Source: Parvicella tangerina
GTDB taxonomy: Bacteria > Bacteroidota > Bacteroidia > Flavobacteriales_D > Parvicellaceae
Assembly: GCF_907165195.1 (NCBI RefSeq)
Contig: NZ_OU015584.1
Coordinates: forward strand, 3,420,978-3,484,977
Reading direction: 5' to 3'
DNA: 64,000 nucleotides
This document shows positions 1 to 64,000 of this stretch, piece by piece (positions within the stretch are counted from its first letter, which is position 1; each line of letters begins with the position of its first letter). Both the position numbers and the translations under genes were made by a program. The notes below the pieces were generated by a model that saw only the letters and a program-made list of their open reading frames with translations, did no database searches and was not told where the DNA came from.

Positions 1-1
1 A

Positions 2-562
2 TTATTATCAAAGCATTACGGATGGCAAACGCATTATGAAGATGTGGATACCAATCCTTATCTTTTAGATTTCTACGATGACATGCAGCGTTGGGCATTT
101 AACCTTCAAGTGTACTACTTGAACAGTCGTTTTACGCAAATTCAAGAAATTAAGGAAAGTGAGAAGACTATTATTCAAGATAGAACGATCTATGAAGATG
201 CATTCATCTTTGCACCGAACTTACACTCCATGGGGTTGATGACTACCAGAGATTTTGAAAACTACTTCTCTTTATTCAATTTGTTGGAATCGTTCATTTC
301 TGCACCAGATCTACTGATCTACCTGAGAGCAAGTGTACCAAAATTGGTGCAAAACATCCAGAAACGAGGAAGAGAATACGAAGAGTCTATTCGTATCGAT
401 TACCTGAAAAGGTTAAATGAGCGTTATGAGGCGTGGATATCTACTTATGATAAAGGGAAGGTTTTGATTGTGGATATTGATGAGAACTCCTTCCATGATA
501 ATCCTGAGGATTTTGGTAAGATCATCAACATGATTGATGCGGAATTGCACGGATTGTTTTGA
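2..562 (+). CDS. Deoxynucleoside kinase, 5' end outside the window
   Basis: This is the C-terminal 186 codons of a deoxynucleoside kinase, which phosphorylates deoxynucleosides in nucleotide salvage. The reading frame is open from base 2, upstream of the first possible start (GTG at 44), so the gene begins before the window and its P-loop is not visible. Family features present are the DRTIYEDAFIF segment, equivalent to the ERS/DRS motif, and the arginine-rich lid around KRGREYEESI followed by YLKRLNERYEAW. The protein is clearly related to the complete kinase encoded at 3612-4265, so the organism has at least two paralogues. The substrate (dA, dC, dG or dT) cannot be read from this fragment. 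A terminator follows the stop. Confidence 0.88.
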   Translation, partial: LLSKHYGWQTHYEDVDTNPYLLDFYDDMQRWAFNLQVYYLNSRFTQIQEIKESEKTIIQDRTIYEDAFIFAPNLHSMGLMTTRDFENYFSLFNLLESFISAPDLLIYLRASVPKLVQNIQKRGREYEESIRIDYLKRLNERYEAWISTYDKGKVLIVDIDENSFHDNPEDFGKIINMIDAELHGLF

Positions 563-585
563 TCCAAAAAGATTATTATTAGCAC

Positions 586-615
586 AAAAAAGCCTACTCA
601 ATGAGTAGGCTTTTT
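586..615. terminator. Bidirectional rho-independent terminator
   Basis: A perfect 10-bp stem (AGCCTACTCA at 591-600 with TGAGTAGGCT at 602-611) is flanked by A6 on the left and T5 on the right. It can therefore terminate both the kinase on the plus strand and the convergent gene at 633-989 on the minus strand. Confidence 0.85.
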
Positions 616-632
616 CTTTAGTCCGTATTCCA

Positions 633-989
633 TTAGAATGGTAGGTCGTCTTCTTCCTCACCAAATGACTCAATTGCTGTATCTGGTTTTTCTGGCATAG
701 GAGGCGTAGCTGGTGCTCCTGCCGTAGCCTTCTGAATTCTCCAAGCCTGAAGATTAACATAGTACTTACCATTATATTCATTTCCTCTTACGTTAAAAGA
801 AACGTCAACATCGTCACCAACTGCCACTGTATCAAGTTGGGCTGCTTTATCCTTTATCGCTTCAAACTTAACATCCTGTGGGTACTGTTCTTGAGTAGTT
901 ACAACGAACTCTCTTTTTGAAAAACCAGAATCCCAAGTTTGTAAATCATAGATTACTTTAATTTTTCCTGTTAGTTTTAATTCACTCAT
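633..989 (-). CDS. DUF3127-type OB-fold protein with SSB-like C-terminal tail
   Basis: A 118-residue protein matching the small Bacteroidota DUF3127 family, which resembles a single-stranded DNA-binding OB fold. Residues 1-85 look like one beta-barrel domain (start MSELKLTGKIKVIYD; later NGKYYVNLQAWRIQ). Residues 88-105 are a proline/alanine linker, and the chain ends in an acidic stretch finishing DDLPF. In bacterial SSB an acidic tail ending D(D)(I/L)PF recruits replication and repair enzymes, so a nucleic-acid role with partner recruitment is an inference from this tail. No enzymatic motif is visible. It is separated by 24 bases from the flavin reductase gene transcribed ahead of it on the same strand. 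Confidence 0.75.
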   Translation of the reverse strand: MSELKLTGKIKVIYDLQTWDSGFSKREFVVTTQEQYPQDVKFEAIKDKAAQLDTVAVGDDVDVSFNVRGNEYNGKYYVNLQAWRIQKATAGAPATPPMPEKPDTAIESFGEEEDDLPF

Positions 990-1013
990 TTCTTATTTTA
1001 TTTCTGCTTGTTA

Positions 1014-1907
1014 CTAATTATTAAATGAAAGGATGGCTTTCCAGGCCTCCTCAATGTTCTCCTCAAGTAAATACTTTTTTGCGATCTTATACAACTCTTT
1101 CTCCAACTTTATGGGATCATCTTCCAGTTCCACAAAGAGATCGCTCAGTTCAATTAATTTGAAATCATTGACAGCTGTTTCATCAGGCAATTCTTCTATA
1201 CCCCCCAATTGCCCCAATTCATTAGGACTAAACTCACCACTATTAAGAACCTCTTCAGGAATTGCATCAACCCCTATCCCACAAGTGGTGATTGGCTTTT
1301 TGATCTCAAACATTGAATTTTCATCTGCTCTACAATACCAGTTACCGCCCATTCTGGCAACTAAATCAATTTTTTGCTGATCAATCATCTGTTCTTCATT
1401 CAACACCTCGTCAGCAATGTGAATTTTCAGCACCTCACAAATAACCAGGTTTCCTGCTCCTCCGCCTTCACCAAGCGCTTTTACCTCCAATACTTTACAC
1501 TCCATTTGAACAGGACACTCTTTTACTCTGTAAGGTCTAATCGACTCCGATGCTATAGGCGTCAACCCACTTTTGACAAATTCATCCACCTGCTTTTCGT
1601 ATGGCGAGCTTGACAACGACATCTGGTGTACCACATCGTAATTAACAATGTTGATCACCACCTCGGGTACTTCCTTAACATTGAGTAAAGTATCCTTAGG
1701 CAACCCAGTTCTACCACTATTAGCTGGTGAAAATACAGCAATAGGAGGATTAGAACTAAATACGTTGAAGAAACTAAACGGTGCCAAATTGCGATTACCA
1801 TCACGATCAACAGTACTCGCAAAACAGATCGGTCTGGGTCCTACCGCTCCCAGCAAGTAGTGATGAAGTTTAGGATTTTTCGTTACCGATGTGTCAATTG
1901 TAAGCAT
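1014..1907 (-). CDS. Flavin reductase family protein (FMN-binding split barrel)
   Basis: A 297-residue protein. Residues 1-200 match the flavin reductase-like split-barrel family, which binds FMN and uses NAD(P)H or serves as the reductase half of monooxygenases. Visible landmarks are the N-terminal PRPICFASTVD and NLAPFSFFNVFSSNPP segments, typical of the flavin-binding face, and a central VVINIVNYD. The last 90 residues are acidic and helical and are not part of the core fold; they look like a lineage-specific extension. The ATG at 1905-1907 is the natural start. The physiological substrate is unknown. Confidence 0.8.
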   Translation of the reverse strand: MLTIDTSVTKNPKLHHYLLGAVGPRPICFASTVDRDGNRNLAPFSFFNVFSSNPPIAVFSPANSGRTGLPKDTLLNVKEVPEVVINIVNYDVVHQMSLSSSPYEKQVDEFVKSGLTPIASESIRPYRVKECPVQMECKVLEVKALGEGGGAGNLVICEVLKIHIADEVLNEEQMIDQQKIDLVARMGGNWYCRADENSMFEIKKPITTCGIGVDAIPEEVLNSGEFSPNELGQLGGIEELPDETAVNDFKLIELSDLFVELEDDPIKLEKELYKIAKKYLLEENIEEAWKAILSFNN

Positions 1908-2044
1908 AACTTCTCTCTTAAAGGACTACAAAACTAGTAGGATGAATTCACTTTTTAAAACGAAGTTGATAACTTTTATTTGAGAAGCCTACCTTTTTCC
2001 GATACATACCATAAAGCTTTATCTAGACAAGAGTATATTTAAGC

Positions 2045-2052
2045 TATATTTG
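2045..2052 (+). promoter_or_regulatory. Bacteroidota -7 box (TATATTTG)
   Basis: This matches the TAnnTTTG consensus of Bacteroidota sigma-70 promoters and lies 27 bases before the ATG at 2080. It covers an in-frame TTG (2050), which argues against that TTG as the start. No clear -33 TTG is seen. Confidence 0.5.
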
Positions 2053-2079
2053 GAAGGTAAACTAATATTCCGTCCTATT

Positions 2080-3615
2080 ATGAGAAACCATTTCTTAACT
2101 TTTATTTTACTCATCTCCTGCTGGGGGACGACCTTTTGTCAGGAACAAGAAAAAACAATTGAATTTGAAAAGAGGATTGAAATTGATTTTAAGGACGAAG
2201 AGGTAACCGTAAAAGGAACTTATGAAATAGGTGAAGAAGGTGTTTTGATCTACACCACCAAAGAAGCTGATAAAAAAGGGGAAGGAGCACAGTACACCGT
2301 AAATAAGTATGATGTAAATTTAGAAAAGGTAGATGAAGTAAATATCTCCATTCCTTACAAAAGGTTCTACTCGATCGTTGATAAAACGGACGATAAATTC
2401 TACAATCTTTTTGTCAATAGTAAGAAAAAGTCAAATGAGGTAACGATTGTAGAAGTTGACCAAAAAACGTTAAAGACAAAAGAAACTATCGCAAAATTGC
2501 CAGAAAAAGCTTTCGCAAAACGTTTTCTGGTTGTTGGAAACATTGCCTTAATCTCTGGTTCACTAAAAAAAGAGGAATTCTTGGTTACCGTTAACTTGAA
2601 CACAGGGAAGCATGAAATCGTACCACTCACTTTTTCTCAGTTAGCCGGATGTAAGAGAGTTAAGGTGAACTCCATAAGTAAGATCTTCGGCTCAGATGAA
2701 ACTCTTTTATTCATTTCTGGTTACCTCAAGAAAGATAAAAAGGTATTAGTAGTAACCTTGGATGAAAAAGGTCAAAAGAAAAATGAGTTTGTAATCAGTG
2801 ATGATCTCGAAAAAACTGTGGTTTCAATTAGTGGAACTAAAACAGGAAATGATGAGTTCATCTTTACAGGAACTTACAATTCAAAAAGCAAAGTAACCAG
2901 TGAGGGGCTCTATGTTTGCAAAACAGTTGGGAACAGTGTAGACTTTGTCAACTTTATCAATTATCTCGACCTAAGTAACTTTACGAGCTACCTGCCAGAG
3001 AAAAAGCAGGCAAAAATTGAGAAGAAGAAGAAAAAGAAAAAAGCTAAAGGTAAAGAACTAACTATCGACTACTTCGTGGCTTCTCATCATGTAATCAATA
3101 TGAACGATGGGTATTTATATATTGGTGAATGTTACTACCCAACTTATCGCAGTGAAATGAGAACAACCTATGTGAACGGTAAGCCAACAACAACTTATGT
3201 TACGGTGTTTGATGGTTACCAATACACACATGCTGTCCTGGTGAAATATGACAAAGAGGGTAATAAAGTTTGGGACGAGATCTTTGACATGTCTATATCC
3301 CACAAGCCATTTTATGTTAAACGATTCATCCACATTGCTGACGAAAAGCAAGAATCACTGAAGTTGGCTTATGCAACAGGAAGTAGAATTTACTCCAAAG
3401 AATTTGATTGGGACGGAAAACTTATCCGTGAGGAAACATCTGAAGAAATAGGGTCCGATGAAGAAGGAGACAAGGTGAAGTACACTACCAGTTCGATGAT
3501 TTTTTGGTATGACAACTACTTTTTAAGTTACGGTTCTCAAAAGATCAAAAACAAAGAAAGCGATAAGGTTAAACGAAAACGAATCGTTTATTTCCTTACC
3601 AAAATTAAGTTCTAA
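2080..3615 (+). CDS. Exported protein of unknown function
   Basis: A 511-residue protein that I do not recognise. The ATG at 2080 gives a good signal peptide (MRNHFLTFILLISCWGTTFC, cut near Cys-Gln); the longer in-frame TTG reading is rejected because it overlaps the probable promoter box. The mature part is charged and rich in short beta-strand repeats such as GTYEIGEEGVLIYTT and YSIVDKTDDKFY, which suggests a beta-propeller-like secreted or periplasmic protein. A lysine-rich patch (KKKKKKKAKGKE) lies near residue 325. Its stop codon overlaps the convergent kinase gene by four bases, and no terminator is visible there. Confidence 0.6.
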   Translation: MRNHFLTFILLISCWGTTFCQEQEKTIEFEKRIEIDFKDEEVTVKGTYEIGEEGVLIYTTKEADKKGEGAQYTVNKYDVNLEKVDEVNISIPYKRFYSIVDKTDDKFYNLFVNSKKKSNEVTIVEVDQKTLKTKETIAKLPEKAFAKRFLVVGNIALISGSLKKEEFLVTVNLNTGKHEIVPLTFSQLAGCKRVKVNSISKIFGSDETLLFISGYLKKDKKVLVVTLDEKGQKKNEFVISDDLEKTVVSISGTKTGNDEFIFTGTYNSKSKVTSEGLYVCKTVGNSVDFVNFINYLDLSNFTSYLPEKKQAKIEKKKKKKKAKGKELTIDYFVASHHVINMNDGYLYIGECYYPTYRSEMRTTYVNGKPTTTYVTVFDGYQYTHAVLVKYDKEGNKVWDEIFDMSISHKPFYVKRFIHIADEKQESLKLAYATGSRIYSKEFDWDGKLIREETSEEIGSDEEGDKVKYTTSSMIFWYDNYFLSYGSQKIKNKESDKVKRKRIVYFLTKIKF

Positions 3616-4265
3616 ATAGCTGTTGTATTCTCCATCAAAACTTTGAGGTCTACATTTCTAACAGCTGTGGCATAGTCCGTTTGGAAAATCCGTTGGAAGG
3701 CACTTGCCAATTGAGCTGGTTTACGCAAATCAATCTCCTTTGCTTTAACCTTAAGTATGGGAACATTTACCATCTCAAACAGATAGTTTTCATAGCCATC
3801 CTGAATGCTGTTTAGGTAATCTTTAGACATTGACAATTCGTAAGATCTTCCTCGCTTCGTAATATTCTCCTGCAATTCTTCAATGGATCTATCGAGGTAT
3901 AGAATGAGGTCTGGTTGTGGGTATCCCTCGAGCATCTTTTTTGCTATTGGCTCATATAACTTGAATTCCTCTAAGCGTAAATTCTTCCTGGCAAAAATTA
4001 AGCTTTTCAGAGGAATATAATCAGCGATTATGAAGTTATTCACTTGTTGGTGAAAACGGTACAACTGATGACTACGATCCAAAACAAATTGAAGCTCTGC
4101 ATTCAGCGCAAAGTCCGGATTTTCGTAAAACTCCTTGAGAGAGTCGTTATCCTCAAATTCTTCTAATAAAAGACCCCCGCCAAAATAATTATGTAAGAAT
4201 TTGGCCAAGGTAGATTTTCCCGCCCCAATATTTCCTTCAATCGCTATGTACTTGTATTGGATCAA
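3612..4265 (-). CDS. Deoxynucleoside kinase
   Basis: A complete 217-residue deoxynucleoside kinase. The P-loop GNIGAGKS is at residues 11-18; the lid arginines are in KRGRSYELSM, and the DRSIEEL segment precedes them. It transfers the gamma-phosphate of ATP to a deoxynucleoside in the salvage pathway. The gene overlaps the stop of folK by four bases (3612-4265 against 4262-4753), so the two are probably translationally coupled, folK first. It is a paralogue of the truncated kinase at the left edge of the window. The substrate cannot be assigned from sequence alone. Confidence 0.9.
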   Translation of the reverse strand: MIQYKYIAIEGNIGAGKSTLAKFLHNYFGGGLLLEEFEDNDSLKEFYENPDFALNAELQFVLDRSHQLYRFHQQVNNFIIADYIPLKSLIFARKNLRLEEFKLYEPIAKKMLEGYPQPDLILYLDRSIEELQENITKRGRSYELSMSKDYLNSIQDGYENYLFEMVNVPILKVKAKEIDLRKPAQLASAFQRIFQTDYATAVRNVDLKVLMENTTAI

Positions 4266-4753
4266 GATAGCCTGCTAATATCCGAATCGTCCGTACAGCT
4301 GTCGATCAATTGAACGAGATCTTTTTGATATACGGGGTGCACCCAATCTGGGTTGACTTCAAAAAGTGGAAGTAAACAGAATTTCCTTTGATGCATTCTT
4401 GGATGGGGGATAATTAAGTTATCCTCTTCTAAAGTCAGGTTATCGTAATAAAGTATATCGATATCAATTGTACGATCTGAATACCCCTCTTTCTCATCCT
4501 TCCTTACTCGACCTAACAATTTTTCAATTCGCAAACAGAAATGAAGCAAATGCGCTGGTTCTAATGAAGTATCGAACAATAGCACTTGATTGTAATACTC
4601 ATTTGTACTTTCATAACCCCAGGGAGGAGAAACATAAATAGATGATTTTGCCAATAACTTACCAACATGCAGTCCCAAAGAAGAGACCGCCTTCTCCATA
4701 TAGCCTAACCTATCTTCAAGGTTACTTCCTATGATCAATCCAACTCTTGCCAT
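4262..4753 (-). CDS. folK: HPPK, 6-hydroxymethyl-7,8-dihydropterin pyrophosphokinase
   Basis: A 163-residue folate-pathway enzyme that transfers pyrophosphate from ATP to 6-hydroxymethyl-7,8-dihydropterin. Family landmarks are LIIGSNLEDRLGYM at the N-terminus, the pterin-contacting VSPPWGYE segment, and the signature around RTIDIDILYYDN, whose Asp pair binds magnesium, followed by IPHPRMHQRKFCLLPL. The length is normal for the family. It is the first gene of a two-gene unit with the deoxynucleoside kinase. A -7 box lies only four bases before the ATG, which would make the transcript nearly leaderless. Confidence 0.92.
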   Translation of the reverse strand: MARVGLIIGSNLEDRLGYMEKAVSSLGLHVGKLLAKSSIYVSPPWGYESTNEYYNQVLLFDTSLEPAHLLHFCLRIEKLLGRVRKDEKEGYSDRTIDIDILYYDNLTLEEDNLIIPHPRMHQRKFCLLPLFEVNPDWVHPVYQKDLVQLIDSCTDDSDISRLS

Positions 4754-4757
4754 CGCA

Positions 4758-4765
4758 CAAAAATA
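4758..4765 (-). promoter_or_regulatory. Possible -7 box for folK (TATTTTTG)
   Basis: On the minus strand the sequence reads TATTTTTG and ends four bases before the folK ATG. No matching -33 TTG is found at 17-23 bases, so this is a weak call. Confidence 0.3.
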
Positions 4766-4816
4766 ATGGATTGACCAGTGCCACCGATTAGAAGTTATAA
4801 AAGGATATTAACGACA

Positions 4817-5746
4817 TCAAAAGTCAAAGAAATTCTCATTCTCTTTCTTAAACAAAGTTAGATCCAAGCCTACAAAAAACTCGTGCGCAAAAAACACCTC
4901 ATCATTTCCAAAACCAGTGTAGGTTACCAGATCATAGGCAAAACGGACGTGCTCAGCTTCAAACCCGAGTGCCGTGTAAAACGTATTGAAATTCTGTATG
5001 CCTCCGTTAAAGTAAAACTTTTTCCAGTTTACCTTCAACCCACTCAGCAAAGTCTGAAAACTGCCCTGACTCCTAAACTCTAAGTGAGGGACTAATGACC
5101 AGTCTTCCCCTAGCCTAAACTTTGCCCCAAGTTGCCCAAAATACATTCTGGGAAGTACATCAGGAGAGGTTAAGTTGAGCAAAAAACTCTGGTCTGGCTC
5201 TGTGATATGTTTGATCGAAAAACCCGCATACAAAAAAGAGCTATAATACATTACTCCAGCACTCATATCCATATTTGCAACGGTGGTTTTATATTGTCCT
5301 AGTCCTGAAGCTGGATAAACGTATCCTTGTCTTGGGTCAATCATCCCTCCGAAAGTCAACCTACTGGGGTCTAATCGTTTCTGGAAGTAGCTCAGATCAA
5401 CCCCTGCGGAAAGAAAATGATCATCAGCCAAGCGCACCCGTTTAGCATATCCAACCGTAATTTGTCTTTTATAGATGGTTTGTGCTGCGTTATCTGTAAA
5501 CAGCTGAAGGGAAACACCATTCCCCTTTCCCAAATACTGGTTAAAGGCAGTTACTGAGGTAATATAATCTCCTGAAACCCTCGGCCATTGATGACGGTAT
5601 CCAACATCAGCCGAAAAACTTTTATTCAAGCCACTAAAGGCTGGATTGTTATAAACTCTCAACGTCCGAGTGGAATAGAAAAAAGGATCCTGTGCAGTAA
5701 AAGACAGTGTCCAAAGGAAAGTAAGGGTGAATAAAAGCGTTTTCAT
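4817..5746 (-). CDS. PorP/SprF family type IX secretion membrane protein
   Basis: A 309-residue outer-membrane beta-barrel of the PorP/SprF family, whose members accompany type IX secretion and gliding adhesins. The signal peptide (residues 1-18, ending SFTAQD) is followed by the family hallmark of an NPAFSGL motif, and then a tyrosine-arginine-glutamine-tryptophan-proline segment (YRHQWP). The remainder is alternating beta-strands ending in a charged NFFDF tail. Many Bacteroidota encode several paralogues, each often next to its own cargo gene, but no such cargo is adjacent here, so this may be a stand-alone copy. Confidence 0.85.
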   Translation of the reverse strand: MKTLLFTLTFLWTLSFTAQDPFFYSTRTLRVYNNPAFSGLNKSFSADVGYRHQWPRVSGDYITSVTAFNQYLGKGNGVSLQLFTDNAAQTIYKRQITVGYAKRVRLADDHFLSAGVDLSYFQKRLDPSRLTFGGMIDPRQGYVYPASGLGQYKTTVANMDMSAGVMYYSSFLYAGFSIKHITEPDQSFLLNLTSPDVLPRMYFGQLGAKFRLGEDWSLVPHLEFRSQGSFQTLLSGLKVNWKKFYFNGGIQNFNTFYTALGFEAEHVRFAYDLVTYTGFGNDEVFFAHEFFVGLDLTLFKKENENFFDF

Positions 5747-5854
5747 TTTTTATAGATAAAGGCAAAACCTGAGTACATAAGTTACGCACATTTTACTGAT
5801 TAAACAATTTAAAAGCCAAAAAGTTACATCGGCAGGAAATTTGATGAATTGTAT

Positions 5855-5862
5855 TAAATTTG
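5855..5862 (+). promoter_or_regulatory. -7 box (TAAATTTG)
   Basis: This is a TAnnTTTG match 13 bases before the ATG at 5876. A TTTG at 5840-5843 is too close (11 bases) to be a standard -33 element. Confidence 0.4.
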
Positions 5863-5875
5863 AAAAAAGTAATCC

Positions 5876-6826
5876 ATGAAACTACTCCTCACATTCATCA
5901 GCCTTCACCTTATCTCTCTAACAACCGTTGCTGGTGGATTTCATTTTCCAGGAGAGGAATATGCCTACGCAAAAGTTTACTACTTTAACCTTGAAGAAAT
6001 TAGAAGCATGCCTGACTTTGACATTTACACAGAAGAAGAAGGTTGGGCACCATCTTTAATTGATCCTGACATTAAGTCAGAACACGGCCTTGCGGAGAAT
6101 ATGGAAAAATTATTCCTCTATGGAGCTGATGGTCTAATAACTGGTCTTAGCAAATGCTTTATTCCTCGTCACGGATTAGTGTATTTTGACGAAAACGATG
6201 AACCCGTGGCTTCGTTATCTATCTGCTTCGAATGTCAGGGAATAAGCATGTGGACCAAATCTAAGGGAAGAATTGAGCCCACTACAACTGGTTCAGTGAA
6301 AAGGGCTGAAAACCAGATTGGCACTCTCCGAAAATTTATGGAGAAAGAAGGAGTGATCGTTTCTGATAACCTAAATGACTACGGTGCCCTATTGACCCAG
6401 AAGGGAGCTTCTATCACCCTAGAACTGTATCAATTGGATCAATCCATAGTAGACGTAACCTATCGAGAAGTTATTCAATGGAACGAAAGTAATACCTTCA
6501 TTGAAGATGTAAACATTGAATACAGTGCTGGTGGAGAAAAATATGAATTTGCCGAATTGTCGATAGAAGGAGGTACGCACATTCTTTTTGACGGTCCGGA
6601 GACAGATGCAAAAATGGTTGAAGCAACCATCATGAGTCCAGATATCAAGCTGCCAAATGGTGTTCATATTGGCAGTTCGTATGCTGATGTGCTGTCAACA
6701 ATTGACATCTATGATGGTCCTTCAGCACCAGAGATCATAGAGGTTAAAGACCACAACAATTCGATTCGTTACCACTTTAGTAGAGGAGCCGTTAAGCAAA
6801 TCAACATAGAATGCTATTTTCATTAG
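5876..6826 (+). CDS. Secreted protein with a C-F-E-C motif, function unknown
   Basis: A 316-residue protein with a signal peptide (MKLLLTFISLHLISLTTVAG). Around residues 100-120 is a block RHGLVYFDENDEPVA followed by ICFECQG, whose CxxC pair may bind a metal or be redox-active. I have the impression that this arrangement recurs in Bacteroidota secreted proteins, but I cannot name the family. The C-terminal third is acidic with repeated short strands, including a HIGSSYADVL segment. A -7 box lies just upstream and bshB1 follows 40 bases downstream with its own -7 box, so it is probably transcribed independently. Confidence 0.5.
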   Translation: MKLLLTFISLHLISLTTVAGGFHFPGEEYAYAKVYYFNLEEIRSMPDFDIYTEEEGWAPSLIDPDIKSEHGLAENMEKLFLYGADGLITGLSKCFIPRHGLVYFDENDEPVASLSICFECQGISMWTKSKGRIEPTTTGSVKRAENQIGTLRKFMEKEGVIVSDNLNDYGALLTQKGASITLELYQLDQSIVDVTYREVIQWNESNTFIEDVNIEYSAGGEKYEFAELSIEGGTHILFDGPETDAKMVEATIMSPDIKLPNGVHIGSSYADVLSTIDIYDGPSAPEIIEVKDHNNSIRYHFSRGAVKQINIECYFH

Positions 6827-6839
6827 CGCATAAAACTTA

Positions 6840-6847
6840 TAACTTTG
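6840..6847 (+). promoter_or_regulatory. -7 box for bshB1 (TAACTTTG)
   Basis: This is a TAnnTTTG match 19 bases before the bshB1 ATG. No good -33 TTG is present. Confidence 0.5.
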
Positions 6848-6866
6848 TTTCAAAGCAACAGATGTT

Positions 6867-7583
6867 ATGAAACTTGATATTTTGGCGTTCGCAGCGCACC
6901 CTGATGATGTTGAACTTGCCGCTAGTGGCACAGTGATCAAGCATATCAAGCAAGGCAAAAAGGTGGGAATCATCGACTTGACTAGAGGAGAGTTAGGAAC
7001 AAGAGGCAGTGGTGAACTCAGAGATGAAGAAGCTAAAGAATCTGCGGAAATACTCCAATTATCTGTGCGTCATAACCTGGATCTTGGTGACGGTTTTTTT
7101 GAAATCAACGAAAACACCCTTAAGGCAATCATTAGAATGATCAGGCTCTATCAACCCACCATCATACTTTGTAATTCATTGTCAGACAGACACCCCGACC
7201 ATGGTAGAGCAGGAGACCTGGTTAGTCGGGCAGCGTTTCTGTCAGGTTTGCGAAAAATTGAAACCATTCATCTGGGAGAAAACCAGCACGCTCATCGACC
7301 AAAGGCTATCTACAGATATATTCAAGATTACTGGATTAAACCAGATATAGTAATTGACATATCTAAAGAAATGAATCAGAAACTAGAAAGTATTCAGGCA
7401 TTCAAGTCACAATTCTATGATCCAAGCAGTGATGAGCCTGAAACACCGATCTCTTCCAAAGATTTTATGGCCTTTATTGATGCCAGAGCCAGACAGTTTG
7501 GAAGATTGATCAACACCACCTATGGTGAGGGGTTTAACGTGGAGCGTCCACTAGGTGTTGAAGATTTAACCCAACTTCTCTAA
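6867..7583 (+). CDS. bshB1: Bacillithiol biosynthesis deacetylase BshB1
   Basis: A 238-residue LmbE/PIG-L-fold zinc deacetylase. It removes the acetyl group from GlcNAc-malate to give GlcN-malate, the second step of bacillithiol synthesis. The zinc-binding and catalytic signature AAHPDDVELAASG is at residues 9-21, and the third zinc ligand is in the SDRHPDHGRAG segment. GELGTRGSGELRDEEA is characteristic of the BshB1 branch rather than of general PIG-L proteins. The length matches the family. BshA and BshC are not in the window. It implies that this organism uses bacillithiol as its low-molecular-weight thiol, as many Bacteroidota do. Confidence 0.93.
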   Translation: MKLDILAFAAHPDDVELAASGTVIKHIKQGKKVGIIDLTRGELGTRGSGELRDEEAKESAEILQLSVRHNLDLGDGFFEINENTLKAIIRMIRLYQPTIILCNSLSDRHPDHGRAGDLVSRAAFLSGLRKIETIHLGENQHAHRPKAIYRYIQDYWIKPDIVIDISKEMNQKLESIQAFKSQFYDPSSDEPETPISSKDFMAFIDARARQFGRLINTTYGEGFNVERPLGVEDLTQLL

Positions 7584-7601
7584 GACAAGTGAGAAATAAT
7601 T

Positions 7602-7609
7602 TAACTTTG
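7602..7609 (+). promoter_or_regulatory. -7 box (TAACTTTG)
   Basis: This is a TAnnTTTG match 18 bases before the ATG at 7628. No -33 element was confirmed. Confidence 0.45.
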
Positions 7610-7627
7610 TAAAAACAAAAGCTAGAA

Positions 7628-8503
7628 ATGAAAAAGTATCTTTTTATCGCATTAGCCATTGGTTTATTTTCCTGCCAGCAAGAGACCGAAAATCCAACGG
7701 AGACTCCTGGAGAGAATAATACCATTAATAACAAAGAGTTGAACGACCTAAAGGCGGAGAATCTTGATCTTAAGCATCAAATTGCTGTAAAAGATTCTAT
7801 GTATAACTATTATGCGGCCTACATGAATGATATTCGTACCAACCTCGATCTTATTCAGGGGAAACAGAAGAACTTATTTGATAAAACGGCTAACCCAGAA
7901 ATGTTATCAGCAACGGATCCAAATATCGTGGAAGATATTCAGGAACTCGGGAAGTTATTGAATGATAACCAGGCAAAAATCGCCAAACTGAAAGCAGAGA
8001 TCAAAAACAACAACACGCAAATGAATGCTTTCGAGGAGATGATCATTTCATTGTCTGAGGAAGTAGAAATGAAAAACATGGAAATTTACCAACTTCAGCA
8101 AGAAATGGAAAACATGGACGCAGCATTTGGTGAATTGTTTGAGGCTTTTAAGGAAAAAAGTGAGACACTGGAATCAACAACCAATGAATTGAATACGGCA
8201 TTCTTTGCATACGGCACCAAAAAGGAACTTATTGAAAACAATGTGATCACTACAGAAGGTGGTTTCATTGGTATTGGTAAGAATAAAGAGTTAGCTGATG
8301 ATTTTAACCAAGATTACTTTACTGAAGTTAATATTATGGATCTATCAGAAATCTCTCTAGGATTCGACAAGGTGGAACTGATTACTACTCACCCATCTGG
8401 TTCTTATGCGTTTAAGGGAGATGATCAAATCACAAAGTTGGTAATTAATGATCCGAAAACATTCTGGAGTGTCTCCAAATATCTTGTAATGGTAGTGAAG
8501 TAA
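7628..8503 (+). CDS. Coiled-coil lipoprotein
   Basis: A 291-residue predicted lipoprotein. The signal ends in the lipobox LFSC (Cys16). Residues 36-60 and 110-195 are strongly helical and heptad-like (for example NDLKAENLDLKHQ and LQQEMENMDAAFGEL), so a long coiled coil extends from the membrane anchor. The last 85 residues form a small globular beta domain containing GGFIGIGKNKEL and VELITTHPSGSYAF. No enzymatic motif is visible. Tethered coiled coils of this kind are often structural envelope proteins, but that is inference. The next gene starts four bases after its stop, so the two are probably co-transcribed. Confidence 0.65.
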   Translation: MKKYLFIALAIGLFSCQQETENPTETPGENNTINNKELNDLKAENLDLKHQIAVKDSMYNYYAAYMNDIRTNLDLIQGKQKNLFDKTANPEMLSATDPNIVEDIQELGKLLNDNQAKIAKLKAEIKNNNTQMNAFEEMIISLSEEVEMKNMEIYQLQQEMENMDAAFGELFEAFKEKSETLESTTNELNTAFFAYGTKKELIENNVITTEGGFIGIGKNKELADDFNQDYFTEVNIMDLSEISLGFDKVELITTHPSGSYAFKGDDQITKLVINDPKTFWSVSKYLVMVVK

Positions 8504-8507
8504 ATCA

Positions 8508-9203
8508 TTGGAAACGCTTGATAAAATAGGTTATTACATCAAACGATGTTACCAAAAAACAAGGTGGATATTTTCCATCTTGTTTTTTTTGTTAGTGATA
8601 CTTTTAGTTTTCAAGACACCGATTCTAAAGGGCATTGGTAACTACCTGATGCCTCAAACCCCGTTAGAGAAAGCTGACGCTATTTTCGTTTTGGGCGGTA
8701 ATTCTGTTGACAGACCGGTGTTAGCCGCAAAGCTTTACCATGAAGAATGGAGCGATCGTATCATTCCAATGGGTGCAAATTTTAATCTTGTTCAAGAAGT
8801 GCTAATAGGTTGCAACCCAGATTGTGAATCAGATGACTGCGACCCTTGCAAGCCAGATGCCTTGATCATGCAGGAGGTTTTAGAGGAAAAGTTGAATGTT
8901 CCCTATGAATCAATTGTACCGCTTCCAGAGGGGACGAGTACTAAAGAAGAAAGTGATGCTATTTTAGCCTTTTCAAAAAAGAACAATTATCAAAAGATTA
9001 TTGTCGTTTCAGACCTTTTTCACTTGAGGAGAATTTCCTATGTCTTTATTGAGAAGTTTCAAAAAGAAGGGATCAAAGTAATTCTAAGGGGTGCTAAAAA
9101 CAGTCAGTATAATGAATCCATGTGGTGGAAATATGAGCAAGGTTTAATTATGGTCAACAATGAATATATGAAACTTGTCTACTACTGGCTCAAAGGATTT
9201 TAA
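8508..9203 (+). CDS. YdcF/DUF218 family membrane protein
   Basis: A 231-residue protein with one N-terminal membrane helix (residues 19-37) followed by a DUF218 domain. The family fold starts at KADAIFVLGGNS, and the conserved EGTSTKEESDAI and VSDLFHLRRI segments are present. DUF218 proteins are linked to handling of lipid- or sugar-carrier substrates in the envelope, but the reaction is not known. The start is a TTG four bases after the upstream stop; the next in-frame Met would remove the membrane helix, so TTG is preferred. An insertion near residues 101-115 carries four cysteines in 13 residues (CNPDCESDDCDPC), which is unusual for the family and may bind a metal. The stop overlaps the convergent gene. 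Confidence 0.75.
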   Translation: METLDKIGYYIKRCYQKTRWIFSILFFLLVILLVFKTPILKGIGNYLMPQTPLEKADAIFVLGGNSVDRPVLAAKLYHEEWSDRIIPMGANFNLVQEVLIGCNPDCESDDCDPCKPDALIMQEVLEEKLNVPYESIVPLPEGTSTKEESDAILAFSKKNNYQKIIVVSDLFHLRRISYVFIEKFQKEGIKVILRGAKNSQYNESMWWKYEQGLIMVNNEYMKLVYYWLKGF

Positions 9204-9724
9204 AAATCAATCTTAGCTGCCTTTTTATGTAAATTATTCACCTCCATCAAGGCTGCCGAACCATACCATTTTTTAAGCTCCATTTCCAAGCTGCCATAAA
9301 TTATTGCTGGATCTGTTGCGGTCCACGATGCCGCCTCTTCAATCGAATCGGTATCGAAAATATAAATTCCTCTTAGCTCATCGTTACCACCATAGAATGG
9401 ACCAGCCAAAACTAGTTTACCCTCTTCAGCCAGTTTATGAATATTACCTAAATGTGCAGCCTGAAGAGAATCAATCAAATCAGGGTCTTCCGGACGATTG
9501 GGTCCACTTTTTAAGAATGCCATTACATAACTTTTCATCCCATAATCATCAGCTCCTAGTTTTGCCGCATATACGGAATCATACTCAAACGTATTCAATG
9601 GTTCTGCTGAACTGTGCTTCGCTTCAGGAGTAGTCTTAGACTCTTCAACTGCATCAGAACTAGGAGAAGTGCAGGAGGTAAGCAGCGCTACAAAAACCAC
9701 TATTGGGGTCGCTAACTTTCTCAT
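9200..9724 (-). CDS. Lipoprotein with a YciI-like domain
   Basis: A 174-residue protein with a lipoprotein signal (lipobox LTSC, Cys18), an acidic linker to about residue 50, and then a YCII-related ferredoxin-like domain (about 64-160). Characteristic segments are YVMAFLKSGPNR, HLGNIHKLAEEGKLVLAGPF and LRGIYIFDTDSIEEA. YciI-like proteins are small cytoplasmic proteins of unclear function, and an envelope-anchored copy is a recurring Bacteroidota variation. The gene starts within the stop of yebC (ATGA overlap at 9721-9724), so it is translationally coupled to it. Confidence 0.72.
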   Translation of the reverse strand: MRKLATPIVVFVALLTSCTSPSSDAVEESKTTPEAKHSSAEPLNTFEYDSVYAAKLGADDYGMKSYVMAFLKSGPNRPEDPDLIDSLQAAHLGNIHKLAEEGKLVLAGPFYGGNDELRGIYIFDTDSIEEAASWTATDPAIIYGSLEMELKKWYGSAALMEVNNLHKKAAKIDF

Positions 9725-10428
9725 TCAAGGTTAGTAAAGACGTTTACAATATCATCATCATCCTCAAACATATCGATCATTTTTTCAATAGTTTCCCTTT
9801 CTTCGCCTTCTAACTTAACCGTAGACAATGGGTTTCTTACCTTTTCGGCAGAAACGATCTCATGACCAAGCTCTTCAAGCCCTTTCTGCATCGATCCAAA
9901 GTCAGCGAATTCTGTAACGATCAATACTTCTTCCTCATCTCCCTCTAGTTCTTCCAGCCCATAATCAATGAGGCTTAGCTCAAGTTCCTCGAGGTCTACC
10001 CCTTCAGACTTGATGGTGAAGTTCGCTTTTCGATCAAAAAGAAACTCCAATGAGCCATTTGTTCCCAAACTACCCTCAAACTTTCTAAAGATCATTCTCA
10101 CATTTGCAACCGTTCTGGTTGGATTATCCGTAACCGTCTCAATGAATACCGCAATCCCATAAGGTCCATACCCTTCATAGGTCACTTCATCCATATTTGC
10201 CGTATCCTTCGAAGATGCCTTTTTTATGGCATTCTCGATGTTCGTTTTAGGCATATTTGCCCCTTTCGCATTTTGAATGGCAGCTCTTAAACGTGCATTG
10301 CTCTCTGGGTTAGGACCTCCTTCCTTAACGGCCATCGAAATCTCCTTACCAATTTTGGTAAAGGTTTTCGCCATCTGCCCCCACCTTTTAAACTTCCTTG
10401 CCTTTCTAAACTCAAATGCTCTTCCCAT
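9721..10428 (-). CDS. YebC/PmpR family regulator
   Basis: A 235-residue YebC family protein. The basic N-terminus (FRKARKFKRWGQMAKTFTKIG) and the GPNPESNARLRAAIQNAKGANMP block are diagnostic, and the three-domain length is normal. Family members have been described as DNA-binding transcriptional regulators, and some have been reported to ease ribosome stalling at proline-rich stretches; which role applies here cannot be decided. It is the first gene of a two-gene unit with the YciI-like lipoprotein. A -7 box lies 27 bases upstream. Confidence 0.92.
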   Translation of the reverse strand: MGRAFEFRKARKFKRWGQMAKTFTKIGKEISMAVKEGGPNPESNARLRAAIQNAKGANMPKTNIENAIKKASSKDTANMDEVTYEGYGPYGIAVFIETVTDNPTRTVANVRMIFRKFEGSLGTNGSLEFLFDRKANFTIKSEGVDLEELELSLIDYGLEELEGDEEEVLIVTEFADFGSMQKGLEELGHEIVSAEKVRNPLSTVKLEGEERETIEKMIDMFEDDDDIVNVFTNLE

Positions 10429-10455
10429 AGCTTTATCTGTAATTATATCTCATCA

Positions 10456-10463
10456 CAAAAATA
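10456..10463 (-). promoter_or_regulatory. -7 box for yebC (TATTTTTG)
   Basis: This is a minus-strand TAnnTTTG match upstream of yebC. A TTG lies 25 bases further upstream, slightly outside the usual 17-23 spacing. Confidence 0.4.
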
Positions 10464-10726
10464 ATAAAATTCGCTAGGAATATTAATTCAATAGATTATG
10501 TTTCGTTTTTATAGCAAAAAGCAAGGATTTTTACTAAAAAGATAACATGTCTCAGATAAAAAAAACCTTATATTTACGCTCTAAAGTGAAACTTCCGTAA
10601 CAAACTTACGTTGCAAGGGATACTTTTATGAACAAAGAATTAGTTAAAACATTATTCTACGACATGGGTTGTAGACGAAGAACGGATTATTTAACAACTA
10701 TAATTTCACCCTAAAAGCTAAAGAAA

Positions 10727-12796
10727 GTGAAAACACCTTTTAAAATACTACTCTTATTTTTTGCTTCATTGATGATCATGCCTCAATTACACGCTGGGGA
10801 TAACATTAAAAAGCATTTGAGAAAAGCAAAAAAATATAGAAACTCAAATAAATTTGAGGCCGCTGAAAATCAATACTTGATGGCGGTAAAGACAGACCCA
10901 ACCAACTTTACGGCTCATTTTGAGCTCGGTCTCCTATATGAAGCTGCCTTCTACGATCCATCTAAAGCTCTTGAATCATTTGTAAAGGCTGAAGACGTAA
11001 TGAAAGATACAGTCTATGAACTGTATTACCACATGGGTCGCGCCTATCATTACTTTGAAGATTACGACAAAGCGATTAAATATTACAACCTCTTTAAAAA
11101 TGGAATTGAAGAGGGAAGTGATGGAGCAATTGTTACAGATTATTCCTTGCGTCAAATTGAAGAAGCAAAGTTCGCAAAGCAATACGACCAGCATACATTT
11201 GATGGGATGATGGTTAATTTGGGAGAAGGGGTTAACAGCGGTTTTTCTGAGTATGTACCTGTTTTTATGAAAAAAGACTCTAGCCTGCTTTTCACTCGAA
11301 GAGGTACTGAGAATTTAGGCGATTACTATTGGGACAACCTTCATTATGAGGATATGTATGTATCTTTCTATGAGAATGGAGAACTTTCCAAAGCAAGATC
11401 TCTTAAAGGCATTAAGGGTCCCTTAAGCAAGATCAACAACACAAAAAAGCATGAGGCTGTAGTTGATTTAAGCCCTTCTGGAGATACGCTTCTACTGTAT
11501 ATCAAAAACAAGTTGTGGTATTCTACTTATGAAAATGACAAATGGTCTGAACCAGAAAAATTTGGTAAAGAGATCAACATGTCCAAGTACCAAAGACACG
11601 CTTGTTTTACACCAGATGGAAAAACGCTCTACTTTAGCAGTGATAACAAAGATGGTAAAGGCGGCTTGGACATCTACATGTCTAAATTAGAAAACGGTGA
11701 ATGGACTGAAGGAGTGAACATGGGAGATGTTATCAATACAACTGGTAACGAAGATGCCCCTTTTATGTCTAAAGATGGTAAGACACTTTACTTTGCCAGT
11801 ACGGGTCATGAAGGAATGGGAGGATATGATTTATTTACGTCAGAATTTAAAGACGGTAACTGGACTGAGCCAGTTAATATGGGAACACCTGTCAACTCAC
11901 CTGCTGACGACATCTACTTGAAGATAGAGAATGAGGAGCAGATCTATCTTTCTTCAAACAGAAAAGGAGGGAATGGAAAGATGGATATTTATGAGTTCAA
12001 ACCCTACGGAATTCCTGAGTTTAAGGATTGTGATCAAAAAATCAACGAACCCTATATTGCTGAAGCAGAAGGGATTCACATAGAAGCGTTTGGTAAAGAC
12101 ACTGCTTATGTGAATACTATGGAAGTGTACGAGGCAAATGGCTGTAAAGCTGGTGAGGACTCAATCACTCATTATTACTGGAAGTATAATGACCAAGAAT
12201 ACGAGCAGTTTGCTTACGAAATGGTCTTTGACAAGGTAGGAACGGAAGAACTCGTTTTAGAGGTTATATCCAGAGGAAAAGATGGTTATGAGACGCATTA
12301 CTGTCTGACTAAGGAAATCACAGTGATGGATGAACCGATCATTGACACAGTTCCAGATTTTGTGCTGAAACCCATCTACTTTGATTTCGACAAATATAAC
12401 ATTCGTGGTGATGCCCAGGAAACACTGGATTACAACATCAATGTGCTGACCGAAAACCCTGATGTGATTATTGAAGTAATCGGACACACAGATTCGAAAG
12501 GTAGTGAGTCTTATAACATGAAGCTGGGTGAGAACCGAGCAAAATGGGCGATCAAGTACCTTACGAAAAATGGGATTGACAAGGAACGAATCATTACGAT
12601 CATCAGCAAAGGAGAGTCAGAACCTGCAGTGCCAAACACCAATCCAGATGGTTCGGACAATCCTGAAAACCGTCAAAAGAACAGACGAGTTGAATTCAAG
12701 CCAGCGACTAAAGTTACTGCTTTCGATGACATTCCTGAAAACACATTAGAATATCAGAACTGGAACATTCAAGGTTTCAGTGAGTCGATCTACTAA
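10727..12796 (+). CDS. PorE-like OmpA protein with TPR and PD40 repeats
   Basis: A 689-residue envelope protein starting at a GTG, with a signal peptide ending in LHAG. Residues 25-150 form TPR-like helices (NQYLMAVKTDPTNFTAHFELGLLYEAAF and following pairs). Residues 170-425 form a PD40/WD40-like beta-propeller with repeated LYFSSDNKDGKGGLDIYMS-type blades. A small Cys-containing domain spans 430-545. The C-terminal OmpA domain (about 550-670) has KPIYFDFDKYNIRGDA and IEVIGHTDSKGSESYN, and contacts peptidoglycan. TPR-propeller-OmpA order is that of PorE, which attaches the type IX secretion system to the cell wall. Orthology to PorE itself is inferred, because paralogues with this order are common in Bacteroidota. 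Confidence 0.82.
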   Translation: MKTPFKILLLFFASLMIMPQLHAGDNIKKHLRKAKKYRNSNKFEAAENQYLMAVKTDPTNFTAHFELGLLYEAAFYDPSKALESFVKAEDVMKDTVYELYYHMGRAYHYFEDYDKAIKYYNLFKNGIEEGSDGAIVTDYSLRQIEEAKFAKQYDQHTFDGMMVNLGEGVNSGFSEYVPVFMKKDSSLLFTRRGTENLGDYYWDNLHYEDMYVSFYENGELSKARSLKGIKGPLSKINNTKKHEAVVDLSPSGDTLLLYIKNKLWYSTYENDKWSEPEKFGKEINMSKYQRHACFTPDGKTLYFSSDNKDGKGGLDIYMSKLENGEWTEGVNMGDVINTTGNEDAPFMSKDGKTLYFASTGHEGMGGYDLFTSEFKDGNWTEPVNMGTPVNSPADDIYLKIENEEQIYLSSNRKGGNGKMDIYEFKPYGIPEFKDCDQKINEPYIAEAEGIHIEAFGKDTAYVNTMEVYEANGCKAGEDSITHYYWKYNDQEYEQFAYEMVFDKVGTEELVLEVISRGKDGYETHYCLTKEITVMDEPIIDTVPDFVLKPIYFDFDKYNIRGDAQETLDYNINVLTENPDVIIEVIGHTDSKGSESYNMKLGENRAKWAIKYLTKNGIDKERIITIISKGESEPAVPNTNPDGSDNPENRQKNRRVEFKPATKVTAFDDIPENTLEYQNWNIQGFSESIY

Positions 12797-12818
12797 TCGT
12801 CAATTAACAGATTGTTTT

Positions 12819-12853
12819 AAGAGGTGAAGATTGAGTTCTTCGCCTCTTTTTTT
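12819..12853 (+). terminator. Rho-independent terminator of the OmpA/TPR gene
   Basis: An 11-bp stem with one G-T pair (AAGAGGTGAAG at 12819-12829 with CTTCGCCTCTT at 12838-12848) is followed by an unbroken run of T. Confidence 0.88.
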
Positions 12854-13083
12854 ATACTTAATAGTATGGGGTATAAAGCTAATCTTACCACGGTTAGAAC
12901 GTTCAGCTAACTTTAATTATGAGACATACAAAACTGTATAACACCCGATTTAGACCATTCCTAACTGCACGTATGGTTAACAAATCATGAACCACCATGA
13001 TTCTTTACGAATCCCAGGTAGAATAATAAAGAATGCCTAAACTAACCAAGCAGTAGTTTACGTTATTTTTAAACGACAGCGAA
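12854..13083. other. Intergenic stretch between convergent genes
   Basis: There are 230 AT-rich bases with no supportable gene. The only structure seen is a 7-bp inverted repeat, AATCATG at 12983-12989 with CATGATT at 12996-13002, and it has no T-run, so it is not called a terminator. The longest plus-strand ATG frame is 23 codons. Confidence 0.4.
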
Positions 13084-14958
13084 CTAATTCCCTTTAAACG
13101 GCTCGATATCCTTACCAGCAGGAGCATCACCAGGAACTAATGCATTATTAGTTGGCTCGATATCAGCCAAACGATTAGTTGGGTCTATCACTACTTCTTT
13201 AATCTGGTGATGTGGAATATTTACCTCAAAAGTATAAGATGGATAAACCCAAGGCCAAGCTTCCAAATCCTGCCTTTTCACTTTTAGAATATCTTCTCCT
13301 TTCACACCTCGCATAATTCGCATGGGAATATTATACCAGAAAAGATCTCCAGTCTCTGTATAAACAATTACATCCAACGGCATCGGCATATCTCCCAAAC
13401 GCTCCAGGGTAATGGCAGTCTTACCATTTCCTGAAGACTCCACACTCTTGACTTGATAATCAATGGTGTTGGTAGTCTCCACAAACTGTTCAAAATACCA
13501 ATCCAGTTCAAGTCCAGACTCCTTTTCAGCTATGCGCTTAAAATCTAACGGAGTAGGATGCTTAAACTTCCATTCGTTAAAGTATCTTTTCATGGTACGC
13601 ATCAATGCATCCTCACCAATCACATAACCTAATTGCATTAAGAGCACAGCGCCTTTTGAATACGCATTACTACCGTATACTGCATTACGTTTGTAGAAAT
13701 CTGAATGAGTTGTCAATGGTTCTTGCTTGTCTGTTTGGGCCAACCTAACATAACCCATATAATTTCTGCTCAACGGGTTCAATGTGTTTTTATCGTAGAG
13801 ATAGTCTAATGTCTTATACTGGGCAAACGTACAATACCCTTCATCCATCCATGCGTACTTTGCCTCATTTGTAGCAAGTACACCTTGAAACCAGCTATGG
13901 ATACCTTCATGAATAGTCACACTCACCAATCCAGCAAAGGATCCTTCAGCAGTAATCAGAGTACACATAGGATATTCCATTCCTCCATCACCTCCTTGAA
14001 TAACCGAGTATTGTTCGTAAGGATACTCACCAAAGTTCTTGTTCACGTACTCAAACCCTTTTCGAGCAAAAGCCTTTAAGTTCTTCCAGTTTTCTTCCAG
14101 CGTGTCGTTTTGATATATAAAATGGATAATTGTTCCATTATTCAACATGGTCGTGTCATGCACAAAATCAGGATCAGCCGCCCAGGCAAAATCATGTACA
14201 TTTGGCGCCTTGAAGTGCCAGGTCTTTTTCTTTCCTTCAACAGGCTCCAGTTTTTTGTCGGGGTCTTCATACCCACACCCAACTTCCTGAGGGTTTTGAA
14301 TATACCCTGTTCCTCCCAGAACATACGCCTTATCTATGGAGATCTTTACATCAAAGTCTCCCCAAACACCATGAAATTCTCTTCCAATATATGGATTGGA
14401 ATGCCAACCATCTTTATCGTACTCACACAATTTTGGATACCATTGAGTCATTGAGTATTCAACACCTTCTATATTGTCTCTCCCCGTCCTCCTGATTTGT
14501 AACGGCACTTGACTTTCAAATTCCATCTCAAAAGTTACTTTTTTACCAGGTAGAATTGGTTGATCTAAGGTAACTTCCAAAATAGTCCCAACAACTTCAA
14601 AGTCCATCGGCTTACCATTCTTTTTCAAGTATTTAATTTCATGATAACCAATTTCATCTGGCCCCAATTTGGCGATACGATCCTCAACTCTTGGATCAGG
14701 GTCTTCAATCGTTCTGGACCTCACGTCCATCATTGATCCTGGCTGAAAAGCGTTGTAATATAAGTGATAAAAAACACGATGTAAAGTATCTGGCGAGTTG
14801 TTCTTATAAACGAGCTTTTGATATCCCTGGAACTGATTTTCTTCAACATCCATGTCAATTTCCATGGTATACTCCACTTCCTGTTGCCAATAACCTTTTT
14901 GTGCTGTACATGAAAACATAGCAGACAATGCTGCTAGTGATAAAACTAATCTATTCAT
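13084..14958 (-). CDS. M1 family zinc aminopeptidase, exported
   Basis: A 624-residue gluzincin of peptidase family M1. The signal peptide ends ALSAMFSCTAQKG, possibly a lipobox at SC. Catalytic landmarks are the substrate-anchoring GGMEYPMCTLI (standard GxMEN-type motif) and HEGIH followed 18 residues later by the third zinc ligand in MDEGY, which satisfies HExxHx18E. The C-terminal 130 residues form a beta/alpha domain, with the IPHHQIKEVVIDPTNRL block common in Bacteroidota M1 enzymes. It removes N-terminal residues from peptides, probably in the periplasm for nutrition. It starts four bases after the stop of the decarboxylase gene, as the last gene of that operon. Confidence 0.9.
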   Translation of the reverse strand: MNRLVLSLAALSAMFSCTAQKGYWQQEVEYTMEIDMDVEENQFQGYQKLVYKNNSPDTLHRVFYHLYYNAFQPGSMMDVRSRTIEDPDPRVEDRIAKLGPDEIGYHEIKYLKKNGKPMDFEVVGTILEVTLDQPILPGKKVTFEMEFESQVPLQIRRTGRDNIEGVEYSMTQWYPKLCEYDKDGWHSNPYIGREFHGVWGDFDVKISIDKAYVLGGTGYIQNPQEVGCGYEDPDKKLEPVEGKKKTWHFKAPNVHDFAWAADPDFVHDTTMLNNGTIIHFIYQNDTLEENWKNLKAFARKGFEYVNKNFGEYPYEQYSVIQGGDGGMEYPMCTLITAEGSFAGLVSVTIHEGIHSWFQGVLATNEAKYAWMDEGYCTFAQYKTLDYLYDKNTLNPLSRNYMGYVRLAQTDKQEPLTTHSDFYKRNAVYGSNAYSKGAVLLMQLGYVIGEDALMRTMKRYFNEWKFKHPTPLDFKRIAEKESGLELDWYFEQFVETTNTIDYQVKSVESSGNGKTAITLERLGDMPMPLDVIVYTETGDLFWYNIPMRIMRGVKGEDILKVKRQDLEAWPWVYPSYTFEVNIPHHQIKEVVIDPTNRLADIEPTNNALVPGDAPAGKDIEPFKGN

Positions 14959-14962
14959 TTCT

Positions 14963-15970
14963 TTATAATAATTCGTCTTTACTCATATTCAACCACTCTA
15001 AGGTTGAATTACAAAAGATATCCTCCACCACTTCATCTGAAAAATCGCCATCTTCAATGAACTTACCAATCTCCAGATCACCTAGTGGAAAGGGATAATC
15101 ACTTCCTAGTGTCACTTTTTTAGATCCCTGCAATTTTAACACGTAATCCAGCATAAGCGGATCATGCGTAATACAATCTACCCAGAACTTCCCAAGATAC
15201 TCTCTTGGATTAACTGGATTATCAATTGCTACGAGATCAGGTCTGCAGTTGAATCCATGCTCAATTCTACCGATAGTAGCTAGAAATGACCCACTTGCAT
15301 GACAAAAATTAACTCTTAGATCTTTAAATTTCTCAAAAACTCCCCCGAAGATCATGGAAGTTATGGCCCTTGATGTTTCTGCAGGCATTCCCACTAACCA
15401 GGGTAACCAATATTTCTCCATGTGCTTTTTCCCCATCATATTCCATGGGTGCACAAGCACTGCCAGATCAAGTTCCTGACATGCCTCCCAAATGGGATGA
15501 AATTCCTCTTCACTAAGGTTTTTATTATTGATATTAGAACCAATCTGAATTCCTTTTAGCCCAATCTTTTTGATTCGTTCCAATTCCTTTACAGCCAAAT
15601 CAGGAGCCTGCATTGGAATCGTCCCTAATCCAATGTAATTCTTTGGATACTTTACCACATGATCTGCAATGTCATCATTTAGGAACTTTGCAACCTCCGC
15701 ACCGTGTTCTGGTTTTGCAAAGTAAGCAAACAACACAGGGATTGTACAGATGACCTGTACCTGAGTATTGAACTTTTCGTAATCAGGAATTCTCACGGCA
15801 GGATCCCAACAATTTTGTTCAATCTCCCTAAAAAAGGTATCTCCTTGCATCATTCGTGCAAACCCCTCTCTGTGGTGGTCTAAATGAATAAAACCTTCAT
15901 AACCGAACTTCTGTGCCCACTTGGGCATTTCTCTCGGCATGATGTGCGTGTGCATATCGATCTTCAGCAT
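14963..15970 (-). CDS. ACMSD-like amidohydrolase (aminocarboxymuconate-semialdehyde decarboxylase)
   Basis: A 335-residue TIM-barrel metal enzyme. The metal-binding HTH is in IDMHTHIMP at residues 4-12, a further His is in AVLVHPWNMMG, and the CHASGSF and GSDYPFPLG segments carry the other catalytic residues. This arrangement fits 2-amino-3-carboxymuconate-6-semialdehyde decarboxylase, which diverts the kynurenine/3-hydroxyanthranilate pathway away from quinolinate. The neighbouring SDR is consistent, because Bacteroidota tryptophan-degradation clusters often pair the two. The dioxygenase and dehydrogenase partners are not in this window, so another decarboxylase of the same superfamily remains possible. 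Confidence 0.82.
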   Translation of the reverse strand: MLKIDMHTHIMPREMPKWAQKFGYEGFIHLDHHREGFARMMQGDTFFREIEQNCWDPAVRIPDYEKFNTQVQVICTIPVLFAYFAKPEHGAEVAKFLNDDIADHVVKYPKNYIGLGTIPMQAPDLAVKELERIKKIGLKGIQIGSNINNKNLSEEEFHPIWEACQELDLAVLVHPWNMMGKKHMEKYWLPWLVGMPAETSRAITSMIFGGVFEKFKDLRVNFCHASGSFLATIGRIEHGFNCRPDLVAIDNPVNPREYLGKFWVDCITHDPLMLDYVLKLQGSKKVTLGSDYPFPLGDLEIGKFIEDGDFSDEVVEDIFCNSTLEWLNMSKDELL

Positions 15971-16037
15971 TCTGAATTGGTATGTTTAAGTGATTAAGTT
16001 GCTAAAGATAATTAAGATAACCGAACTCACAAAGCAT

Positions 16038-16826
16038 CTATAGTGACTTCGTTCTACCTCCATCTACAGGCAAATTGACCCCATTGATATAACTTGCTGC
16101 CGGGGATGCTAAAAACGCAATTCCGTTGGCTACTTCAAACGGTTCAGCAAACCGCTTCATTGGCACCTGACCAGTCATTGTTGCAGCCACTTCATCCTCG
16201 GATTTACCAGATTTAGCCGCTTTGTTCTCAATAATTTGTTTCAATCTGGACGTATTCGTTGCTCCAGGTAAAACGTTATTCACTGTAATCCCAAATTCAC
16301 CTAGTTCATTCGCCAGCGTCTTTGCCCAGTTAGCAACTGCCCCACGAATCGTATTCGAAACCCCCAGACCATTTAAAGGCTGCTTTACAGAAGTGCTGAT
16401 CACATTAATAATCCTTCCATAGCCACGCTCCTTCATTCCCGGAACAACTGTTTGCGCAAGGCTTTGGTTACTAACTAAATGCATGTTGAACGCATGAATA
16501 TATTCATCAACTTTTGCATCAATTGCAGGTCCAGCTGCAGGTCCTCCTGTATTATTTACTAAGATATCGATAGGCATAAACTCCTCGATAAACGACTCTA
16601 CTTTAATCCTAACCTCAGGAGGAAAGTTAAAATCTGCCTTAAGATGGAAATGTTGCTGACCTTTGGAGGTATCCAATTGTCTTTTCACTTCAACTAACTT
16701 CTGCTCATTTCTCGCCATCAAAACTACATTCGCCCCCATTTTGGCCAACTGTTCGGCTGTTGCTTTACCTATTCCTTGTGTGCTTCCGCATACCAAGGCT
16801 GTTTTATCTGTTAAATCTATGTTCAT
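16038..16826 (-). CDS. SDR family oxidoreductase
   Basis: A 262-residue short-chain dehydrogenase. The Rossmann glycine motif is in ALVCGSTQGIGKATAEQL, NNTGG marks the central strand, and the catalytic Ser lies in IINVISTSVKQ. The usual YxxxK position reads as a GVSNTIRG variant; Tyr is absent at that place, so catalysis may be altered. The C-terminal segment YINGVNLPVDGG is typical. The ATG at 16826 is chosen over an upstream in-frame TTG because that TTG falls inside a probable -7 box. It heads the operon with the ACMSD-like gene (67-base gap) and may act on a kynurenine-pathway intermediate. Confidence 0.82.
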   Translation of the reverse strand: MNIDLTDKTALVCGSTQGIGKATAEQLAKMGANVVLMARNEQKLVEVKRQLDTSKGQQHFHLKADFNFPPEVRIKVESFIEEFMPIDILVNNTGGPAAGPAIDAKVDEYIHAFNMHLVSNQSLAQTVVPGMKERGYGRIINVISTSVKQPLNGLGVSNTIRGAVANWAKTLANELGEFGITVNNVLPGATNTSRLKQIIENKAAKSGKSEDEVAATMTGQVPMKRFAEPFEVANGIAFLASPAASYINGVNLPVDGGRTKSL

Positions 16827-16844
16827 CTGCCATCTATTTTGCAA

Positions 16845-16852
16845 CAAATTTA
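16845..16852 (-). promoter_or_regulatory. -7 box for the SDR operon (TAAATTTG)
   Basis: This is a minus-strand TAnnTTTG match ending 18 bases before the ATG at 16826. It overlaps the rejected TTG start. No -33 TTG is seen. Confidence 0.45.
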
Positions 16853-16865
16853 GTTAATTTGAACT

Positions 16866-17897
16866 ATGAAAGAAAAACTAATTTTCATCCATATCCCGAA
16901 AACTGGAGGAACATCAATAAACTGCGAAATAAATCAAACCGAGTGGCAAACTACCCCAGATTTTTATTACCGACATATCGACTACAAAACAAAAAAAAGC
17001 AATTCAGGGGATATCTTTATGGAATCCAACCATTCAAAATACAAAGACTTTCCCATCTTCTTTTTTATGAGAAATCCAATTGAGCGACTATTCTCAGAAT
17101 ATTACTTTCTAAAGCCCAGAAAAGAATTCATGAGTCTTTTGCCTAGAACGCCAAGATCGTTCTATGAGTATTGCAAATTCAAAAACACACAGAATAGCAT
17201 CATTAAATTTCTACTTGGCCACAGAATGTATTCAAACCCCATATTGAATGAAAGCGTTTATTCTCAGTTAATAGAGCGGATAGAAACCTTAAACATAAAG
17301 ATTGGCATTTTTGAGGACTATGTAAGGTCTTTAGTCTATTTGGAAAAGGAACTCAATATTTCCTGGAACGAGACCATTCAAAAAAAGAGGATTACAATTG
17401 ACAAACCATCTTATCTGGAACTCTCCAATGAAGAGTATGATGAGATTAAGGAGCTTAATAGTTTTGATTTCAAGCTTTATGAATATGCCGTAAAAATATT
17501 AAACGAATCAAACGTTAATCTTGACACTGCAAACATCGTACTTTCAGGAAGTCGTTATGACTACATCGAAAAATATACGCAACGTTTTATTCTTATTGAA
17601 ACCATAATGACTCAAAAAGGTAAAACTTTTCTGGCTCAAAACAAATCCTTCTTTGCCAAATTAAACCTATCACTACACAGGAAAAAGCTAAGAGGTCAAG
17701 AATATGTCCGGGCATGGAATAGTGCTTTCAGAGCCTCATTAGTGAATGCGATTGATGATCATAAAACACTGGAAAAACTAGAGAATATCTCAAGCAATTG
17801 CGATGATCCCCTTCAAGAAAGTTTCGCTCTAGCAAAACTAATCAATACTGAATTAAATAAGTCAACACACGCTCCTAAGATTAACCGACTTAATTAA
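16866..17897 (+). CDS. Sulfotransferase family protein
   Basis: A 343-residue PAPS-dependent sulfotransferase-like protein. The N-terminal FIHIPKTGGTS is the 5'-phosphosulfate loop that grips PAPS, with the catalytic Lys replaced in the usual KTGGT manner. RNPIERLFSEYYFLK matches the 3'-phosphate-binding motif (RNPxxRxxSxY). Such enzymes transfer sulfate to polysaccharides or lipids. The C-terminal 120 residues are helical and unlike known sulfotransferase domains. The gene is more AT-rich than its neighbours by eye and is divergent from the SDR gene by 39 bases. The donor could come from the cysC-cysD-cysN products encoded at 43.2-46.4 kb. The acceptor is unknown. Confidence 0.78.
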   Translation: MKEKLIFIHIPKTGGTSINCEINQTEWQTTPDFYYRHIDYKTKKSNSGDIFMESNHSKYKDFPIFFFMRNPIERLFSEYYFLKPRKEFMSLLPRTPRSFYEYCKFKNTQNSIIKFLLGHRMYSNPILNESVYSQLIERIETLNIKIGIFEDYVRSLVYLEKELNISWNETIQKKRITIDKPSYLELSNEEYDEIKELNSFDFKLYEYAVKILNESNVNLDTANIVLSGSRYDYIEKYTQRFILIETIMTQKGKTFLAQNKSFFAKLNLSLHRKKLRGQEYVRAWNSAFRASLVNAIDDHKTLEKLENISSNCDDPLQESFALAKLINTELNKSTHAPKINRLN

Positions 17898-18006
17898 GCA
17901 TGGGGTTCATCGATAGATTTAGGTGTTTTAAATTCCAAAAGAAAGCATTGAACCAAATCGAAACTACTTTGTTTGTAGAGAAAAAGAATTTCCTGTTAAT
18001 TTTCTG

Positions 18007-18014
18007 TAATTTTG
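18007..18014 (+). promoter_or_regulatory. -7 box (TAATTTTG)
   Basis: This is a TAnnTTTG match 25 bases before the ATG of the T9SS cargo gene. No -33 TTG is found at the usual distance. Confidence 0.45.
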
Positions 18015-18039
18015 TTTTAAATTTTAAACCTTAGAAATT

Positions 18040-20706
18040 ATGAAAAAACTTTACAAAAGTCTTTTCTCCATAGCAGCAATTGCTTTAGGTTCTGCTGGCG
18101 CAGTAGATGCACAGTGTACTTGGACCTTAGACATGACTGACTCTTGGGGAGATGGATGGAATGGAAACGAAATTGAAGTTTCCATCAACGGTGTTCCAAC
18201 CAATTACACCTTATCAGGAGGATCATCAGGATCTCAAGGATTTACAGTAAACGACAATGACAGTATTGCGATCACCTACCTAGGGGGTGGAAGTTTTAAT
18301 TCTGAAGTCGGCTTTTCCATTACAGACAACAATGGGAATCTATTGACTTCTGCTTCATCAGGCCCCTCAGCAGGAAATGTATACTGGCATGGAATTTCGC
18401 AATGTGCTTCCGCATGCCCGATGCCATCAGACCTGATGCTAAACTGTAGTACTGGAAGTGAGCTGTCTCTTTCTTGGACAATGAATGGTTCAGAGACTGC
18501 TTGGGAAATAGAATATGGTCCTACGGCAACCAGTTTCGGTGGAGGTTCTTCTATGGTTATTACCACAGGTGATGTTACCATGAATGGCTCAACAGTTACT
18601 TACAACCTTGGCGGGTTAAACCCTTCTACGAGCTATGATATTTATCTTGCTGCAGATTGTGGAGGGAGTGTATATACACACTATGCTATAGGTTCATTTA
18701 GCACAACTGGCGGTTGTCCAGACGTAACGGGACTAAATGGAACTTTTGTTGACAACGACTCTGTTATAGTTGTTTGGGACGCTGGATGTATTGAGTCTAG
18801 TTGGAACATTGAGCTCGGTGATCAAGGATTCACACCTGGTAACGGTGATGAAATTTATGCAAACACTATTACAGACGGAACTACAGACACAATTGGTAGC
18901 CTCATGCAAATTACCGATTATGATGTCTATGTACAATCTGATTGTGGTGGTGGTTCAACAGGAACTTGGGTAGGTCCTTACTCATTCACATCACTTCCTA
19001 ACTGTGCTGCTCCAACTGGGTTTATTGCTACAGTTATCTCACCAGACTCTGTTGACCTAGCTTGGACGCCAGGCTCTACAGGAGAAACTGAGTGGACAAT
19101 TGAATATGGACCTTCAGGATTTACACAAGGAAATGGAACGTATGTTTCTGTAAATGGATCACCAAATGACACTATCGGTTCATTGATGCAAAATACAACC
19201 TACGACTTCTACCTTTTAGGTAATTGTTCAGCTGCTGACTCAAGCTTATGGGTTGGACCAGAAACGGTTACTACACCTTTGTTCTGTGGTAACGTAAGTG
19301 GCCTATCTGCTACTACCGTAACAGACACTGCCTTCTTATCGTGGACAGGAGGTGTTGATGGCGAGACAGAATGGAATGTTGAGTATGGTCCTGCTGGTTT
19401 TACTCTTGGCAATGGAACAATGTACACAACTACGAACAATGGCCCTGACACGCTTGTTGGTTTGTCTCCAAGTGCTGTTTATGACTTTTACGTTCAGGCG
19501 TCTTGTGCCTCAGGAGACACTTCACTGTACACTGGTCCATTCACATTTGCTATGCCTTTAGGTAATGATGATGCATGTGACGCTATGGAGTTACCTGTAG
19601 ATGGTGTCGGCAGATGGTTTACATCTACTGGTTCAACATCTCAAACGGGTGAACCACAAAATTCAAGCGGAGGATCAAGCACTTGGTTCTATTATATCCC
19701 AACCAATGACTTTGGTACTACTGTTTCTCTTTGTGGAAGTAATTTTGACACGAAGGTTTACGGCTTTTCTTTTGACGATTGTAGCGACTTTAGCACTTAT
19801 ACAGAGTTAAACTATAACGATGATGCGTGTGGTTTACAATCAGAAATCGAAGTATGTGGTGCTGCAGGTGATACCATTATGGTAAAGGTGGACGGATTTA
19901 GCGGAGCTTCTGGAAACTTTCTGATTACAATTACCGGAAATGATTTCGAAGCAGGTAATGACGGAACAGCTTCTGTTTGTGTTGGAGACACTTTGGATCT
20001 GTGGACTCAACTTTCTGGTAACAATGGTACTAATGGAACTTGGGCTTACCCAAACAACCCGAATGCTGTTTTCGATGACTCACTTGCTGTAACAGCTAAT
20101 ATGACTGCTGCTAGCAACGAATATTATTACATTGATGGTAACTCTTGTGCAGCGGACACTGCTACAATAACAATTAATGCACTTGAGCCAGGTAATACAG
20201 GGACTGCAATCTCTCCATTTACTGCTTGTAACTCGGATGTCTTCTTACCAGACGGACTAGAAGGTACCGTAGAAGCAGGCGGAACATGGACTGATGATTC
20301 AGGAACAGGTTTATTGGCTGGACCTAATAATAACGTATTCGTTGCCGCTGGGGTTCCAGCAGGAACTTACCCGTTTACCTACACGGTAGATAACGGCATT
20401 TGTCCTGCAGCTTCAACTACAGTTACAGTAACTATTACAGATTGTTCAGGAATTGCTGAAAACAATTTTGAAGTATCGCTGTACCCTAACCCTAACAATG
20501 GAAACTTCTTCCTTCTTTCAGAAATGAGCGGAGAAAGTACAGTTACTATTACAGATGTTAGTGGAAAAGTAGTTTACAATAACGTTGTAGGATTAACAAC
20601 TGGAACTCCATTTGAAGTTTCATTGAACAACGTAGAAGCTGGAATTTACATGATCAATGTATCCAACGCTTCAGGCTCTAAAGTAATGAACATGATTATC
20701 AAATAA
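18040..20706 (+). CDS. T9SS-sorted surface protein with fibronectin type III-like repeats
   Basis: An 888-residue secreted protein. It has a signal peptide (1-25, ending GAVDAQ); a beta domain to about 125; then four tandem fibronectin type III-like repeats of about 95 residues, each starting with Cys and carrying a TEWTIEYGPSGFT-like strand and a TTYDFYLLGNC-like end. A Cys-rich domain with a DDACDAMELPVDG start spans about 507-640, and Ig-like domains follow. The last 80 residues are the type A sorting domain (SLYPNPNNGNFFL to KVMNMIIK), which directs export by the type IX system and surface anchoring. It has no catalytic motif and is probably an adhesin. Low-charge composition with many Asn, Thr and Gly residues fits a cell-surface protein. 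Confidence 0.92.
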   Translation: MKKLYKSLFSIAAIALGSAGAVDAQCTWTLDMTDSWGDGWNGNEIEVSINGVPTNYTLSGGSSGSQGFTVNDNDSIAITYLGGGSFNSEVGFSITDNNGNLLTSASSGPSAGNVYWHGISQCASACPMPSDLMLNCSTGSELSLSWTMNGSETAWEIEYGPTATSFGGGSSMVITTGDVTMNGSTVTYNLGGLNPSTSYDIYLAADCGGSVYTHYAIGSFSTTGGCPDVTGLNGTFVDNDSVIVVWDAGCIESSWNIELGDQGFTPGNGDEIYANTITDGTTDTIGSLMQITDYDVYVQSDCGGGSTGTWVGPYSFTSLPNCAAPTGFIATVISPDSVDLAWTPGSTGETEWTIEYGPSGFTQGNGTYVSVNGSPNDTIGSLMQNTTYDFYLLGNCSAADSSLWVGPETVTTPLFCGNVSGLSATTVTDTAFLSWTGGVDGETEWNVEYGPAGFTLGNGTMYTTTNNGPDTLVGLSPSAVYDFYVQASCASGDTSLYTGPFTFAMPLGNDDACDAMELPVDGVGRWFTSTGSTSQTGEPQNSSGGSSTWFYYIPTNDFGTTVSLCGSNFDTKVYGFSFDDCSDFSTYTELNYNDDACGLQSEIEVCGAAGDTIMVKVDGFSGASGNFLITITGNDFEAGNDGTASVCVGDTLDLWTQLSGNNGTNGTWAYPNNPNAVFDDSLAVTANMTAASNEYYYIDGNSCAADTATITINALEPGNTGTAISPFTACNSDVFLPDGLEGTVEAGGTWTDDSGTGLLAGPNNNVFVAAGVPAGTYPFTYTVDNGICPAASTTVTVTITDCSGIAENNFEVSLYPNPNNGNFFLLSEMSGESTVTITDVSGKVVYNNVVGLTTGTPFEVSLNNVEAGIYMINVSNASGSKVMNMIIK

Positions 20707-20730
20707 TCATTCTGGATACTTTTAAAAGAA

Positions 20731-20760
20731 AAGCCAACCCGTAACGGGTTGGCTTTTTTT
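20731..20760. terminator. Bidirectional rho-independent terminator
   Basis: A 10-bp stem (AGCCAACCCG at 20732-20741 with CGGGTTGGCT at 20745-20754) and a three-base loop are followed by T7 on the plus strand. On the minus strand the stem is followed by a T-rich TTTTCTTTTA. It serves the cargo gene and the convergent GNAT gene. Confidence 0.9.
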
Positions 20761-21772
20761 ATGTCACATCAAATCCTCTTACTTCGACTGGGTATTTTTT
20801 AATTTCATCCTTTATTGTGTCATTGCAATCGTGAAAGAATAGCTGGATACCAATCCTTGGTGGTTTTTGTATTTTACTCATAAAACCTAAAGATTTGCTA
20901 TCTCTGAGAGCTTTGAAACGTTCATCTTTGAGATCTGCAAACACAAACAACTTATTCAATTTGTTTTCTGCAAGAATTTGTTCGAAGACCTTGAGCAGTA
21001 GCTCATCAGAGTCCCAAGATAAAGCATCCACTGCTATAAAGTTTAATTCTTTTCCCTCAACAAGCTTTCTGATCACGGGGATGTTAGGTAGCAATTTTTT
21101 CATCAACCAATTATTACTCGGGTAATCCAATACCTCCCACGAAACAGGATAATATCGTACTGCTGCATAACGATTGTCAAGGAGCAAGGAGCAGTAAGAA
21201 GCATTTTTATCAGAAGGCCTTGCATACTCAAAATTCAGCAACTTCTTATCTGGATAATATTCATGGAACACTTTCTTATCATTACATGTGAATTCTATTT
21301 TCTTTGGGAAAAATCTACTGAAATAGATGGGTGAAAAATACCCCAACGAAAGCGGATCAAAATAATCCCCCACAGCTACAGACCTGGTGTTTTTAGCTTC
21401 TATAAATGCATACACCACTGTAGGTTCTTGAAGTGTTTTTCTGTAGTTTTTTACAGCGACCTCGGTAAGATATTTCGCGACTCCCAAGCCTTGATAGTCT
21501 GGTGAAACACTAAAATACCGTATATACATACAGTTCATTTCACTTCCTCCGAATTTAGCCCTGCGTTTTGAATAAACAACTACACCTACTAGATTACCTG
21601 CATCGTATAGAGCATGAAAATCTGGATCGATGAGTTCATCCAATTTCCACACGGTGTCCTTGTGTTTCAAGCGTAGCCCCCCCTTCGTCCCGTAGACAGT
21701 ATTTGCCAACAAACCACGAATATCTGCTGTTGGCGTTGTTAACAATTTATATTCTAATTCTTCTAGCCGCAT
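20759..21772 (-). CDS. GNAT family N-acetyltransferase-like protein
   Basis: A 337-residue protein. Residues 1-140 contain a GNAT fold: a VSPDYQGLGVAKYLT segment provides the acetyl-CoA-binding Q/RxxGxG/A loop and is preceded by the MNCMYIRYFS strand. The C-terminal 180 residues look like a second, degenerate acyltransferase-like half (VIRKLVEGKELNFIAVDALS and following). The substrate is unknown. The ATG at 21772 is used instead of one at 21802 because the divergent promoter of the next gene overlaps the longer reading. Confidence 0.65.
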   Translation of the reverse strand: MRLEELEYKLLTTPTADIRGLLANTVYGTKGGLRLKHKDTVWKLDELIDPDFHALYDAGNLVGVVVYSKRRAKFGGSEMNCMYIRYFSVSPDYQGLGVAKYLTEVAVKNYRKTLQEPTVVYAFIEAKNTRSVAVGDYFDPLSLGYFSPIYFSRFFPKKIEFTCNDKKVFHEYYPDKKLLNFEYARPSDKNASYCSLLLDNRYAAVRYYPVSWEVLDYPSNNWLMKKLLPNIPVIRKLVEGKELNFIAVDALSWDSDELLLKVFEQILAENKLNKLFVFADLKDERFKALRDSKSLGFMSKIQKPPRIGIQLFFHDCNDTIKDEIKKYPVEVRGFDVT

Positions 21773-21775
21773 ATT

Positions 21776-21809
21776 TTGACAAATATGAAAAAAAGTGTTC
21801 ATACCTTTG
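21776..21809 (+). promoter_or_regulatory. Bacteroidota promoter: TTG-N23-TACCTTTG
   Basis: The -33 TTG is at 21776-21778 and the -7 TACCTTTG at 21802-21809, with a spacing of 23 bases. The ATG of the DUF3109 gene follows 20 bases later. Confidence 0.65.
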
Positions 21810-21828
21810 CTTCAAAGAACGATCAATC

Positions 21829-22401
21829 ATGTTAGAAATTGACAAGAAATTAATTTCACTAGACATCTTTGAAAAAAAGTTTGTTTGTGATTTATCTGCG
21901 TGCAAAGGAGCTTGCTGTGTGGAAGGAGATGCAGGAGCACCTCTCACGATGGAAGAAGTTAATATTCTGGAGGAAAACCTGGAGAAAATCAAGCCTTTTA
22001 TGCGTCAGGAAGGTATCGAAGCAACCGAAAAAGAAGGTGTTTTTTATATGGACTACGATAATGCTCCCGTCACAACTTTAGTCAACGGTAAAGAATGTGC
22101 GTTCGTAAGATTTGATGAAAAAGGAACCGCACTTTGCAGTATTGAAGACGCTTACAATAACGGAAAAATTGATTTCAAAAAACCGATATCTTGCCACTTA
22201 TATCCAATTCGAGTGGCTAAACTAAGGGAGTATGAAGCGGTGAATTATAACGAATGGGATATCTGTAAACCCGCTTGTGATTGTGGAGCCAAACTAGATG
22301 TTGAAGTCTACCGATTCCTCAAAGAGCCCATTATTAGAAAATGGGGAAAAACATTCTACGAACAACTTGAAGTTGCAGCGAAAGAGTTGAAAAATAACTA
22401 G
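21829..22401 (+). CDS. DUF3109 family cysteine-rich protein
   Basis: A 190-residue DUF3109 protein, widespread in Bacteroidota. It carries the cysteine arrangement of the zinc/iron-chelating (YkgJ-like) group: KFVCDLSACKGACC near the N-terminus, then KECAFV, ALCSIEDA, SCHLYP and CKPACDCG. Eight or more conserved cysteines suggest a bound iron-sulfur cluster or zinc; this is inferred from the pattern, and no reaction is known. The ATG at 21829 follows a good promoter by 20 bases, so the longer upstream frame is not used. Confidence 0.85.
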   Translation: MLEIDKKLISLDIFEKKFVCDLSACKGACCVEGDAGAPLTMEEVNILEENLEKIKPFMRQEGIEATEKEGVFYMDYDNAPVTTLVNGKECAFVRFDEKGTALCSIEDAYNNGKIDFKKPISCHLYPIRVAKLREYEAVNYNEWDICKPACDCGAKLDVEVYRFLKEPIIRKWGKTFYEQLEVAAKELKNN

Positions 22402-22426
22402 CTAAATAAGCTTCTAGACAATTTAT

Positions 22427-22996
22427 TTACTGCCCCATTCCACCTTCCAATCCGTTTGGATTTGCCAAGGTATCTGTATCTATCTCAGGAATTTCAGGTT
22501 CAGGAATTCGTGGCAAGTCCATTTTCTTTGGCCCCACTACTATTGCATTCGGAAAGTACTTAGCAATTTCATTCTTGAATTGATAAGCGCTCACTCTATC
22601 GTAAAACCGACCAGCATACAAATAAATATTCGGAGCTTCATAAGGATCATCCAGTTCAATATCTGGCTTGATCTTTAGAATTTTATATCGTGCTTCTTTG
22701 ATGTTGCTCTTTTGCTGACTTACCTCTAACTGAAGCGTGTAACCATAAAAGTAGGGTTCTGACTTAAGCTGACTGCCAATCGCATCAATTCGCGTATCCT
22801 GATGAACAGTTACCGCCCCATCAGGTCTTGAAAAATCCAGCTGCTGAGGCTTCATCAATTTTGATGTATCCATTTTATGCTCTTGCTTGGCAGGAAAAAG
22901 TCTCCAGTTCTTTCCTGTTGAAGTTGTATCTTGAGCAACCACTTGAAAAAAGAGTCCTGACAAGAATAACACACCTAATATTGCAATTGATTTCAT
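22427..22996 (-). CDS. Exported SPOR-like protein
   Basis: A 189-residue protein with a signal peptide (MKSIAILGVLFLSGLFFQVV, cut before AQD). Residues 82-165 resemble a SPOR domain: a GYTLQLEVSQQK strand, an acidic loop, then IYLYAGRFYDRVSAYQFKNEI and FPNAIVVGP, the last matching the pattern that binds denuded glycan at division sites. The C-terminus is a proline-rich tail. Assignment to SPOR is by eye and the first half is unrecognised. It is divergent from the respiratory operon. Confidence 0.6.
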   Translation of the reverse strand: MKSIAILGVLFLSGLFFQVVAQDTTSTGKNWRLFPAKQEHKMDTSKLMKPQQLDFSRPDGAVTVHQDTRIDAIGSQLKSEPYFYGYTLQLEVSQQKSNIKEARYKILKIKPDIELDDPYEAPNIYLYAGRFYDRVSAYQFKNEIAKYFPNAIVVGPKKMDLPRIPEPEIPEIDTDTLANPNGLEGGMGQ

Positions 22997-23015
22997 CTGC
23001 TATTGAATTACCTCA

Positions 23016-23023
23016 CAAAGGTA
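23016..23023 (-). promoter_or_regulatory. -7 box for the SPOR gene (TACCTTTG)
   Basis: This is a minus-strand TAnnTTTG match 19 bases before the ATG at 22996. No -33 element at the standard spacing was found. Confidence 0.5.
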
Positions 23024-23250
23024 AAAGAATTTAACTTTCACCATTGACCATTTATTATCTGATGCCTTCTGTTCAAAGTTTGTTCCAAAAAAACTAACGA
23101 ATGTCATTTTTTGATTTGAAATCGATGAAAACAATGTCTCAATCGTCAAACACCATATTATCAACGAGTTATTAATTTTTGTTAATTCTGAACTTATTTA
23201 GAATCACTATAAATTAGGTTAACCATTTACATTTTCGTGACAAAAAAATT

Positions 23251-23278
23251 TTTGAAATTGCTTTGAATCTTACTTTTG
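23251..23278 (+). promoter_or_regulatory. Candidate promoter of the ACIII operon
   Basis: A -33-like TTTG at 23251-23254 is followed after 16 bases by TACTTTTG (23271-23278), leaving a 45-base leader before the actA ATG. The spacing is one base short of the usual range. Confidence 0.5.
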
Positions 23279-23323
23279 TCGTTGGTAAAGAAGCCTGAAA
23301 AGCTTACGTAAAGAAGAAGAAAC

Positions 23324-24697
23324 ATGAAATTTCATTCCGTGAAAAAACTAGGTATAATTTGTTTGTTATCAATGGTTTTCGCACTGTTTGCGAATCCACT
23401 TTCCGCTCAAGAAGATGCTGGGAAAGGAAAGGAATTGTTCAAAGCAAACTGTGCATCTTGTCACAAAATTGACAAACCATCAACCGGTCCTGCACTTCAA
23501 GGAGCAAAACAAAGATGGGCTGACGCAGGAGAAGCTGAACTAATTTATGAGTGGGTTCAAAACAATGCCGCTTTAAGAGGTTCTGGCAAGTCTAAAAGAG
23601 CTGAAGCAGTTTATAAAGAATGGAAAGAGGCTGCTATGACTAACTTTACGGCTCTTTCTAAAGAAGACATAGACAATATTCTATATTACGCTGACACCTA
23701 CGTTAAAGATGATGGAGGGGGACAAGACGTGGTTCAAGTTGAAGGTGAAGATCAAAAGAAAGGAGGTGTTAAAGTCTGGCTACTCATCTTAGGTATTGTA
23801 TTGTTATTCGTAGTTTTTGCTGCCCTAGGTGTAAGAAAGAAATTGGCTTACATAGCTGCTGCTGAAAAAGGAGAAGACCTTGGTGAAGAGAAAACTACCA
23901 TGGAGAAGTTGGGAGCGTGGATTTACGCTAACTGGCTTTTCGCACTTTTAATTTTTGTAGTTGTTGTTTTTGCAGGTTTAGCAGATATCTTAACGCGTCT
24001 TGCTACCATTGGTGTTTATGAAGATTACCAACCATCGCAGGTTGTTGCTTATGATCACAGCTTACATGCCGGAACAATGGAAATTGACTGTAGGTACTGT
24101 CACAACTCCGTTGAAAAATCAAAACACGCTGGTCTGCCAACCACCAACGTTTGTATGAACTGTCACGCCAATGTGTGGGTTTCTAAAAAAGGGACGGGAG
24201 AAAATGAAATCGCTAAGCTTCATAAGGCAGCTGGTTTCGACAAAGAGTTGAAAGGTTACATTAAAGACGAAAACGGAGACGTAGTAGAAGGAGACCCAAT
24301 TGTCTGGAACAAGGCGCACAACCTTCCTGATCACGTTTTCTTCTCTCACAAACAACACGTGAAAGTAGGTGGAATTGATTGTATGCAGTGCCATGGTGAT
24401 GTGAAGACCTATACACTTGGACGAGTTTCCACAACTGCTGAAATCAATGCGCTAATTGCTGATAATAGCGACCTCGGATTAGTTGAATTGACGAAACCAA
24501 TTCTTACCATGGGATGGTGTATCGAATGTCACGATAAGAAAGAAATAGAAGTAGGACCTGATGCTAGCAACCCATATTATCAGGAAATCCACAACAGATT
24601 GAAGTTAAGACCAGATGTTTACAAAAACATCAAGGAAGACGGTGTGATCACTGTTAAAGAATTAGGTGGATGGGAGTGTGCTAAGTGTCACTACTAA
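23324..24697 (+). CDS. actA: Alternative complex III subunit A, multiheme cytochrome c
   Basis: A 457-residue cytochrome c of alternative complex III, which oxidises menaquinol and passes electrons to the oxidase. Signal peptide 1-28. Six CxxCH heme sites are visible: CASCH (43-47), CRYCH (256), CMNCH (277), CMQCH (353), CIECH (399) and CAKCH (452). The first belongs to an N-terminal monoheme domain (30-130), separated from the pentaheme domain by two membrane helices (about 152-172 and 203-223). The pentaheme part is the usual ActA; the monoheme part looks like a fused cytochrome c. It is the first gene of the respiratory operon. Confidence 0.93.
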   Translation: MKFHSVKKLGIICLLSMVFALFANPLSAQEDAGKGKELFKANCASCHKIDKPSTGPALQGAKQRWADAGEAELIYEWVQNNAALRGSGKSKRAEAVYKEWKEAAMTNFTALSKEDIDNILYYADTYVKDDGGGQDVVQVEGEDQKKGGVKVWLLILGIVLLFVVFAALGVRKKLAYIAAAEKGEDLGEEKTTMEKLGAWIYANWLFALLIFVVVVFAGLADILTRLATIGVYEDYQPSQVVAYDHSLHAGTMEIDCRYCHNSVEKSKHAGLPTTNVCMNCHANVWVSKKGTGENEIAKLHKAAGFDKELKGYIKDENGDVVEGDPIVWNKAHNLPDHVFFSHKQHVKVGGIDCMQCHGDVKTYTLGRVSTTAEINALIADNSDLGLVELTKPILTMGWCIECHDKKEIEVGPDASNPYYQEIHNRLKLRPDVYKNIKEDGVITVKELGGWECAKCHY

Positions 24698-24726
24698 TAG
24701 AAACGAATTATTGATTGAAACAATAT

Positions 24727-27700
24727 ATGAGTATGAACAAAACATACTGGAAAGGGTTGGACGAAAAGGTTCAATCACCGGAATTTCAAGAGAGAGCTTC
24801 AAAGGAGTTTCAAGATGACCTTCCTGTAGAGGAGTTTGTCGGAAGCGAGGAAGTGAGTCAATTTAAAACAGGTCGTAGGGATTTCCTTAAATTCTTAGGG
24901 TTTGGTGTTGCTGCTGCTACTTTAGCATCATGTGAGACTCCCGTGATTAAGTCTGTTCCTTACGTGAACAAACCTGAAGACATTACTCCTGGGGTTGCCA
25001 ACTGGTACGCCAGTACTTTCTTTGATGGAAACGATTTTGCGAATATTCTAGTAAAATCAAGAGAAGGTAGACCGATCTGGATTAAGGGAAATAACTCTTT
25101 TGGAATTACTAAAGGAGGTTTAACTCCAAGGGTCAATGCATCTGTACTTAACGTTTACAATAGTGAGCGACTTCAAAACCCTACGATAGAAGGAAAAGAG
25201 TCAAGCTGGACAGATGTTGACAACGCAGTAATGAGTGACCTTGCCGGAGCAGGTTCAATCAAGTTAATGACCTCAACGCTTGCTTCTCCTTCAACGCAAA
25301 TGGCGATAGAAGCATTCAAAAACAAGTTTGGCAATGTTGAAGTAGTTGAATATGACGCTGTTTCTTATTCAGCTATGCGTAAAGCAAATAAAAAGAATTT
25401 TGGAGAAGCAATCATTCCTGATTATGACTTCAGCAAAGCAAAATCTATCGTTTCAATTGACGCTGATTTCATTTCAAACTGGATCTTCCCAACTAAATTT
25501 AGTGCTGAATATGCTCAGACAAGAAATCCTGACGACAAGAAACAGGATATGTCCAGACATTTTCAGTTTGAAACTGTTATGACGCTTACTGGTGCTAATG
25601 CGGACTACAGAACAATGATCAAGCCTTCTCAACAAGGTTTGGTAGCAGCAGGTCTATTGAAAGCTGTTGGAGGTAAAGATCTTGGAGTAAGTGTTCCAGA
25701 AGAACTTACCGCATCGATTGAAAAAGCTGCAGATCATCTTAAAAAGAATAAAGGAAAATCAATCGTAGTTGCAGGAGCTAACGATGAATCTGTTCAACTC
25801 ATTGTGAATGCGATTAACGATACTTTAGGAAACTACGGTTCAACTATCGATACTTCAAAACCACTTAACGTTAAGAAGGGTGATGATGCTAAAGTTGAGC
25901 AACTTGTGAATGATGTTATCGGAGGGAAGGTTAAAGGTTTGATCCTTTACAACGTTAACCCTGTTTACTCACTTCCAAATGGAAAAGAGTTCGGAGAAGC
26001 CTTAGCTAACGTTCCTGTATCCATCTCATTCTCTCAATTTGCAGATGAAACGGCTTCTAAGTGTAAATATGCTTGTCCGGATCACAACTTTTTAGAGTCT
26101 TGGAACGATTATAACATTAAATATGGGGATTACAGCATTCAACAACCGTTGATTCGTCCGTTATTTAATACTCGACAAGCACAGGAATCTTTATTGGTAT
26201 GGGCTGGTGAAGCTACTCGAGGAGATAAAGAAAGTAAAGTTTATTATGACTTCATGAGAGGTTTGTGGGAGAAACACGGTTTCTCGTCACAATCAGAATA
26301 TGCCACTTTTGAAGATTACTGGAACTGGTCTGTACACAACGGATCTTCTGTTTCAGTGAATATTCCACCGATGTCACTGAGCTACTCAGATGCAACGAGT
26401 GGTGCTGCTGCAGGTGTTAAAGCAATGGCTGCTAAAGGAGAAGGTGCTAAGTTCGAATTCATCGCTTACACTACTGGAGAGATGGGAGAAGGACAATATG
26501 CGGCCAATCCATGGTTGCAAGAGTTACCCAATGCCATCACAAAAGTTACTTGGGACAATTATGTTACCATGAACGTGCAAGATGCTTGTGAAGTATTGGA
26601 CATCCCTTTTGATAAAGAAAATCAAATTAGCGCTTACAACGCACTTCATATCGGTCAGGAAGATAAAGCCTATTTGGTAAACGTTAAAGTTGGTGAAGCA
26701 ACTTTAAAACTTCCTGTTTACCCATTACCTGGTCAAGCAAGAGGTACCATTGGTATTGCCTTAGGTTACGGTAGAGGTGAAGGAGATGAGATGATCGGTA
26801 AGGCTGCCTACCAAGTTGAGGTTGGTGACGGTTCTCAGACAGGAGAATACATCCTCACTGATGGAAAAAGAACTCCAATTGGTGGTAATGCCTATAGGTT
26901 CCTTAGTCTAAACAATGGTCAAATGGACTATTATGCAGCTGCCGAAGTTAGCAATGCTGATGAAAGATATTATTTAGCGTGTACGCAGACGCATCATACC
27001 ATTATGGGTAGAACGTCAGTTGTTAAAGAAACTGACTTGTCTACTTTCATTAATGAACCTATGAAAGCGTTTAACCATACGCATGAACTACATGTTTATG
27101 AAGATGGTGGTCATGTGCACAAAGACCCAGTAGAATTATCGCTTTGGGATGAGCACCCTGTTGAGCATGTTGGTCACAGATGGGCAATGTCTGTCGACCT
27201 ATCTTCATGTAACGGTTGTGGTGTATGTATCGTAGCTTGTCATTCAGAAAACAACGTACCAGTTGTAGGTAAGGATGAAGTAAGAAGAGTGAGAGATATG
27301 CACTGGTTGAGAATGGATCGATACTTCTCTTCTATTGATGATGAAAAGAGAGAGCACTATGATCATGCTATGCACAACGGTGATTTTGAAAATGCTGGTG
27401 AATTCTCTTACGATAACTTAGAAGTTCCAGAAGAAAGTCCGCAAGTTGTATTTATGCCAATGATGTGTCAGCACTGTAACCATGCTCCATGTGAGACAGT
27501 TTGTCCAGTTGCTGCAACAACTCACTCAAACGAAGGTTTGAACATGATGGCCTACAACAGATGTATCGGAACAAGATACTGTGGTAATAACTGTCCTTAT
27601 AAAGTGAGAAGATTCAACTGGTTCAACTACAGAGATTATAAGAAATTTGATAAAGTTAACCCTACTCATGATGAGTACGCTAGACTGGTATTAAACCCAG

Positions 27701-28074
27701 ACGTAGTAGTAAGATCAAGAGGGGTTATGGAGAAATGTACTTTCTGTGTACAACGAATTCAAGAAGGAAAATTGAATGCTAAAGCTGAAGGTAGATCGGT
27801 AGTTGATGGAGATGTTGTTGCTGCCTGTGCGGATGCGTGTCCATCTGACTCAATCAGATTTGGTGATTGGAACGACCATGAGTCAGCGGTGCGAAACCTT
27901 ACGGACAATAAAGTTAGAATGGCCGCTGGTCAAGATGAGAATAAACGTGTTTACCAAGCACTTCATGAAATTGGTGTTAAACCAAATGTGTACTATCAAC
28001 TGAAGGTTAGGAATGTTGACGTTGAGGCGCATGGACATGGTGAAGCGCATGGTGAAGAAGAACATCACGCATAA
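24727..28074 (+). CDS. actB: Alternative complex III subunit B, molybdopterin-like and iron-sulfur protein
   Basis: A 1115-residue protein. An N-terminal extension of about 45 residues precedes a twin-arginine-like motif (GRRDFLKFLGFG) and a lipobox-like LASC. The next 740 residues are a molybdopterin oxidoreductase fold, which in ActB proteins does not carry the cofactor. From about residue 828 a four-cluster ferredoxin domain follows: CNGCGVCIVAC, CQHCNHAPCETVC, CIGTRYCGNNC and CTFCVQR with CADAC. The C-terminus is His-rich (EAHGHGEAHGEEEHH). The ATG at 24727 is preferred to a TTG four codons earlier. It conducts electrons between the membrane subunits and the hemes of ActA. Confidence 0.93.
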   Translation: MSMNKTYWKGLDEKVQSPEFQERASKEFQDDLPVEEFVGSEEVSQFKTGRRDFLKFLGFGVAAATLASCETPVIKSVPYVNKPEDITPGVANWYASTFFDGNDFANILVKSREGRPIWIKGNNSFGITKGGLTPRVNASVLNVYNSERLQNPTIEGKESSWTDVDNAVMSDLAGAGSIKLMTSTLASPSTQMAIEAFKNKFGNVEVVEYDAVSYSAMRKANKKNFGEAIIPDYDFSKAKSIVSIDADFISNWIFPTKFSAEYAQTRNPDDKKQDMSRHFQFETVMTLTGANADYRTMIKPSQQGLVAAGLLKAVGGKDLGVSVPEELTASIEKAADHLKKNKGKSIVVAGANDESVQLIVNAINDTLGNYGSTIDTSKPLNVKKGDDAKVEQLVNDVIGGKVKGLILYNVNPVYSLPNGKEFGEALANVPVSISFSQFADETASKCKYACPDHNFLESWNDYNIKYGDYSIQQPLIRPLFNTRQAQESLLVWAGEATRGDKESKVYYDFMRGLWEKHGFSSQSEYATFEDYWNWSVHNGSSVSVNIPPMSLSYSDATSGAAAGVKAMAAKGEGAKFEFIAYTTGEMGEGQYAANPWLQELPNAITKVTWDNYVTMNVQDACEVLDIPFDKENQISAYNALHIGQEDKAYLVNVKVGEATLKLPVYPLPGQARGTIGIALGYGRGEGDEMIGKAAYQVEVGDGSQTGEYILTDGKRTPIGGNAYRFLSLNNGQMDYYAAAEVSNADERYYLACTQTHHTIMGRTSVVKETDLSTFINEPMKAFNHTHELHVYEDGGHVHKDPVELSLWDEHPVEHVGHRWAMSVDLSSCNGCGVCIVACHSENNVPVVGKDEVRRVRDMHWLRMDRYFSSIDDEKREHYDHAMHNGDFENAGEFSYDNLEVPEESPQVVFMPMMCQHCNHAPCETVCPVAATTHSNEGLNMMAYNRCIGTRYCGNNCPYKVRRFNWFNYRDYKKFDKVNPTHDEYARLVLNPDVVVRSRGVMEKCTFCVQRIQEGKLNAKAEGRSVVDGDVVAACADACPSDSIRFGDWNDHESAVRNLTDNKVRMAAGQDENKRVYQALHEIGVKPNVYYQLKVRNVDVEAHGHGEAHGEEEHHA

Positions 28075-28106
28075 AAGATTAAAGAACTTAAGTAAAAATT
28101 AGATAG

Positions 28107-29669
28107 ATGCATAAAGAGTCAGACATCAGGATTCCGTTAATACTTGGAGACAAGTCTTACAGAGATATTACGGATGACATTATCAGGCCTATTGAGAGTA
28201 AAGCTCCTAGAGGATGGTATATTTTAATTTCCTTATCGGGACTATTTGCGCTTTGGGGTGTTGGATGTATTGTTTACCTTTTAGGTACTGGTATCGGTAC
28301 TTGGGGATTGAACAAAACCGTTGAATGGGCATGGGATATTACCAACTTTGTATGGTGGGTAGGTATTGGTCACGCAGGAACACTGATCTCTGCAGTACTT
28401 TTACTCTTCCGTCAAAAATGGAGAATGGCCATTAACCGAGCAGCTGAGGCAATGACCATCTTTGCCGTAATGATGGCTGGTTTATTCCCTTTAATTCACA
28501 TGGGACGTTTATGGGTAGGATATTGGGTATTTCCACTCCCTAACCAATTCGGATCAATGTGGGTAAACTTTAACTCTCCTCTATTATGGGATGTTTTCGC
28601 GATCTCAACTTACTTCTCGGTAGGATTAGTATTCTGGTACATCGGTCTGATTCCTGATTTCGCTACAATTAGAGATAGAGTAACTAAACCAGTAGCCAAG
28701 AAAGCGTATAGCATACTTTCTTTTGGATGGACTGGTGGTGCTAAAGCATGGAACAGATTCGAAATTGTCTCTTTGGTTCTTGCAGGTTTGGCAACTCCAC
28801 TAGTATTCTCTGTTCACTCTATTGTATCATTTGACTTCGCAACATCGGTTATTCCAGGTTGGCATACAACGATCTTCCCTCCTTACTTCGTAGCTGGAGC
28901 GGTATTCTCAGGGTTTGCCATGGTACAAACACTGATGTTGATTCTAAGAAAAGCTTTCAAACTAGAAGCTTATCTACACACAAAACACGTTGAGTACATG
29001 AACATCGTAATTATTACGACTGGTTCTATCGTAGGTGTGGCTTATATCACTGAGTTATTTATCTCCTGGTATTCAGGTGTAGAGTATGAAGCTTATGCTT
29101 TCTTAAACAGAGCAACAGGACCATATTGGTGGGCTTATGCAAGTATGATGACTTGTAACGTAGTTTCTCCTCAGCTATTCTGGTCTAAAAAGCTAAGAAC
29201 GAATTTGGCCTTCACGTTTGTGATGTCGATCATTGTAAACATAGGTATGTGGTTTGAGCGATTTGTAATTATCGTAACTTCTATCCATAGAGATTACCTT
29301 CCATCATCCTGGTCTTACTTCCACCCTACGTGGGTAGATATAGGGGTGTATGTTGGTACTATTGGAGTCTTTGGAGTGTTATACTTGTTGTTTGCAAGAT
29401 ACTTCCCAGTAATGCCAATTGCTGAATTGAAAACGATATTAAAATCTTCTGGTGCTAACTATAAGCAAGGCTATGGTCATGGTGCTGGATATTGGGATAA
29501 GCATGCTCACCACGATCACGATGATCATGGTTCTCATGAAGAAACACCAACTTCGCAGATCGAAGATACTTCTGCCACAACCGTTGTACCTCCAGTAGTA
29601 GATACTCCTGAGACACCAACTAGTGAAGAAGAAAAGCCAGAAGATACTTCTAATAATGAAGAAGAATAA
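28107..29669 (+). CDS. actC: Alternative complex III subunit C, NrfD-like quinol-binding membrane protein
   Basis: A 520-residue polytopic membrane protein of the NrfD/PsrC family with about ten helices between residues 35 and 440. The conserved WVGIGHAGTLISA and HMGRLWVGYW segments line the quinol site. ActC is thought to be the main quinol-oxidising subunit and possibly a proton channel. The C-terminal 65 residues are hydrophilic, beginning with a His/Asp-rich stretch (KHAHHDHDDHGSHEE) and continuing as Pro/Thr/Glu-rich sequence. It starts 32 bases after actB. Confidence 0.93.
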   Translation: MHKESDIRIPLILGDKSYRDITDDIIRPIESKAPRGWYILISLSGLFALWGVGCIVYLLGTGIGTWGLNKTVEWAWDITNFVWWVGIGHAGTLISAVLLLFRQKWRMAINRAAEAMTIFAVMMAGLFPLIHMGRLWVGYWVFPLPNQFGSMWVNFNSPLLWDVFAISTYFSVGLVFWYIGLIPDFATIRDRVTKPVAKKAYSILSFGWTGGAKAWNRFEIVSLVLAGLATPLVFSVHSIVSFDFATSVIPGWHTTIFPPYFVAGAVFSGFAMVQTLMLILRKAFKLEAYLHTKHVEYMNIVIITTGSIVGVAYITELFISWYSGVEYEAYAFLNRATGPYWWAYASMMTCNVVSPQLFWSKKLRTNLAFTFVMSIIVNIGMWFERFVIIVTSIHRDYLPSSWSYFHPTWVDIGVYVGTIGVFGVLYLLFARYFPVMPIAELKTILKSSGANYKQGYGHGAGYWDKHAHHDHDDHGSHEETPTSQIEDTSATTVVPPVVDTPETPTSEEEKPEDTSNNEEE

Positions 29670-29698
29670 TAACTAACGAGAAATTAATTGCTAGAACA

Positions 29699-30235
29699 AT
29701 GGCAGATAAAGTAATATACGCAATGTACGATGACGATGACACTACAAAAGATGCAGCAAAGCATTTAGTGTCAAAAGGAGTACATGTTTCAGAGGTTTAC
29801 TCTCCGTTCCCTATTCACGGGATTGATCCTATCATAGGAGTACAGCCTACACGATTGGGAATTAATGCATTCCTTTACGGTATCACAGGAACGATGTTAG
29901 CTATGGTCGCTATTCGTTATATGATGATTGAAGACTGGCCAATGAATATTGGGGGTAAACCCAACTTTAGCTTCTTCTATAACATGCCATCATTCGTTCC
30001 AATTTTATTTGAGTTCACCGTGTTGTGCGCAGCTCATGGAATGGCTTTTACTTATTTGTTAAGAAATAAAACACTTCCTGGAATGCCAGCGCGTAATCCA
30101 GATCCAAGAACAACTGATGACCGATTCGTAATCGAGTTGAAATTGGAAGATAACCACGGTTTCACAGCTGAGCAATTAACTGCTTGGGTGAAAGAAACTG
30201 AAATTGTTGAATTAGAAGAAAAAGTAATTAAGTAA
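29699..30235 (+). CDS. actD: Alternative complex III subunit D (DUF3341)
   Basis: A 178-residue DUF3341 protein. A short soluble N-terminal domain contains SPFPIHGIDPIIG and is followed by two membrane helices (about residues 62-80 and 98-120) that help hold ActC. It has no cofactor motif. It lies between actC and actE with gaps of 29 and 4 bases, in the standard ACIII gene order. Confidence 0.93.
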   Translation: MADKVIYAMYDDDDTTKDAAKHLVSKGVHVSEVYSPFPIHGIDPIIGVQPTRLGINAFLYGITGTMLAMVAIRYMMIEDWPMNIGGKPNFSFFYNMPSFVPILFEFTVLCAAHGMAFTYLLRNKTLPGMPARNPDPRTTDDRFVIELKLEDNHGFTAEQLTAWVKETEIVELEEKVIK

Positions 30236-30239
30236 TACG

Positions 30240-31040
30240 ATGAAACTTAATTTTAAAAATATCTCAATTCTAGCTGGAGCATCCCTTCTTGCGATGTCTT
30301 GTAGCAGAAATCCAGATTCACCGGGATACGAATATATGCCGGACATGTACAGATCTCAAGCAGTTGAGGCCTACGTTGATTACGGTTTAGTCAAAGACGA
30401 AGAGCATCAAGACTTGAAAGAAACCATGTCTGCAAGAGTACCCTCAGAAGGAACAATCCCTTTTAATGCAGATCCTAAAATGGCTGAAGTGATGATGCCT
30501 TATTCTTATGATAATACAGACGAAGGATACAATGCTGCTAAAGGAAATGCAATTCCTGAAATGTATGTAGAGACAGAAGAAATTGCAAAAGCCAACGCAG
30601 AAGAAGGTAAAAAATTATTCGGTTACTTCTGTTCTCACTGCCATGGTAAAACAGGGAAAGGAGACGGAAAAGTAGTTACTTATGGTGAATATAACACGCC
30701 AATGCCGTATGATGGTGGATACAAAGATCGAACATTGGGTCAGATCTTCCATGTAATTACCTATGGTAAAGGTGCAATGGGGCCACATGGTTCTCAGTTG
30801 AATAAAGATGAAAGATGGAAGGTTGCTCTTCACGTGAGAACGCTTCAACATGGAGAATTACTATACGGAGAAATTATAACTGAATTGGATAGCCTGAATG
30901 CTCTGAAAGATTCATTGATGGTAACGCCTCCTATGATAATCGATTCTACCTTACTTCTAAACGATGACGCATCAATGTCACCTGCCTCTGGTGGAGATGC
31001 AAGCATGGGAGAAGGACATGGTAACGGCACTCAACACTAA
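30240..31040 (+). CDS. actE: Alternative complex III subunit E, monoheme cytochrome c lipoprotein
   Basis: A 266-residue lipoprotein (lipobox AMSC, Cys21) with one heme site, CSHCH at residues 131-135, followed by the GKTGKGDGKVV segment common in this domain. It anchors to the membrane by lipid and may hand electrons to the oxidase. The C-terminal 60 residues are low complexity, ending MGEGHGNGTQH. The lone heme agrees with the usual ActE. Confidence 0.93.
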   Translation: MKLNFKNISILAGASLLAMSCSRNPDSPGYEYMPDMYRSQAVEAYVDYGLVKDEEHQDLKETMSARVPSEGTIPFNADPKMAEVMMPYSYDNTDEGYNAAKGNAIPEMYVETEEIAKANAEEGKKLFGYFCSHCHGKTGKGDGKVVTYGEYNTPMPYDGGYKDRTLGQIFHVITYGKGAMGPHGSQLNKDERWKVALHVRTLQHGELLYGEIITELDSLNALKDSLMVTPPMIIDSTLLLNDDASMSPASGGDASMGEGHGNGTQH

Positions 31041-31078
31041 GTAGATATAGAAATTAAAGACTTGTAAAAAATTAGAAG

Positions 31079-32740
31079 ATGGGATTTCAAGTTTCAGATA
31101 AAGTGAAAAAAATATTGTTCGGCTTAATCGGCCTGGGAGTTATTCTCATGGTTGTCGGAATTTTCACACAAAAAAGGTATTTATTTCCAGAAGTTCATGA
31201 TGACTACCATTTAACGGTTATCTCGAATTTTGAAGGTTATGCGGGTGATACTGACTATCAAGCAGCGTTAACTGACTTGAAAAAAGAAGTAGAAACGGCA
31301 TTAGGTGAAGAATATGTAGTAACAATAGATGATAAGTCTGGCGTTTGTACTGACCCACATCATGATCATGGGCACGATGCTGAAGGTCATGACCATGAAG
31401 GAGGTGAGGAAACTCATGAACATGAGGATGATCACTCAGACCATGCGCACCATGGGCCAGCAGTTGTTTGGCACATTTCAATTGCTCACGCTGGTCACGG
31501 AGAAGAGCATTCAGAAGGAGAAAATCATGAAGGAGGGCACGTAACAGAAGAACACGCTGATCATGGTTCACATGCTCATGTCGGTGGCCATGGACATGGC
31601 ACCATTCCTGCTGAAGAACTTGCAAGTAAGTTCGAGAGCGGAGAACTTTCTGTGAAGGATGCAGAGAATAGGAGACTTTGGTCAAACTTATTGGTGAATG
31701 GTTTCTTCTTCTTTGGAATTGCTTTAGGTGCGTTGTTCTATTTAGGTTTGCACTATGCAACTGAATCTGGATGGGGAGTTGTTTTACTAAGAGTTTTTGA
31801 GGGTGTTTCCAGCGCAATTTGGCTGGGTATGGCAGCTCTACTTGTTGTTTTATTAGCGGCAACTTTTGGAATGAACGACATTTACCCTTGGATGGACAGC
31901 GAAACTGTGAATAGTGATGCCATTATCTATGGTAAAGGTGCTTACCTAAACAAAGGTTTCTTCTGGATCAGAATCATAGCTTACTTCTTTGTATTTGGAT
32001 TCTTTATGATGTGGTTCAGAAAAACATCACGAAAAGAAGATGAAGAAGGTGGGGTTGAACATCACTTTAAAATGTACAGAAGAGGAGCACTTTTCTTAGT
32101 TTTCTTTGCTGTGTTCTCATCTACAATGGCCTGGGATATAATTATGTCTATTGATACGCATTGGTTCTCTACCCTCTTTGGATGGTATACTTTCTCTGGT
32201 ATTTGGCTATCAGGTATGATCATGATTATGATGGTAACATTGTATATGAAAAGTAAAGGAGCTTTAGAGTTCGTAAATGAAAACCATATTCATGATGTCG
32301 GTAAATGGATGTTTGCGATTTCATTCTTGTGGAGTTATCTATGGTTCTCTCAGTTCATGTTAATCTGGTACTCTAACATTCCTGAAGAGGTGACTTACTT
32401 CATCGCAAGATTTAATGACTACAAATATATTTTCATGGGAATGTTTGCCGTAAACTTTGTTTTACCAATGGTATTCTTCATGTCAAGAGATACAAAACGT
32501 TCTGCACCATACCTCATTGTTATTGGTTTAATCATCTTCATCGGACACTGGTTTGATGTATTCTGTATGGTTATGCCAGGAACAGTGTTCGCAGAATGGG
32601 AATACGGCATGCTAGAAATCGGTATGTTCATGGCATTCCTTGGAGGATTCTTGCTCTTGGTGTTTAAAGGACTTGCTTCCGCACCACTTGTGCAGAAAAA
32701 TCACCCATACTTACAAGAAAGTATCCATCACGAATTTTAA
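31079..32740 (+). CDS. actF: Alternative complex III subunit F with a large His-rich loop
   Basis: A 553-residue NrfD-like membrane protein, paralogous to ActC. The first helix (about 10-30) is followed by a soluble segment of about 155 residues, of which residues 95-180 hold some 24 histidines among Asp, Glu and Gly (for example HDHGHDAEGHDHEGG and HVGGHGHG). Nine or ten further helices run from about residue 205 to 540. The loop should face one side of the membrane and could buffer metal ions, but that is inference. It starts 38 bases after actE. Confidence 0.9.
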   Translation: MGFQVSDKVKKILFGLIGLGVILMVVGIFTQKRYLFPEVHDDYHLTVISNFEGYAGDTDYQAALTDLKKEVETALGEEYVVTIDDKSGVCTDPHHDHGHDAEGHDHEGGEETHEHEDDHSDHAHHGPAVVWHISIAHAGHGEEHSEGENHEGGHVTEEHADHGSHAHVGGHGHGTIPAEELASKFESGELSVKDAENRRLWSNLLVNGFFFFGIALGALFYLGLHYATESGWGVVLLRVFEGVSSAIWLGMAALLVVLLAATFGMNDIYPWMDSETVNSDAIIYGKGAYLNKGFFWIRIIAYFFVFGFFMMWFRKTSRKEDEEGGVEHHFKMYRRGALFLVFFAVFSSTMAWDIIMSIDTHWFSTLFGWYTFSGIWLSGMIMIMMVTLYMKSKGALEFVNENHIHDVGKWMFAISFLWSYLWFSQFMLIWYSNIPEEVTYFIARFNDYKYIFMGMFAVNFVLPMVFFMSRDTKRSAPYLIVIGLIIFIGHWFDVFCMVMPGTVFAEWEYGMLEIGMFMAFLGGFLLLVFKGLASAPLVQKNHPYLQESIHHEF

Positions 32741-32764
32741 TAAAGACCTGATATTTTATAAAAG

Positions 32765-34309
32765 ATGAACAGTTTATTAATTTTAATAGCAGTAGTAGCG
32801 GGAGTAGCAGCAATCATTCAGTTGGTAAGACTGAACGAAACTGCATCGGCTCTTCGTAAAGAGAAGACAGAAGAGATCATGACAGATGAAGAAAACAATG
32901 CTATGGCATGGGGTTTCTTGATTTTTATGTTCGCTTACTTCGGATTTGTAATATGGTTGATGGCTAAGTATGGTTTCGGAGGACTGGGACCTGCGGCCTC
33001 TGAACATGGAGAAGATTTAGATTGGCTATTACGTTTGAACTACTGGATCATTCTTCCGGTATTCTTCCTTACGAATGCCTTACTTTTTATCTTCTCTTTC
33101 AAGTACAAGTATGACAAGAACAGAAAAGCGACTTACTTCTCTCACTCTAATAAACTAGAGTTGATCTGGACTGTTGTTCCATCAACAGCACTAGCTGTGA
33201 TCATTTTTATGGGATTGAAGACATGGGTAAAAATCATGTTTACTGCGCCAGAAGAAGGCAACCCAATGGTTGTGGAAGCTTATGCTGAACAGTTTCAATG
33301 GACTTTTAGATTGTCAGGTGAGAATAACAACCTAGGAAATGCTGATTACAAACTGATCTGCCCAAGTTTTGAATATGTGAACGAGCATGGTGATACGATC
33401 AAATTTGCCGGTAACCCTATGGGTGTTGTTACTAAGGAAGCCGTGATTGCTAAACTGGCTCACATTGATCAATCAGTAGCTAAGTTGAATGCAGACCTTG
33501 AAGCAGCAACTGGTGCTAATGGAGAGTACTTCGAACCAGATGAAGTGATTGAGGAAACGATGAAGCAAATTGAAACGTTGAACACCTTAAAATACAGAAT
33601 TGAATCTGGTATTTGGCCAACAGTAGAAAATGATAGCTCTAATGCCAATCAGAATGGTATTGACGATATTTATCTGGCTGAAGATCTTTATTTAATCAAA
33701 GGAAGACCTGTTACGTTCAAGTTTAGAAGTAGAGATGTAATACACTCTGCGTGGTTCCCTCACTTTAGAGCCCAAATGAACTGTGTACCAGGTATGCAAA
33801 CGAGTTTTACGTTTACTCCAAAATACACTACTAAAGAATTTGCTGAAATTGATGAAGTAAAAGCTCACTATCAAGATATCAATGAAAAGCATAACGAAAT
33901 GCTGAAGTCATTGGGTGAAGAAGAAGAGGTTGTTGAAGCTAACTTCTTACTGCTATGTAACAAGATTTGTGGAGCTGGTCACCATAATATGAAGAGAAAC
34001 ATCATTGTTGTTGACGAAGCTGAATATGAAAAGTGGTATGAATGTACCGACTTCGCTGAAGCAGTTCCTGTTTCTCCTCGTCTAGATATCATGGGTAACC
34101 CTGTAGTTTATGAAGGATGGAATTCTGATTCTGATGAAGAGTTAGTGAATCATGTGAATATGGCTGTTGTTAATGCAGAAAAAGCAGAATCAACCCCAGA
34201 AGCGGAGGTAGTTGACCCAATGATGAATGCAGACTCAACAGTTAACATGATTGATTCTGTAGGTGTAGACATGATAACAGATTCAGTAGCTACTCCACCA
34301 ACAATGTAA
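32765..34309 (+). CDS. coxB: Cytochrome c oxidase subunit II
   Basis: A 514-residue aa3-type oxidase subunit II that accepts electrons at the CuA centre. Three membrane helices precede a cupredoxin domain. CuA ligands are His327 (in DVIHSAWFPHFR), Cys398, Cys402, His406 and Met409 (CNKICGAGHHNM); the usual Glu between the cysteines is Lys, but that residue binds copper through its backbone carbonyl. Two insertions enlarge the cupredoxin domain: about 110 residues after the FQWTFRLSG strand, including a coiled-coil-like stretch, and about 40 residues before the CuA loop. The last 70 residues are an acidic tail. It starts 24 bases after actF. Confidence 0.93.
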   Translation: MNSLLILIAVVAGVAAIIQLVRLNETASALRKEKTEEIMTDEENNAMAWGFLIFMFAYFGFVIWLMAKYGFGGLGPAASEHGEDLDWLLRLNYWIILPVFFLTNALLFIFSFKYKYDKNRKATYFSHSNKLELIWTVVPSTALAVIIFMGLKTWVKIMFTAPEEGNPMVVEAYAEQFQWTFRLSGENNNLGNADYKLICPSFEYVNEHGDTIKFAGNPMGVVTKEAVIAKLAHIDQSVAKLNADLEAATGANGEYFEPDEVIEETMKQIETLNTLKYRIESGIWPTVENDSSNANQNGIDDIYLAEDLYLIKGRPVTFKFRSRDVIHSAWFPHFRAQMNCVPGMQTSFTFTPKYTTKEFAEIDEVKAHYQDINEKHNEMLKSLGEEEEVVEANFLLLCNKICGAGHHNMKRNIIVVDEAEYEKWYECTDFAEAVPVSPRLDIMGNPVVYEGWNSDSDEELVNHVNMAVVNAEKAESTPEAEVVDPMMNADSTVNMIDSVGVDMITDSVATPPTM

Positions 34310-34352
34310 TTAGAGATTATTAGAAATTTAGATTAAGAAAAGAATAGTTAAA

Positions 34353-36140
34353 ATGGCAGAAGGACACGATCACGCACACGATCACGCACATGATCATCAT
34401 CATGAAGAAAGCTTCATTACGAAGTATATCTTTTCGCAGGATCACAAAATGATTGCTAAGCAATACTTAGTTACTGCAATCGTAATGGGGATTATTGGTA
34501 TTGGATTGTCTGCATTGTTCAGATTAAAACTAGGGTGGCCAGATGCGCAGTTCCCAATCCTTGAATCACTTTTAGGTTCAGACGCTGCTCCAAATGGTGA
34601 GCTACAAGCAAACTGGTATCTCGGACTAGTTACCATGCACGGGACTATTATGGTATTCTTTGTATTAACTGGTGGACTATCTGGTACGTTCTCCAACTTA
34701 CTCATTCCATTGCAACTTGGTGCGCGAGATATGGCATCAGGTTTATTGAATATGATTTCATATTGGTTGTTCTTCCTTTCGAGCGTTATTATGGTTATTT
34801 CTCTATTTGTAGAAACTGGACCTGCTTCAGCTGGATGGACGATCTATCCTCCGTTGAGTGCACTGGAGGAAATGCAACCCGGTTCTGGTCTTGGTATGAC
34901 CCTCTGGTTACTTTCGATGACCATCTTCGTTGCATCTTCACTGCTTGGAGGTATTAATTATATTGTTACCATCATTAACCTTAGAACTAAAGGAATGAAA
35001 ATGACCAGAATGCCGCTAACTATTTGGGCATTCTTTGTAACAGCTATTTTAGGTCTGTTGTCGTTCCCAGTTTTGGTTTCTGCAGTAGTATTATTATTAA
35101 TGGATAGAGGAATGGATACTTCTTTCTATTTATCAGAGATCACGACATCGTCTGGAGCATTAGCTCAGTCAGGAGGTTCACCTATTCTTTATGAGCATTT
35201 ATTCTGGTTCCTGGGTCACCCAGAGGTATACATCGTACTACTACCTGCTTTGGGTATTTCATCAGAGGTAATTGCAACGAACTCAAGAAAACCAATCTTT
35301 GGATATCGTGCAATGATCGGTTCGATCTTAGCAATTGGGTTCCTTTCATTTATCGTATGGGCACACCACATGTTCGTTACAGGTATGAGTCCATTCCTTG
35401 GAGGTGTATTTACCTTTACAACGTTGTTAATCGCCATTCCATCTGCGGTAAAAGTATTTAACTACATTACTACCCTATGGAAGGGTAATATCAAGTTCAC
35501 GCCTGCCATGGTCTTTAGCATCGGAATGGTGTCTACCTTTATCTCAGGTGGGGTAACAGGTATTATTCTCGCAGATAGTGCACTGGATATCTCCAAACAC
35601 GATACTTATTTTGTTGTAGGACACTTCCACGTAGTAATGGGAATGTCTGCAATTCTCGCAATGTTTGCAGGAGTTTATCATTGGTTCCCTAAACTATATG
35701 GAAAAATGATGAACAAAAAACTTGGTCTTACTCACTTCTGGTTAACGATCATTTCTGGTTATGGTGTATTTATACCTATGCACTTCACGGGAGAAGGAGG
35801 ACTGCCAAGACGATATTATGACAATACAGAGATTCCAATGTTTGATCACTTCATGGATCTGAATGTTCTAATTAGTGTCTTTGCACTTATCGGAGTTATA
35901 GGACAAGTCGTCTTTTTCTTTAATTTCTTCTATAGTGCATTTAGAGGCCCTAGAGCATCTCAAAACCCATGGAAAGCAACTACCCTTGAATGGACCACAC
36001 CAGTGGAACACGTTCACGGAAACTGGCCAGGAGCACTTCCTGAAGTGCATAGATGGCCTTATGACTACAGCAAACCTGGTTGGGATGAAGATTTTGTACC
36101 TCAAACCATTCCTTTGAAACCAGACGAGGAAGAACATTAG
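34353..36140 (+). CDS. coxA: Cytochrome c oxidase subunit I
   Basis: A 595-residue heme-copper oxidase subunit I with twelve core membrane helices. GHPEVYIVLLPALG carries the CuB His and the cross-linked Tyr, WAHHMFVTG the CuB His pair, and GHFHVVMGMS the heme ligands. A His/Asp-rich N-terminus (HDHAHDHAHDHHHEE) precedes the first helix. It reduces oxygen to water and pumps protons. A terminator follows within 22 bases, so subunit III is not encoded in this operon. Confidence 0.95.
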   Translation: MAEGHDHAHDHAHDHHHEESFITKYIFSQDHKMIAKQYLVTAIVMGIIGIGLSALFRLKLGWPDAQFPILESLLGSDAAPNGELQANWYLGLVTMHGTIMVFFVLTGGLSGTFSNLLIPLQLGARDMASGLLNMISYWLFFLSSVIMVISLFVETGPASAGWTIYPPLSALEEMQPGSGLGMTLWLLSMTIFVASSLLGGINYIVTIINLRTKGMKMTRMPLTIWAFFVTAILGLLSFPVLVSAVVLLLMDRGMDTSFYLSEITTSSGALAQSGGSPILYEHLFWFLGHPEVYIVLLPALGISSEVIATNSRKPIFGYRAMIGSILAIGFLSFIVWAHHMFVTGMSPFLGGVFTFTTLLIAIPSAVKVFNYITTLWKGNIKFTPAMVFSIGMVSTFISGGVTGIILADSALDISKHDTYFVVGHFHVVMGMSAILAMFAGVYHWFPKLYGKMMNKKLGLTHFWLTIISGYGVFIPMHFTGEGGLPRRYYDNTEIPMFDHFMDLNVLISVFALIGVIGQVVFFFNFFYSAFRGPRASQNPWKATTLEWTTPVEHVHGNWPGALPEVHRWPYDYSKPGWDEDFVPQTIPLKPDEEEH

Positions 36141-36161
36141 CATTGATAGCTTTAATAATAG

Positions 36162-36196
36162 AAAGTCCGTACTTTTGATAAGTGCGGACTTTTTTT
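36162..36196 (+). terminator. Terminator of the ACIII-cytochrome oxidase operon
   Basis: A 12-bp stem with one G-T pair (36162-36173 with 36181-36192) and a seven-base loop are followed by a T-run. The GTG start of the next gene (36182) lies inside the 3' arm. Confidence 0.9.
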
Positions 36197-36796
36197 ATAC
36201 TCATTATTTCGTGTCTGCTGGTTCAAGCCCCATTGAACCATGCTTCGGCACAGCTATTTGACAGCATCGCAACTGCCTTTGACTACAAGCCCAAACCACT
36301 CCTAAAATTAGAAGCACGTAATGCTTTTGTTACTTCATCCTATGTCAAAATGAAAGGAATAAAACTAGGAGCTAATTTTCATAATAAACTGCGACTAGGC
36401 ATTGGGTATTCCTGGATGAAAAGTGACTACCTGGTTGAACACTTTAACGATACTTCAGAATTGAAATTTGGCTACGGACTAGCCTTCTTTGAATACGCAT
36501 TTTTCAATTCTGACCACTGGAATCTGGAGATCCCAATTCAAATTGGTTTGGGTAGGCTTGCATACAAAGAAGATAACACTATTAAATCAAGGCAATGGGT
36601 ACCCGTTTGGGAACCCGCAATGACCATGGAGTACCTCTTCTTAAAATATTTTGGTATCGGTTTCGGAGCGGGCTACCGACTAGTTATCAAGTCACACACA
36701 CCCATCACAGAACAGTTTACCTCTCCGATATATATCTTCAAGTTCAAAATAAACTTTGGAGATATTTATAAAGATGTCAAAAGACAATTAGATTAG
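36182..36796 (+). CDS. Putative outer-membrane beta-barrel protein
   Basis: A 204-residue protein with a clear signal peptide (MRTFFILIISCLLVQ, ending ASAQLF). The rest alternates hydrophobic and polar residues in strands such as GIKLGANFHNKLRLGIGYSW and FGIGFGAGYRLV, ending with FKFKINFGD, as expected for an eight-stranded barrel. The only usable start is the GTG at 36182, which lies in the stem of the upstream operon's terminator directly after an in-frame TAA. Expression may therefore depend on how that hairpin folds, or on a start I cannot see. The function is unknown. Confidence 0.6.
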   Translation: MRTFFILIISCLLVQAPLNHASAQLFDSIATAFDYKPKPLLKLEARNAFVTSSYVKMKGIKLGANFHNKLRLGIGYSWMKSDYLVEHFNDTSELKFGYGLAFFEYAFFNSDHWNLEIPIQIGLGRLAYKEDNTIKSRQWVPVWEPAMTMEYLFLKYFGIGFGAGYRLVIKSHTPITEQFTSPIYIFKFKINFGDIYKDVKRQLD

Positions 36797-37305
36797 CCCG
36801 CCATCTCAGAACCTATGATCCACAGCAAACCATTATCATTGACCACATAAATCATGCATGCTGATTCAAAAAATTCGCCCTCACCGGCATCATACTCGAA
36901 GGTAACGGTAACCACACGAGCACCTGGAGCAAAATATTCTGCCTTAGGCAATTCATCAAATGAATCGTATGCCGCAAATGCCTCTGCATACTCAGGAGCA
37001 GAAAAATCAATATAATTCCACTCTTCTTCAGAAAAAGTTGGAGCGTCATAATCCAGGTACATTTCCAAATTATCGATATTGCCGCTTTCAATTTGATAAA
37101 CGATGTCATCCCACTGACCTTGTAATGAATAATTATCAACTTCTTCTAAATCCGAGTCCTTCTCTTCCGTTCCTTCTTCATCTGCTTCTACTTGTTCATT
37201 ATTAGCAGTTGCTTCATCATTGTTCTTATTCTCATCAGGTTCATCAGTACATGAAGCGAACATAAGAAGCGAGGTGGTTAAAATTAAAAGTGTCTGTTTT
37301 TTCAT
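36793..37305 (-). CDS. Acidic lipoprotein of unknown function
   Basis: A 170-residue lipoprotein (lipobox FASC, Cys19) with a 40-residue Asn/Glu/Asp linker, then a small domain of about 110 residues starting YSLQGQWDDIVYQIESGN and ending VVNDNGLLWIIGSEMAG. No family was recognised. The stop overlaps that of the convergent barrel gene by four bases. A 12-base gap separates it from the upstream rluD-like gene, so the two are probably co-transcribed. Confidence 0.6.
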   Translation of the reverse strand: MKKQTLLILTTSLLMFASCTDEPDENKNNDEATANNEQVEADEEGTEEKDSDLEEVDNYSLQGQWDDIVYQIESGNIDNLEMYLDYDAPTFSEEEWNYIDFSAPEYAEAFAAYDSFDELPKAEYFAPGARVVTVTFEYDAGEGEFFESACMIYVVNDNGLLWIIGSEMAG

Positions 37306-37317
37306 ATATATTTTATT

Positions 37318-38367
37318 TTACAATTCATTCGTACTGGAAGACGCATAACGCTCCCATTTCTCTAAAACCTGAACCATATCATCTGGTAACTCTGAGTCAA
37401 ACTGGTGCCATTCTTTAGTTGCTGGATGGGTAAAACCTAATGATTTTGCGTGTAAAGCTTGGCGTGGTAGTATCGAGAAGCAGTTTTCTATGAAGGCCTT
37501 ATACTTAGAGAAAATCGTTCCTTTAAGTATCTTATCTCCTCCGTATTCATTGTCATTAAAAAGTGGATGTCCTATATGTTTGAAGTGAACCCTAATTTGG
37601 TGCGTTCTGCCCGTCTCTAATCGACATTCTATTAGCGTGACGTATCCAAACCTTTTGAGCACTTTATAATGCGTTACAGCATGTTTACCATGATCTCCTT
37701 CTGGAAAGACGTCCATTACTTTCCGATTCTTAAGACTTCTGCCAATATGACCTGTTATTGTACCTTCATCTTCCCTTAGGTCTCCCCAGACAATTGCATT
37801 ATAGCGTCTAAACGTTGTCCGTTCATAAAATTGATTGGCCAAATGATTTAGTGCATTTTCTGTTTTGGCAACAACCATTAGTCCAGTTGTATTTTTATCT
37901 AATCGATGCACAAGGCCCGGTCTTCCAAAATAATCTGATGGCAGAGATGGCAGATGATCAAAATGATAGATCAATGCATTGACTAAGGTTCCAGAATAAT
38001 TACCATAGCCAGGATGTACGACTATTCCCGCTTGTTTATTCAGTACAACAAGGCTATCGTCTTCATAGATAATCTCCAAGGGGATATTCTGTGGTATCAA
38101 TTCCAGATTTCGAACCGGATAAGGCAGAACAATCGAAATATCATCACCAGGCTTTACTTTGTAATTTGGTTTAACGGTTTTCTTATTAACGAGTATGTTT
38201 CCGCTTTTGGCCGCCACCTGAATTTTATTCCTAGACGTATTCGGCATTCGATCAATTAGAAATTTATCTATTCGCAATACCTCCTGACCTTGATCTGCAG
38301 TGAAGTTGTAATGCTCATACAATTCTTCCTCGCCATCTTGCTCACTTATGTTTTCATCTTCCAACAT
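37318..38367 (-). CDS. RluD-type 23S rRNA pseudouridine synthase
   Basis: A 349-residue RluA/RluD family enzyme that isomerises uridines in 23S rRNA. An N-terminal S4-like RNA-binding domain (EVLRIDKFLIDRMP with KIQVAAKSGNILVN) precedes the catalytic domain, in which HRLDKNTTGLMV holds the catalytic Asp; LETGRTHQIRVH is the second conserved motif. The ATG at 38367 is used because the longer frame begins at a GTG inside the upstream terminator. The length is normal. Confidence 0.92.
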   Translation of the reverse strand: MLEDENISEQDGEEELYEHYNFTADQGQEVLRIDKFLIDRMPNTSRNKIQVAAKSGNILVNKKTVKPNYKVKPGDDISIVLPYPVRNLELIPQNIPLEIIYEDDSLVVLNKQAGIVVHPGYGNYSGTLVNALIYHFDHLPSLPSDYFGRPGLVHRLDKNTTGLMVVAKTENALNHLANQFYERTTFRRYNAIVWGDLREDEGTITGHIGRSLKNRKVMDVFPEGDHGKHAVTHYKVLKRFGYVTLIECRLETGRTHQIRVHFKHIGHPLFNDNEYGGDKILKGTIFSKYKAFIENCFSILPRQALHAKSLGFTHPATKEWHQFDSELPDDMVQVLEKWERYASSSTNEL

Positions 38368-38384
38368 ATAAGCACAAAAATAAA

Positions 38385-38412
38385 AAAGCCGTGTCGATAA
38401 TAACACGGCTTT
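38385..38412 (-). terminator. Terminator of the cysteine-rich lipoprotein gene
   Basis: A perfect 10-bp stem (AAAGCCGTGT at 38385-38394 with ACACGGCTTT at 38403-38412) has an eight-base loop. On the minus strand it is followed by a T-run, and the RluD-like start lies 18 bases beyond. Confidence 0.85.
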
Positions 38413-38435
38413 CCAAATATATTATTCTTGATGGG

Positions 38436-38837
38436 TTATTCTCCCTCTCCACATTTTACTTCTTCAGCATCTCCAGCTCCGCAAGTAGCTTCTTCTGATT
38501 CACCTTCTCCACACTTAGATTCAGCTCCGTCTCCGTGACCACATTTTCCTTCTCCACATTTCATGTCCGCACATTTACCTTCACCACACTTACCTTCACC
38601 GCATTTGTCTGCACATTTTCCATCACAAGACTTTTCTCCGTCTTTCTTACATTCTTTTTTACACTTTCCAGTGCACTTACCATCTTTTTTACAACTTTCA
38701 TCGCACTTGTGCTCTCCACCATCAGCAGTCTCTTCTGTTGTTTCTTCAGTAGTGGCCTCTTCTCCTTCTCCGCTACATGATACAGTAACCAAAGCGAAAC
38801 CAAAGAAGATTCCCATAGCAATCAATAAATTCTTCAT
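38436..38837 (-). CDS. Cysteine-rich lipoprotein with GEGKC repeats
   Basis: A 133-residue lipoprotein (lipobox TVSC, Cys21). An acidic Glu/Thr linker is followed by about 90 residues of Cys/Lys/Gly/Glu low complexity with 15 cysteines, including CKKDGKCTGKCKKEC, three copies of GEGKC, and later KCGEGE variants. The repeat resembles the EGKC motifs of copper-binding peptides whose cysteines are converted to heterocycles by DUF692 (MbnB-like) enzymes. No DUF692 or DoxX-like gene is nearby, so modification is unproven; plain metal binding is the simpler reading. It has its own terminator and no operon partner. The ATG at 38837 is chosen because it begins the signal peptide. Confidence 0.7.
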   Translation of the reverse strand: MKNLLIAMGIFFGFALVTVSCSGEGEEATTEETTEETADGGEHKCDESCKKDGKCTGKCKKECKKDGEKSCDGKCADKCGEGKCGEGKCADMKCGEGKCGHGDGAESKCGEGESEEATCGAGDAEEVKCGEGE

Positions 38838-38899
38838 CTTAGTTTTTTTTAATTTTAGACAAAAGTAACGCAATTTTTGAAAATACGCGCATTGTCGTG

Positions 38900-39760
38900 T
38901 TAGTTGAACACATTTAGGTGAATCTCAAATAGGTGTAAATATGTCAGAACGAATGGGGCACTAAACAGCACACCATCAAATCTATCGAGAATTCCTCCAT
39001 GTCCGGGTAAGATATTCCCCGAGTCTTTTACTCCTACACTTCTCTTAATTTGACTTTCGGTAAGGTCACCCAGTGTTCCAAATACCGTTATAAGCCCAGC
39101 AATGGCTAGCCAGTGTCCGATATGCCCAGTGCTAAAAAAAGCAAATAGAAATCCTGCTAAGAGCGCAAACACAGCTCCACCGATAGCTCCTTCCCAGGTT
39201 TTGTTCGGACTAATTCTTTCAAAAAGTTTGTGCTTACCAATAGCTCGTCCAACTAAATATGCACCAGTGTCATTAGCCCACTGAATGACAAAAAAGGCAA
39301 GTAGCAAAATGTACTGATAACCTGATATCTGAAGCGTATCGTAAAACTCACCGTCCGCATTATAGGCAAAGAAATTCAGCATAGCGAATGGAATCACTAC
39401 ATAAAATATCCCTGCAATGGAGAAGGCAAAATTAGTCACTGGGTATTCGCTCTTTCTGAATAACTCAATTAAGACCAGCGTAACCAGTAGCGGGAAAATA
39501 AATAACAAATAAGCGTAGGTAATTTCTCCTTTGAAGCTATAAAGTGCTATGATCACATAGATTAGTGCACCAACTGTTCCTGCCACTCTCTTCTTGGGTT
39601 TAAACCCAGCTTTCTCCATAAGTTTGAAAAACTCAACTAAACCTAATATAGCAACAATGAAAAAGAGTCCGGCAACCGCATACTTATTCCATACGATGGC
39701 TCCGATGAGGACTGAAATAAACACTAGTCCCGTAAGCGCTCTGGTCAAGAGATCTTTCAA
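38900..39760 (-). CDS. cdsA: Phosphatidate cytidylyltransferase
   Basis: A 286-residue membrane enzyme that makes CDP-diacylglycerol from phosphatidate and CTP, the branch point for phospholipid headgroups. The C-terminal signature around LTESQIKRSVGVKDSGN and ILPGHGGILDRFDG is complete. There are about eight membrane helices. It follows ftsH by six bases in the rsfS-ftsH-cdsA operon. Confidence 0.95.
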   Translation of the reverse strand: MKDLLTRALTGLVFISVLIGAIVWNKYAVAGLFFIVAILGLVEFFKLMEKAGFKPKKRVAGTVGALIYVIIALYSFKGEITYAYLLFIFPLLVTLVLIELFRKSEYPVTNFAFSIAGIFYVVIPFAMLNFFAYNADGEFYDTLQISGYQYILLLAFFVIQWANDTGAYLVGRAIGKHKLFERISPNKTWEGAIGGAVFALLAGFLFAFFSTGHIGHWLAIAGLITVFGTLGDLTESQIKRSVGVKDSGNILPGHGGILDRFDGVLFSAPFVLTYLHLFEIHLNVFN

Positions 39761-39766
39761 TACACA

Positions 39767-41800
39767 TTAATCTATATCTTCCTCTGAATTATCAGTATCA
39801 GTAGGGATTATTGGATCGTCATTCGAATTCGCATCTTCTTTCTTCACTTCTTCTGGATCTGGAATCACGTGATCAAATGGTCGTTTACCAAATACCTTTT
39901 CCAAATCATCCTTAAAGATGACTTCCTTCTTTAGAAGCATCTCAGCCAATTCTACCAATTTATCTTTATTTTCAGATAAAATCTTTATCGCACGCTTGTA
40001 CTGCTCCTCGATCATATTCTTTACCTCCTCATCAATCAACCTTGCTGTTTCCTCAGAATAAGGTTTAGTAAAGCCATATTGGTTTTGAGGATCATAATAA
40101 GACACATTCCCTATCTTTTCATTAAGACCATAAATGGTCACCATGGCAGTAGCTTGCTTCGTTACCTTATCAAGATCACTTAAAGCTCCGGTGCTAATTC
40201 TACCGAATATCAGTTTCTCCGCAGCTCTTCCGCCCATAGCCGCACACATTTCATCTAAGATCTGTTGTGTAGTTGTAATTTGGCGTTCCTCTGGCAAGTA
40301 CCATGCTGCTCCCAAACTTCTTCCCCTTGGGACAATAGTTACCTTTACAAGTGGGTTAGCATACTCACACATCCAAGAAACTGTGGCATGCCCAGCTTCG
40401 TGAAAGGCAATGGTACGTTTCTCCTCTGGAGTAATGATCTTGTTCTTTTTCTCAAGTCCTCCAACAATCCGGTCCACAGCATCAAGAAAGTCCTGCATTT
40501 CGACCATTTTCTTTTTCTTTCTTGCAGCAATAAGCGCAGCCTCATTACAAATATTTGCAATATCAGCACCACTAAAACCAGGTGTTTGCTTTGCAAGAAA
40601 CTCTCGATCTAAATCCGCAGTAACTTTAATGGGCTTGAGGTGAACATTAAAAATCGCTTTCCTTTCGTTCAAGTCTGGCATATCGACCATGATCTGTCGG
40701 TCAAAACGTCCTGCTCTTAACAATGCTTTATCCAAGACATCGGCTCGGTTTGTAGCTGCAAGAATGATCACACCACTATTTGTACCAAAACCGTCCATTT
40801 CGGTCAATAATTGATTCAAGGTGTTCTCATGCTCATCGTTAGAGCTCATTTGAGCATTTCTACCACGAGCTTTACCGATCGCATCGATTTCATCGATAAA
40901 AATGATACTTGGTGATTTCTCCTTTGCCTGCTTGAAAAGGTCTCTTACTCTAGATGCACCAACTCCTACAAACATCTCCACAAAATCAGAACCTGACAAC
41001 GAGAAGAATGGCACTTTTGCTTCTCCAGCAACAGCTTTAGCCAACAACGTTTTACCCGTACCTGGAGGTCCTACAAGTAAGGCACCTTTAGGAATCTTAG
41101 CGCCTAACTCGGTATATTTTTTTGGGTGTTTTAGAAAGTCTACGATTTCTTGAATTTCTTCTTTTGCTCCTTCAAGACCAGCTACATCCTTGAATGAAAC
41201 ATTGGTACTCTTGCCGTTGCCAAAAACCTGTGCACGAGATTTTCCAATGCTAAAAATCTGACTTCCAGCACCTCCTGCGCCTCCTGTGATTCTTCTCATA
41301 ATAATGATCCAAATAACGATCATTAAACCTATTGGAATAATCCACCCGAGGATATCTCTACCCAGTGTGTTGGTTTCATCGACATCATAATCAAAACCGG
41401 GATGAGCTGTCTCCCATTCTTTGATCGTTTCTCCGAATGTCTCAGGACTAATTATTTTAAAAAAGAACTGAGGGCCTGTTTGAGCACCACCCAATAAAGA
41501 TCCGTCATTCTTTGATTTATTCTCTTTATAATAGTGTGACTTCAGCCCTTCCTCGTTCAAGTAAACCTCAACAACGGATTTGTCTTTGATCAAAATATGA
41601 TCTACATAGTTCGAGTCTAAAATATTCGCTTCAAACTCTGGCTGTGATATTTTCTTACTACTTCCCTCCCAATCAATAAGGGTAAAAGCAATAAGGATCA
41701 CTGCGATAACTGCATATATCCAATAAAAATTAAAGGACGGCTTTTTTCCTCCCTTATTTCCTCCCATCGGATTTGGCCTCTTTGGTTTATTATTTGCCAT
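39767..41800 (-). CDS. ftsH: ATP-dependent zinc metalloprotease FtsH
   Basis: A 677-residue membrane AAA protease that degrades misassembled membrane proteins and regulatory substrates. Two membrane helices (about 25-42 and 150-168) flank a periplasmic domain. Walker A is GPPGTGKT (244-251), Walker B is around DEID (303-306), and the zinc site is HEAGH (467-471). The C-terminal tail is acidic. It is normal for Bacteroidota, and the gene sits between rsfS (15-base gap) and cdsA. Confidence 0.97.
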
Positions 41801-41815
41801 TCTTAAAAATCTAAA

Positions 41816-42190
41816 TTATTTAACTTCTTCAATTCTTTCTATTGGAGCATCCGCCCACAGTCCTTCCAGATCATAAAAATCCCGTGATTCTTTGTTAAAA
41901 ATGTGTACAACCACATCCACATAATCCAACAGTTTCCATTCTGCACTTTGTTTACCTTCATGATGCCATGGTCTTTGTCCCAACTTCTTACTCACATTTT
42001 TCGTCACCGAATTCGCAATTCCATCAATATGGGTCGATGAATCACCATGACAAATCACAAAAAAATCAGTAACCGCACCATCCGTCTCTCTTAGGTCAAT
42101 GCAAACTGGATCTTTAGCCTTCAAATCAGTAACTCCCTCAATAATTGTCTCTTTCAATAGAACAGAAGCAGCGTTTTTTTCTTGAGTCAT
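41816..42190 (-). CDS. rsfS: Ribosomal silencing factor RsfS
   Basis: A 124-residue RsfS/DUF143 protein that binds ribosomal protein uL14 and blocks subunit joining when nutrients are scarce. Diagnostic segments are DPVCIDLRETDGAVTDFFVICHG and RPWHHEGKQSAEWKLLDYVDVVVHIF. It is the first gene of an operon with ftsH and cdsA, behind a good promoter. Confidence 0.95.
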   Translation of the reverse strand: MTQEKNAASVLLKETIIEGVTDLKAKDPVCIDLRETDGAVTDFFVICHGDSSTHIDGIANSVTKNVSKKLGQRPWHHEGKQSAEWKLLDYVDVVVHIFNKESRDFYDLEGLWADAPIERIEEVK

Positions 42191-42213
42191 TATTATTTAC
42201 AATCTTTGCGAAG

Positions 42214-42246
42214 CAAATGTAACCAAATATTCGGTTACGAGCCCAA
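42214..42246 (-). promoter_or_regulatory. Promoter of rsfS-ftsH-cdsA: TTG-N22-TACATTTG
   Basis: On the minus strand a -33 TTG (42244-42246) and a -7 TACATTTG (42214-42221) are 22 bases apart. The rsfS ATG lies 23 bases downstream. Confidence 0.65.
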
Positions 42247-42273
42247 TAGTCATTAATTCGTCCTTACGTTTAC

Positions 42274-43032
42274 ATGGAATTCAATACGCTTTTTACGGGT
42301 AAAAATTACATCGAACTAGAACGTGTCGATTCTACTAACAATTACGCTGCCAACCTTATGAAGCAGACAAAAGTGCCAGATGGGACTGTTATTTTGGCAC
42401 ACTTTCAAGAAAATGGACGGGGTCAAATGGGCAACTCCTGGCAATCAATGGCAGGTCAGAACATTATGACAAGCCTTATTTTTCACCTCGGAAAACTGAA
42501 TCCAGACGAAAGCTTTCTGATTAGTAAAGCCATTTCACTCGGCTTGTATGAAACGGTCAATAAGTTTGTAAAAAATGAAGTGTGTATCAAATGGCCCAAT
42601 GACATTTACGTTGAGGATCAAAAAATAGCTGGAATGCTAATTGAAAACAAATGGCAAGGTACTGAATGCAATTCCATTGTTGGTATAGGCCTGAACGTAA
42701 ACCAACGATTTTTTGGCGAGCTCCATGCAACCAGTCTGGCTAACTGTACAGGTTTAACCTTTGAAATTCCACAAGTACTCAATCACTTATTGAGTAAAAT
42801 TGAGAGAAAAATCATTCAATTCAGAAAAGGAGATCAAAGTGCTATTTCTGCCAACTACCTTTCTCATTTAAAGGATTATAAGGAACAACGCATCTTTCAA
42901 ACTACCAGTGGGGAACTATTTTCAGGCAAGATCATAGACGTTGAAAACACTGGACATTTAATTATTGAAGCCTTTGGTGGTGAACATAAACGCTTCTTGT
43001 TTAAGGAGGTTAATGTGGTTTCAAATATGTGA
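42274..43032 (+). CDS. birA: Biotin--[acetyl-CoA-carboxylase] ligase
   Basis: A 252-residue biotin protein ligase that attaches biotin to the carboxylase carrier protein through biotinyl-AMP. GRGQMGNSWQS is the nucleotide/biotin loop (usual GRGRxGRxW), and KWPNDIYVEDQKIAGML with IVGIGLNVN forms the active site. It has no N-terminal DNA-binding domain, so it is the ligase-only form and does not repress biotin genes. It is divergent from rsfS. Confidence 0.95.
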   Translation: MEFNTLFTGKNYIELERVDSTNNYAANLMKQTKVPDGTVILAHFQENGRGQMGNSWQSMAGQNIMTSLIFHLGKLNPDESFLISKAISLGLYETVNKFVKNEVCIKWPNDIYVEDQKIAGMLIENKWQGTECNSIVGIGLNVNQRFFGELHATSLANCTGLTFEIPQVLNHLLSKIERKIIQFRKGDQSAISANYLSHLKDYKEQRIFQTTSGELFSGKIIDVENTGHLIIEAFGGEHKRFLFKEVNVVSNM

Positions 43033-43153
43033 TCACTAGTTTCCTCGGTTAATGCTTAAAGGCATTGGATGTATAAAAATTAAGTACGCATAACCTTTGG
43101 TGTTAAGAAAACATTAGGTTATCAGATATGAAAAGATATTTGCCATTAATTAC

Positions 43154-43161
43154 TACATTTG
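43154..43161 (+). promoter_or_regulatory. -7 box for cysC (TACATTTG)
   Basis: This is a TAnnTTTG match nine bases before the cysC ATG. The only nearby TTG (43139-43141) is too close to act as -33. Confidence 0.4.
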
Positions 43162-43170
43162 CACTCTTAA

Positions 43171-43776
43171 ATGAGAGAAGAACAAAACAATATCTTTTCA
43201 GTTTTTGATGAATTGCTACCCAGAAAGGAAAAGGAAAAGCTTCTTAACCAACGTAGCAAGGTGATCTGGATGACTGGTCTTTCAGGTTCAGGCAAGACCA
43301 CTTTGGCTAAATATCTTGAGAAAAAACTTCATTCAGAAGGTTTCTTAACACAAGTCTTGGATGGTGACAATATTCGAACAGGAATTAACAACAACCTCAC
43401 CTTTAGTGCTGACGATCGCAAAGAGAATATCAGAAGAATTGCTGAGGTCTCAAAGCTATTTGTCAACTGTGGTGTGATCACTATAAATTCGTTCGTAAGT
43501 CCGACCGAAGAAATTAGAGACCAGGCACGCTCCATCATTGGTAAGGATGACTTTATTGAGGTCTTCGTCAACACTCCAATTGAAGAGTGTGAAAAACGAG
43601 ACGTAAAAGGTCTTTATGCTAAGGCAAGAAAAGGAGAGATCAAAAACTTCACAGGAATAGATGCTCCTTTTGAGCAGCCTGTTGATCCTGCTCTAGAACT
43701 TTTAACAGAAAACAAAACCATTGAAGAAAGCGGTGAAGAGCTGTTTAACTTCATTATAGATAGAATTAAATTATAA
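43171..43776 (+). CDS. cysC: Adenylylsulfate kinase
   Basis: A 201-residue APS kinase that makes PAPS from APS and ATP. The P-loop GLSGSGKT is at residues 36-43, followed by LDGDNIRTGINNNL, which contacts APS, and the DRKENIRRIAEV helix. The lid segment KGLYAKARKGEIKNFTG is conserved. The stop is four bases before cysD. Because PAPS is made, sulfation is the likely use. Confidence 0.95.
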   Translation: MREEQNNIFSVFDELLPRKEKEKLLNQRSKVIWMTGLSGSGKTTLAKYLEKKLHSEGFLTQVLDGDNIRTGINNNLTFSADDRKENIRRIAEVSKLFVNCGVITINSFVSPTEEIRDQARSIIGKDDFIEVFVNTPIEECEKRDVKGLYAKARKGEIKNFTGIDAPFEQPVDPALELLTENKTIEESGEELFNFIIDRIKL

Positions 43777-43780
43777 TTAA

Positions 43781-44686
43781 ATGAGTAACTATAACTTAAC
43801 CCATTTAAAAGAATTAGAGGCAGAAGCGATCTACGTTATCAGAGAGGTTGCTGCTCAATTTGAAAACCCCGTACTCCTATTTTCAGGAGGAAAGGATTCG
43901 ATTGTTTGCTATCACTTAGCTAGAAAAGCCTTCTACCCTGCCAAGGTTCCTTTTCCTTTGATGCACGTGGATACGGGGCACAACTTTCCAGAGACAATTG
44001 AGTTTAGAGATAACTTAATGAAAAAAACGGGAGATAACCTCATTGTTGCTCATGTTCAGGACTCCATTGACAAAGGACGGGTTGTTGAAGAAAAAGGTAT
44101 TTATGCTAGTAGAAATAAACTACAAACAACGACTCTCCTAGACGCGATCGAAGAAAACAAGTTTGATGCTGCAATGGGCGGTGCTAGAAGAGATGAGGAA
44201 AAAGCAAGAGCAAAAGAAAGGTTCTTCTCTCATCGAGATGAATTTGGCCAGTGGGATCCTAAAAACCAGCGTCCTGAGCTTTGGAACATCTTTAACGGCA
44301 AGAAAAATATGAGAGAACACTTTAGAGTATTCCCTATTTCTAACTGGACAGAAATGGACATTTGGCAGTACATTTTGCATGAGGGAATCGACCTACCCAT
44401 GCTATACTTCTCACATACTAGGAAATGTTTCGTAAGAGATGGTATCATCATGGGTAAGACTGATTTTGTATTGACCAAAGATGATGAAGAGATCAAGGAT
44501 ATGGTCGTTCGATTTAGAACTATCGGAGATGCCACTTGTACTGGTGCCGTCTCAAGTACAGCTTCTACTTTAGAAGAGATCATTGAAGAAGTTGCTTCTA
44601 CGAGAGTAACAGAGCGAGGTGGTCGTTCTGATGACAAGCGAAGCGAAGCAGCAATGGAAGACCGTAAAAAAGAAGGATACTTCTAG
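43781..44686 (+). CDS. cysD: Sulfate adenylyltransferase small subunit
   Basis: A 301-residue PP-loop ATPase subunit of ATP sulfurylase. The LLFSGGKDSIVCYHLARK loop binds ATP, and HTRKCFVRDG and GRSDDKRSEAAMEDRKKEGYF are family signatures at the C-terminus. With CysN it forms APS from sulfate and ATP. It is normally followed directly by cysN, but here a 434-base interval containing a small gene separates them. Confidence 0.96.
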   Translation: MSNYNLTHLKELEAEAIYVIREVAAQFENPVLLFSGGKDSIVCYHLARKAFYPAKVPFPLMHVDTGHNFPETIEFRDNLMKKTGDNLIVAHVQDSIDKGRVVEEKGIYASRNKLQTTTLLDAIEENKFDAAMGGARRDEEKARAKERFFSHRDEFGQWDPKNQRPELWNIFNGKKNMREHFRVFPISNWTEMDIWQYILHEGIDLPMLYFSHTRKCFVRDGIIMGKTDFVLTKDDEEIKDMVVRFRTIGDATCTGAVSSTASTLEEIIEEVASTRVTERGGRSDDKRSEAAMEDRKKEGYF

Positions 44687-44700
44687 AAAAATTGAAATCT

Positions 44701-44724
44701 GAAAGTTGAGATCTGAGAATGAAC
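44701..44724 (+). repeat. Left inverted repeat of the cassette
   Basis: This is the left arm of the pair. It starts GAAAGTTGAGATC and ends ATGAAC, and it sits inside a run of 7-base units TGAAATC, TGAAAGT, TGAGATC, TGAGAAT from 44693 to 44720. It lies 14 bases after the cysD stop. Confidence 0.75.
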
Positions 44725-44731
44725 CAAAGAT

Positions 44732-45079
44732 TTGGAAGGAGATTTACAAAATAGAACAAAGGAGTTTTCACTTGACACTGTGGCTTTCTATTCAAGCTTA
44801 CCAAACGGAGAAGTTTACTATACTTTGGGTAAGCAACTATTGAGAAGTGGGACATCCGTTGGAGCTAACACCAGATCAGCATTCAGAGGACGAAGTAATA
44901 AAGAGTTTATAGCCAAACTTGGAGTGGTAATTGAAGAGGCGGATGAAAGTATTTTTTGGCTAGAGTTATTAGAAAAACAACAAGACATTAATAATGACAA
45001 ATTGAAAGCATTGAAAGAAGAAGCGAATGAACTTGTTTCGATTTTTGTTTCTATAGTAAAGAAATCTAAAAATCGATAG
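44732..45079 (+). CDS. Four-helix-bundle protein (23S rRNA intervening-sequence family)
   Basis: A 115-residue all-helical protein of the family encoded in 23S rRNA intervening sequences and related to Avd of diversity-generating retroelements. The core motif QLLRSGTSVGANTRSAFRGR, the AKLGVVIEEADES block and FWLELLEKQ are typical. Its function is unknown; a basic surface that binds RNA or DNA is usually suggested. It starts at a TTG, since the ATG at 44719 is out of frame. It is inserted in the sulfate-activation operon and flanked by inverted repeats. No reverse transcriptase is near, so this is not a retroelement. Confidence 0.88.
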   Translation: MEGDLQNRTKEFSLDTVAFYSSLPNGEVYYTLGKQLLRSGTSVGANTRSAFRGRSNKEFIAKLGVVIEEADESIFWLELLEKQQDINNDKLKALKEEANELVSIFVSIVKKSKNR

Positions 45080-45103
45080 TTCATCCCTCTGATTTCAACT
45101 TTC
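45079..45103 (-). repeat. Right inverted repeat of the cassette
   Basis: This is the reverse complement of the left arm with three differences and one extra base. It begins at the last base of the gene's stop codon and ends 17 bases before the cysN ATG. Confidence 0.75.
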
Positions 45104-45120
45104 TTATTTAAAAAAGAAAA

Positions 45121-46389
45121 ATGGCAGAAAGCAATGCATATTTAGACATGGACCTTTTACGATTCACAACAGCAGGAAGTGTTGATGATGGAAAAAGCAC
45201 GCTAATTGGTCGGTTATTATACGATAGTAAGTCCATATTTGAAGATCAAATGGAAGCTATCGAACAGGCAAGTACTAAGAAGGGCGAAGAAAGAGTAAAC
45301 CTGGCTCTTTTGACAGATGGCTTGAGAGCCGAAAGAGAGCAAGGAATCACGATTGATGTTGCCTATAGATACTTTGCAACTCCAAAAAGGAAATTCATTA
45401 TTGCTGACACTCCTGGCCACATTCAGTACACCAGAAATATGATTACTGGAGCCTCTACAGCTAACCTAGCGATTATTTTGGTAGATGCAAGACATGGCAT
45501 TGTTGAACAAACTTCAAGACACTCGTTCATTGCGTCTATGTTGGGAATTCCCCACATCGTTTACTGTATCAATAAAATGGACCTCGTAGATTATTCACAA
45601 GAGCGATATGAGGAAATCAAAGACGATCTCGAGGAGTTCAGTTCAAAGCTTGAAACAAAAGATATTCGTTTTATTCCAATGAGTGCATTGTTTGGAGACA
45701 ACGTAGTAAACCGATCTGAAAACATGGATTGGTACCAAGGATCCACTTTGCTACATACATTGGAAACCGTTCATATTGCATCAGATCATAACCATATTGA
45801 CTGCCGTTTTCCTGTACAATATGTAGTAAGACCACAATCATCAGACTATCCTGATTACAGAGGTTTTGCTGGTAGAGTTGCTGGAGGCGTGTTTAAGAAG
45901 GGTGACGACATCATGGTAATGCCTTCTGGCTTCACCTCTAAAATTGCTGCTATTGACACGATGGATGGTGAGATCGAAGAAGCTTTTGCACCAATGTCTG
46001 TGACGATTAGACTAGAGGACGAAATTGACATCAGCCGTGGAGACATGATCGTTAGGCCGAATAATCAGCCAGACAGCGAACAGGATGTTGAAGCCATGAT
46101 GTGTTGGTTATCTGAAAAGCCCATGACTCCAAATGGTAAATACTACCTCAAGCATACCTCACGTGATGCAAGATGTATGATCAAAGAAATTAACTACAAA
46201 TTGGATATCAATACGCTTCATAGAAATGAAGAGGACAAAAATATTGAAATGAATGATATCGCAAGGATCAAGTTAAGAACTACGATCCCTCTTTTTGTTG
46301 ATCGTTACCAGCGCAACAGAACTACTGGAAGCTTCGTCTTAATTGATGAGGCAACGAACAATACGGTTGCCGCTTGTATGGTTATCTAA
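45121..46389 (+). CDS. cysN: Sulfate adenylyltransferase large subunit (GTPase)
   Basis: A 422-residue translation-factor-like GTPase that couples GTP hydrolysis to APS formation by CysD. G1 is GSVDDGKST, G3 DTPGHIQYTRNM, G4 NKMD, followed by two beta-barrel domains ending VIDEATNNTVAACMVI-type sequence. It lacks a C-terminal CysC fusion, which agrees with the separate cysC gene. The ribosome must reach it across the inserted cassette. A strong terminator follows. Confidence 0.95.
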   Translation: MAESNAYLDMDLLRFTTAGSVDDGKSTLIGRLLYDSKSIFEDQMEAIEQASTKKGEERVNLALLTDGLRAEREQGITIDVAYRYFATPKRKFIIADTPGHIQYTRNMITGASTANLAIILVDARHGIVEQTSRHSFIASMLGIPHIVYCINKMDLVDYSQERYEEIKDDLEEFSSKLETKDIRFIPMSALFGDNVVNRSENMDWYQGSTLLHTLETVHIASDHNHIDCRFPVQYVVRPQSSDYPDYRGFAGRVAGGVFKKGDDIMVMPSGFTSKIAAIDTMDGEIEEAFAPMSVTIRLEDEIDISRGDMIVRPNNQPDSEQDVEAMMCWLSEKPMTPNGKYYLKHTSRDARCMIKEINYKLDINTLHRNEEDKNIEMNDIARIKLRTTIPLFVDRYQRNRTTGSFVLIDEATNNTVAACMVI

Positions 46390-46413
46390 TTGATTGAAAT
46401 TATTATAAAAAGT

Positions 46414-46445
46414 AAGGCATCTCTTTGTGGAGGTGCCTTTTTTTA
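46414..46445 (+). terminator. Terminator of the cysC-D-N operon
   Basis: A 10-bp stem with one G-T pair (AAGGCATCTC at 46414-46423 with GAGGTGCCTT at 46430-46439) is followed by T-rich sequence. Confidence 0.85.
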
Positions 46446-46482
46446 TGTAATATAAGTCACACTATTCTGGATAACTCAATGA

Positions 46483-46490
46483 TATCTTTG
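46483..46490 (+). promoter_or_regulatory. -7 box for the thioredoxin gene (TATCTTTG)
   Basis: This is a TAnnTTTG match 23 bases before the ATG. The -33 element is not clear. Confidence 0.4.
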
Positions 46491-46513
46491 TATCAGATAA
46501 AAAACAACTAATT

Positions 46514-46873
46514 ATGCCAACAGTAAAATTAACAGCAGATAAATTCAAAGAAGAAGTGTTTGACTACACTTCTCAACAAGACTGGAACTTTAAGGGTGAG
46601 CACCCAGCAATTATAGACTTCTATGCAGATTGGTGTGGCCCGTGTAAAATGGTTGCCCCCGTATTAGAAGAGCTTTCTGATGAGTACAATGGAAAATTGA
46701 CAATTTACAAAGTAGATACAGAAGTTGAACAAGAGTTATCTGCTATCTTTCGGATTCGAAGTATTCCTTCTTTATTATTCATTCCGATGGAAGGACAACC
46801 TATGATGCAAGCAGGCGCACTGCCAAAAAATGCTCTAAAAGAGGTGATCGATAAAGAACTCATTACGGATTAA
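46514..46873 (+). CDS. trxA: Thioredoxin
   Basis: A 119-residue single-domain thioredoxin with the active site WCGPC (Cys41, Cys44) in IDFYADWCGPCKMVAP and the cis-Pro in IRSIPSLLF. It reduces protein disulfides and also serves APS/PAPS-dependent reduction in organisms that have it, although no reductase gene is adjacent. It stands alone, after the cys terminator. Confidence 0.93.
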   Translation: MPTVKLTADKFKEEVFDYTSQQDWNFKGEHPAIIDFYADWCGPCKMVAPVLEELSDEYNGKLTIYKVDTEVEQELSAIFRIRSIPSLLFIPMEGQPMMQAGALPKNALKEVIDKELITD

Positions 46874-46951
46874 AGACTTATCAGAAAATGATCTGGTAAA
46901 TTTAAAATACATAGAATAGGAAAGTCTTTCGTTACAAAATGGAGGGCTTTC

Positions 46952-48079
46952 TTATTTCTTAAGCACCCATGCACTATACTCGCCAATACTGGTAATCTCT
47001 TTGTGAGCGACCTTTGCAGCCTCCTTAGAAGCATACTGTCCAAAAGCAACTCGGTGCAAGCCTTTGTTTTGATCAACCAGCAGAGCATCATAACCAGCTT
47101 CCTTCAACTGCTTCACAAATTCTTCAGCATTCGCCTCATTAGAAAAACACCCACCAATCACAAAGTAATTACCCAAATGGATGTCAACTTCATTGTGCTC
47201 AAGTTCTGACACTTCATTATCTACATAAGTAGACTCAGGCGACAGTACCGTATTCTCCTCATGAATAACATCACTTGTTCTGTTAGAATACGCATCTAAT
47301 GGTTCAAATGAAACAGGAGGTAAGGTATCAATTTTCAGTGCTAGATTTGAAACCATTTCATAGTTCCCTTTCTCTTTGTCGTAGGTAAAAGGGTTCAAAT
47401 CGGAATAATGAAAATTATCTCCTCCTTTAAATAAATCCGTTTTCATCGGAATCCATGCTGAATAGAAACCGATAGGAATCAATGCTGCTGCTATCCACCA
47501 TTTCGACCCTTTTACGATCACCTTTTCAATGGTTTCTGGAGAAGCAATTGGGATAACCTTACTCTCTTCTTCCTCGGTCTTGTCAACTTCGGGTTCTAGT
47601 TGAATCACTTTGGCCACTTTTTCCTCAACCACATCCTCCTCAAGAGACTCCTGAACAACTGGCAACTTTTCTAATTTCACTAATGGCAGACCAAAGCTAT
47701 TCATTAGGAAATTTCGTCCACTATACTCAAACTGAGTCTGCCCCTTATTTCCCACATAAAGAAACCCAATCTGACCAAACTCAAAACGTTTACTCTCCTT
47801 CAAAGAAGACTTAATAACCGACACATAATCTGCTATTTGAGTAACAGCCTCATCATAAGAAACATCCTCCTTTTTTGCAATTTCGTTTGCCAGCAAACCA
47901 TCATTATGCAGAAGAAACCTATTCCAAATGAACTCCTTTTTTGGTGGACATAACGCATTACCTTTAGCATCCGCAAAAGCAGGTGTGTAATTGGCAACAA
48001 GTCCTCCCAACTCAGGAATGATCACACAATCGTGCTGATGAAGTAGATCAATGATATGTTTCTCAATTGCCGATGGCAT
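46952..48079 (-). CDS. HU-CCDC81/SPOR domain protein
   Basis: A 375-residue inner-membrane protein. Residues 1-130 contain the Bacteroidota HU-CCDC81-type domain pair (HDCVIIPELGGLVANY and ESKRFEFGQIGFLYVGN). A Glu/Val-rich linker leads to one membrane helix (about 192-208, WWIAAALIPIGFYSAWIP). A periplasmic SPOR domain (about 300-375) has NYFVIGGCFSNEANAEEF and RVAFGQYASKEAAKV. SPOR binds denuded septal glycan, so a role in cell division is likely. Confidence 0.85.
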   Translation of the reverse strand: MPSAIEKHIIDLLHQHDCVIIPELGGLVANYTPAFADAKGNALCPPKKEFIWNRFLLHNDGLLANEIAKKEDVSYDEAVTQIADYVSVIKSSLKESKRFEFGQIGFLYVGNKGQTQFEYSGRNFLMNSFGLPLVKLEKLPVVQESLEEDVVEEKVAKVIQLEPEVDKTEEEESKVIPIASPETIEKVIVKGSKWWIAAALIPIGFYSAWIPMKTDLFKGGDNFHYSDLNPFTYDKEKGNYEMVSNLALKIDTLPPVSFEPLDAYSNRTSDVIHEENTVLSPESTYVDNEVSELEHNEVDIHLGNYFVIGGCFSNEANAEEFVKQLKEAGYDALLVDQNKGLHRVAFGQYASKEAAKVAHKEITSIGEYSAWVLKK

Positions 48080-48158
48080 AGCTTACAAAGATAAGCTTTC
48101 AACCCTTATTATTCAAGGTTTTTAATTGTCAGTGATAAAGAAAAATGCATTAATGGGA

Positions 48159-48851
48159 TTACTCTATGAAATTCAAATAGTTATCCACCCAGAACTTTCC
48201 AAGTTTGAAACCTTGATAGGCTAAAGTGTCCTGATAATAATCTAGAGTTATTTCTTCTTTCATGGCGTTAAAGATGTGTACTTCATTATGCCAATCTCCA
48301 TCGTCATGGTATATATTTCTATGATCAATTCTACCGTACGAAACTGGTGTACCACCGATGATCTGTAATAGTTGCGAACTATAATCTCCATCCATTCCTA
48401 TCAACTCAGTCGTATAAAGGATTAACTGCGAACTGTCCAGCATTTCAGGATTCTGTAACTGAAAAGGCTCCGTTGAATAATAGTGACCGTTAGGATCCCA
48501 AATATACCAAGCCTCAAAAGAATAACCAGGTTCCATATATTGCAACTTAACATCTATGAAGCCATCCAGGTTTATATCAACAGTATCAACCCCATACATA
48601 TCATAATCTAAAAAGGTATCCAAACGGTAAGGTTTACCATTAATGGCATCATCGTGAATAACCTTCAAGACATTACTTACTGAATCCAAAAGAAAATGAT
48701 TTCCGTAAAGTGTCAAGTCATAAAGGTTTTGATGGAAGTCCTTGTCAGATTGCTCTGCTTCCTCCTCAACGTCACGAAAATTTACATAATCCTCATTCTC
48801 AGTTGAACAACCGATCAAAAAGATCGTGAAGACAATCACTAGCCATTTCAT
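48159..48851 (-). CDS. Lipoprotein encoded with PorX
   Basis: A 230-residue lipoprotein (lipobox LIGC, Cys15). After an acidic linker comes a mixed domain with DTVDINLDGFIDVKLQYMEPGY, a DxDxDG-like strand pair that may bind calcium, and WYIWDPNGHYYST. No family was recognised. The gene starts within the stop of porX (four-base overlap), so it is translationally coupled to a regulator of type IX secretion; a link to that system is inferred only. Confidence 0.65.
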   Translation of the reverse strand: MKWLVIVFTIFLIGCSTENEDYVNFRDVEEEAEQSDKDFHQNLYDLTLYGNHFLLDSVSNVLKVIHDDAINGKPYRLDTFLDYDMYGVDTVDINLDGFIDVKLQYMEPGYSFEAWYIWDPNGHYYSTEPFQLQNPEMLDSSQLILYTTELIGMDGDYSSQLLQIIGGTPVSYGRIDHRNIYHDDGDWHNEVHIFNAMKEEITLDYYQDTLAYQGFKLGKFWVDNYLNFIE

Positions 48852-50383
48852 TTCGCCTTCAAAAAAGCAATTGGCACGATCATCTCTTCTAGTGACAAAC
48901 CACCATGCTGGAAAGTGTTCTTGTAAAAGTTCATGTAGTAGTTGTAATTATTCGGGTAAACGAAGTACTTCGTTTGTTTGGCAAACACATACTTCGAACT
49001 CAAGTTGATCTTAGGAAGGTACACCTCATCAGGATTGTTGATCTCAAACACATCCTTTCCTTGATAGTTAAGGTTTTTTCCTTGCTTATACCTCAAATTA
49101 GTGGTGGTATTCTTGTCACCAACGATCTTACTAGGTTCATCTACTTTAATCGTACCGTGATCAGTAGTAATGATAACATCACAACCATTCTTAGCCATCA
49201 AATTGAACATATCAAATAAGGGCGAGTGTTCAAACCAACTCAGCGTTAATGAACGGTATGCTGCATCATCATCAGCCAACTCCCGAATTACTTCCATGTC
49301 TGTTCTGGCATGAGAAAGCATATCCACGAAATTGTAAACGATCACATTAAATTCATTGTTGAGGAGGTTGCTAAAATTATCAGCTAACTTCTTCCCTGCA
49401 TTCAGGTTAGTAATTTTGTTATAAGAAAACTTGCCATTAAGACCAGCCCTTCTTAAGTTATCGGCAAGAAAATCTTCTTCAAACATATTCTTGCCTCCCT
49501 CATCATCATCATTCTTCCATTTATTTGGAAATTTCTTGGCAATCTCCGAAGGCATAAGTCCTGCAAACAATGCATTTCTTGCGTACTGAGTAGCCGTGGG
49601 TAAAATGGCATAAAAACTATCTTCTCTCTCCACCCTGAACTTCTCCTGAAGGGGCTCGGACAAAATCTTCCATTGATCCAACCTCAAGTTATCTATTACT
49701 ACAAGAAAAGTAGATTTTCCGATCTTTGGAAAAACTTCTTTTTGCAGAACGGTATGTGACATCATTGGAGCTTCCTCACCATTTAACCAACCTTTGTAAT
49801 TCTTCTCAACAAATTTGCAGAAGAGTTGATTAGCTTCACTCTTTTGCATCGACAAAATTTCCTGCATACCAGGATCCTTACTCTCATCTAGCGCCAACTC
49901 CCAGTATACTAATCGATCATATATCTCCACCCAACCCTCAAAATCAAGTCGATCCTGCATATCCATCGCTAACTGTCTGAACTCTTGCTGATAACTTGAA
50001 TTCGTTTTTTCATTAACCAGACGTTTTCCTTCCAGGTTTTTCTTAATGGCTAATAGAATCTGATTCGGATTTACCGGCTTAATAAGATAATCTGCGATGC
50101 GACCACCGATTGCTTCATCCATTATCGACTCTTCCTCACTTTTTGTGATCATCACAATGGGCGTTTTAGCTGTTCCAGACTTCATCCGTTCTAAGGTCTC
50201 CAAACCTGTCAGTCCAGGCATGTTTTCATCCAGAAAAATGATATCGAAATCTTCGTCACCCACCTTATCTAGGGCTTCATTTCCACTTTTTACGGTCACT
50301 AAACTATGCCCCTTGTTTTCAAGAAACAAAATATGTGGTTTCAATAATTCAATCTCATCATCTGCCCAAAGAATCTTTGCCAT
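48848..50383 (-). CDS. porX: PorX, response regulator with PglZ domain
   Basis: A 511-residue regulator of type IX secretion. The N-terminal receiver (1-120) has the acidic pocket WADDE, the phosphorylatable Asp52 in IIFLDENMPG and the conserved Lys in YLIKPVNP. A helical linker follows. The C-terminal PglZ domain of the alkaline phosphatase superfamily (about 225-511) has VVIDNLRLDQW, the metal-binding DHGT and QHGGLSLEEM. PorX works with the sensor PorY and sigma factor SigP in Porphyromonas. The ATG is preceded by AGGAG, an unusually SD-like site for this organism. Confidence 0.93.
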   Translation of the reverse strand: MAKILWADDEIELLKPHILFLENKGHSLVTVKSGNEALDKVGDEDFDIIFLDENMPGLTGLETLERMKSGTAKTPIVMITKSEEESIMDEAIGGRIADYLIKPVNPNQILLAIKKNLEGKRLVNEKTNSSYQQEFRQLAMDMQDRLDFEGWVEIYDRLVYWELALDESKDPGMQEILSMQKSEANQLFCKFVEKNYKGWLNGEEAPMMSHTVLQKEVFPKIGKSTFLVVIDNLRLDQWKILSEPLQEKFRVEREDSFYAILPTATQYARNALFAGLMPSEIAKKFPNKWKNDDDEGGKNMFEEDFLADNLRRAGLNGKFSYNKITNLNAGKKLADNFSNLLNNEFNVIVYNFVDMLSHARTDMEVIRELADDDAAYRSLTLSWFEHSPLFDMFNLMAKNGCDVIITTDHGTIKVDEPSKIVGDKNTTTNLRYKQGKNLNYQGKDVFEINNPDEVYLPKINLSSKYVFAKQTKYFVYPNNYNYYMNFYKNTFQHGGLSLEEMIVPIAFLKAK

Positions 50384-50572
50384 ACTACTCCTTTTTTAAT
50401 TTCTGATTCTACTACTTACGTAGGTTCTTCTGATTTGTTTTGCTAAAGGTTGATAAAATTTGTTAATCCTAGTTATTTTCCAATTGAAATGATTTTGAAC
50501 CACTTATATAATGAGCTAAAATATCCTTTGAATCAATCGAGTCTTAAACTATTTTTGAAAAAAAATCAGTCC

Positions 50573-53257
50573 ATGAAAATTAGAAAAATATTTGTTGCAC
50601 CACTTGTTTTGTCGTCCCTATTTTTAGCCTCCTGCAATGAGGAGACAACAACAGAAGAATCAGAAGAAATGGCTATAGAATATCCTACACCAGTACTTGA
50701 CAGAGAGTTGTTTTTTGGCAACCCAGAAATCTCATCCGGACAACTCAGTCCTGACGGGAAATATATTTCATTCTTGAAAGAGTATGATGGCATTATGAAT
50801 ATTTGGGTGAAAGCCTTTGATGAACCTTTTGAAAATGCCTATCCACTTACCAATAGTGCTAGACCTTTAGCTGGTTATTCCTGGACTGTTGATGGAAAGT
50901 ACATCCTATACGTTAAGGATAACGCAGGGGATGAAAACATGAATGTTTTTGCCGTTGATCCTTCAGAAAAAATTGAAGGAGGAGTACCTGAGTCTAGAAA
51001 TCTAACCCCAATGGAAGATGTAACCGCTCAAATCTCACATGTAAGTCAGAATAATCCTGACATGTTGATGGTTGGGATCAATGATCGAGATAAAGCATGG
51101 CATGACCTTTATAAGTTAACGATCTCTACAGGTAAATTGGAAAAGGTTTACGAAAACAATGATCGTATTACCAGTTATGGTTTCGACTGGGATGATAACC
51201 TGAGGCTACTCTACAAAACAGATGAGCAGGGTAATACAATCATGTATCACATCGAGAATAATGAGTTGACACCAATTTATGAGACTTCTGTAACCGAACA
51301 AGCAGCGGCAATTAATTGGAACGAAGATAATTCTAAGTTCTACTTGATGACCAATAAAGGGGATCTTGATCTCATGACCTTATACCTGATGGATCCATTG
51401 ACCCAAGAAATGGAGTTGATTGAAAGTGATCCAGAAGGAAAGGTAGACATCAGCAACGTAGTGATGGATCGTAATACTAGAAAGTTGGTGTATACTTCCT
51501 ATACGGATGATAAAACACGATACTATTGGAAAGACGAAACCAGAAAAGAAATTTATGAATATTTGGTGAGTGAGTTTCCAGGCAGAGAGATCACTTTTAC
51601 AAGTGCTACAGATGACTATAGCAAGTTCCTAGTTGCCGTTACTGGAGATAAATATGCTTCTGAATCTTGGTTTTATAATACCGAAACAAAAGAGTTAATA
51701 CACCAATATACCCCTCGACCAGACTTAAAAGAAGTTGAAGAGCATTTAGCTGCGATGGAGCCTGTGACCTACCCAAGTAGTGATGGACTGATGATCCCTG
51801 CCTATTTGACGCTACCTGTAGGTGTTGAAGCGAAAAACCTACCAACGGTAATACTAGTTCATGGAGGGCCCAAAGGTCCAAGAGATTATTGGGGGTACAA
51901 CTCATTCGTTCAGTTCCTTGCGAACAGGGGATATGCAGTTCTTCAACCTAACTTTAGAGCTAGTGGTGGTTACGGCAAGAAATTTATGAATGCTGGTGAT
52001 CTTCAATGGGGTAAACTAATGCAAGATGACATTACCTGGGGGGTGAAGTATTTGGTTGAACAAGGAATCGCCAACGAAGATAAAGTAGCCATCATGGGAG
52101 GAAGCTATGGCGGATATGCAACATTAGCTGGTTTAGCATTCACACCTAATGTTTATGCATGTGGTGTTGACATTGTTGGACCATCTAATATCTTCACGTT
52201 ATTAGAAAGTATCCCAGCATACTGGGAAGCTGGAAGAGCATTCCTACATGGTATGGTGGGTGACCCGAACACCGAAGAGGGTAAAAAGCTAATTGAAGAA
52301 GCTAGTCCACTTTTCAGTGCAGATAAAATCACTAAACCTTTACTTGTGGTTCAGGGGGCGAATGACCCTAGAGTTAAGAAAGCAGAAGCGGATCAAATTG
52401 TTGTTGCTTTGAGAGACAACGGACATGATGTTTCTTATATCCTTGCCGATGATGAAGGTCACGGATTTAGAAAACCAGTGAATAACATGGCCATGTTCGC
52501 AGAGATCGAAAAATTCCTCGCTGGTATTTTGGGAGGACGATATCAAGAAGATATGCCAGAAGATGTTGCCGCAAGATTGGAAGAAATGAGAGTAGACGTC
52601 AATTCTGTAGTTTATTCTGAAAAAGGAGAACCAACTTACAGTTCTACTCTTCCAGAAGTTTCAGGGGAACTTACTGCTGGCGAAGAAGAGCTAGCGCTTA
52701 ACATCTCGGTTCAGGATCAAAGTATTGATATGACTACGAATCGAACCATCTCACAAAATGGAGACAATTGGACAGTGGTTGACAAAACCTCTGGTCCGAT
52801 GGGTGACATAGTAGATGAAGTAACTTACGATGCCGCCTACCAGCCGCTATCCAGAACGATGGTTCAGGGAGGTCAAGAAATCAAGGCTGCGTATGGTACT
52901 GACCAAATATCGATAGATATGGCGGGAGAAGTTACAGACATTGAAATCAAAGGTGTTTTGCTTGATATGGCTCCTGGGTTTGAGAACATCTTAGCCATGA
53001 TGTCAATTCCAGAAGAAGGAATTATCGCAACAGGCGTTGACTTCAACACCATGAAGGCGAAGACTATTGAAGTCAAACTTAACGGAGAAGAAGAATTAGA
53101 TGGCATTGCCTGTTTTAAGATTCAAATCGTAGACTATTACAATGAGTCTGATGTGACGGATATCTGGGTTAATAGTGAAAGTAAAGAGGTGGTAAAAATT
53201 GAACAAATCGTGCCTGCGATGAACAATGCAGTGATGACGATTACCAAATCGAAATAG
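50573..53257 (+). CDS. S9 family prolyl oligopeptidase-like lipoprotein with C-terminal extension
   Basis: An 894-residue lipoprotein (lipobox LASC, Cys21); the ATG at 50573 is chosen because it begins that signal. A beta-propeller spans about 40-390. The alpha/beta-hydrolase domain (about 400-660) has Ser511 in GGSYGGY, Asp598 in GANDPRVKK and His630 in DEGHGF, a complete triad. The remaining 230 residues (665-894) are a beta-rich domain with repeated [12 protein letters not shown]-like strands, not part of the peptidase, and possibly of the DUF3108 type. It cleaves peptides in the envelope or periplasm. Confidence 0.88.
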
Positions 53258-53281
53258 TTTGCCGAATTGAATTAGACAGAA

Positions 53282-53314
53282 ATGAAAAGAGCCGCTTGAT
53301 GCGGCTCTTTTCAT
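53282..53314. terminator. Bidirectional terminator
   Basis: A perfect 14-bp inverted repeat (ATGAAAAGAGCCGC at 53282-53295 with GCGGCTCTTTTCAT at 53301-53314) has a five-base loop and T-rich flanks on both strands. Confidence 0.85.
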
Positions 53315-53333
53315 TTTAACTTCTTAAATGCGA

Positions 53334-53462
53334 TTACGAGTTCTCCTTCTCTCTTTTCTTTTCTTCCATTTTTGCTTGTTGCTGCGCAGCAAACTTCTTA
53401 AAGAATCTTCCAGCAAAGATCCCTACTATACCAATTCCAATATAAAATAAAGCGTCATACAT
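53334..53462 (-). CDS. Small membrane protein, 42 residues
   Basis: A 42-codon ORF starting at an ATG. A hydrophobic Gly/Ile-rich helix (ALFYIGIGIVGIFAG) is followed by a charged tail ending EEKKREKENS. This single-span plan is like small anchor proteins that accompany membrane complexes. It has a bidirectional terminator on one side and the groEL terminator on the other, and no evident operon partner. The function is unknown, and whether it is expressed is not proved by sequence. Confidence 0.55.
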   Translation of the reverse strand: MYDALFYIGIGIVGIFAGRFFKKFAAQQQAKMEEKKREKENS

Positions 53463-53488
53463 AAGTCTCAAATTTTAACTGAATGTAC

Positions 53489-53534
53489 AAAAAAAACCCA
53501 GACGCTCACCAGAATAAATCTGGTTCGGTCTGGG
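53489..53534 (-). terminator. Terminator downstream of groEL
   Basis: On the minus strand a two-step hairpin is followed by eight T. Its outer stem pairs CCCAGAC (53497-53503) with GTCTGGG (53528-53534), and its inner stem pairs CCAGA with TCTGG. Confidence 0.75.
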
Positions 53535-53630
53535 CGATATATATTGCCGTTTCGCTTTATCTGTGTATTACCTCAGGAAAAGCGAATCGAGAAACCTACA
53601 CCCAGACGCTTACTTTCGTTTGGTCCGGGT
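53496..53630 (-). repeat. Duplicated hairpin element in the groEL 3' region
   Basis: The sequence ACCCAGACGCT occurs twice (53496-53506 and 53600-53610). Each copy is followed by a complementary arm (GTCTGGG, then GTCCGGGT at 53623-53630), so two similar hairpins lie about 104 bases apart between the groEL stop and its terminator. Confidence 0.6.
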
Positions 53631-53665
53631 TCGGTATAGATTCAAAGGTAATCAATCCTCTTGGA

Positions 53666-55324
<1,659 letters not shown>

Positions 55325-55332
55325 TTAACGAA

Positions 55333-55611
55333 TTATCCTACGATCGCGAAAATGTCACTTTCTCGCATGATCAGGTAATCATTACCTTCGATTTTAATTT
55401 CAGTGCCGCTATATTGTCCGTAAAGCACCTCATCTCCTACCTTCACCGTCATTGGTTCATCAGCCTTTCCATTACCCACAGCAATAATCTTCCCTTTTTT
55501 AGGCTTTTCTTTTGCAGTGTCTGGAATGATAATTCCTCCAACTGTCTTCTCTTCTGCAGCAGCAGGCTCCACAAGAACTCTGTCTGCCAAAGGTTTTACA
55601 TTCACGCTCAT
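55333..55611 (-). CDS. groS: 10 kDa chaperonin GroES
   Basis: A 92-residue co-chaperonin. [13 protein letters not shown], the mobile-loop region [18 protein letters not shown] and the C-terminal [14 protein letters not shown] are diagnostic. It is the first gene of the groES-groEL pair, with a 26-base gap. No CIRCE element or canonical -7 box was recognised upstream. Confidence 0.98.
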
Positions 55612-55731
55612 TTTATTTTGTTTTTAAATTTTAATTTAGTTATTGACTTCTCCTGCAATGTCAAATTTTTTGCCAAGCACAAAACCGCCAATTTTATGCG
55701 ACAAAATGACCCTAGCACGAAACTTTATGAC

Positions 55732-55766
55732 AAAAAAAATGTCATATTGACAATCAATATGACATT
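55732..55766 (-). terminator. Terminator of secG
   Basis: An inverted repeat of 13 bp (AATGTCATATTGA at 55738-55750 with TCAATATGACATT at 55754-55766) is followed by eight T on the minus strand. The stem is AT-rich. Confidence 0.75.
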
Positions 55767-55787
55767 CTCTAAATTCTTTAAACTTTT

Positions 55788-56090
55788 TTATTGAGGAAGT
55801 TGCGTATTGGTGTTGGTTGTAGGAGCACCACCGTCAAGCGATTCCGCTTCTGCTCCACCTCCACCAGTAGAAGGATTACCCCATAAGGCAGCTATTAAAC
55901 AAATTGCTCCAATCGCACCAGCTAAATACCACGTAATTTTCTCAACGGTATCTGTAGACTGAGCCACGTTTCCGATTTGACTCACCATACTGTTACTTTG
56001 GTCTAGTCCTCCTCCTTTCGAATTCTGAACAAGTACCACCAAGATCAATAAAACTCCTGCAATAATTGCTAATATTCCTAAAAATGACAT
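55788..56090 (-). CDS. secG: Preprotein translocase subunit SecG
   Basis: A 100-residue SecG with two membrane helices. LLILVVLVQNSKGGGLDQS is the conserved cytoplasmic loop region between them. The C-terminal tail is Gly/Pro/Thr-rich. SecG assists SecYE in protein export. It follows the TPR-like gene with a ten-base gap and ends at a terminator, so the pair forms one transcript. Confidence 0.95.
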   Translation of the reverse strand: MSFLGILAIIAGVLLILVVLVQNSKGGGLDQSNSMVSQIGNVAQSTDTVEKITWYLAGAIGAICLIAALWGNPSTGGGGAEAESLDGGAPTTNTNTQLPQ

Positions 56091-56100
56091 ACTCTTCTTT

Positions 56101-56991
56101 TTATTTGTCGTAAGCTAGTTTTTCCCGCAAAAATCGAATACGGCTTGCAAAGAAAACCTTTTTTTCTGGATTATTCAAACTCAACTGCTCATAAATTTTA
56201 ATCGCCTTTTCATACTTCCCTTGTTTTGCGTAAATCTCAGCAAGGGTTTCGGTAACAAAAGCATCGTCTTCCACCAAACTCATCTTTCCCATTTCCTGAG
56301 GAGTTACAGGTTCTCTGGTAATATCAATCTTCCTTGGTTTTGTTCTTATGAAACGGTCAATTAACTCAGATGAAGAGTGCAATGGATTTGCTTTTTCAGT
56401 CTTGGGCAGCTCTGTGGCTTCGGCAGCATCCTTCATGGCAAAAAGCCAATCACTGAATTTGGTTGGCACTTTATCCTGAGTAACCTCAGGCTTTACCTCT
56501 GTATTCGCTTCTTCTTTCCAATCCTCTATTTTATCAGACACTTCTTCTTCAAGCAATTGATCAACGTCTAATTGGATTGACGTATTAATTGCCTCAATCA
56601 AGATATCTCGCTCAAGTTCCTCAGGGTTATCTTTTGTCTCTGTATCAATCTCGACAACTTCTGCAGAATCTTCTTTTTTCGGAGTTTCGTCTCGTTCAAC
56701 CTCAATTGACTCAGGCTCCATTGTACTTGCTTGAACTACACCGATCTTTTCCTGAAGCGGCTCTTTGTAGATCAACTGGTAAAGCACACTTCTGTCTGGC
56801 ATTACTATCGCAGCATCTCGCAACGCTTCATCGTATTGCAAGTCTTTCACGTTATGAAGCACCTTTGCATACAAGGCGGCAAACAAAGGAGAATAAGGAT
56901 ATTTATCCCGATACTCTTTGATCATAACCCTAGCTTCCTGGGTAATGGCCGCGGGATCATTCAAGAAAATATTTAACTGTTCAGTTGTCAC
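56101..56991 (-). CDS. TPR-containing protein upstream of secG
   Basis: A 296-residue protein. Residues 1-70 are helical with a TPR-like start, the middle is acidic low complexity, and the C-terminal 50 residues have a clear TPR (VTETLAEIYAKQGKYEKAIKIYEQL). It contains no enzyme motif and probably acts through protein contacts. The GTG at 56991 is used; a longer frame starts with a TTG that overlaps the region of a -7 box. The position before secG is seen in other Bacteroidota to my recollection, but I cannot confirm this. Confidence 0.6.
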   Translation of the reverse strand: MTTEQLNIFLNDPAAITQEARVMIKEYRDKYPYSPLFAALYAKVLHNVKDLQYDEALRDAAIVMPDRSVLYQLIYKEPLQEKIGVVQASTMEPESIEVERDETPKKEDSAEVVEIDTETKDNPEELERDILIEAINTSIQLDVDQLLEEEVSDKIEDWKEEANTEVKPEVTQDKVPTKFSDWLFAMKDAAEATELPKTEKANPLHSSSELIDRFIRTKPRKIDITREPVTPQEMGKMSLVEDDAFVTETLAEIYAKQGKYEKAIKIYEQLSLNNPEKKVFFASRIRFLREKLAYDK

Positions 56992-56996
56992 TATGA

Positions 56997-57004
56997 CAAA
57001 GATA
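56997..57004 (-). promoter_or_regulatory. -7 box (TATCTTTG) before the TPR-secG pair
   Basis: This is a minus-strand TAnnTTTG match ending six bases before the GTG at 56991. No -33 TTG is seen. If real, the mRNA would be nearly leaderless. Confidence 0.35.
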
Positions 57005-57040
57005 GCCAATTATGGTCGATTGATTTTCTCTATTTCAAAC

Positions 57041-57069
57041 TTTGAATTCTTCAATAAAAAATACCTTTG
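57041..57069 (+). promoter_or_regulatory. Promoter: TTTG-N17-TACCTTTG
   Basis: A -33 TTTG (57041-57044) and a -7 TACCTTTG (57062-57069) are separated by 17 bases. The HD-domain ATG is 21 bases downstream. It is among the best promoters in the window. Confidence 0.7.
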
Positions 57070-57089
57070 CAGGAACAGAAGCATTTTGA

Positions 57090-58316
57090 ATGGCTACAAA
57101 ATATAAAAAGAAGATTTTTAACGATCCCATTTACGGGTTTATCTCTACTCCTTATGAGAGTATTTTAAAGGTGATTGATCACCCCTACTTTCAGCGCTTA
57201 AGGAGAATTAAGCAGCTTGGACTTACCCACATGGTCTACCCTGGTGCTCTACATACCCGTTTTCATCATGCCATGGGATGCACCCATTTGATGAAGCAAG
57301 CTATTGAGACACTTCGTTCGAACGGTCATGAAATTACGGAGGAAGAGGCTGAAGGTGTTATCCTAGCAATTCTTTTGCACGACATTGGACATGGACCCTT
57401 CTCACACGCATTGGAGCATAGTATTGTTAAGGGAATGCATCACGAAGATTTATCTGAAGTATTCATGCATGAACTCAACAAAGAATTTGACGGAATGCTC
57501 GATACGGCAATTGCGATTTTTAAAAATGAATACCCTAAACATTTTTTACATCAGCTTGTTTCCAGTCAGCTAGATATGGATCGGCTGGACTATTTGAAAA
57601 GAGATAGCTTTTACACTGGGGTTTCGGAAGGGGTAGTGAGTAATCAGCGCATCATCAAAATGTTAGACATTGTCAACGATGAATTGGTTATCGTGGACAA
57701 AGGAATCTATTCTATTGAGAAATTCATTGTAGCGAGGCGATTAATGTACTGGCAGGTTTATTTGCATAAAACGGTAATAAGTGCCGAATTTATGTTGGTT
57801 CGTGTACTTGAAAGAGCGAAGGAGCTAGCAAAAAAGGAAATAGAGCTATTTTGCAGTCCTGCACTACGATTTTTCCTTTATCAAAATGTTGGAAAAGAAG
57901 ATTTTCAGAGGGAGGAAGTGATTAAAGCTTTTGCTTCTCTCGATGATTATGACATACTAGGCGCTATTAAAGTATGGATGGATCATTCTGACCAGATTTT
58001 ATCTACGCTCTCAACCATGATCATCAATCGTCAGTTGCTCAAAGTGAAGGTATCTAAGCATCCTTTTACTGATGTTGAACTACTTTCTGAAAAAGAAAAG
58101 TTTATGGATCGTACAGGGATGACGTTAGCGGAGACGGACTATTTCGTCTTTGCAGACCATATGGAGAATAATGCCTATAATCCTTCATCCGACACCATTA
58201 ATATTTTGTTTAAGAACGGAAAGGTAATGGACATCTCAGAGGCTTCAGACAATCTGAATATTCAAGCTTTAACACAAACCGTAAGAAAATATTACTTGTG
58301 CTATCCGGCACACTAA
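57090..58316 (+). CDS. HD domain phosphohydrolase
   Basis: A 408-residue HD-superfamily phosphohydrolase related to dGTPases and SAMHD1. The metal site is complete: HTRFHHAMG provides the first His, LLHDIGHGPFSHALEH (HD at 97-98) follows, and SQLDMDRLDYLKRDS provides the final Asp. Members hydrolyse nucleotides; the specific substrate cannot be read. It precedes proC by ten bases, which suggests co-transcription. Confidence 0.9.
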   Translation: MATKYKKKIFNDPIYGFISTPYESILKVIDHPYFQRLRRIKQLGLTHMVYPGALHTRFHHAMGCTHLMKQAIETLRSNGHEITEEEAEGVILAILLHDIGHGPFSHALEHSIVKGMHHEDLSEVFMHELNKEFDGMLDTAIAIFKNEYPKHFLHQLVSSQLDMDRLDYLKRDSFYTGVSEGVVSNQRIIKMLDIVNDELVIVDKGIYSIEKFIVARRLMYWQVYLHKTVISAEFMLVRVLERAKELAKKEIELFCSPALRFFLYQNVGKEDFQREEVIKAFASLDDYDILGAIKVWMDHSDQILSTLSTMIINRQLLKVKVSKHPFTDVELLSEKEKFMDRTGMTLAETDYFVFADHMENNAYNPSSDTINILFKNGKVMDISEASDNLNIQALTQTVRKYYLCYPAH

Positions 58317-58326
58317 CTCAACGAAT

Positions 58327-59121
58327 ATGACAAAAATTGGAATCATTGGAGCAGGAAACTTAGGACGATCACTGGCTCGTGGTCTAGTTAGATTTGGCAA
58401 CTTTAAACCTGATCAACTGCTTGTTACGAGACGTAATGTTCAAAAATTAGATGTACTGAAGAAAGAAGGTTTTCGTGCTACCGAGTCCATTTCGGAACTT
58501 GTAAACAACAGTGAAATTATTTTTATCGCAGTTCTTCCTCAACAAGTCAATGATGTTCTTGAGGAGATTAAACCCTCTCTTCGTGAAGATCAATTGATCA
58601 TCTCTCTAGTCACCGGAATAAAAATAGCTGAGATCAGTTCAAGGCTGAATAATCATAAACAGGTTGTTCGAGCCATGCCTAATACGGCAATTGCCATTGG
58701 TGAATCCATGACTTGTCTTAGCTTTAATGAAACCAGTTCAACTAGAAAGGAAGAAGTAAAATCCTTATTCAATCACCTTGGGCAGTCAATTGTCATTCAA
58801 GAAGAGCAAATGACTTCTGCAACTGCATTATGTGCTTGTGGCACGGCTTTCTTTCTAAGAGCTATCCGTGCAGCAATGCAGGGTGGTACAGAGATTGATT
58901 TTCACGCAGACGAAGCATTACTAATGGCTGCTCAAACCGCAAAAGGGGCTGCCATGTTGTTACTCGAAAACGGTTCTCATCCCGAAGATGAAATTGACCG
59001 GGTAACCTCTCCCAAAGGATGCACAATTGCTGGTTTGAACAATATGGAACACAGTGGTTTCAGTTCAGCTTTTATCAAGGGGATCACTACATCTGCTAAC
59101 ATGGCTAAAGAACTGTATTGA
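58327..59121 (+). CDS. proC: Pyrroline-5-carboxylate reductase
   Basis: A 264-residue NAD(P)H-dependent enzyme for the last step of proline synthesis. The Rossmann motif IGIIGAGNLGRSLARGL starts at residue 3, VVRAMPNTAIAIGESMT is typical, and the signature around DRVTSPKGCTIAGLNNME is complete. The length is normal. It is downstream of the HD-domain gene. Confidence 0.95.
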   Translation: MTKIGIIGAGNLGRSLARGLVRFGNFKPDQLLVTRRNVQKLDVLKKEGFRATESISELVNNSEIIFIAVLPQQVNDVLEEIKPSLREDQLIISLVTGIKIAEISSRLNNHKQVVRAMPNTAIAIGESMTCLSFNETSSTRKEEVKSLFNHLGQSIVIQEEQMTSATALCACGTAFFLRAIRAAMQGGTEIDFHADEALLMAAQTAKGAAMLLLENGSHPEDEIDRVTSPKGCTIAGLNNMEHSGFSSAFIKGITTSANMAKELY

Positions 59122-59523
59122 TCATTTGATCAGCACTCCTTCTTTATTCAGCAGCTTGATTGTAATGAAATTTTCAGGTTGTATCGCTTCGGGTAAAAAG
59201 ACAAACTTCTTATCGTGAATTACACCATCGACATAGTAGGTGACAAAAAATTCATTGTTTAATCCCAAGACCTCTTCAGAAATTGGCTCCAAAGCCTCTG
59301 TGCTCTGCGCCTTTAGCTCTTCCCTAAAATGCGAGAATGAACTTGTCTTGACCTTTCGGTCATCTTGACGTCCATACCCCTTAGAGGAAATCATTACGTT
59401 TTTGAGGTCATAATTATTGAAGTTGATAATATATGCCATCAGATCAACTTCTTCATATTCGTTTTCCTTGACAATGGCGATTCCCACACCCTCCACCTTC
59501 GGTATGTCAATATCTTTCTTCAC
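59122..59523 (-). CDS. Conserved Bacteroidota protein, function unknown
   Basis: A 133-residue soluble protein without a signal peptide. It has the pattern VGIAIVKENEYEEVDLMAYIINF near the N-terminus and VTYYVDGVIHDKKFVFLPEAI near the end. By recollection, similar short proteins in related genomes are often mislabelled as phenylalanyl-tRNA synthetase alpha subunits; the sequence shows no synthetase motif. It ends at the proC stop (convergent) and follows the membrane lipoprotein gene by 11 bases. Confidence 0.65.
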   Translation of the reverse strand: MKKDIDIPKVEGVGIAIVKENEYEEVDLMAYIINFNNYDLKNVMISSKGYGRQDDRKVKTSSFSHFREELKAQSTEALEPISEEVLGLNNEFFVTYYVDGVIHDKKFVFLPEAIQPENFITIKLLNKEGVLIK

Positions 59524-59534
59524 AAGTCGATAGT

Positions 59535-60005
59535 TTAAATGATAGACTCTTCGTCTTCGTTTATGAGGTCATCCAACAAATCTGCCTGATCATCTGCACT
59601 GGAGATCGGTTGATTTGCTCTGTTCTTGAAGCCCATATATATAAACACAGCATTCATGATAATAATTGCCATATTGATGATCGGAAACACAATGATCGAC
59701 CCATCAAGTTTCGTAGCTTTTCCTTGACCAAAGACACTCATCATAATTACGAAGAAGACCAAATACAGGACCGTGAATACGATTGCCAAAATTGGCATCG
59801 ACTTATGCTTTGAAGAAATACTAATTGCCGAAAAAACAATTCCTGGAATTCCTACCACAACAGTTCCGACTAAAAAGATCACAAATCCAACAAAGAAACT
59901 TGCGAACTCCTTACCCTCTTCCGTGTTACATGAGGAAAGAAGAAGTAAAAAGAGTGGTAGTATAAATGTGGATAGCCTTAGTGCTTTTTTAACTTCATTC
60001 TTCAT
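59535..60005 (-). CDS. Small membrane lipoprotein, function unknown
   Basis: A 156-residue protein with a lipobox (LSSC, Cys26) followed by three hydrophobic helices (about 38-60, 70-92 and 108-128) and a charged tail. ATG 60005 is preferred since it begins the signal; the longer ATG frame would lie deeper in lipB. The gene overlaps the lipB 3' end by 11 bases. No family was recognised. Confidence 0.6.
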   Translation of the reverse strand: MKNEVKKALRLSTFILPLFLLLLSSCNTEEGKEFASFFVGFVIFLVGTVVVGIPGIVFSAISISSKHKSMPILAIVFTVLYLVFFVIMMSVFGQGKATKLDGSIIVFPIINMAIIIMNAVFIYMGFKNRANQPISSADDQADLLDDLINEDEESII

Positions 60006-60711
60006 AGTAGTCGTAATCAAAGACATTCGCTAAGTTAACTTTTAATTTCTCTTTAACCTCATCCATGGGCACTTTTCTTCCAAGCTCCTTGGATAATGAT
60101 GTAACTGACTTATCCTCAATCCCGCATGGAACAATATTATTGAAGTAGCTCATATCTGTATCGACATTCAAAGCCAATCCGTGCATCGTTACCCAGCGGC
60201 TACTTTTCACTCCCATCGCACAAATCTTTCTTGCATCTACTGTTCCACCAGCTAACCAAACTCCTGTTAAGCCATCTACTCTTTCGCCCTTCAGCCCATA
60301 CTCTCCAATAGTTAGTATCACGGCCTCCTCAAGGGCTCTCATATACTTGTGGATATCCGTAAAAAAATAGGTCTCTAAGTCAAATATAGGATAGGCTACC
60401 AACTGCCCAGGGCCATGGTAGGTAATATCCCCACCTCTATTGATCTTATAATACTCCGCATCCTGCTGCTTTAAAATTGTTTCGTTGACCAATAAATTGG
60501 CTTCGCTACCACTCTTTCCGAGGGTGTAGACATGTGGGTGCTCACAAAAAATTAGGTAGTTCTTTGTGACTTGATGCTTATCTGGGTTTTCCTCTTTTCG
60601 ATTAGCTATCTTGATGGAAATACTCTCATCAAACAATGTTGTCTGATAGTCCCAAGTTTTCTTATAATCACTTAGTCCAAGATCAATAAACTCTACTAAC
60701 CGGGCACTCAT
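59995..60711 (-). CDS. lipB: Lipoyl(octanoyl) transferase
   Basis: A 238-residue enzyme that moves octanoyl from acyl carrier protein to lipoyl domains. INRGGDITYHGPGQLVAYPI is the family signature, and the catalytic Cys lies in NNIVPCGIEDKSVTSL, with the activating Lys in ARKICAMGVKSSRWVT. It starts within the stop of the phosphosugar isomerase gene (four-base overlap). Confidence 0.95.
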   Translation of the reverse strand: MSARLVEFIDLGLSDYKKTWDYQTTLFDESISIKIANRKEENPDKHQVTKNYLIFCEHPHVYTLGKSGSEANLLVNETILKQQDAEYYKINRGGDITYHGPGQLVAYPIFDLETYFFTDIHKYMRALEEAVILTIGEYGLKGERVDGLTGVWLAGGTVDARKICAMGVKSSRWVTMHGLALNVDTDMSYFNNIVPCGIEDKSVTSLSKELGRKVPMDEVKEKLKVNLANVFDYDYYEE

Positions 60712-61697
60712 ATTTTTGCCAGCTCACCTTTTAGATGCGAAATAATGTTCACTTCCTTCGAGTCAACTTCTCTAAGTTCAGACAAATACACAGAAACCCA
60801 ATCACCAAAGAGGATCAAATACAAAGAACGCTGGATTCTTGAAGATCCTTTCGAATGAACTTCAATAAAGGTATCCGTGTATTTCTCGATTACCTCCTTA
60901 GTAATGTCCATTCTTTTTTTTGTTCTGTAAAAATCATCTTCATTTCTGAACATCACCACAGCATACTCATCCTTACCTCCAGCCCATCCAACTAACTCAT
61001 TGTGATTCATTTCTGGCAATGCATGATGCCAACAAAGCACCTTTGAGTTCTCATTCAATTGTTGTCTGAATCTGATGGTAACTCCTTCATATTTCGCCTC
61101 TGAATAAAGCACAGGTGTTTTACCAAACAGCTTTCCTGCTACCTCTTTTGCCTCCTGCTTGATCTTTTCCAAACTTTCAGTCAATAAAAGAATAGACTGC
61201 TCAATTTCATTCTTGAAATTCGTATTAATGATACCGTAATTAGCCAACAGATAGAATTGTTGGGTCAGCGAATAGGTCAACATAGCTCTAGGAGAATCTC
61301 CCTGTGGGAGGACAATGTGGTTATAACCTCTTTGTTTGGCTAAATCAAGTATTTTGCCCCCAGATGTAATTATCGCAATCTCAGCTTTCCTTTCAATTGC
61401 CTGTTCCAACGCCATCAATGTTTCTTCTGTATTGCCTGAGAAACTACTTGCTATGACTAATGAATTACTTCCTACAAAACTGGGGATATCATAAGTGTTG
61501 TTTATGACTACTGGAACCTTGCATTGTTCCTCAATCAATTGTGCTACAATTCTCCCACCAATCCCTGATCCGCCAAGACCAGTAATCACAATATTTGAAA
61601 TCTCTTTGTCACAGGAGGTAAGATTTGCGTTCTCACCAATTTCGATCGCTTCTTCTAGTTGTTTAATAAAGTTTTCAACCAACTCTTTCATATTCAT
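60708..61697 (-). CDS. Bifunctional phosphoglucose/phosphomannose isomerase
   Basis: A 329-residue SIS-fold sugar-phosphate isomerase of the short bifunctional kind. The first SIS domain has ITGLGGSGIGGR and ASSFSGNTEETL, which bind the phosphate. HALPEMNHNELVGW and the C-terminal SSRIQRSLYLILFGDWVSVYL complete the active site. It interconverts glucose-6-P and fructose-6-P, and possibly mannose-6-P. It is translationally coupled to lipB. Confidence 0.88.
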   Translation of the reverse strand: MNMKELVENFIKQLEEAIEIGENANLTSCDKEISNIVITGLGGSGIGGRIVAQLIEEQCKVPVVINNTYDIPSFVGSNSLVIASSFSGNTEETLMALEQAIERKAEIAIITSGGKILDLAKQRGYNHIVLPQGDSPRAMLTYSLTQQFYLLANYGIINTNFKNEIEQSILLLTESLEKIKQEAKEVAGKLFGKTPVLYSEAKYEGVTIRFRQQLNENSKVLCWHHALPEMNHNELVGWAGGKDEYAVVMFRNEDDFYRTKKRMDITKEVIEKYTDTFIEVHSKGSSRIQRSLYLILFGDWVSVYLSELREVDSKEVNIISHLKGELAKI

Positions 61698-61805
61698 AGC
61701 ACACCTATTTTGTAGGGCTAAATTAATGATTTTATTGCATCTCTTAGTTTGAACGGGACAAATTCACATAATGGTTACCTTTACCTAAGAAATGATTTAT
61801 CTAGC

Positions 61806-62717
61806 ATGATTGATATTACACACAAAATCACAACATTAAGGGAAGCAACGGCTCAGGCGATTGTGAGTGTTTCCAAGCAAGAAACAATAGAAGCTATTCA
61901 CCAGAACAAAGTACCCAAAGGAAATATTTTTGAAATGTCAAAAGCTGCTGGCCTGCTAGCTGTAAAGAAGACACCAGAGCTTTTACCAGACTGTCACCCT
62001 ATGCCTATTGAAGGCACAAAGGTTGAATACGAAGTGAATGGATTGAATATTAACATCAACGTAACGGTTAAAACGATTTATAAAACTGGAGTGGAGGTTG
62101 AAGCTATGCACGGTGCTAGTGTAGTTGCGCTTAACATCTATGACATGTTAAAACCTATTGACAAAGGGATTGAGATCGGCAATATTAAACTTCTTCAAAA
62201 GAAAGGGGGTAAAAGTGATTATACAAATCAACAGCATAGCGACATCAATGCTCAAGTCATTGTTTGCTCTGACACTGTTTCAAAGGAGCTCAAAGAAGAT
62301 AAAGCTGGAGAAGCAATTCTAGAAAAGCTAGCTACACATCATGTTAAAAATGCATCTAAGCAGGTCATACCTGATGAGCCAGAGCAAATTCGAAGCATTG
62401 TAGAAAAAGCAAAAACGGATGGCGTAAACCTTTTAATTTTTACTGGTGGAACAGGTTTGTCGAGTAGGGATGTAACACCCGAAACATTAGCACCTTTATT
62501 TGACAAAGAAGTTCCTGGTATTGCAGAAGCCATCAGAGCTTACGGTCAGGATAGAATGCCTTATGCGTTTCTTTCCCGATCTGTAGCTGGTACGATTGGT
62601 GGCATGTTAGTGATTACACTACCAGGTTCTACAAATGGGGCAAAAGAATCCATGGACGCCCTATTTCCACATGTTTTGCATGCCTTTAAGGTATTGAGAG
62701 GTGAACGACATGATTAA
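61806..62717 (+). CDS. MoaC-MoaB fusion, molybdenum cofactor biosynthesis
   Basis: A 303-residue fusion. Residues 1-145 are MoaC-like (cyclic pyranopterin monophosphate synthase): MIDITHKITTLREATA, the VKKTPELLPDCHPMPI segment and VKTIYKTGVEVEAMHGASVVALNIYDM-type sequence. Residues 148-303 are MoaB/MogA-like: NAQVIVCSDTVS, LLIFTGGTGLSSRDVTPE and ITLPGSTNGAKESMDAL. The start ATG at 61806 opens the MoaC domain. It supplies the cofactor for molybdenum enzymes encoded elsewhere; ActB itself does not need one. Confidence 0.9.
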   Translation: MIDITHKITTLREATAQAIVSVSKQETIEAIHQNKVPKGNIFEMSKAAGLLAVKKTPELLPDCHPMPIEGTKVEYEVNGLNININVTVKTIYKTGVEVEAMHGASVVALNIYDMLKPIDKGIEIGNIKLLQKKGGKSDYTNQQHSDINAQVIVCSDTVSKELKEDKAGEAILEKLATHHVKNASKQVIPDEPEQIRSIVEKAKTDGVNLLIFTGGTGLSSRDVTPETLAPLFDKEVPGIAEAIRAYGQDRMPYAFLSRSVAGTIGGMLVITLPGSTNGAKESMDALFPHVLHAFKVLRGERHD

Positions 62718-62739
62718 GTCACTTTTGACACTTAATCAT
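62710..62739. terminator. Inverted repeat across two convergent stops
   Basis: ATGATTAAGT (62710-62719) pairs perfectly with ACTTAATCAT (62730-62739). It spans the moaCB stop and the end of the convergent lipoprotein gene. There is no T-run on either strand, so terminator function is uncertain. Confidence 0.35.
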
Positions 62740-63456
62740 CATTTCGCTATTCTCAAAATCACACGTGGAAACTACTAAGCGTGCCTCAATAACAGTTGAA
62801 TCATTGGTGACTACTTCAAAAAATTCTTGACCTGAGGTTATTGAACTACTTACCGTGAACTCAAAAACATCTGGTCCGCCCCAGGCTCCAACATAATTAT
62901 GTATGAACTCATATTTGCCAGGTACTAAACCATCGGGGACATGTATGATGACTTTATTCACATTCGTTGGATTAGACGCTATCGAATTGCCGAACGGATG
63001 TATGTCACTAATCAGGATATCCACAGTATCCTTCAGCAAATCATATTCAATATTCCAACTTTCAAGATCATACTCTACGCATGATTGATACCCACCATTT
63101 TCAAAGTCTTCCATAAATACCGATTTGGCATAGAAAAAAGCACTTGTTTTATTGACCGCTATCTCTCTTTCTTCAATTACCTTGTTTTTATAGTACTGTA
63201 CGATACTTGCGCTGTTCTGTTCGCTTCCAATCATCATATCAAATTGACTATAAGGCATCTCTATTTCTTGATAAGCTTCTGCTATTGGATTATACAAGGA
63301 GAGCAAGAACTTACTCTCTCTCCGTTCACTATAACAATCCTCAATATGGTAGAGATTCTCCATTAAGGCATCTCTCTGAACATCTATACAACCTTCTTTC
63401 TTCTTACACGAGAAAAAGAGTGCTATCATGATTAAGCAAAAGGAGACGCAACGCAT
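62719..63456 (-). CDS. Lipoprotein of unknown function
   Basis: A 245-residue lipoprotein (lipobox FFSC, Cys17) followed by KKKEG. The mature part is a beta-rich domain with several cysteines, including VSTCDFENSEMMIKC at the end. The ATG at 63456 is preferred to an upstream in-frame TTG (63504) since it begins the signal. No family was recognised. Confidence 0.6.
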   Translation of the reverse strand: MRCVSFCLIMIALFFSCKKKEGCIDVQRDALMENLYHIEDCYSERRESKFLLSLYNPIAEAYQEIEMPYSQFDMMIGSEQNSASIVQYYKNKVIEEREIAVNKTSAFFYAKSVFMEDFENGGYQSCVEYDLESWNIEYDLLKDTVDILISDIHPFGNSIASNPTNVNKVIIHVPDGLVPGKYEFIHNYVGAWGGPDVFEFTVSSSITSGQEFFEVVTNDSTVIEARLVVSTCDFENSEMMIKCQK

Positions 63457-63500
63457 AGTAACGGTAAAATACAAAGAATTAATGACATTCGGGAATCTTA

Positions 63501-63989
63501 TCAAATCTCTGTTTGGATATCGTTGTCTTTTTCCTCAATATGAAACATTTGCCTATTAAAGAGTAAGACCTGTATCGCTAAGACAGTTAATAACATTAAA
63601 TAAAATGACCAGGTAGGTGCATTCCAGAGGGTAAGAGGAATGGTGAGTAGGACGATGGTGCTCAAGAAAGGTAAATAACGTTTTAATTCGAGACGATAAC
63701 GGAACGTGAACACCTTTGCAAGCACGTTATCTATTATTAACTCAGTTGAAAAAGAGGTCATTGCAACATTCTCAGGTGTGGTTCTTACTGTGTAACTTAC
63801 CCCTTTGAATTCAAATGCTTGCTCAGTTCTTAACTTCAAGGACTTTTTTTCGGACGCAAGAGTTCCATTAACATAGACACATTGATGCCCACTATTCTTG
63901 AGTTGAATATGAATGGTAGTCTCTTTATTGTCATAAACGAACCAGGTTCCTTTAAAAAGATGCCAAGTCGATTCTTTTGGTAAACTCAT
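63501..63989 (-). CDS. Membrane protein of unknown function
   Basis: A 162-residue protein. Residues 1-100 are a soluble beta-rich domain, and two membrane helices follow (about 109-124 and 128-147). The protein ends in a polar tail EEKDNDIQTEI. The start ATG lies 11 bases inside the window edge, so the gene appears complete. It is upstream of the lipoprotein gene on the same strand, with a 44-base gap. No family was recognised. Confidence 0.55.
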   Translation of the reverse strand: MSLPKESTWHLFKGTWFVYDNKETTIHIQLKNSGHQCVYVNGTLASEKKSLKLRTEQAFEFKGVSYTVRTTPENVAMTSFSTELIIDNVLAKVFTFRYRLELKRYLPFLSTIVLLTIPLTLWNAPTWSFYLMLLTVLAIQVLLFNRQMFHIEEKDNDIQTEI

Positions 63990-64000
63990 ACTAATAAAAG

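Follow-up and report, generated by a model that had tools for sequence, protein, structure and literature searches.

Among the described systems closest to the locus analysed here, there is the intervening sequence (IVS) of the Coxiella burnetii 23S rRNA, an insert of roughly 430 nt that carries an S23p ORF and ends in stem-forming terminal inverted repeats, with tandem heptamers just upstream of the ORF that vary between strains (two versus three copies of GACAGAT) and with a sporadic occurrence (PMC4990558). Excision of this IVS by RNase III has been demonstrated, and its ORF seems to be untranslated and decaying (PMC4990558). The cyanobacterial STRRs are period-7 tandem repeats that are intergenic, often inverted and hairpin-forming, one of them lying between the hydrogenase genes hupS and hupL (PMC2670836), and other intergenic heptamers are GGGAATC in Xanthomonas and TAACTGA in Beggiatoaceae (PMC4692102, PMC4679880). 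The heptamer-repeat studies on Xanthomonas/Nostoc and Beggiatoaceae make no mention of S23, and we found no paper joining S23, IVSs and heptamer repeats (subscription literature was outside the search, and priority is uncertain). A further relative is Avd, an accessory protein of diversity-generating retroelements with a homologous four-helix-bundle fold (PMC10053308).

An S23 cassette between cysD and cysN

The window, that is, the whole stretch of 64,000 nucleotides of Parvicella tangerina DNA that was analysed, contains a cassette between the two sulfate adenylyltransferase genes, with the following features.

43781 to 44686, + strand: cysD, sulfate adenylyltransferase subunit 2, upstream host gene (ORF; NF003587 458 bits, TIGR02039)
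44684-44686, + strand: stop codon TAG of cysD, abutting the element
44692 to 44723, + strand: left arm, four degenerate heptads, starting 5 nt past the cysD stop codon
44693-44699, 44700-44706, 44707-44713 and 44714-44720, + strand: left-arm heptads TGAAATC, TGAAAGT, TGAGATC and TGAGAAT, respectively
44732 to 45079, + strand: S23/IVP four-helix-bundle gene, class B, with an RSGTSVGAN motif (PF05635, TIGR02436, PDB 2rld)
45080 to 45112, + strand: right arm, carrying the left-arm heptads in reverse complement and ending 8 nt ahead of the cysN ATG
45121 to 46389, + strand: cysN, sulfate adenylyltransferase subunit 1, intact downstream host gene (ORF; TIGR02034 575 bits)

The S23 ORF of 115 codons lies on the same strand (+) as cysD and cysN and belongs to the family according to its matches to PF05635 (58.7 bits, cut-off 33.8) and TIGR02436 (82.7 bits, cut-off 24); a related solved structure is PDB 2rld (E = 1.8e-20). 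These matches bear out the sequence-only reading, made from the letters of the window alone, which had recognised a gene of this family between cysD and cysN. The start codon, TTG, is aligned with ATG in congener G001 and with TTG in congener G002. Relative to the congeners the gene has a dN/dS of 0.09-0.10, with synonymous sites near saturation, therefore the protein is in use and the ORF is under purifying selection.

The inverted repeats that the same reading had placed around the gene were also found, with 21 matches over 26 nt (81%) between positions 44692-44717 and 45087-45112. The RNA duplex predicted from the two flanks has an energy of -25.4 kcal/mol and a run of 13 pairs, whereas 2000 shuffles of these flanks gave a mean of -8.7 (sd 2.6) and none reached the observed value. 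The terminal stem is present in the minimum-energy fold of the complete cysD-cysN junction as well, the z of this whole-junction fold being only -1.7 because the S23 ORF dominates it.

Like an rRNA IVS, the window cassette has an S23 ORF, stem-forming terminal inverted repeats and upstream tandem heptamers (here the four degenerate heptads). Among the features compared, only its location sets it apart from the rRNA IVSs, since it lies in a protein-coding operon (cysD/cysN) and not in a 16S or 23S rRNA gene; unlike the Coxiella ORF, its ORF is conserved by selection. The cassette most likely works like an rRNA IVS. Heptamers of the STRR kind are carried by S23 flanks of Nostoc and Planktothrix, the window arms being a degenerate version of them, but unlike the published STRRs and heptamer repeats the S23 arrays bracket a gene as a pair and move with it. 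The rRNA IVSs, and likewise the STRR hairpins of cyanobacteria, seem to be elements of one type with the S23 cassettes. PADLOC gave no match, and Rfam nothing relevant.

S23 elements also resemble IS elements and MITEs in having inverted terminal repeats, many sites and, clearly in one relative of the window copy (L267), a short target duplication, but they have no transposase; the S23 ORF is the sole gene between the window arms, where the sequence-only reading had likewise seen no transposase. Terminal sequences common to the copies, as expected of an IS or MITE, were not found, and swapped arms fail to pair; given that the termini differ between copies, sequence-specific recognition of the ends is unlikely. 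In contrast to a diversity-generating retroelement, neither a reverse transcriptase nor a template or variable repeat lies next to the window cassette.

Paired arms are copy-specific and belong to the S23 gene

The P. tangerina genome contains nine PF05635 genes, the window copy and eight more, nearly all of them flanked by inverted repeats of their own, with a sequence peculiar to each copy. Two sets amounting to 170 S23 loci were analysed: an order set of 95 distinct S23 genes from this genome and relatives in the same order (91 with full flanks), and a cross-phylum set of 79 class-B loci in genomes from many phyla, with four loci common to both. For each locus the left flank was aligned to its own right flank in reverse complement, and the score was compared with those of permuted partners.

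In the order set (91 loci), own arms had a mean score of 15.1 versus 9.0 for permuted partners (sd 0.23; maximum of 10.4 over 20000 permutations), and 64% of the loci beat 95% of swaps. The cross-phylum set gave 19.0 versus 9.1 (sd 0.34), with 72% of the loci beating 95% of swaps. Arm pairing was seen in both subclasses (57% of class A, 73% of class B), while only 1.9% of 106 control genes with intergenic space on both sides, from the same kind of genomes, beat 95% of swaps. About one third of S23 loci have no significant arm pair; the window arms pair with each other better than with 99.4% of arms from other copies. The search for the paired repeat with this protein family that the sequence-only reading had called for finds it around most copies, with the amendment that the arms are copy-specific period-7/8 arrays rather than one fixed repeat. 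These observations show that the S23 gene has arms of its own, which are paired, copy-specific and of period 7/8.

When non-syntenic loci are compared pairwise, those with more similar proteins also have more similar arms (Mantel r 0.185, permutation maximum 0.07), although the correlation is weak overall, and the kin of the window copy at three other loci (L134, L147 and L135) all have arrays of the TGAAATC/GGAAATA type. S23 proteins that are 60-82% identical were found in unrelated contexts and phyla, and when the S23 gene moves to an unrelated site, its type of arm sequence tends to go with it. We also considered an excess of G-U over A-C mismatches in the arms (158:125) as proof of RNA-level selection on pairing, and rejected it since it was not significant overall (p = 0.057).

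Arrays of period 7 or 8 mark S23 flanks

Autocorrelation of the S23 flanks gave peaks at lag 7 (z of 17 on the left and 19 on the right) and lag 8 (z of 10 and 7, respectively), with no comparable lag-7/8 peak within the gene body or farther outside. With fixed thresholds, 58 and 67 arrays in the two sets had lag 7, 19 and 19 had lag 8, and almost none had other lags. The density of lag-7 arrays at S23 flanks was 206-283 per 100 kb, to be compared with 12 arrays in 464 kb of S23-bearing genomes, nearly all from a single genome (G054), and with none in 400 kb from genomes that lack S23. Arrays without the gene accompany S23 throughout the genome in G054, but not as a general rule. In that genome there are many intergenic heptad arrays without S23 (L218-L221), of GGTAGAC/GGTGGAC and GGATTGC types, in addition to eight S23 genes.

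Array copy number shifts quickly between strains: the near-identical copies L267 and L268 differ by two heptads, and Planktothrix strains have four versus six CCCCAAT units and three versus four CGTAAAT units. On plasmid pNsp_b of Nostoc ATCC 53789, a GACTTGC/GACTTAC heptad array of ~280 nt (L276:2390-2700) lies directly downstream of an S23 gene, upstream of xisH/xisI and near a DDE integrase.

Filled and empty sites

Plasmids of Trichormus and Scytonema carry a 414-428-bp insert that plasmids of Aulosira, Nostoc linckia and Tolypothrix (~97% identity) do not have. The empty Nostocales site reads AAAAAGTAATTAACAAATAAATATG, and the filled one AAAAAGTAAT/AAATCAGAATTCAG...S23...GAGTTCTTCTTT/GTAATTAAC. 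The Trichormus-type insert (L267) has a 5-bp target duplication, GTAAT, which includes the stop codon, and its arms and gene arrive jointly at an array-free site. In another operon, here X-Y-Z, the plasmids pNsp_a, pC052_D and pNPM1 have an S23 element in the X/Y junction, which in related plasmids (~91-95% identity) is a gap of 3 nt. The Y/Z junction, an overlapping TAATG on other plasmids, is occupied on pNsp_c by a different S23 element with other arms. The Y/Z element (L265) has the duplication TAATG/TTATG, which was graded probable, whereas the TTCTA repeated at the X/Y element (L216) is ambiguous and was downgraded as a clean duplication because the related L266, in another context, also ends in GAATTCTAG; this TTCTA may be element-derived. 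In all, one target duplication is unambiguous (GTAAT) and one more is probable.

The filled and empty sites between nrdA and nrdB are consistent with insertion, with flanks too diverged for a duplication to be read, and the pairs Picosynechococcus PCC 7003/7002 and Anabaena 90/Dolichospermum 0315A were set aside as duplication cases owing to diverged flanks or to other repeats at the site. Anabaena sp. 90 carries its S23 at cas6/cas4; the 98% identical plasmid of Dolichospermum 0315A (L282:780-1020) has an unrelated inverted repeat, GTAGGTTGGGTT, at that position. Old copies in general gave a weak signal (18 versus 11.4 expected), and at the window copy any duplication would be masked by low-complexity A runs. 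The absence of a visible target duplication noted from the sequence is true of this copy, but duplications are seen in relatives.

The Nostocales inserts, of ~420-510 bp, lie at the upstream stop codon with both flanking genes intact (filled and empty sites at 91-97% identity). Such elements insert exactly at intercistronic junctions, leave the neighbours intact and can duplicate a ~5-bp target containing the stop codon.

These sites bear on the idea that heptad hairpins arise alone at gene junctions and capture S23 genes by recombination. Gene-less heptad hairpins do exist, at the cysD-cysN junctions of three genomes (see below), in G054 and as the cyanobacterial STRRs, e.g. between hupS and hupL (PMC2670836). 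However, in most sampled genomes the arrays are almost confined to S23 loci, and the Trichormus insert brought arms and gene together, with its 5-bp duplication, into a site free of arrays, which makes this order of events unlikely. We consider it probable, instead, that what lies between cysD and cysN is a copy of a widespread mobile element, composed of a heptad array, the S23 gene and an inverted heptad array. The mobile, IVS-like cassette entering mRNA operons that the sequence-only reading had suggested is largely upheld by empty sites and recurring paired repeats, and is much more general than was proposed.

Sporadic and repeated occupation of the cysD-cysN junction

The survey of the junction covered 30 relatives that have cysN. 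An orthologous S23 gene lies between cysD and cysN in congeners G001 and G002, whereas congener G003, with a gap of 75 nt and no cassette, has an empty site of the kind that the sequence-only reading had proposed to look for, and nearly all of the family is without it. Other S23 genes occupy the same junction elsewhere, one of class A (L037), a distant one of class B (L017) and additional ones of class B in Flectobacillus, Cyclobacteriaceae, Ignavibacteria and others. A single clade for the class-B cysD-cysN genes was rejected (AU p = 0.0001), while the six nearest Bacteroidota rows may share a single origin (AU p = 0.09). Judged from these trees, the junction is a target that has been hit several times independently, and the nearest Bacteroidota kin of the window copy at this junction could stem from one old insertion. 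The nearest relative outside the genus, 62% identical and from Ignavibacteriales, lies between a carbamoyltransferase gene and an XdhC-family gene, and close kin are also found at a PTR2/PTR2 site.

In the cysD-cysN gaps of G012, G004 and G038 (L018, L019 and L040, respectively) there are array-like inverted repeats without S23, which may be remnants; the genomes G004 and G012 lack S23 genes altogether. In another genome, four S23 genes or fragments lie within 5 kb around cysD-cysN (L079, G029:C4:121000-131000).

The orthologues in two congeners and the single origin allowed for the six nearest rows (p = 0.09) are what would be expected of an ordinary small gene inherited vertically at this junction, with inverted repeats due to chance or resembling a terminator. 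Such a history is nevertheless very improbable, given the arm statistics with their control genes, the empty and filled sites, the polyphyly of the cysD-cysN S23 genes (p = 0.0001) and the close kin at the argF-like/xdhC-like and PTR2/PTR2 sites; neither is the gene fixed between cysD and cysN nor are the repeats absent from other copies of the family.

Insertion geometry and genomic context

Among 78 loci with clear arms and a co-directional upstream gene, the left arm begins 2 nt past the stop codon and the right arm ends 8 nt ahead of the start codon (medians); insertions that break genes may be selected against, which could account for part of this nearness to stop codons. Both neighbours are co-directional with S23 at 81% and 77% of the loci in the two sets, versus 52% of null triples.

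In the P. tangerina genome, S23 elements lie in scoA/scoB, sdhA/sdhB-like, hemB/aminotransferase, SSB/SSB and MiaB-like/sigma-54 activator junctions, two copies are in a fadB-like/thiolase/acyl-CoA dehydrogenase cluster, and one more lies ahead of a thiolase gene. Among the plasmid sites there are drmD/pglX, nrdA/nrdB, cmr2/cmr3, cas6/cas4 and an iron-sulfur assembly gene/sufB. As a list of cases, many sites adjoin partner genes of one complex, a pattern that operon architecture alone may give. The site is not special to cysD-cysN, though that junction is targeted repeatedly.

One could suppose from such a list that the cassette is domesticated, its protein and stem tuning the flanking operon, e.g. 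the CysD:CysN stoichiometry. This fits the purifying selection on the window ORF and the recurrence between partner genes (cysD/cysN in several lineages, scoA/scoB, sdhA/sdhB-like, fadB-like gene/thiolase, nrdA/nrdB and cmr2/cmr3), but it is difficult to reconcile with a sporadic presence (absent from G003 and most of the family), with unrelated S23 subfamilies at the same junction (class A in L037, a distant one in L017) and with junctions that have no partner relation (argF-like/xdhC-like, MiaB-like/sigma-54 activator), and we regard a regulatory role as quite improbable.

The sense-strand bias, on the other hand, would be compatible with retro-insertion, in which a reverse transcriptase in trans copies the RNA of the element and S23 takes the part that its homologue Avd (PMC10053308) has in diversity-generating retroelements. 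Reverse transcriptase genes are present in 10 of 26 S23-bearing versus 3 of 34 S23-free relatives, and P. tangerina itself has two. Against this, neither of the two lies near the cassette, one element (L277) is antisense to its operon, and G055 (10 S23 genes), G029, G030, G033 and G038 have S23 with no RVT_1 match. A resident reverse transcriptase as obligatory partner was rejected on the case of G055, and retro-insertion as such seems unlikely. The two RVT_1 genes of the window genome, at G000:C1:1880356 and 3944766, have identical score and length; with the cassette at 3.47 Mb and these genes at 1.88 and 3.94 Mb, the sequence-only reading was right to see no reverse transcriptase by the cassette.

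Insertions into coding sequence also happen, as judged from two Verrucomicrobia loci (L141 and L142, ~4990-5360 each) with a 97%-identical S23 element at different points of an apparently broken hsdM-like gene, whose identity was judged by eye from its translation. A Desulfuromonadales MAG and Desulfocarbo indianensis (L198, L207) share, at 96% identity, a block of 927 bp that includes an S23 element, and the sequence beyond this block does not align, pointing to recent lateral transfer. Phages and viral contigs were discarded as S23 carriers, with only two matches each.

A proposed mechanism

We suppose that the element would be transcribed from the host operon, as its co-directionality with both neighbours at ~80% of loci suggests, and that its arms would pair in the cysD-cysN mRNA so that the S23 cistron is looped out. 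By analogy with the rRNA IVSs the paired arms would be a probable RNase III substrate, and cutting at the stem itself is conceivable, if somewhat doubtful. With arms of different sequence in each copy, it is unlikely that a transposase reads a fixed end. The S23 ring protein might bind the arms by structure, not sequence, and aid insertion at new junctions, with cutting and joining by some enzyme acting in trans; we put forward this scheme of DNA-level insertion helped by S23 only tentatively. The arrays would lengthen and shorten by slippage, and their complementarity could be kept by hairpin template switching. To the host, the element would be a near-neutral parasite, made tolerable by its landing between genes.

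Significance

S23 genes are annotated as 'four helix bundle protein' without a role in many bacterial phyla, and the function of the cyanobacterial STRR heptamers is still described as unknown; here the two are tied together as one mobile unit. The filled and empty sites make the spread of IVSs and the role of S23 directly testable. Entry into operons at a stop codon, with genes unbroken and with copy-specific ends, is outside known transposition schemes. It may be, although we hold this to be somewhat less likely than not, that these elements form a separate class of bacterial mobile elements, with no transposase, with ends read by structure or periodicity, with insertion at and duplication of the stop codon keeping operons intact, and with the S23 ring as mobility factor, of which the rRNA IVSs, the STRR hairpins of cyanobacteria and further heptamer repeats between genes would be members or remnants.
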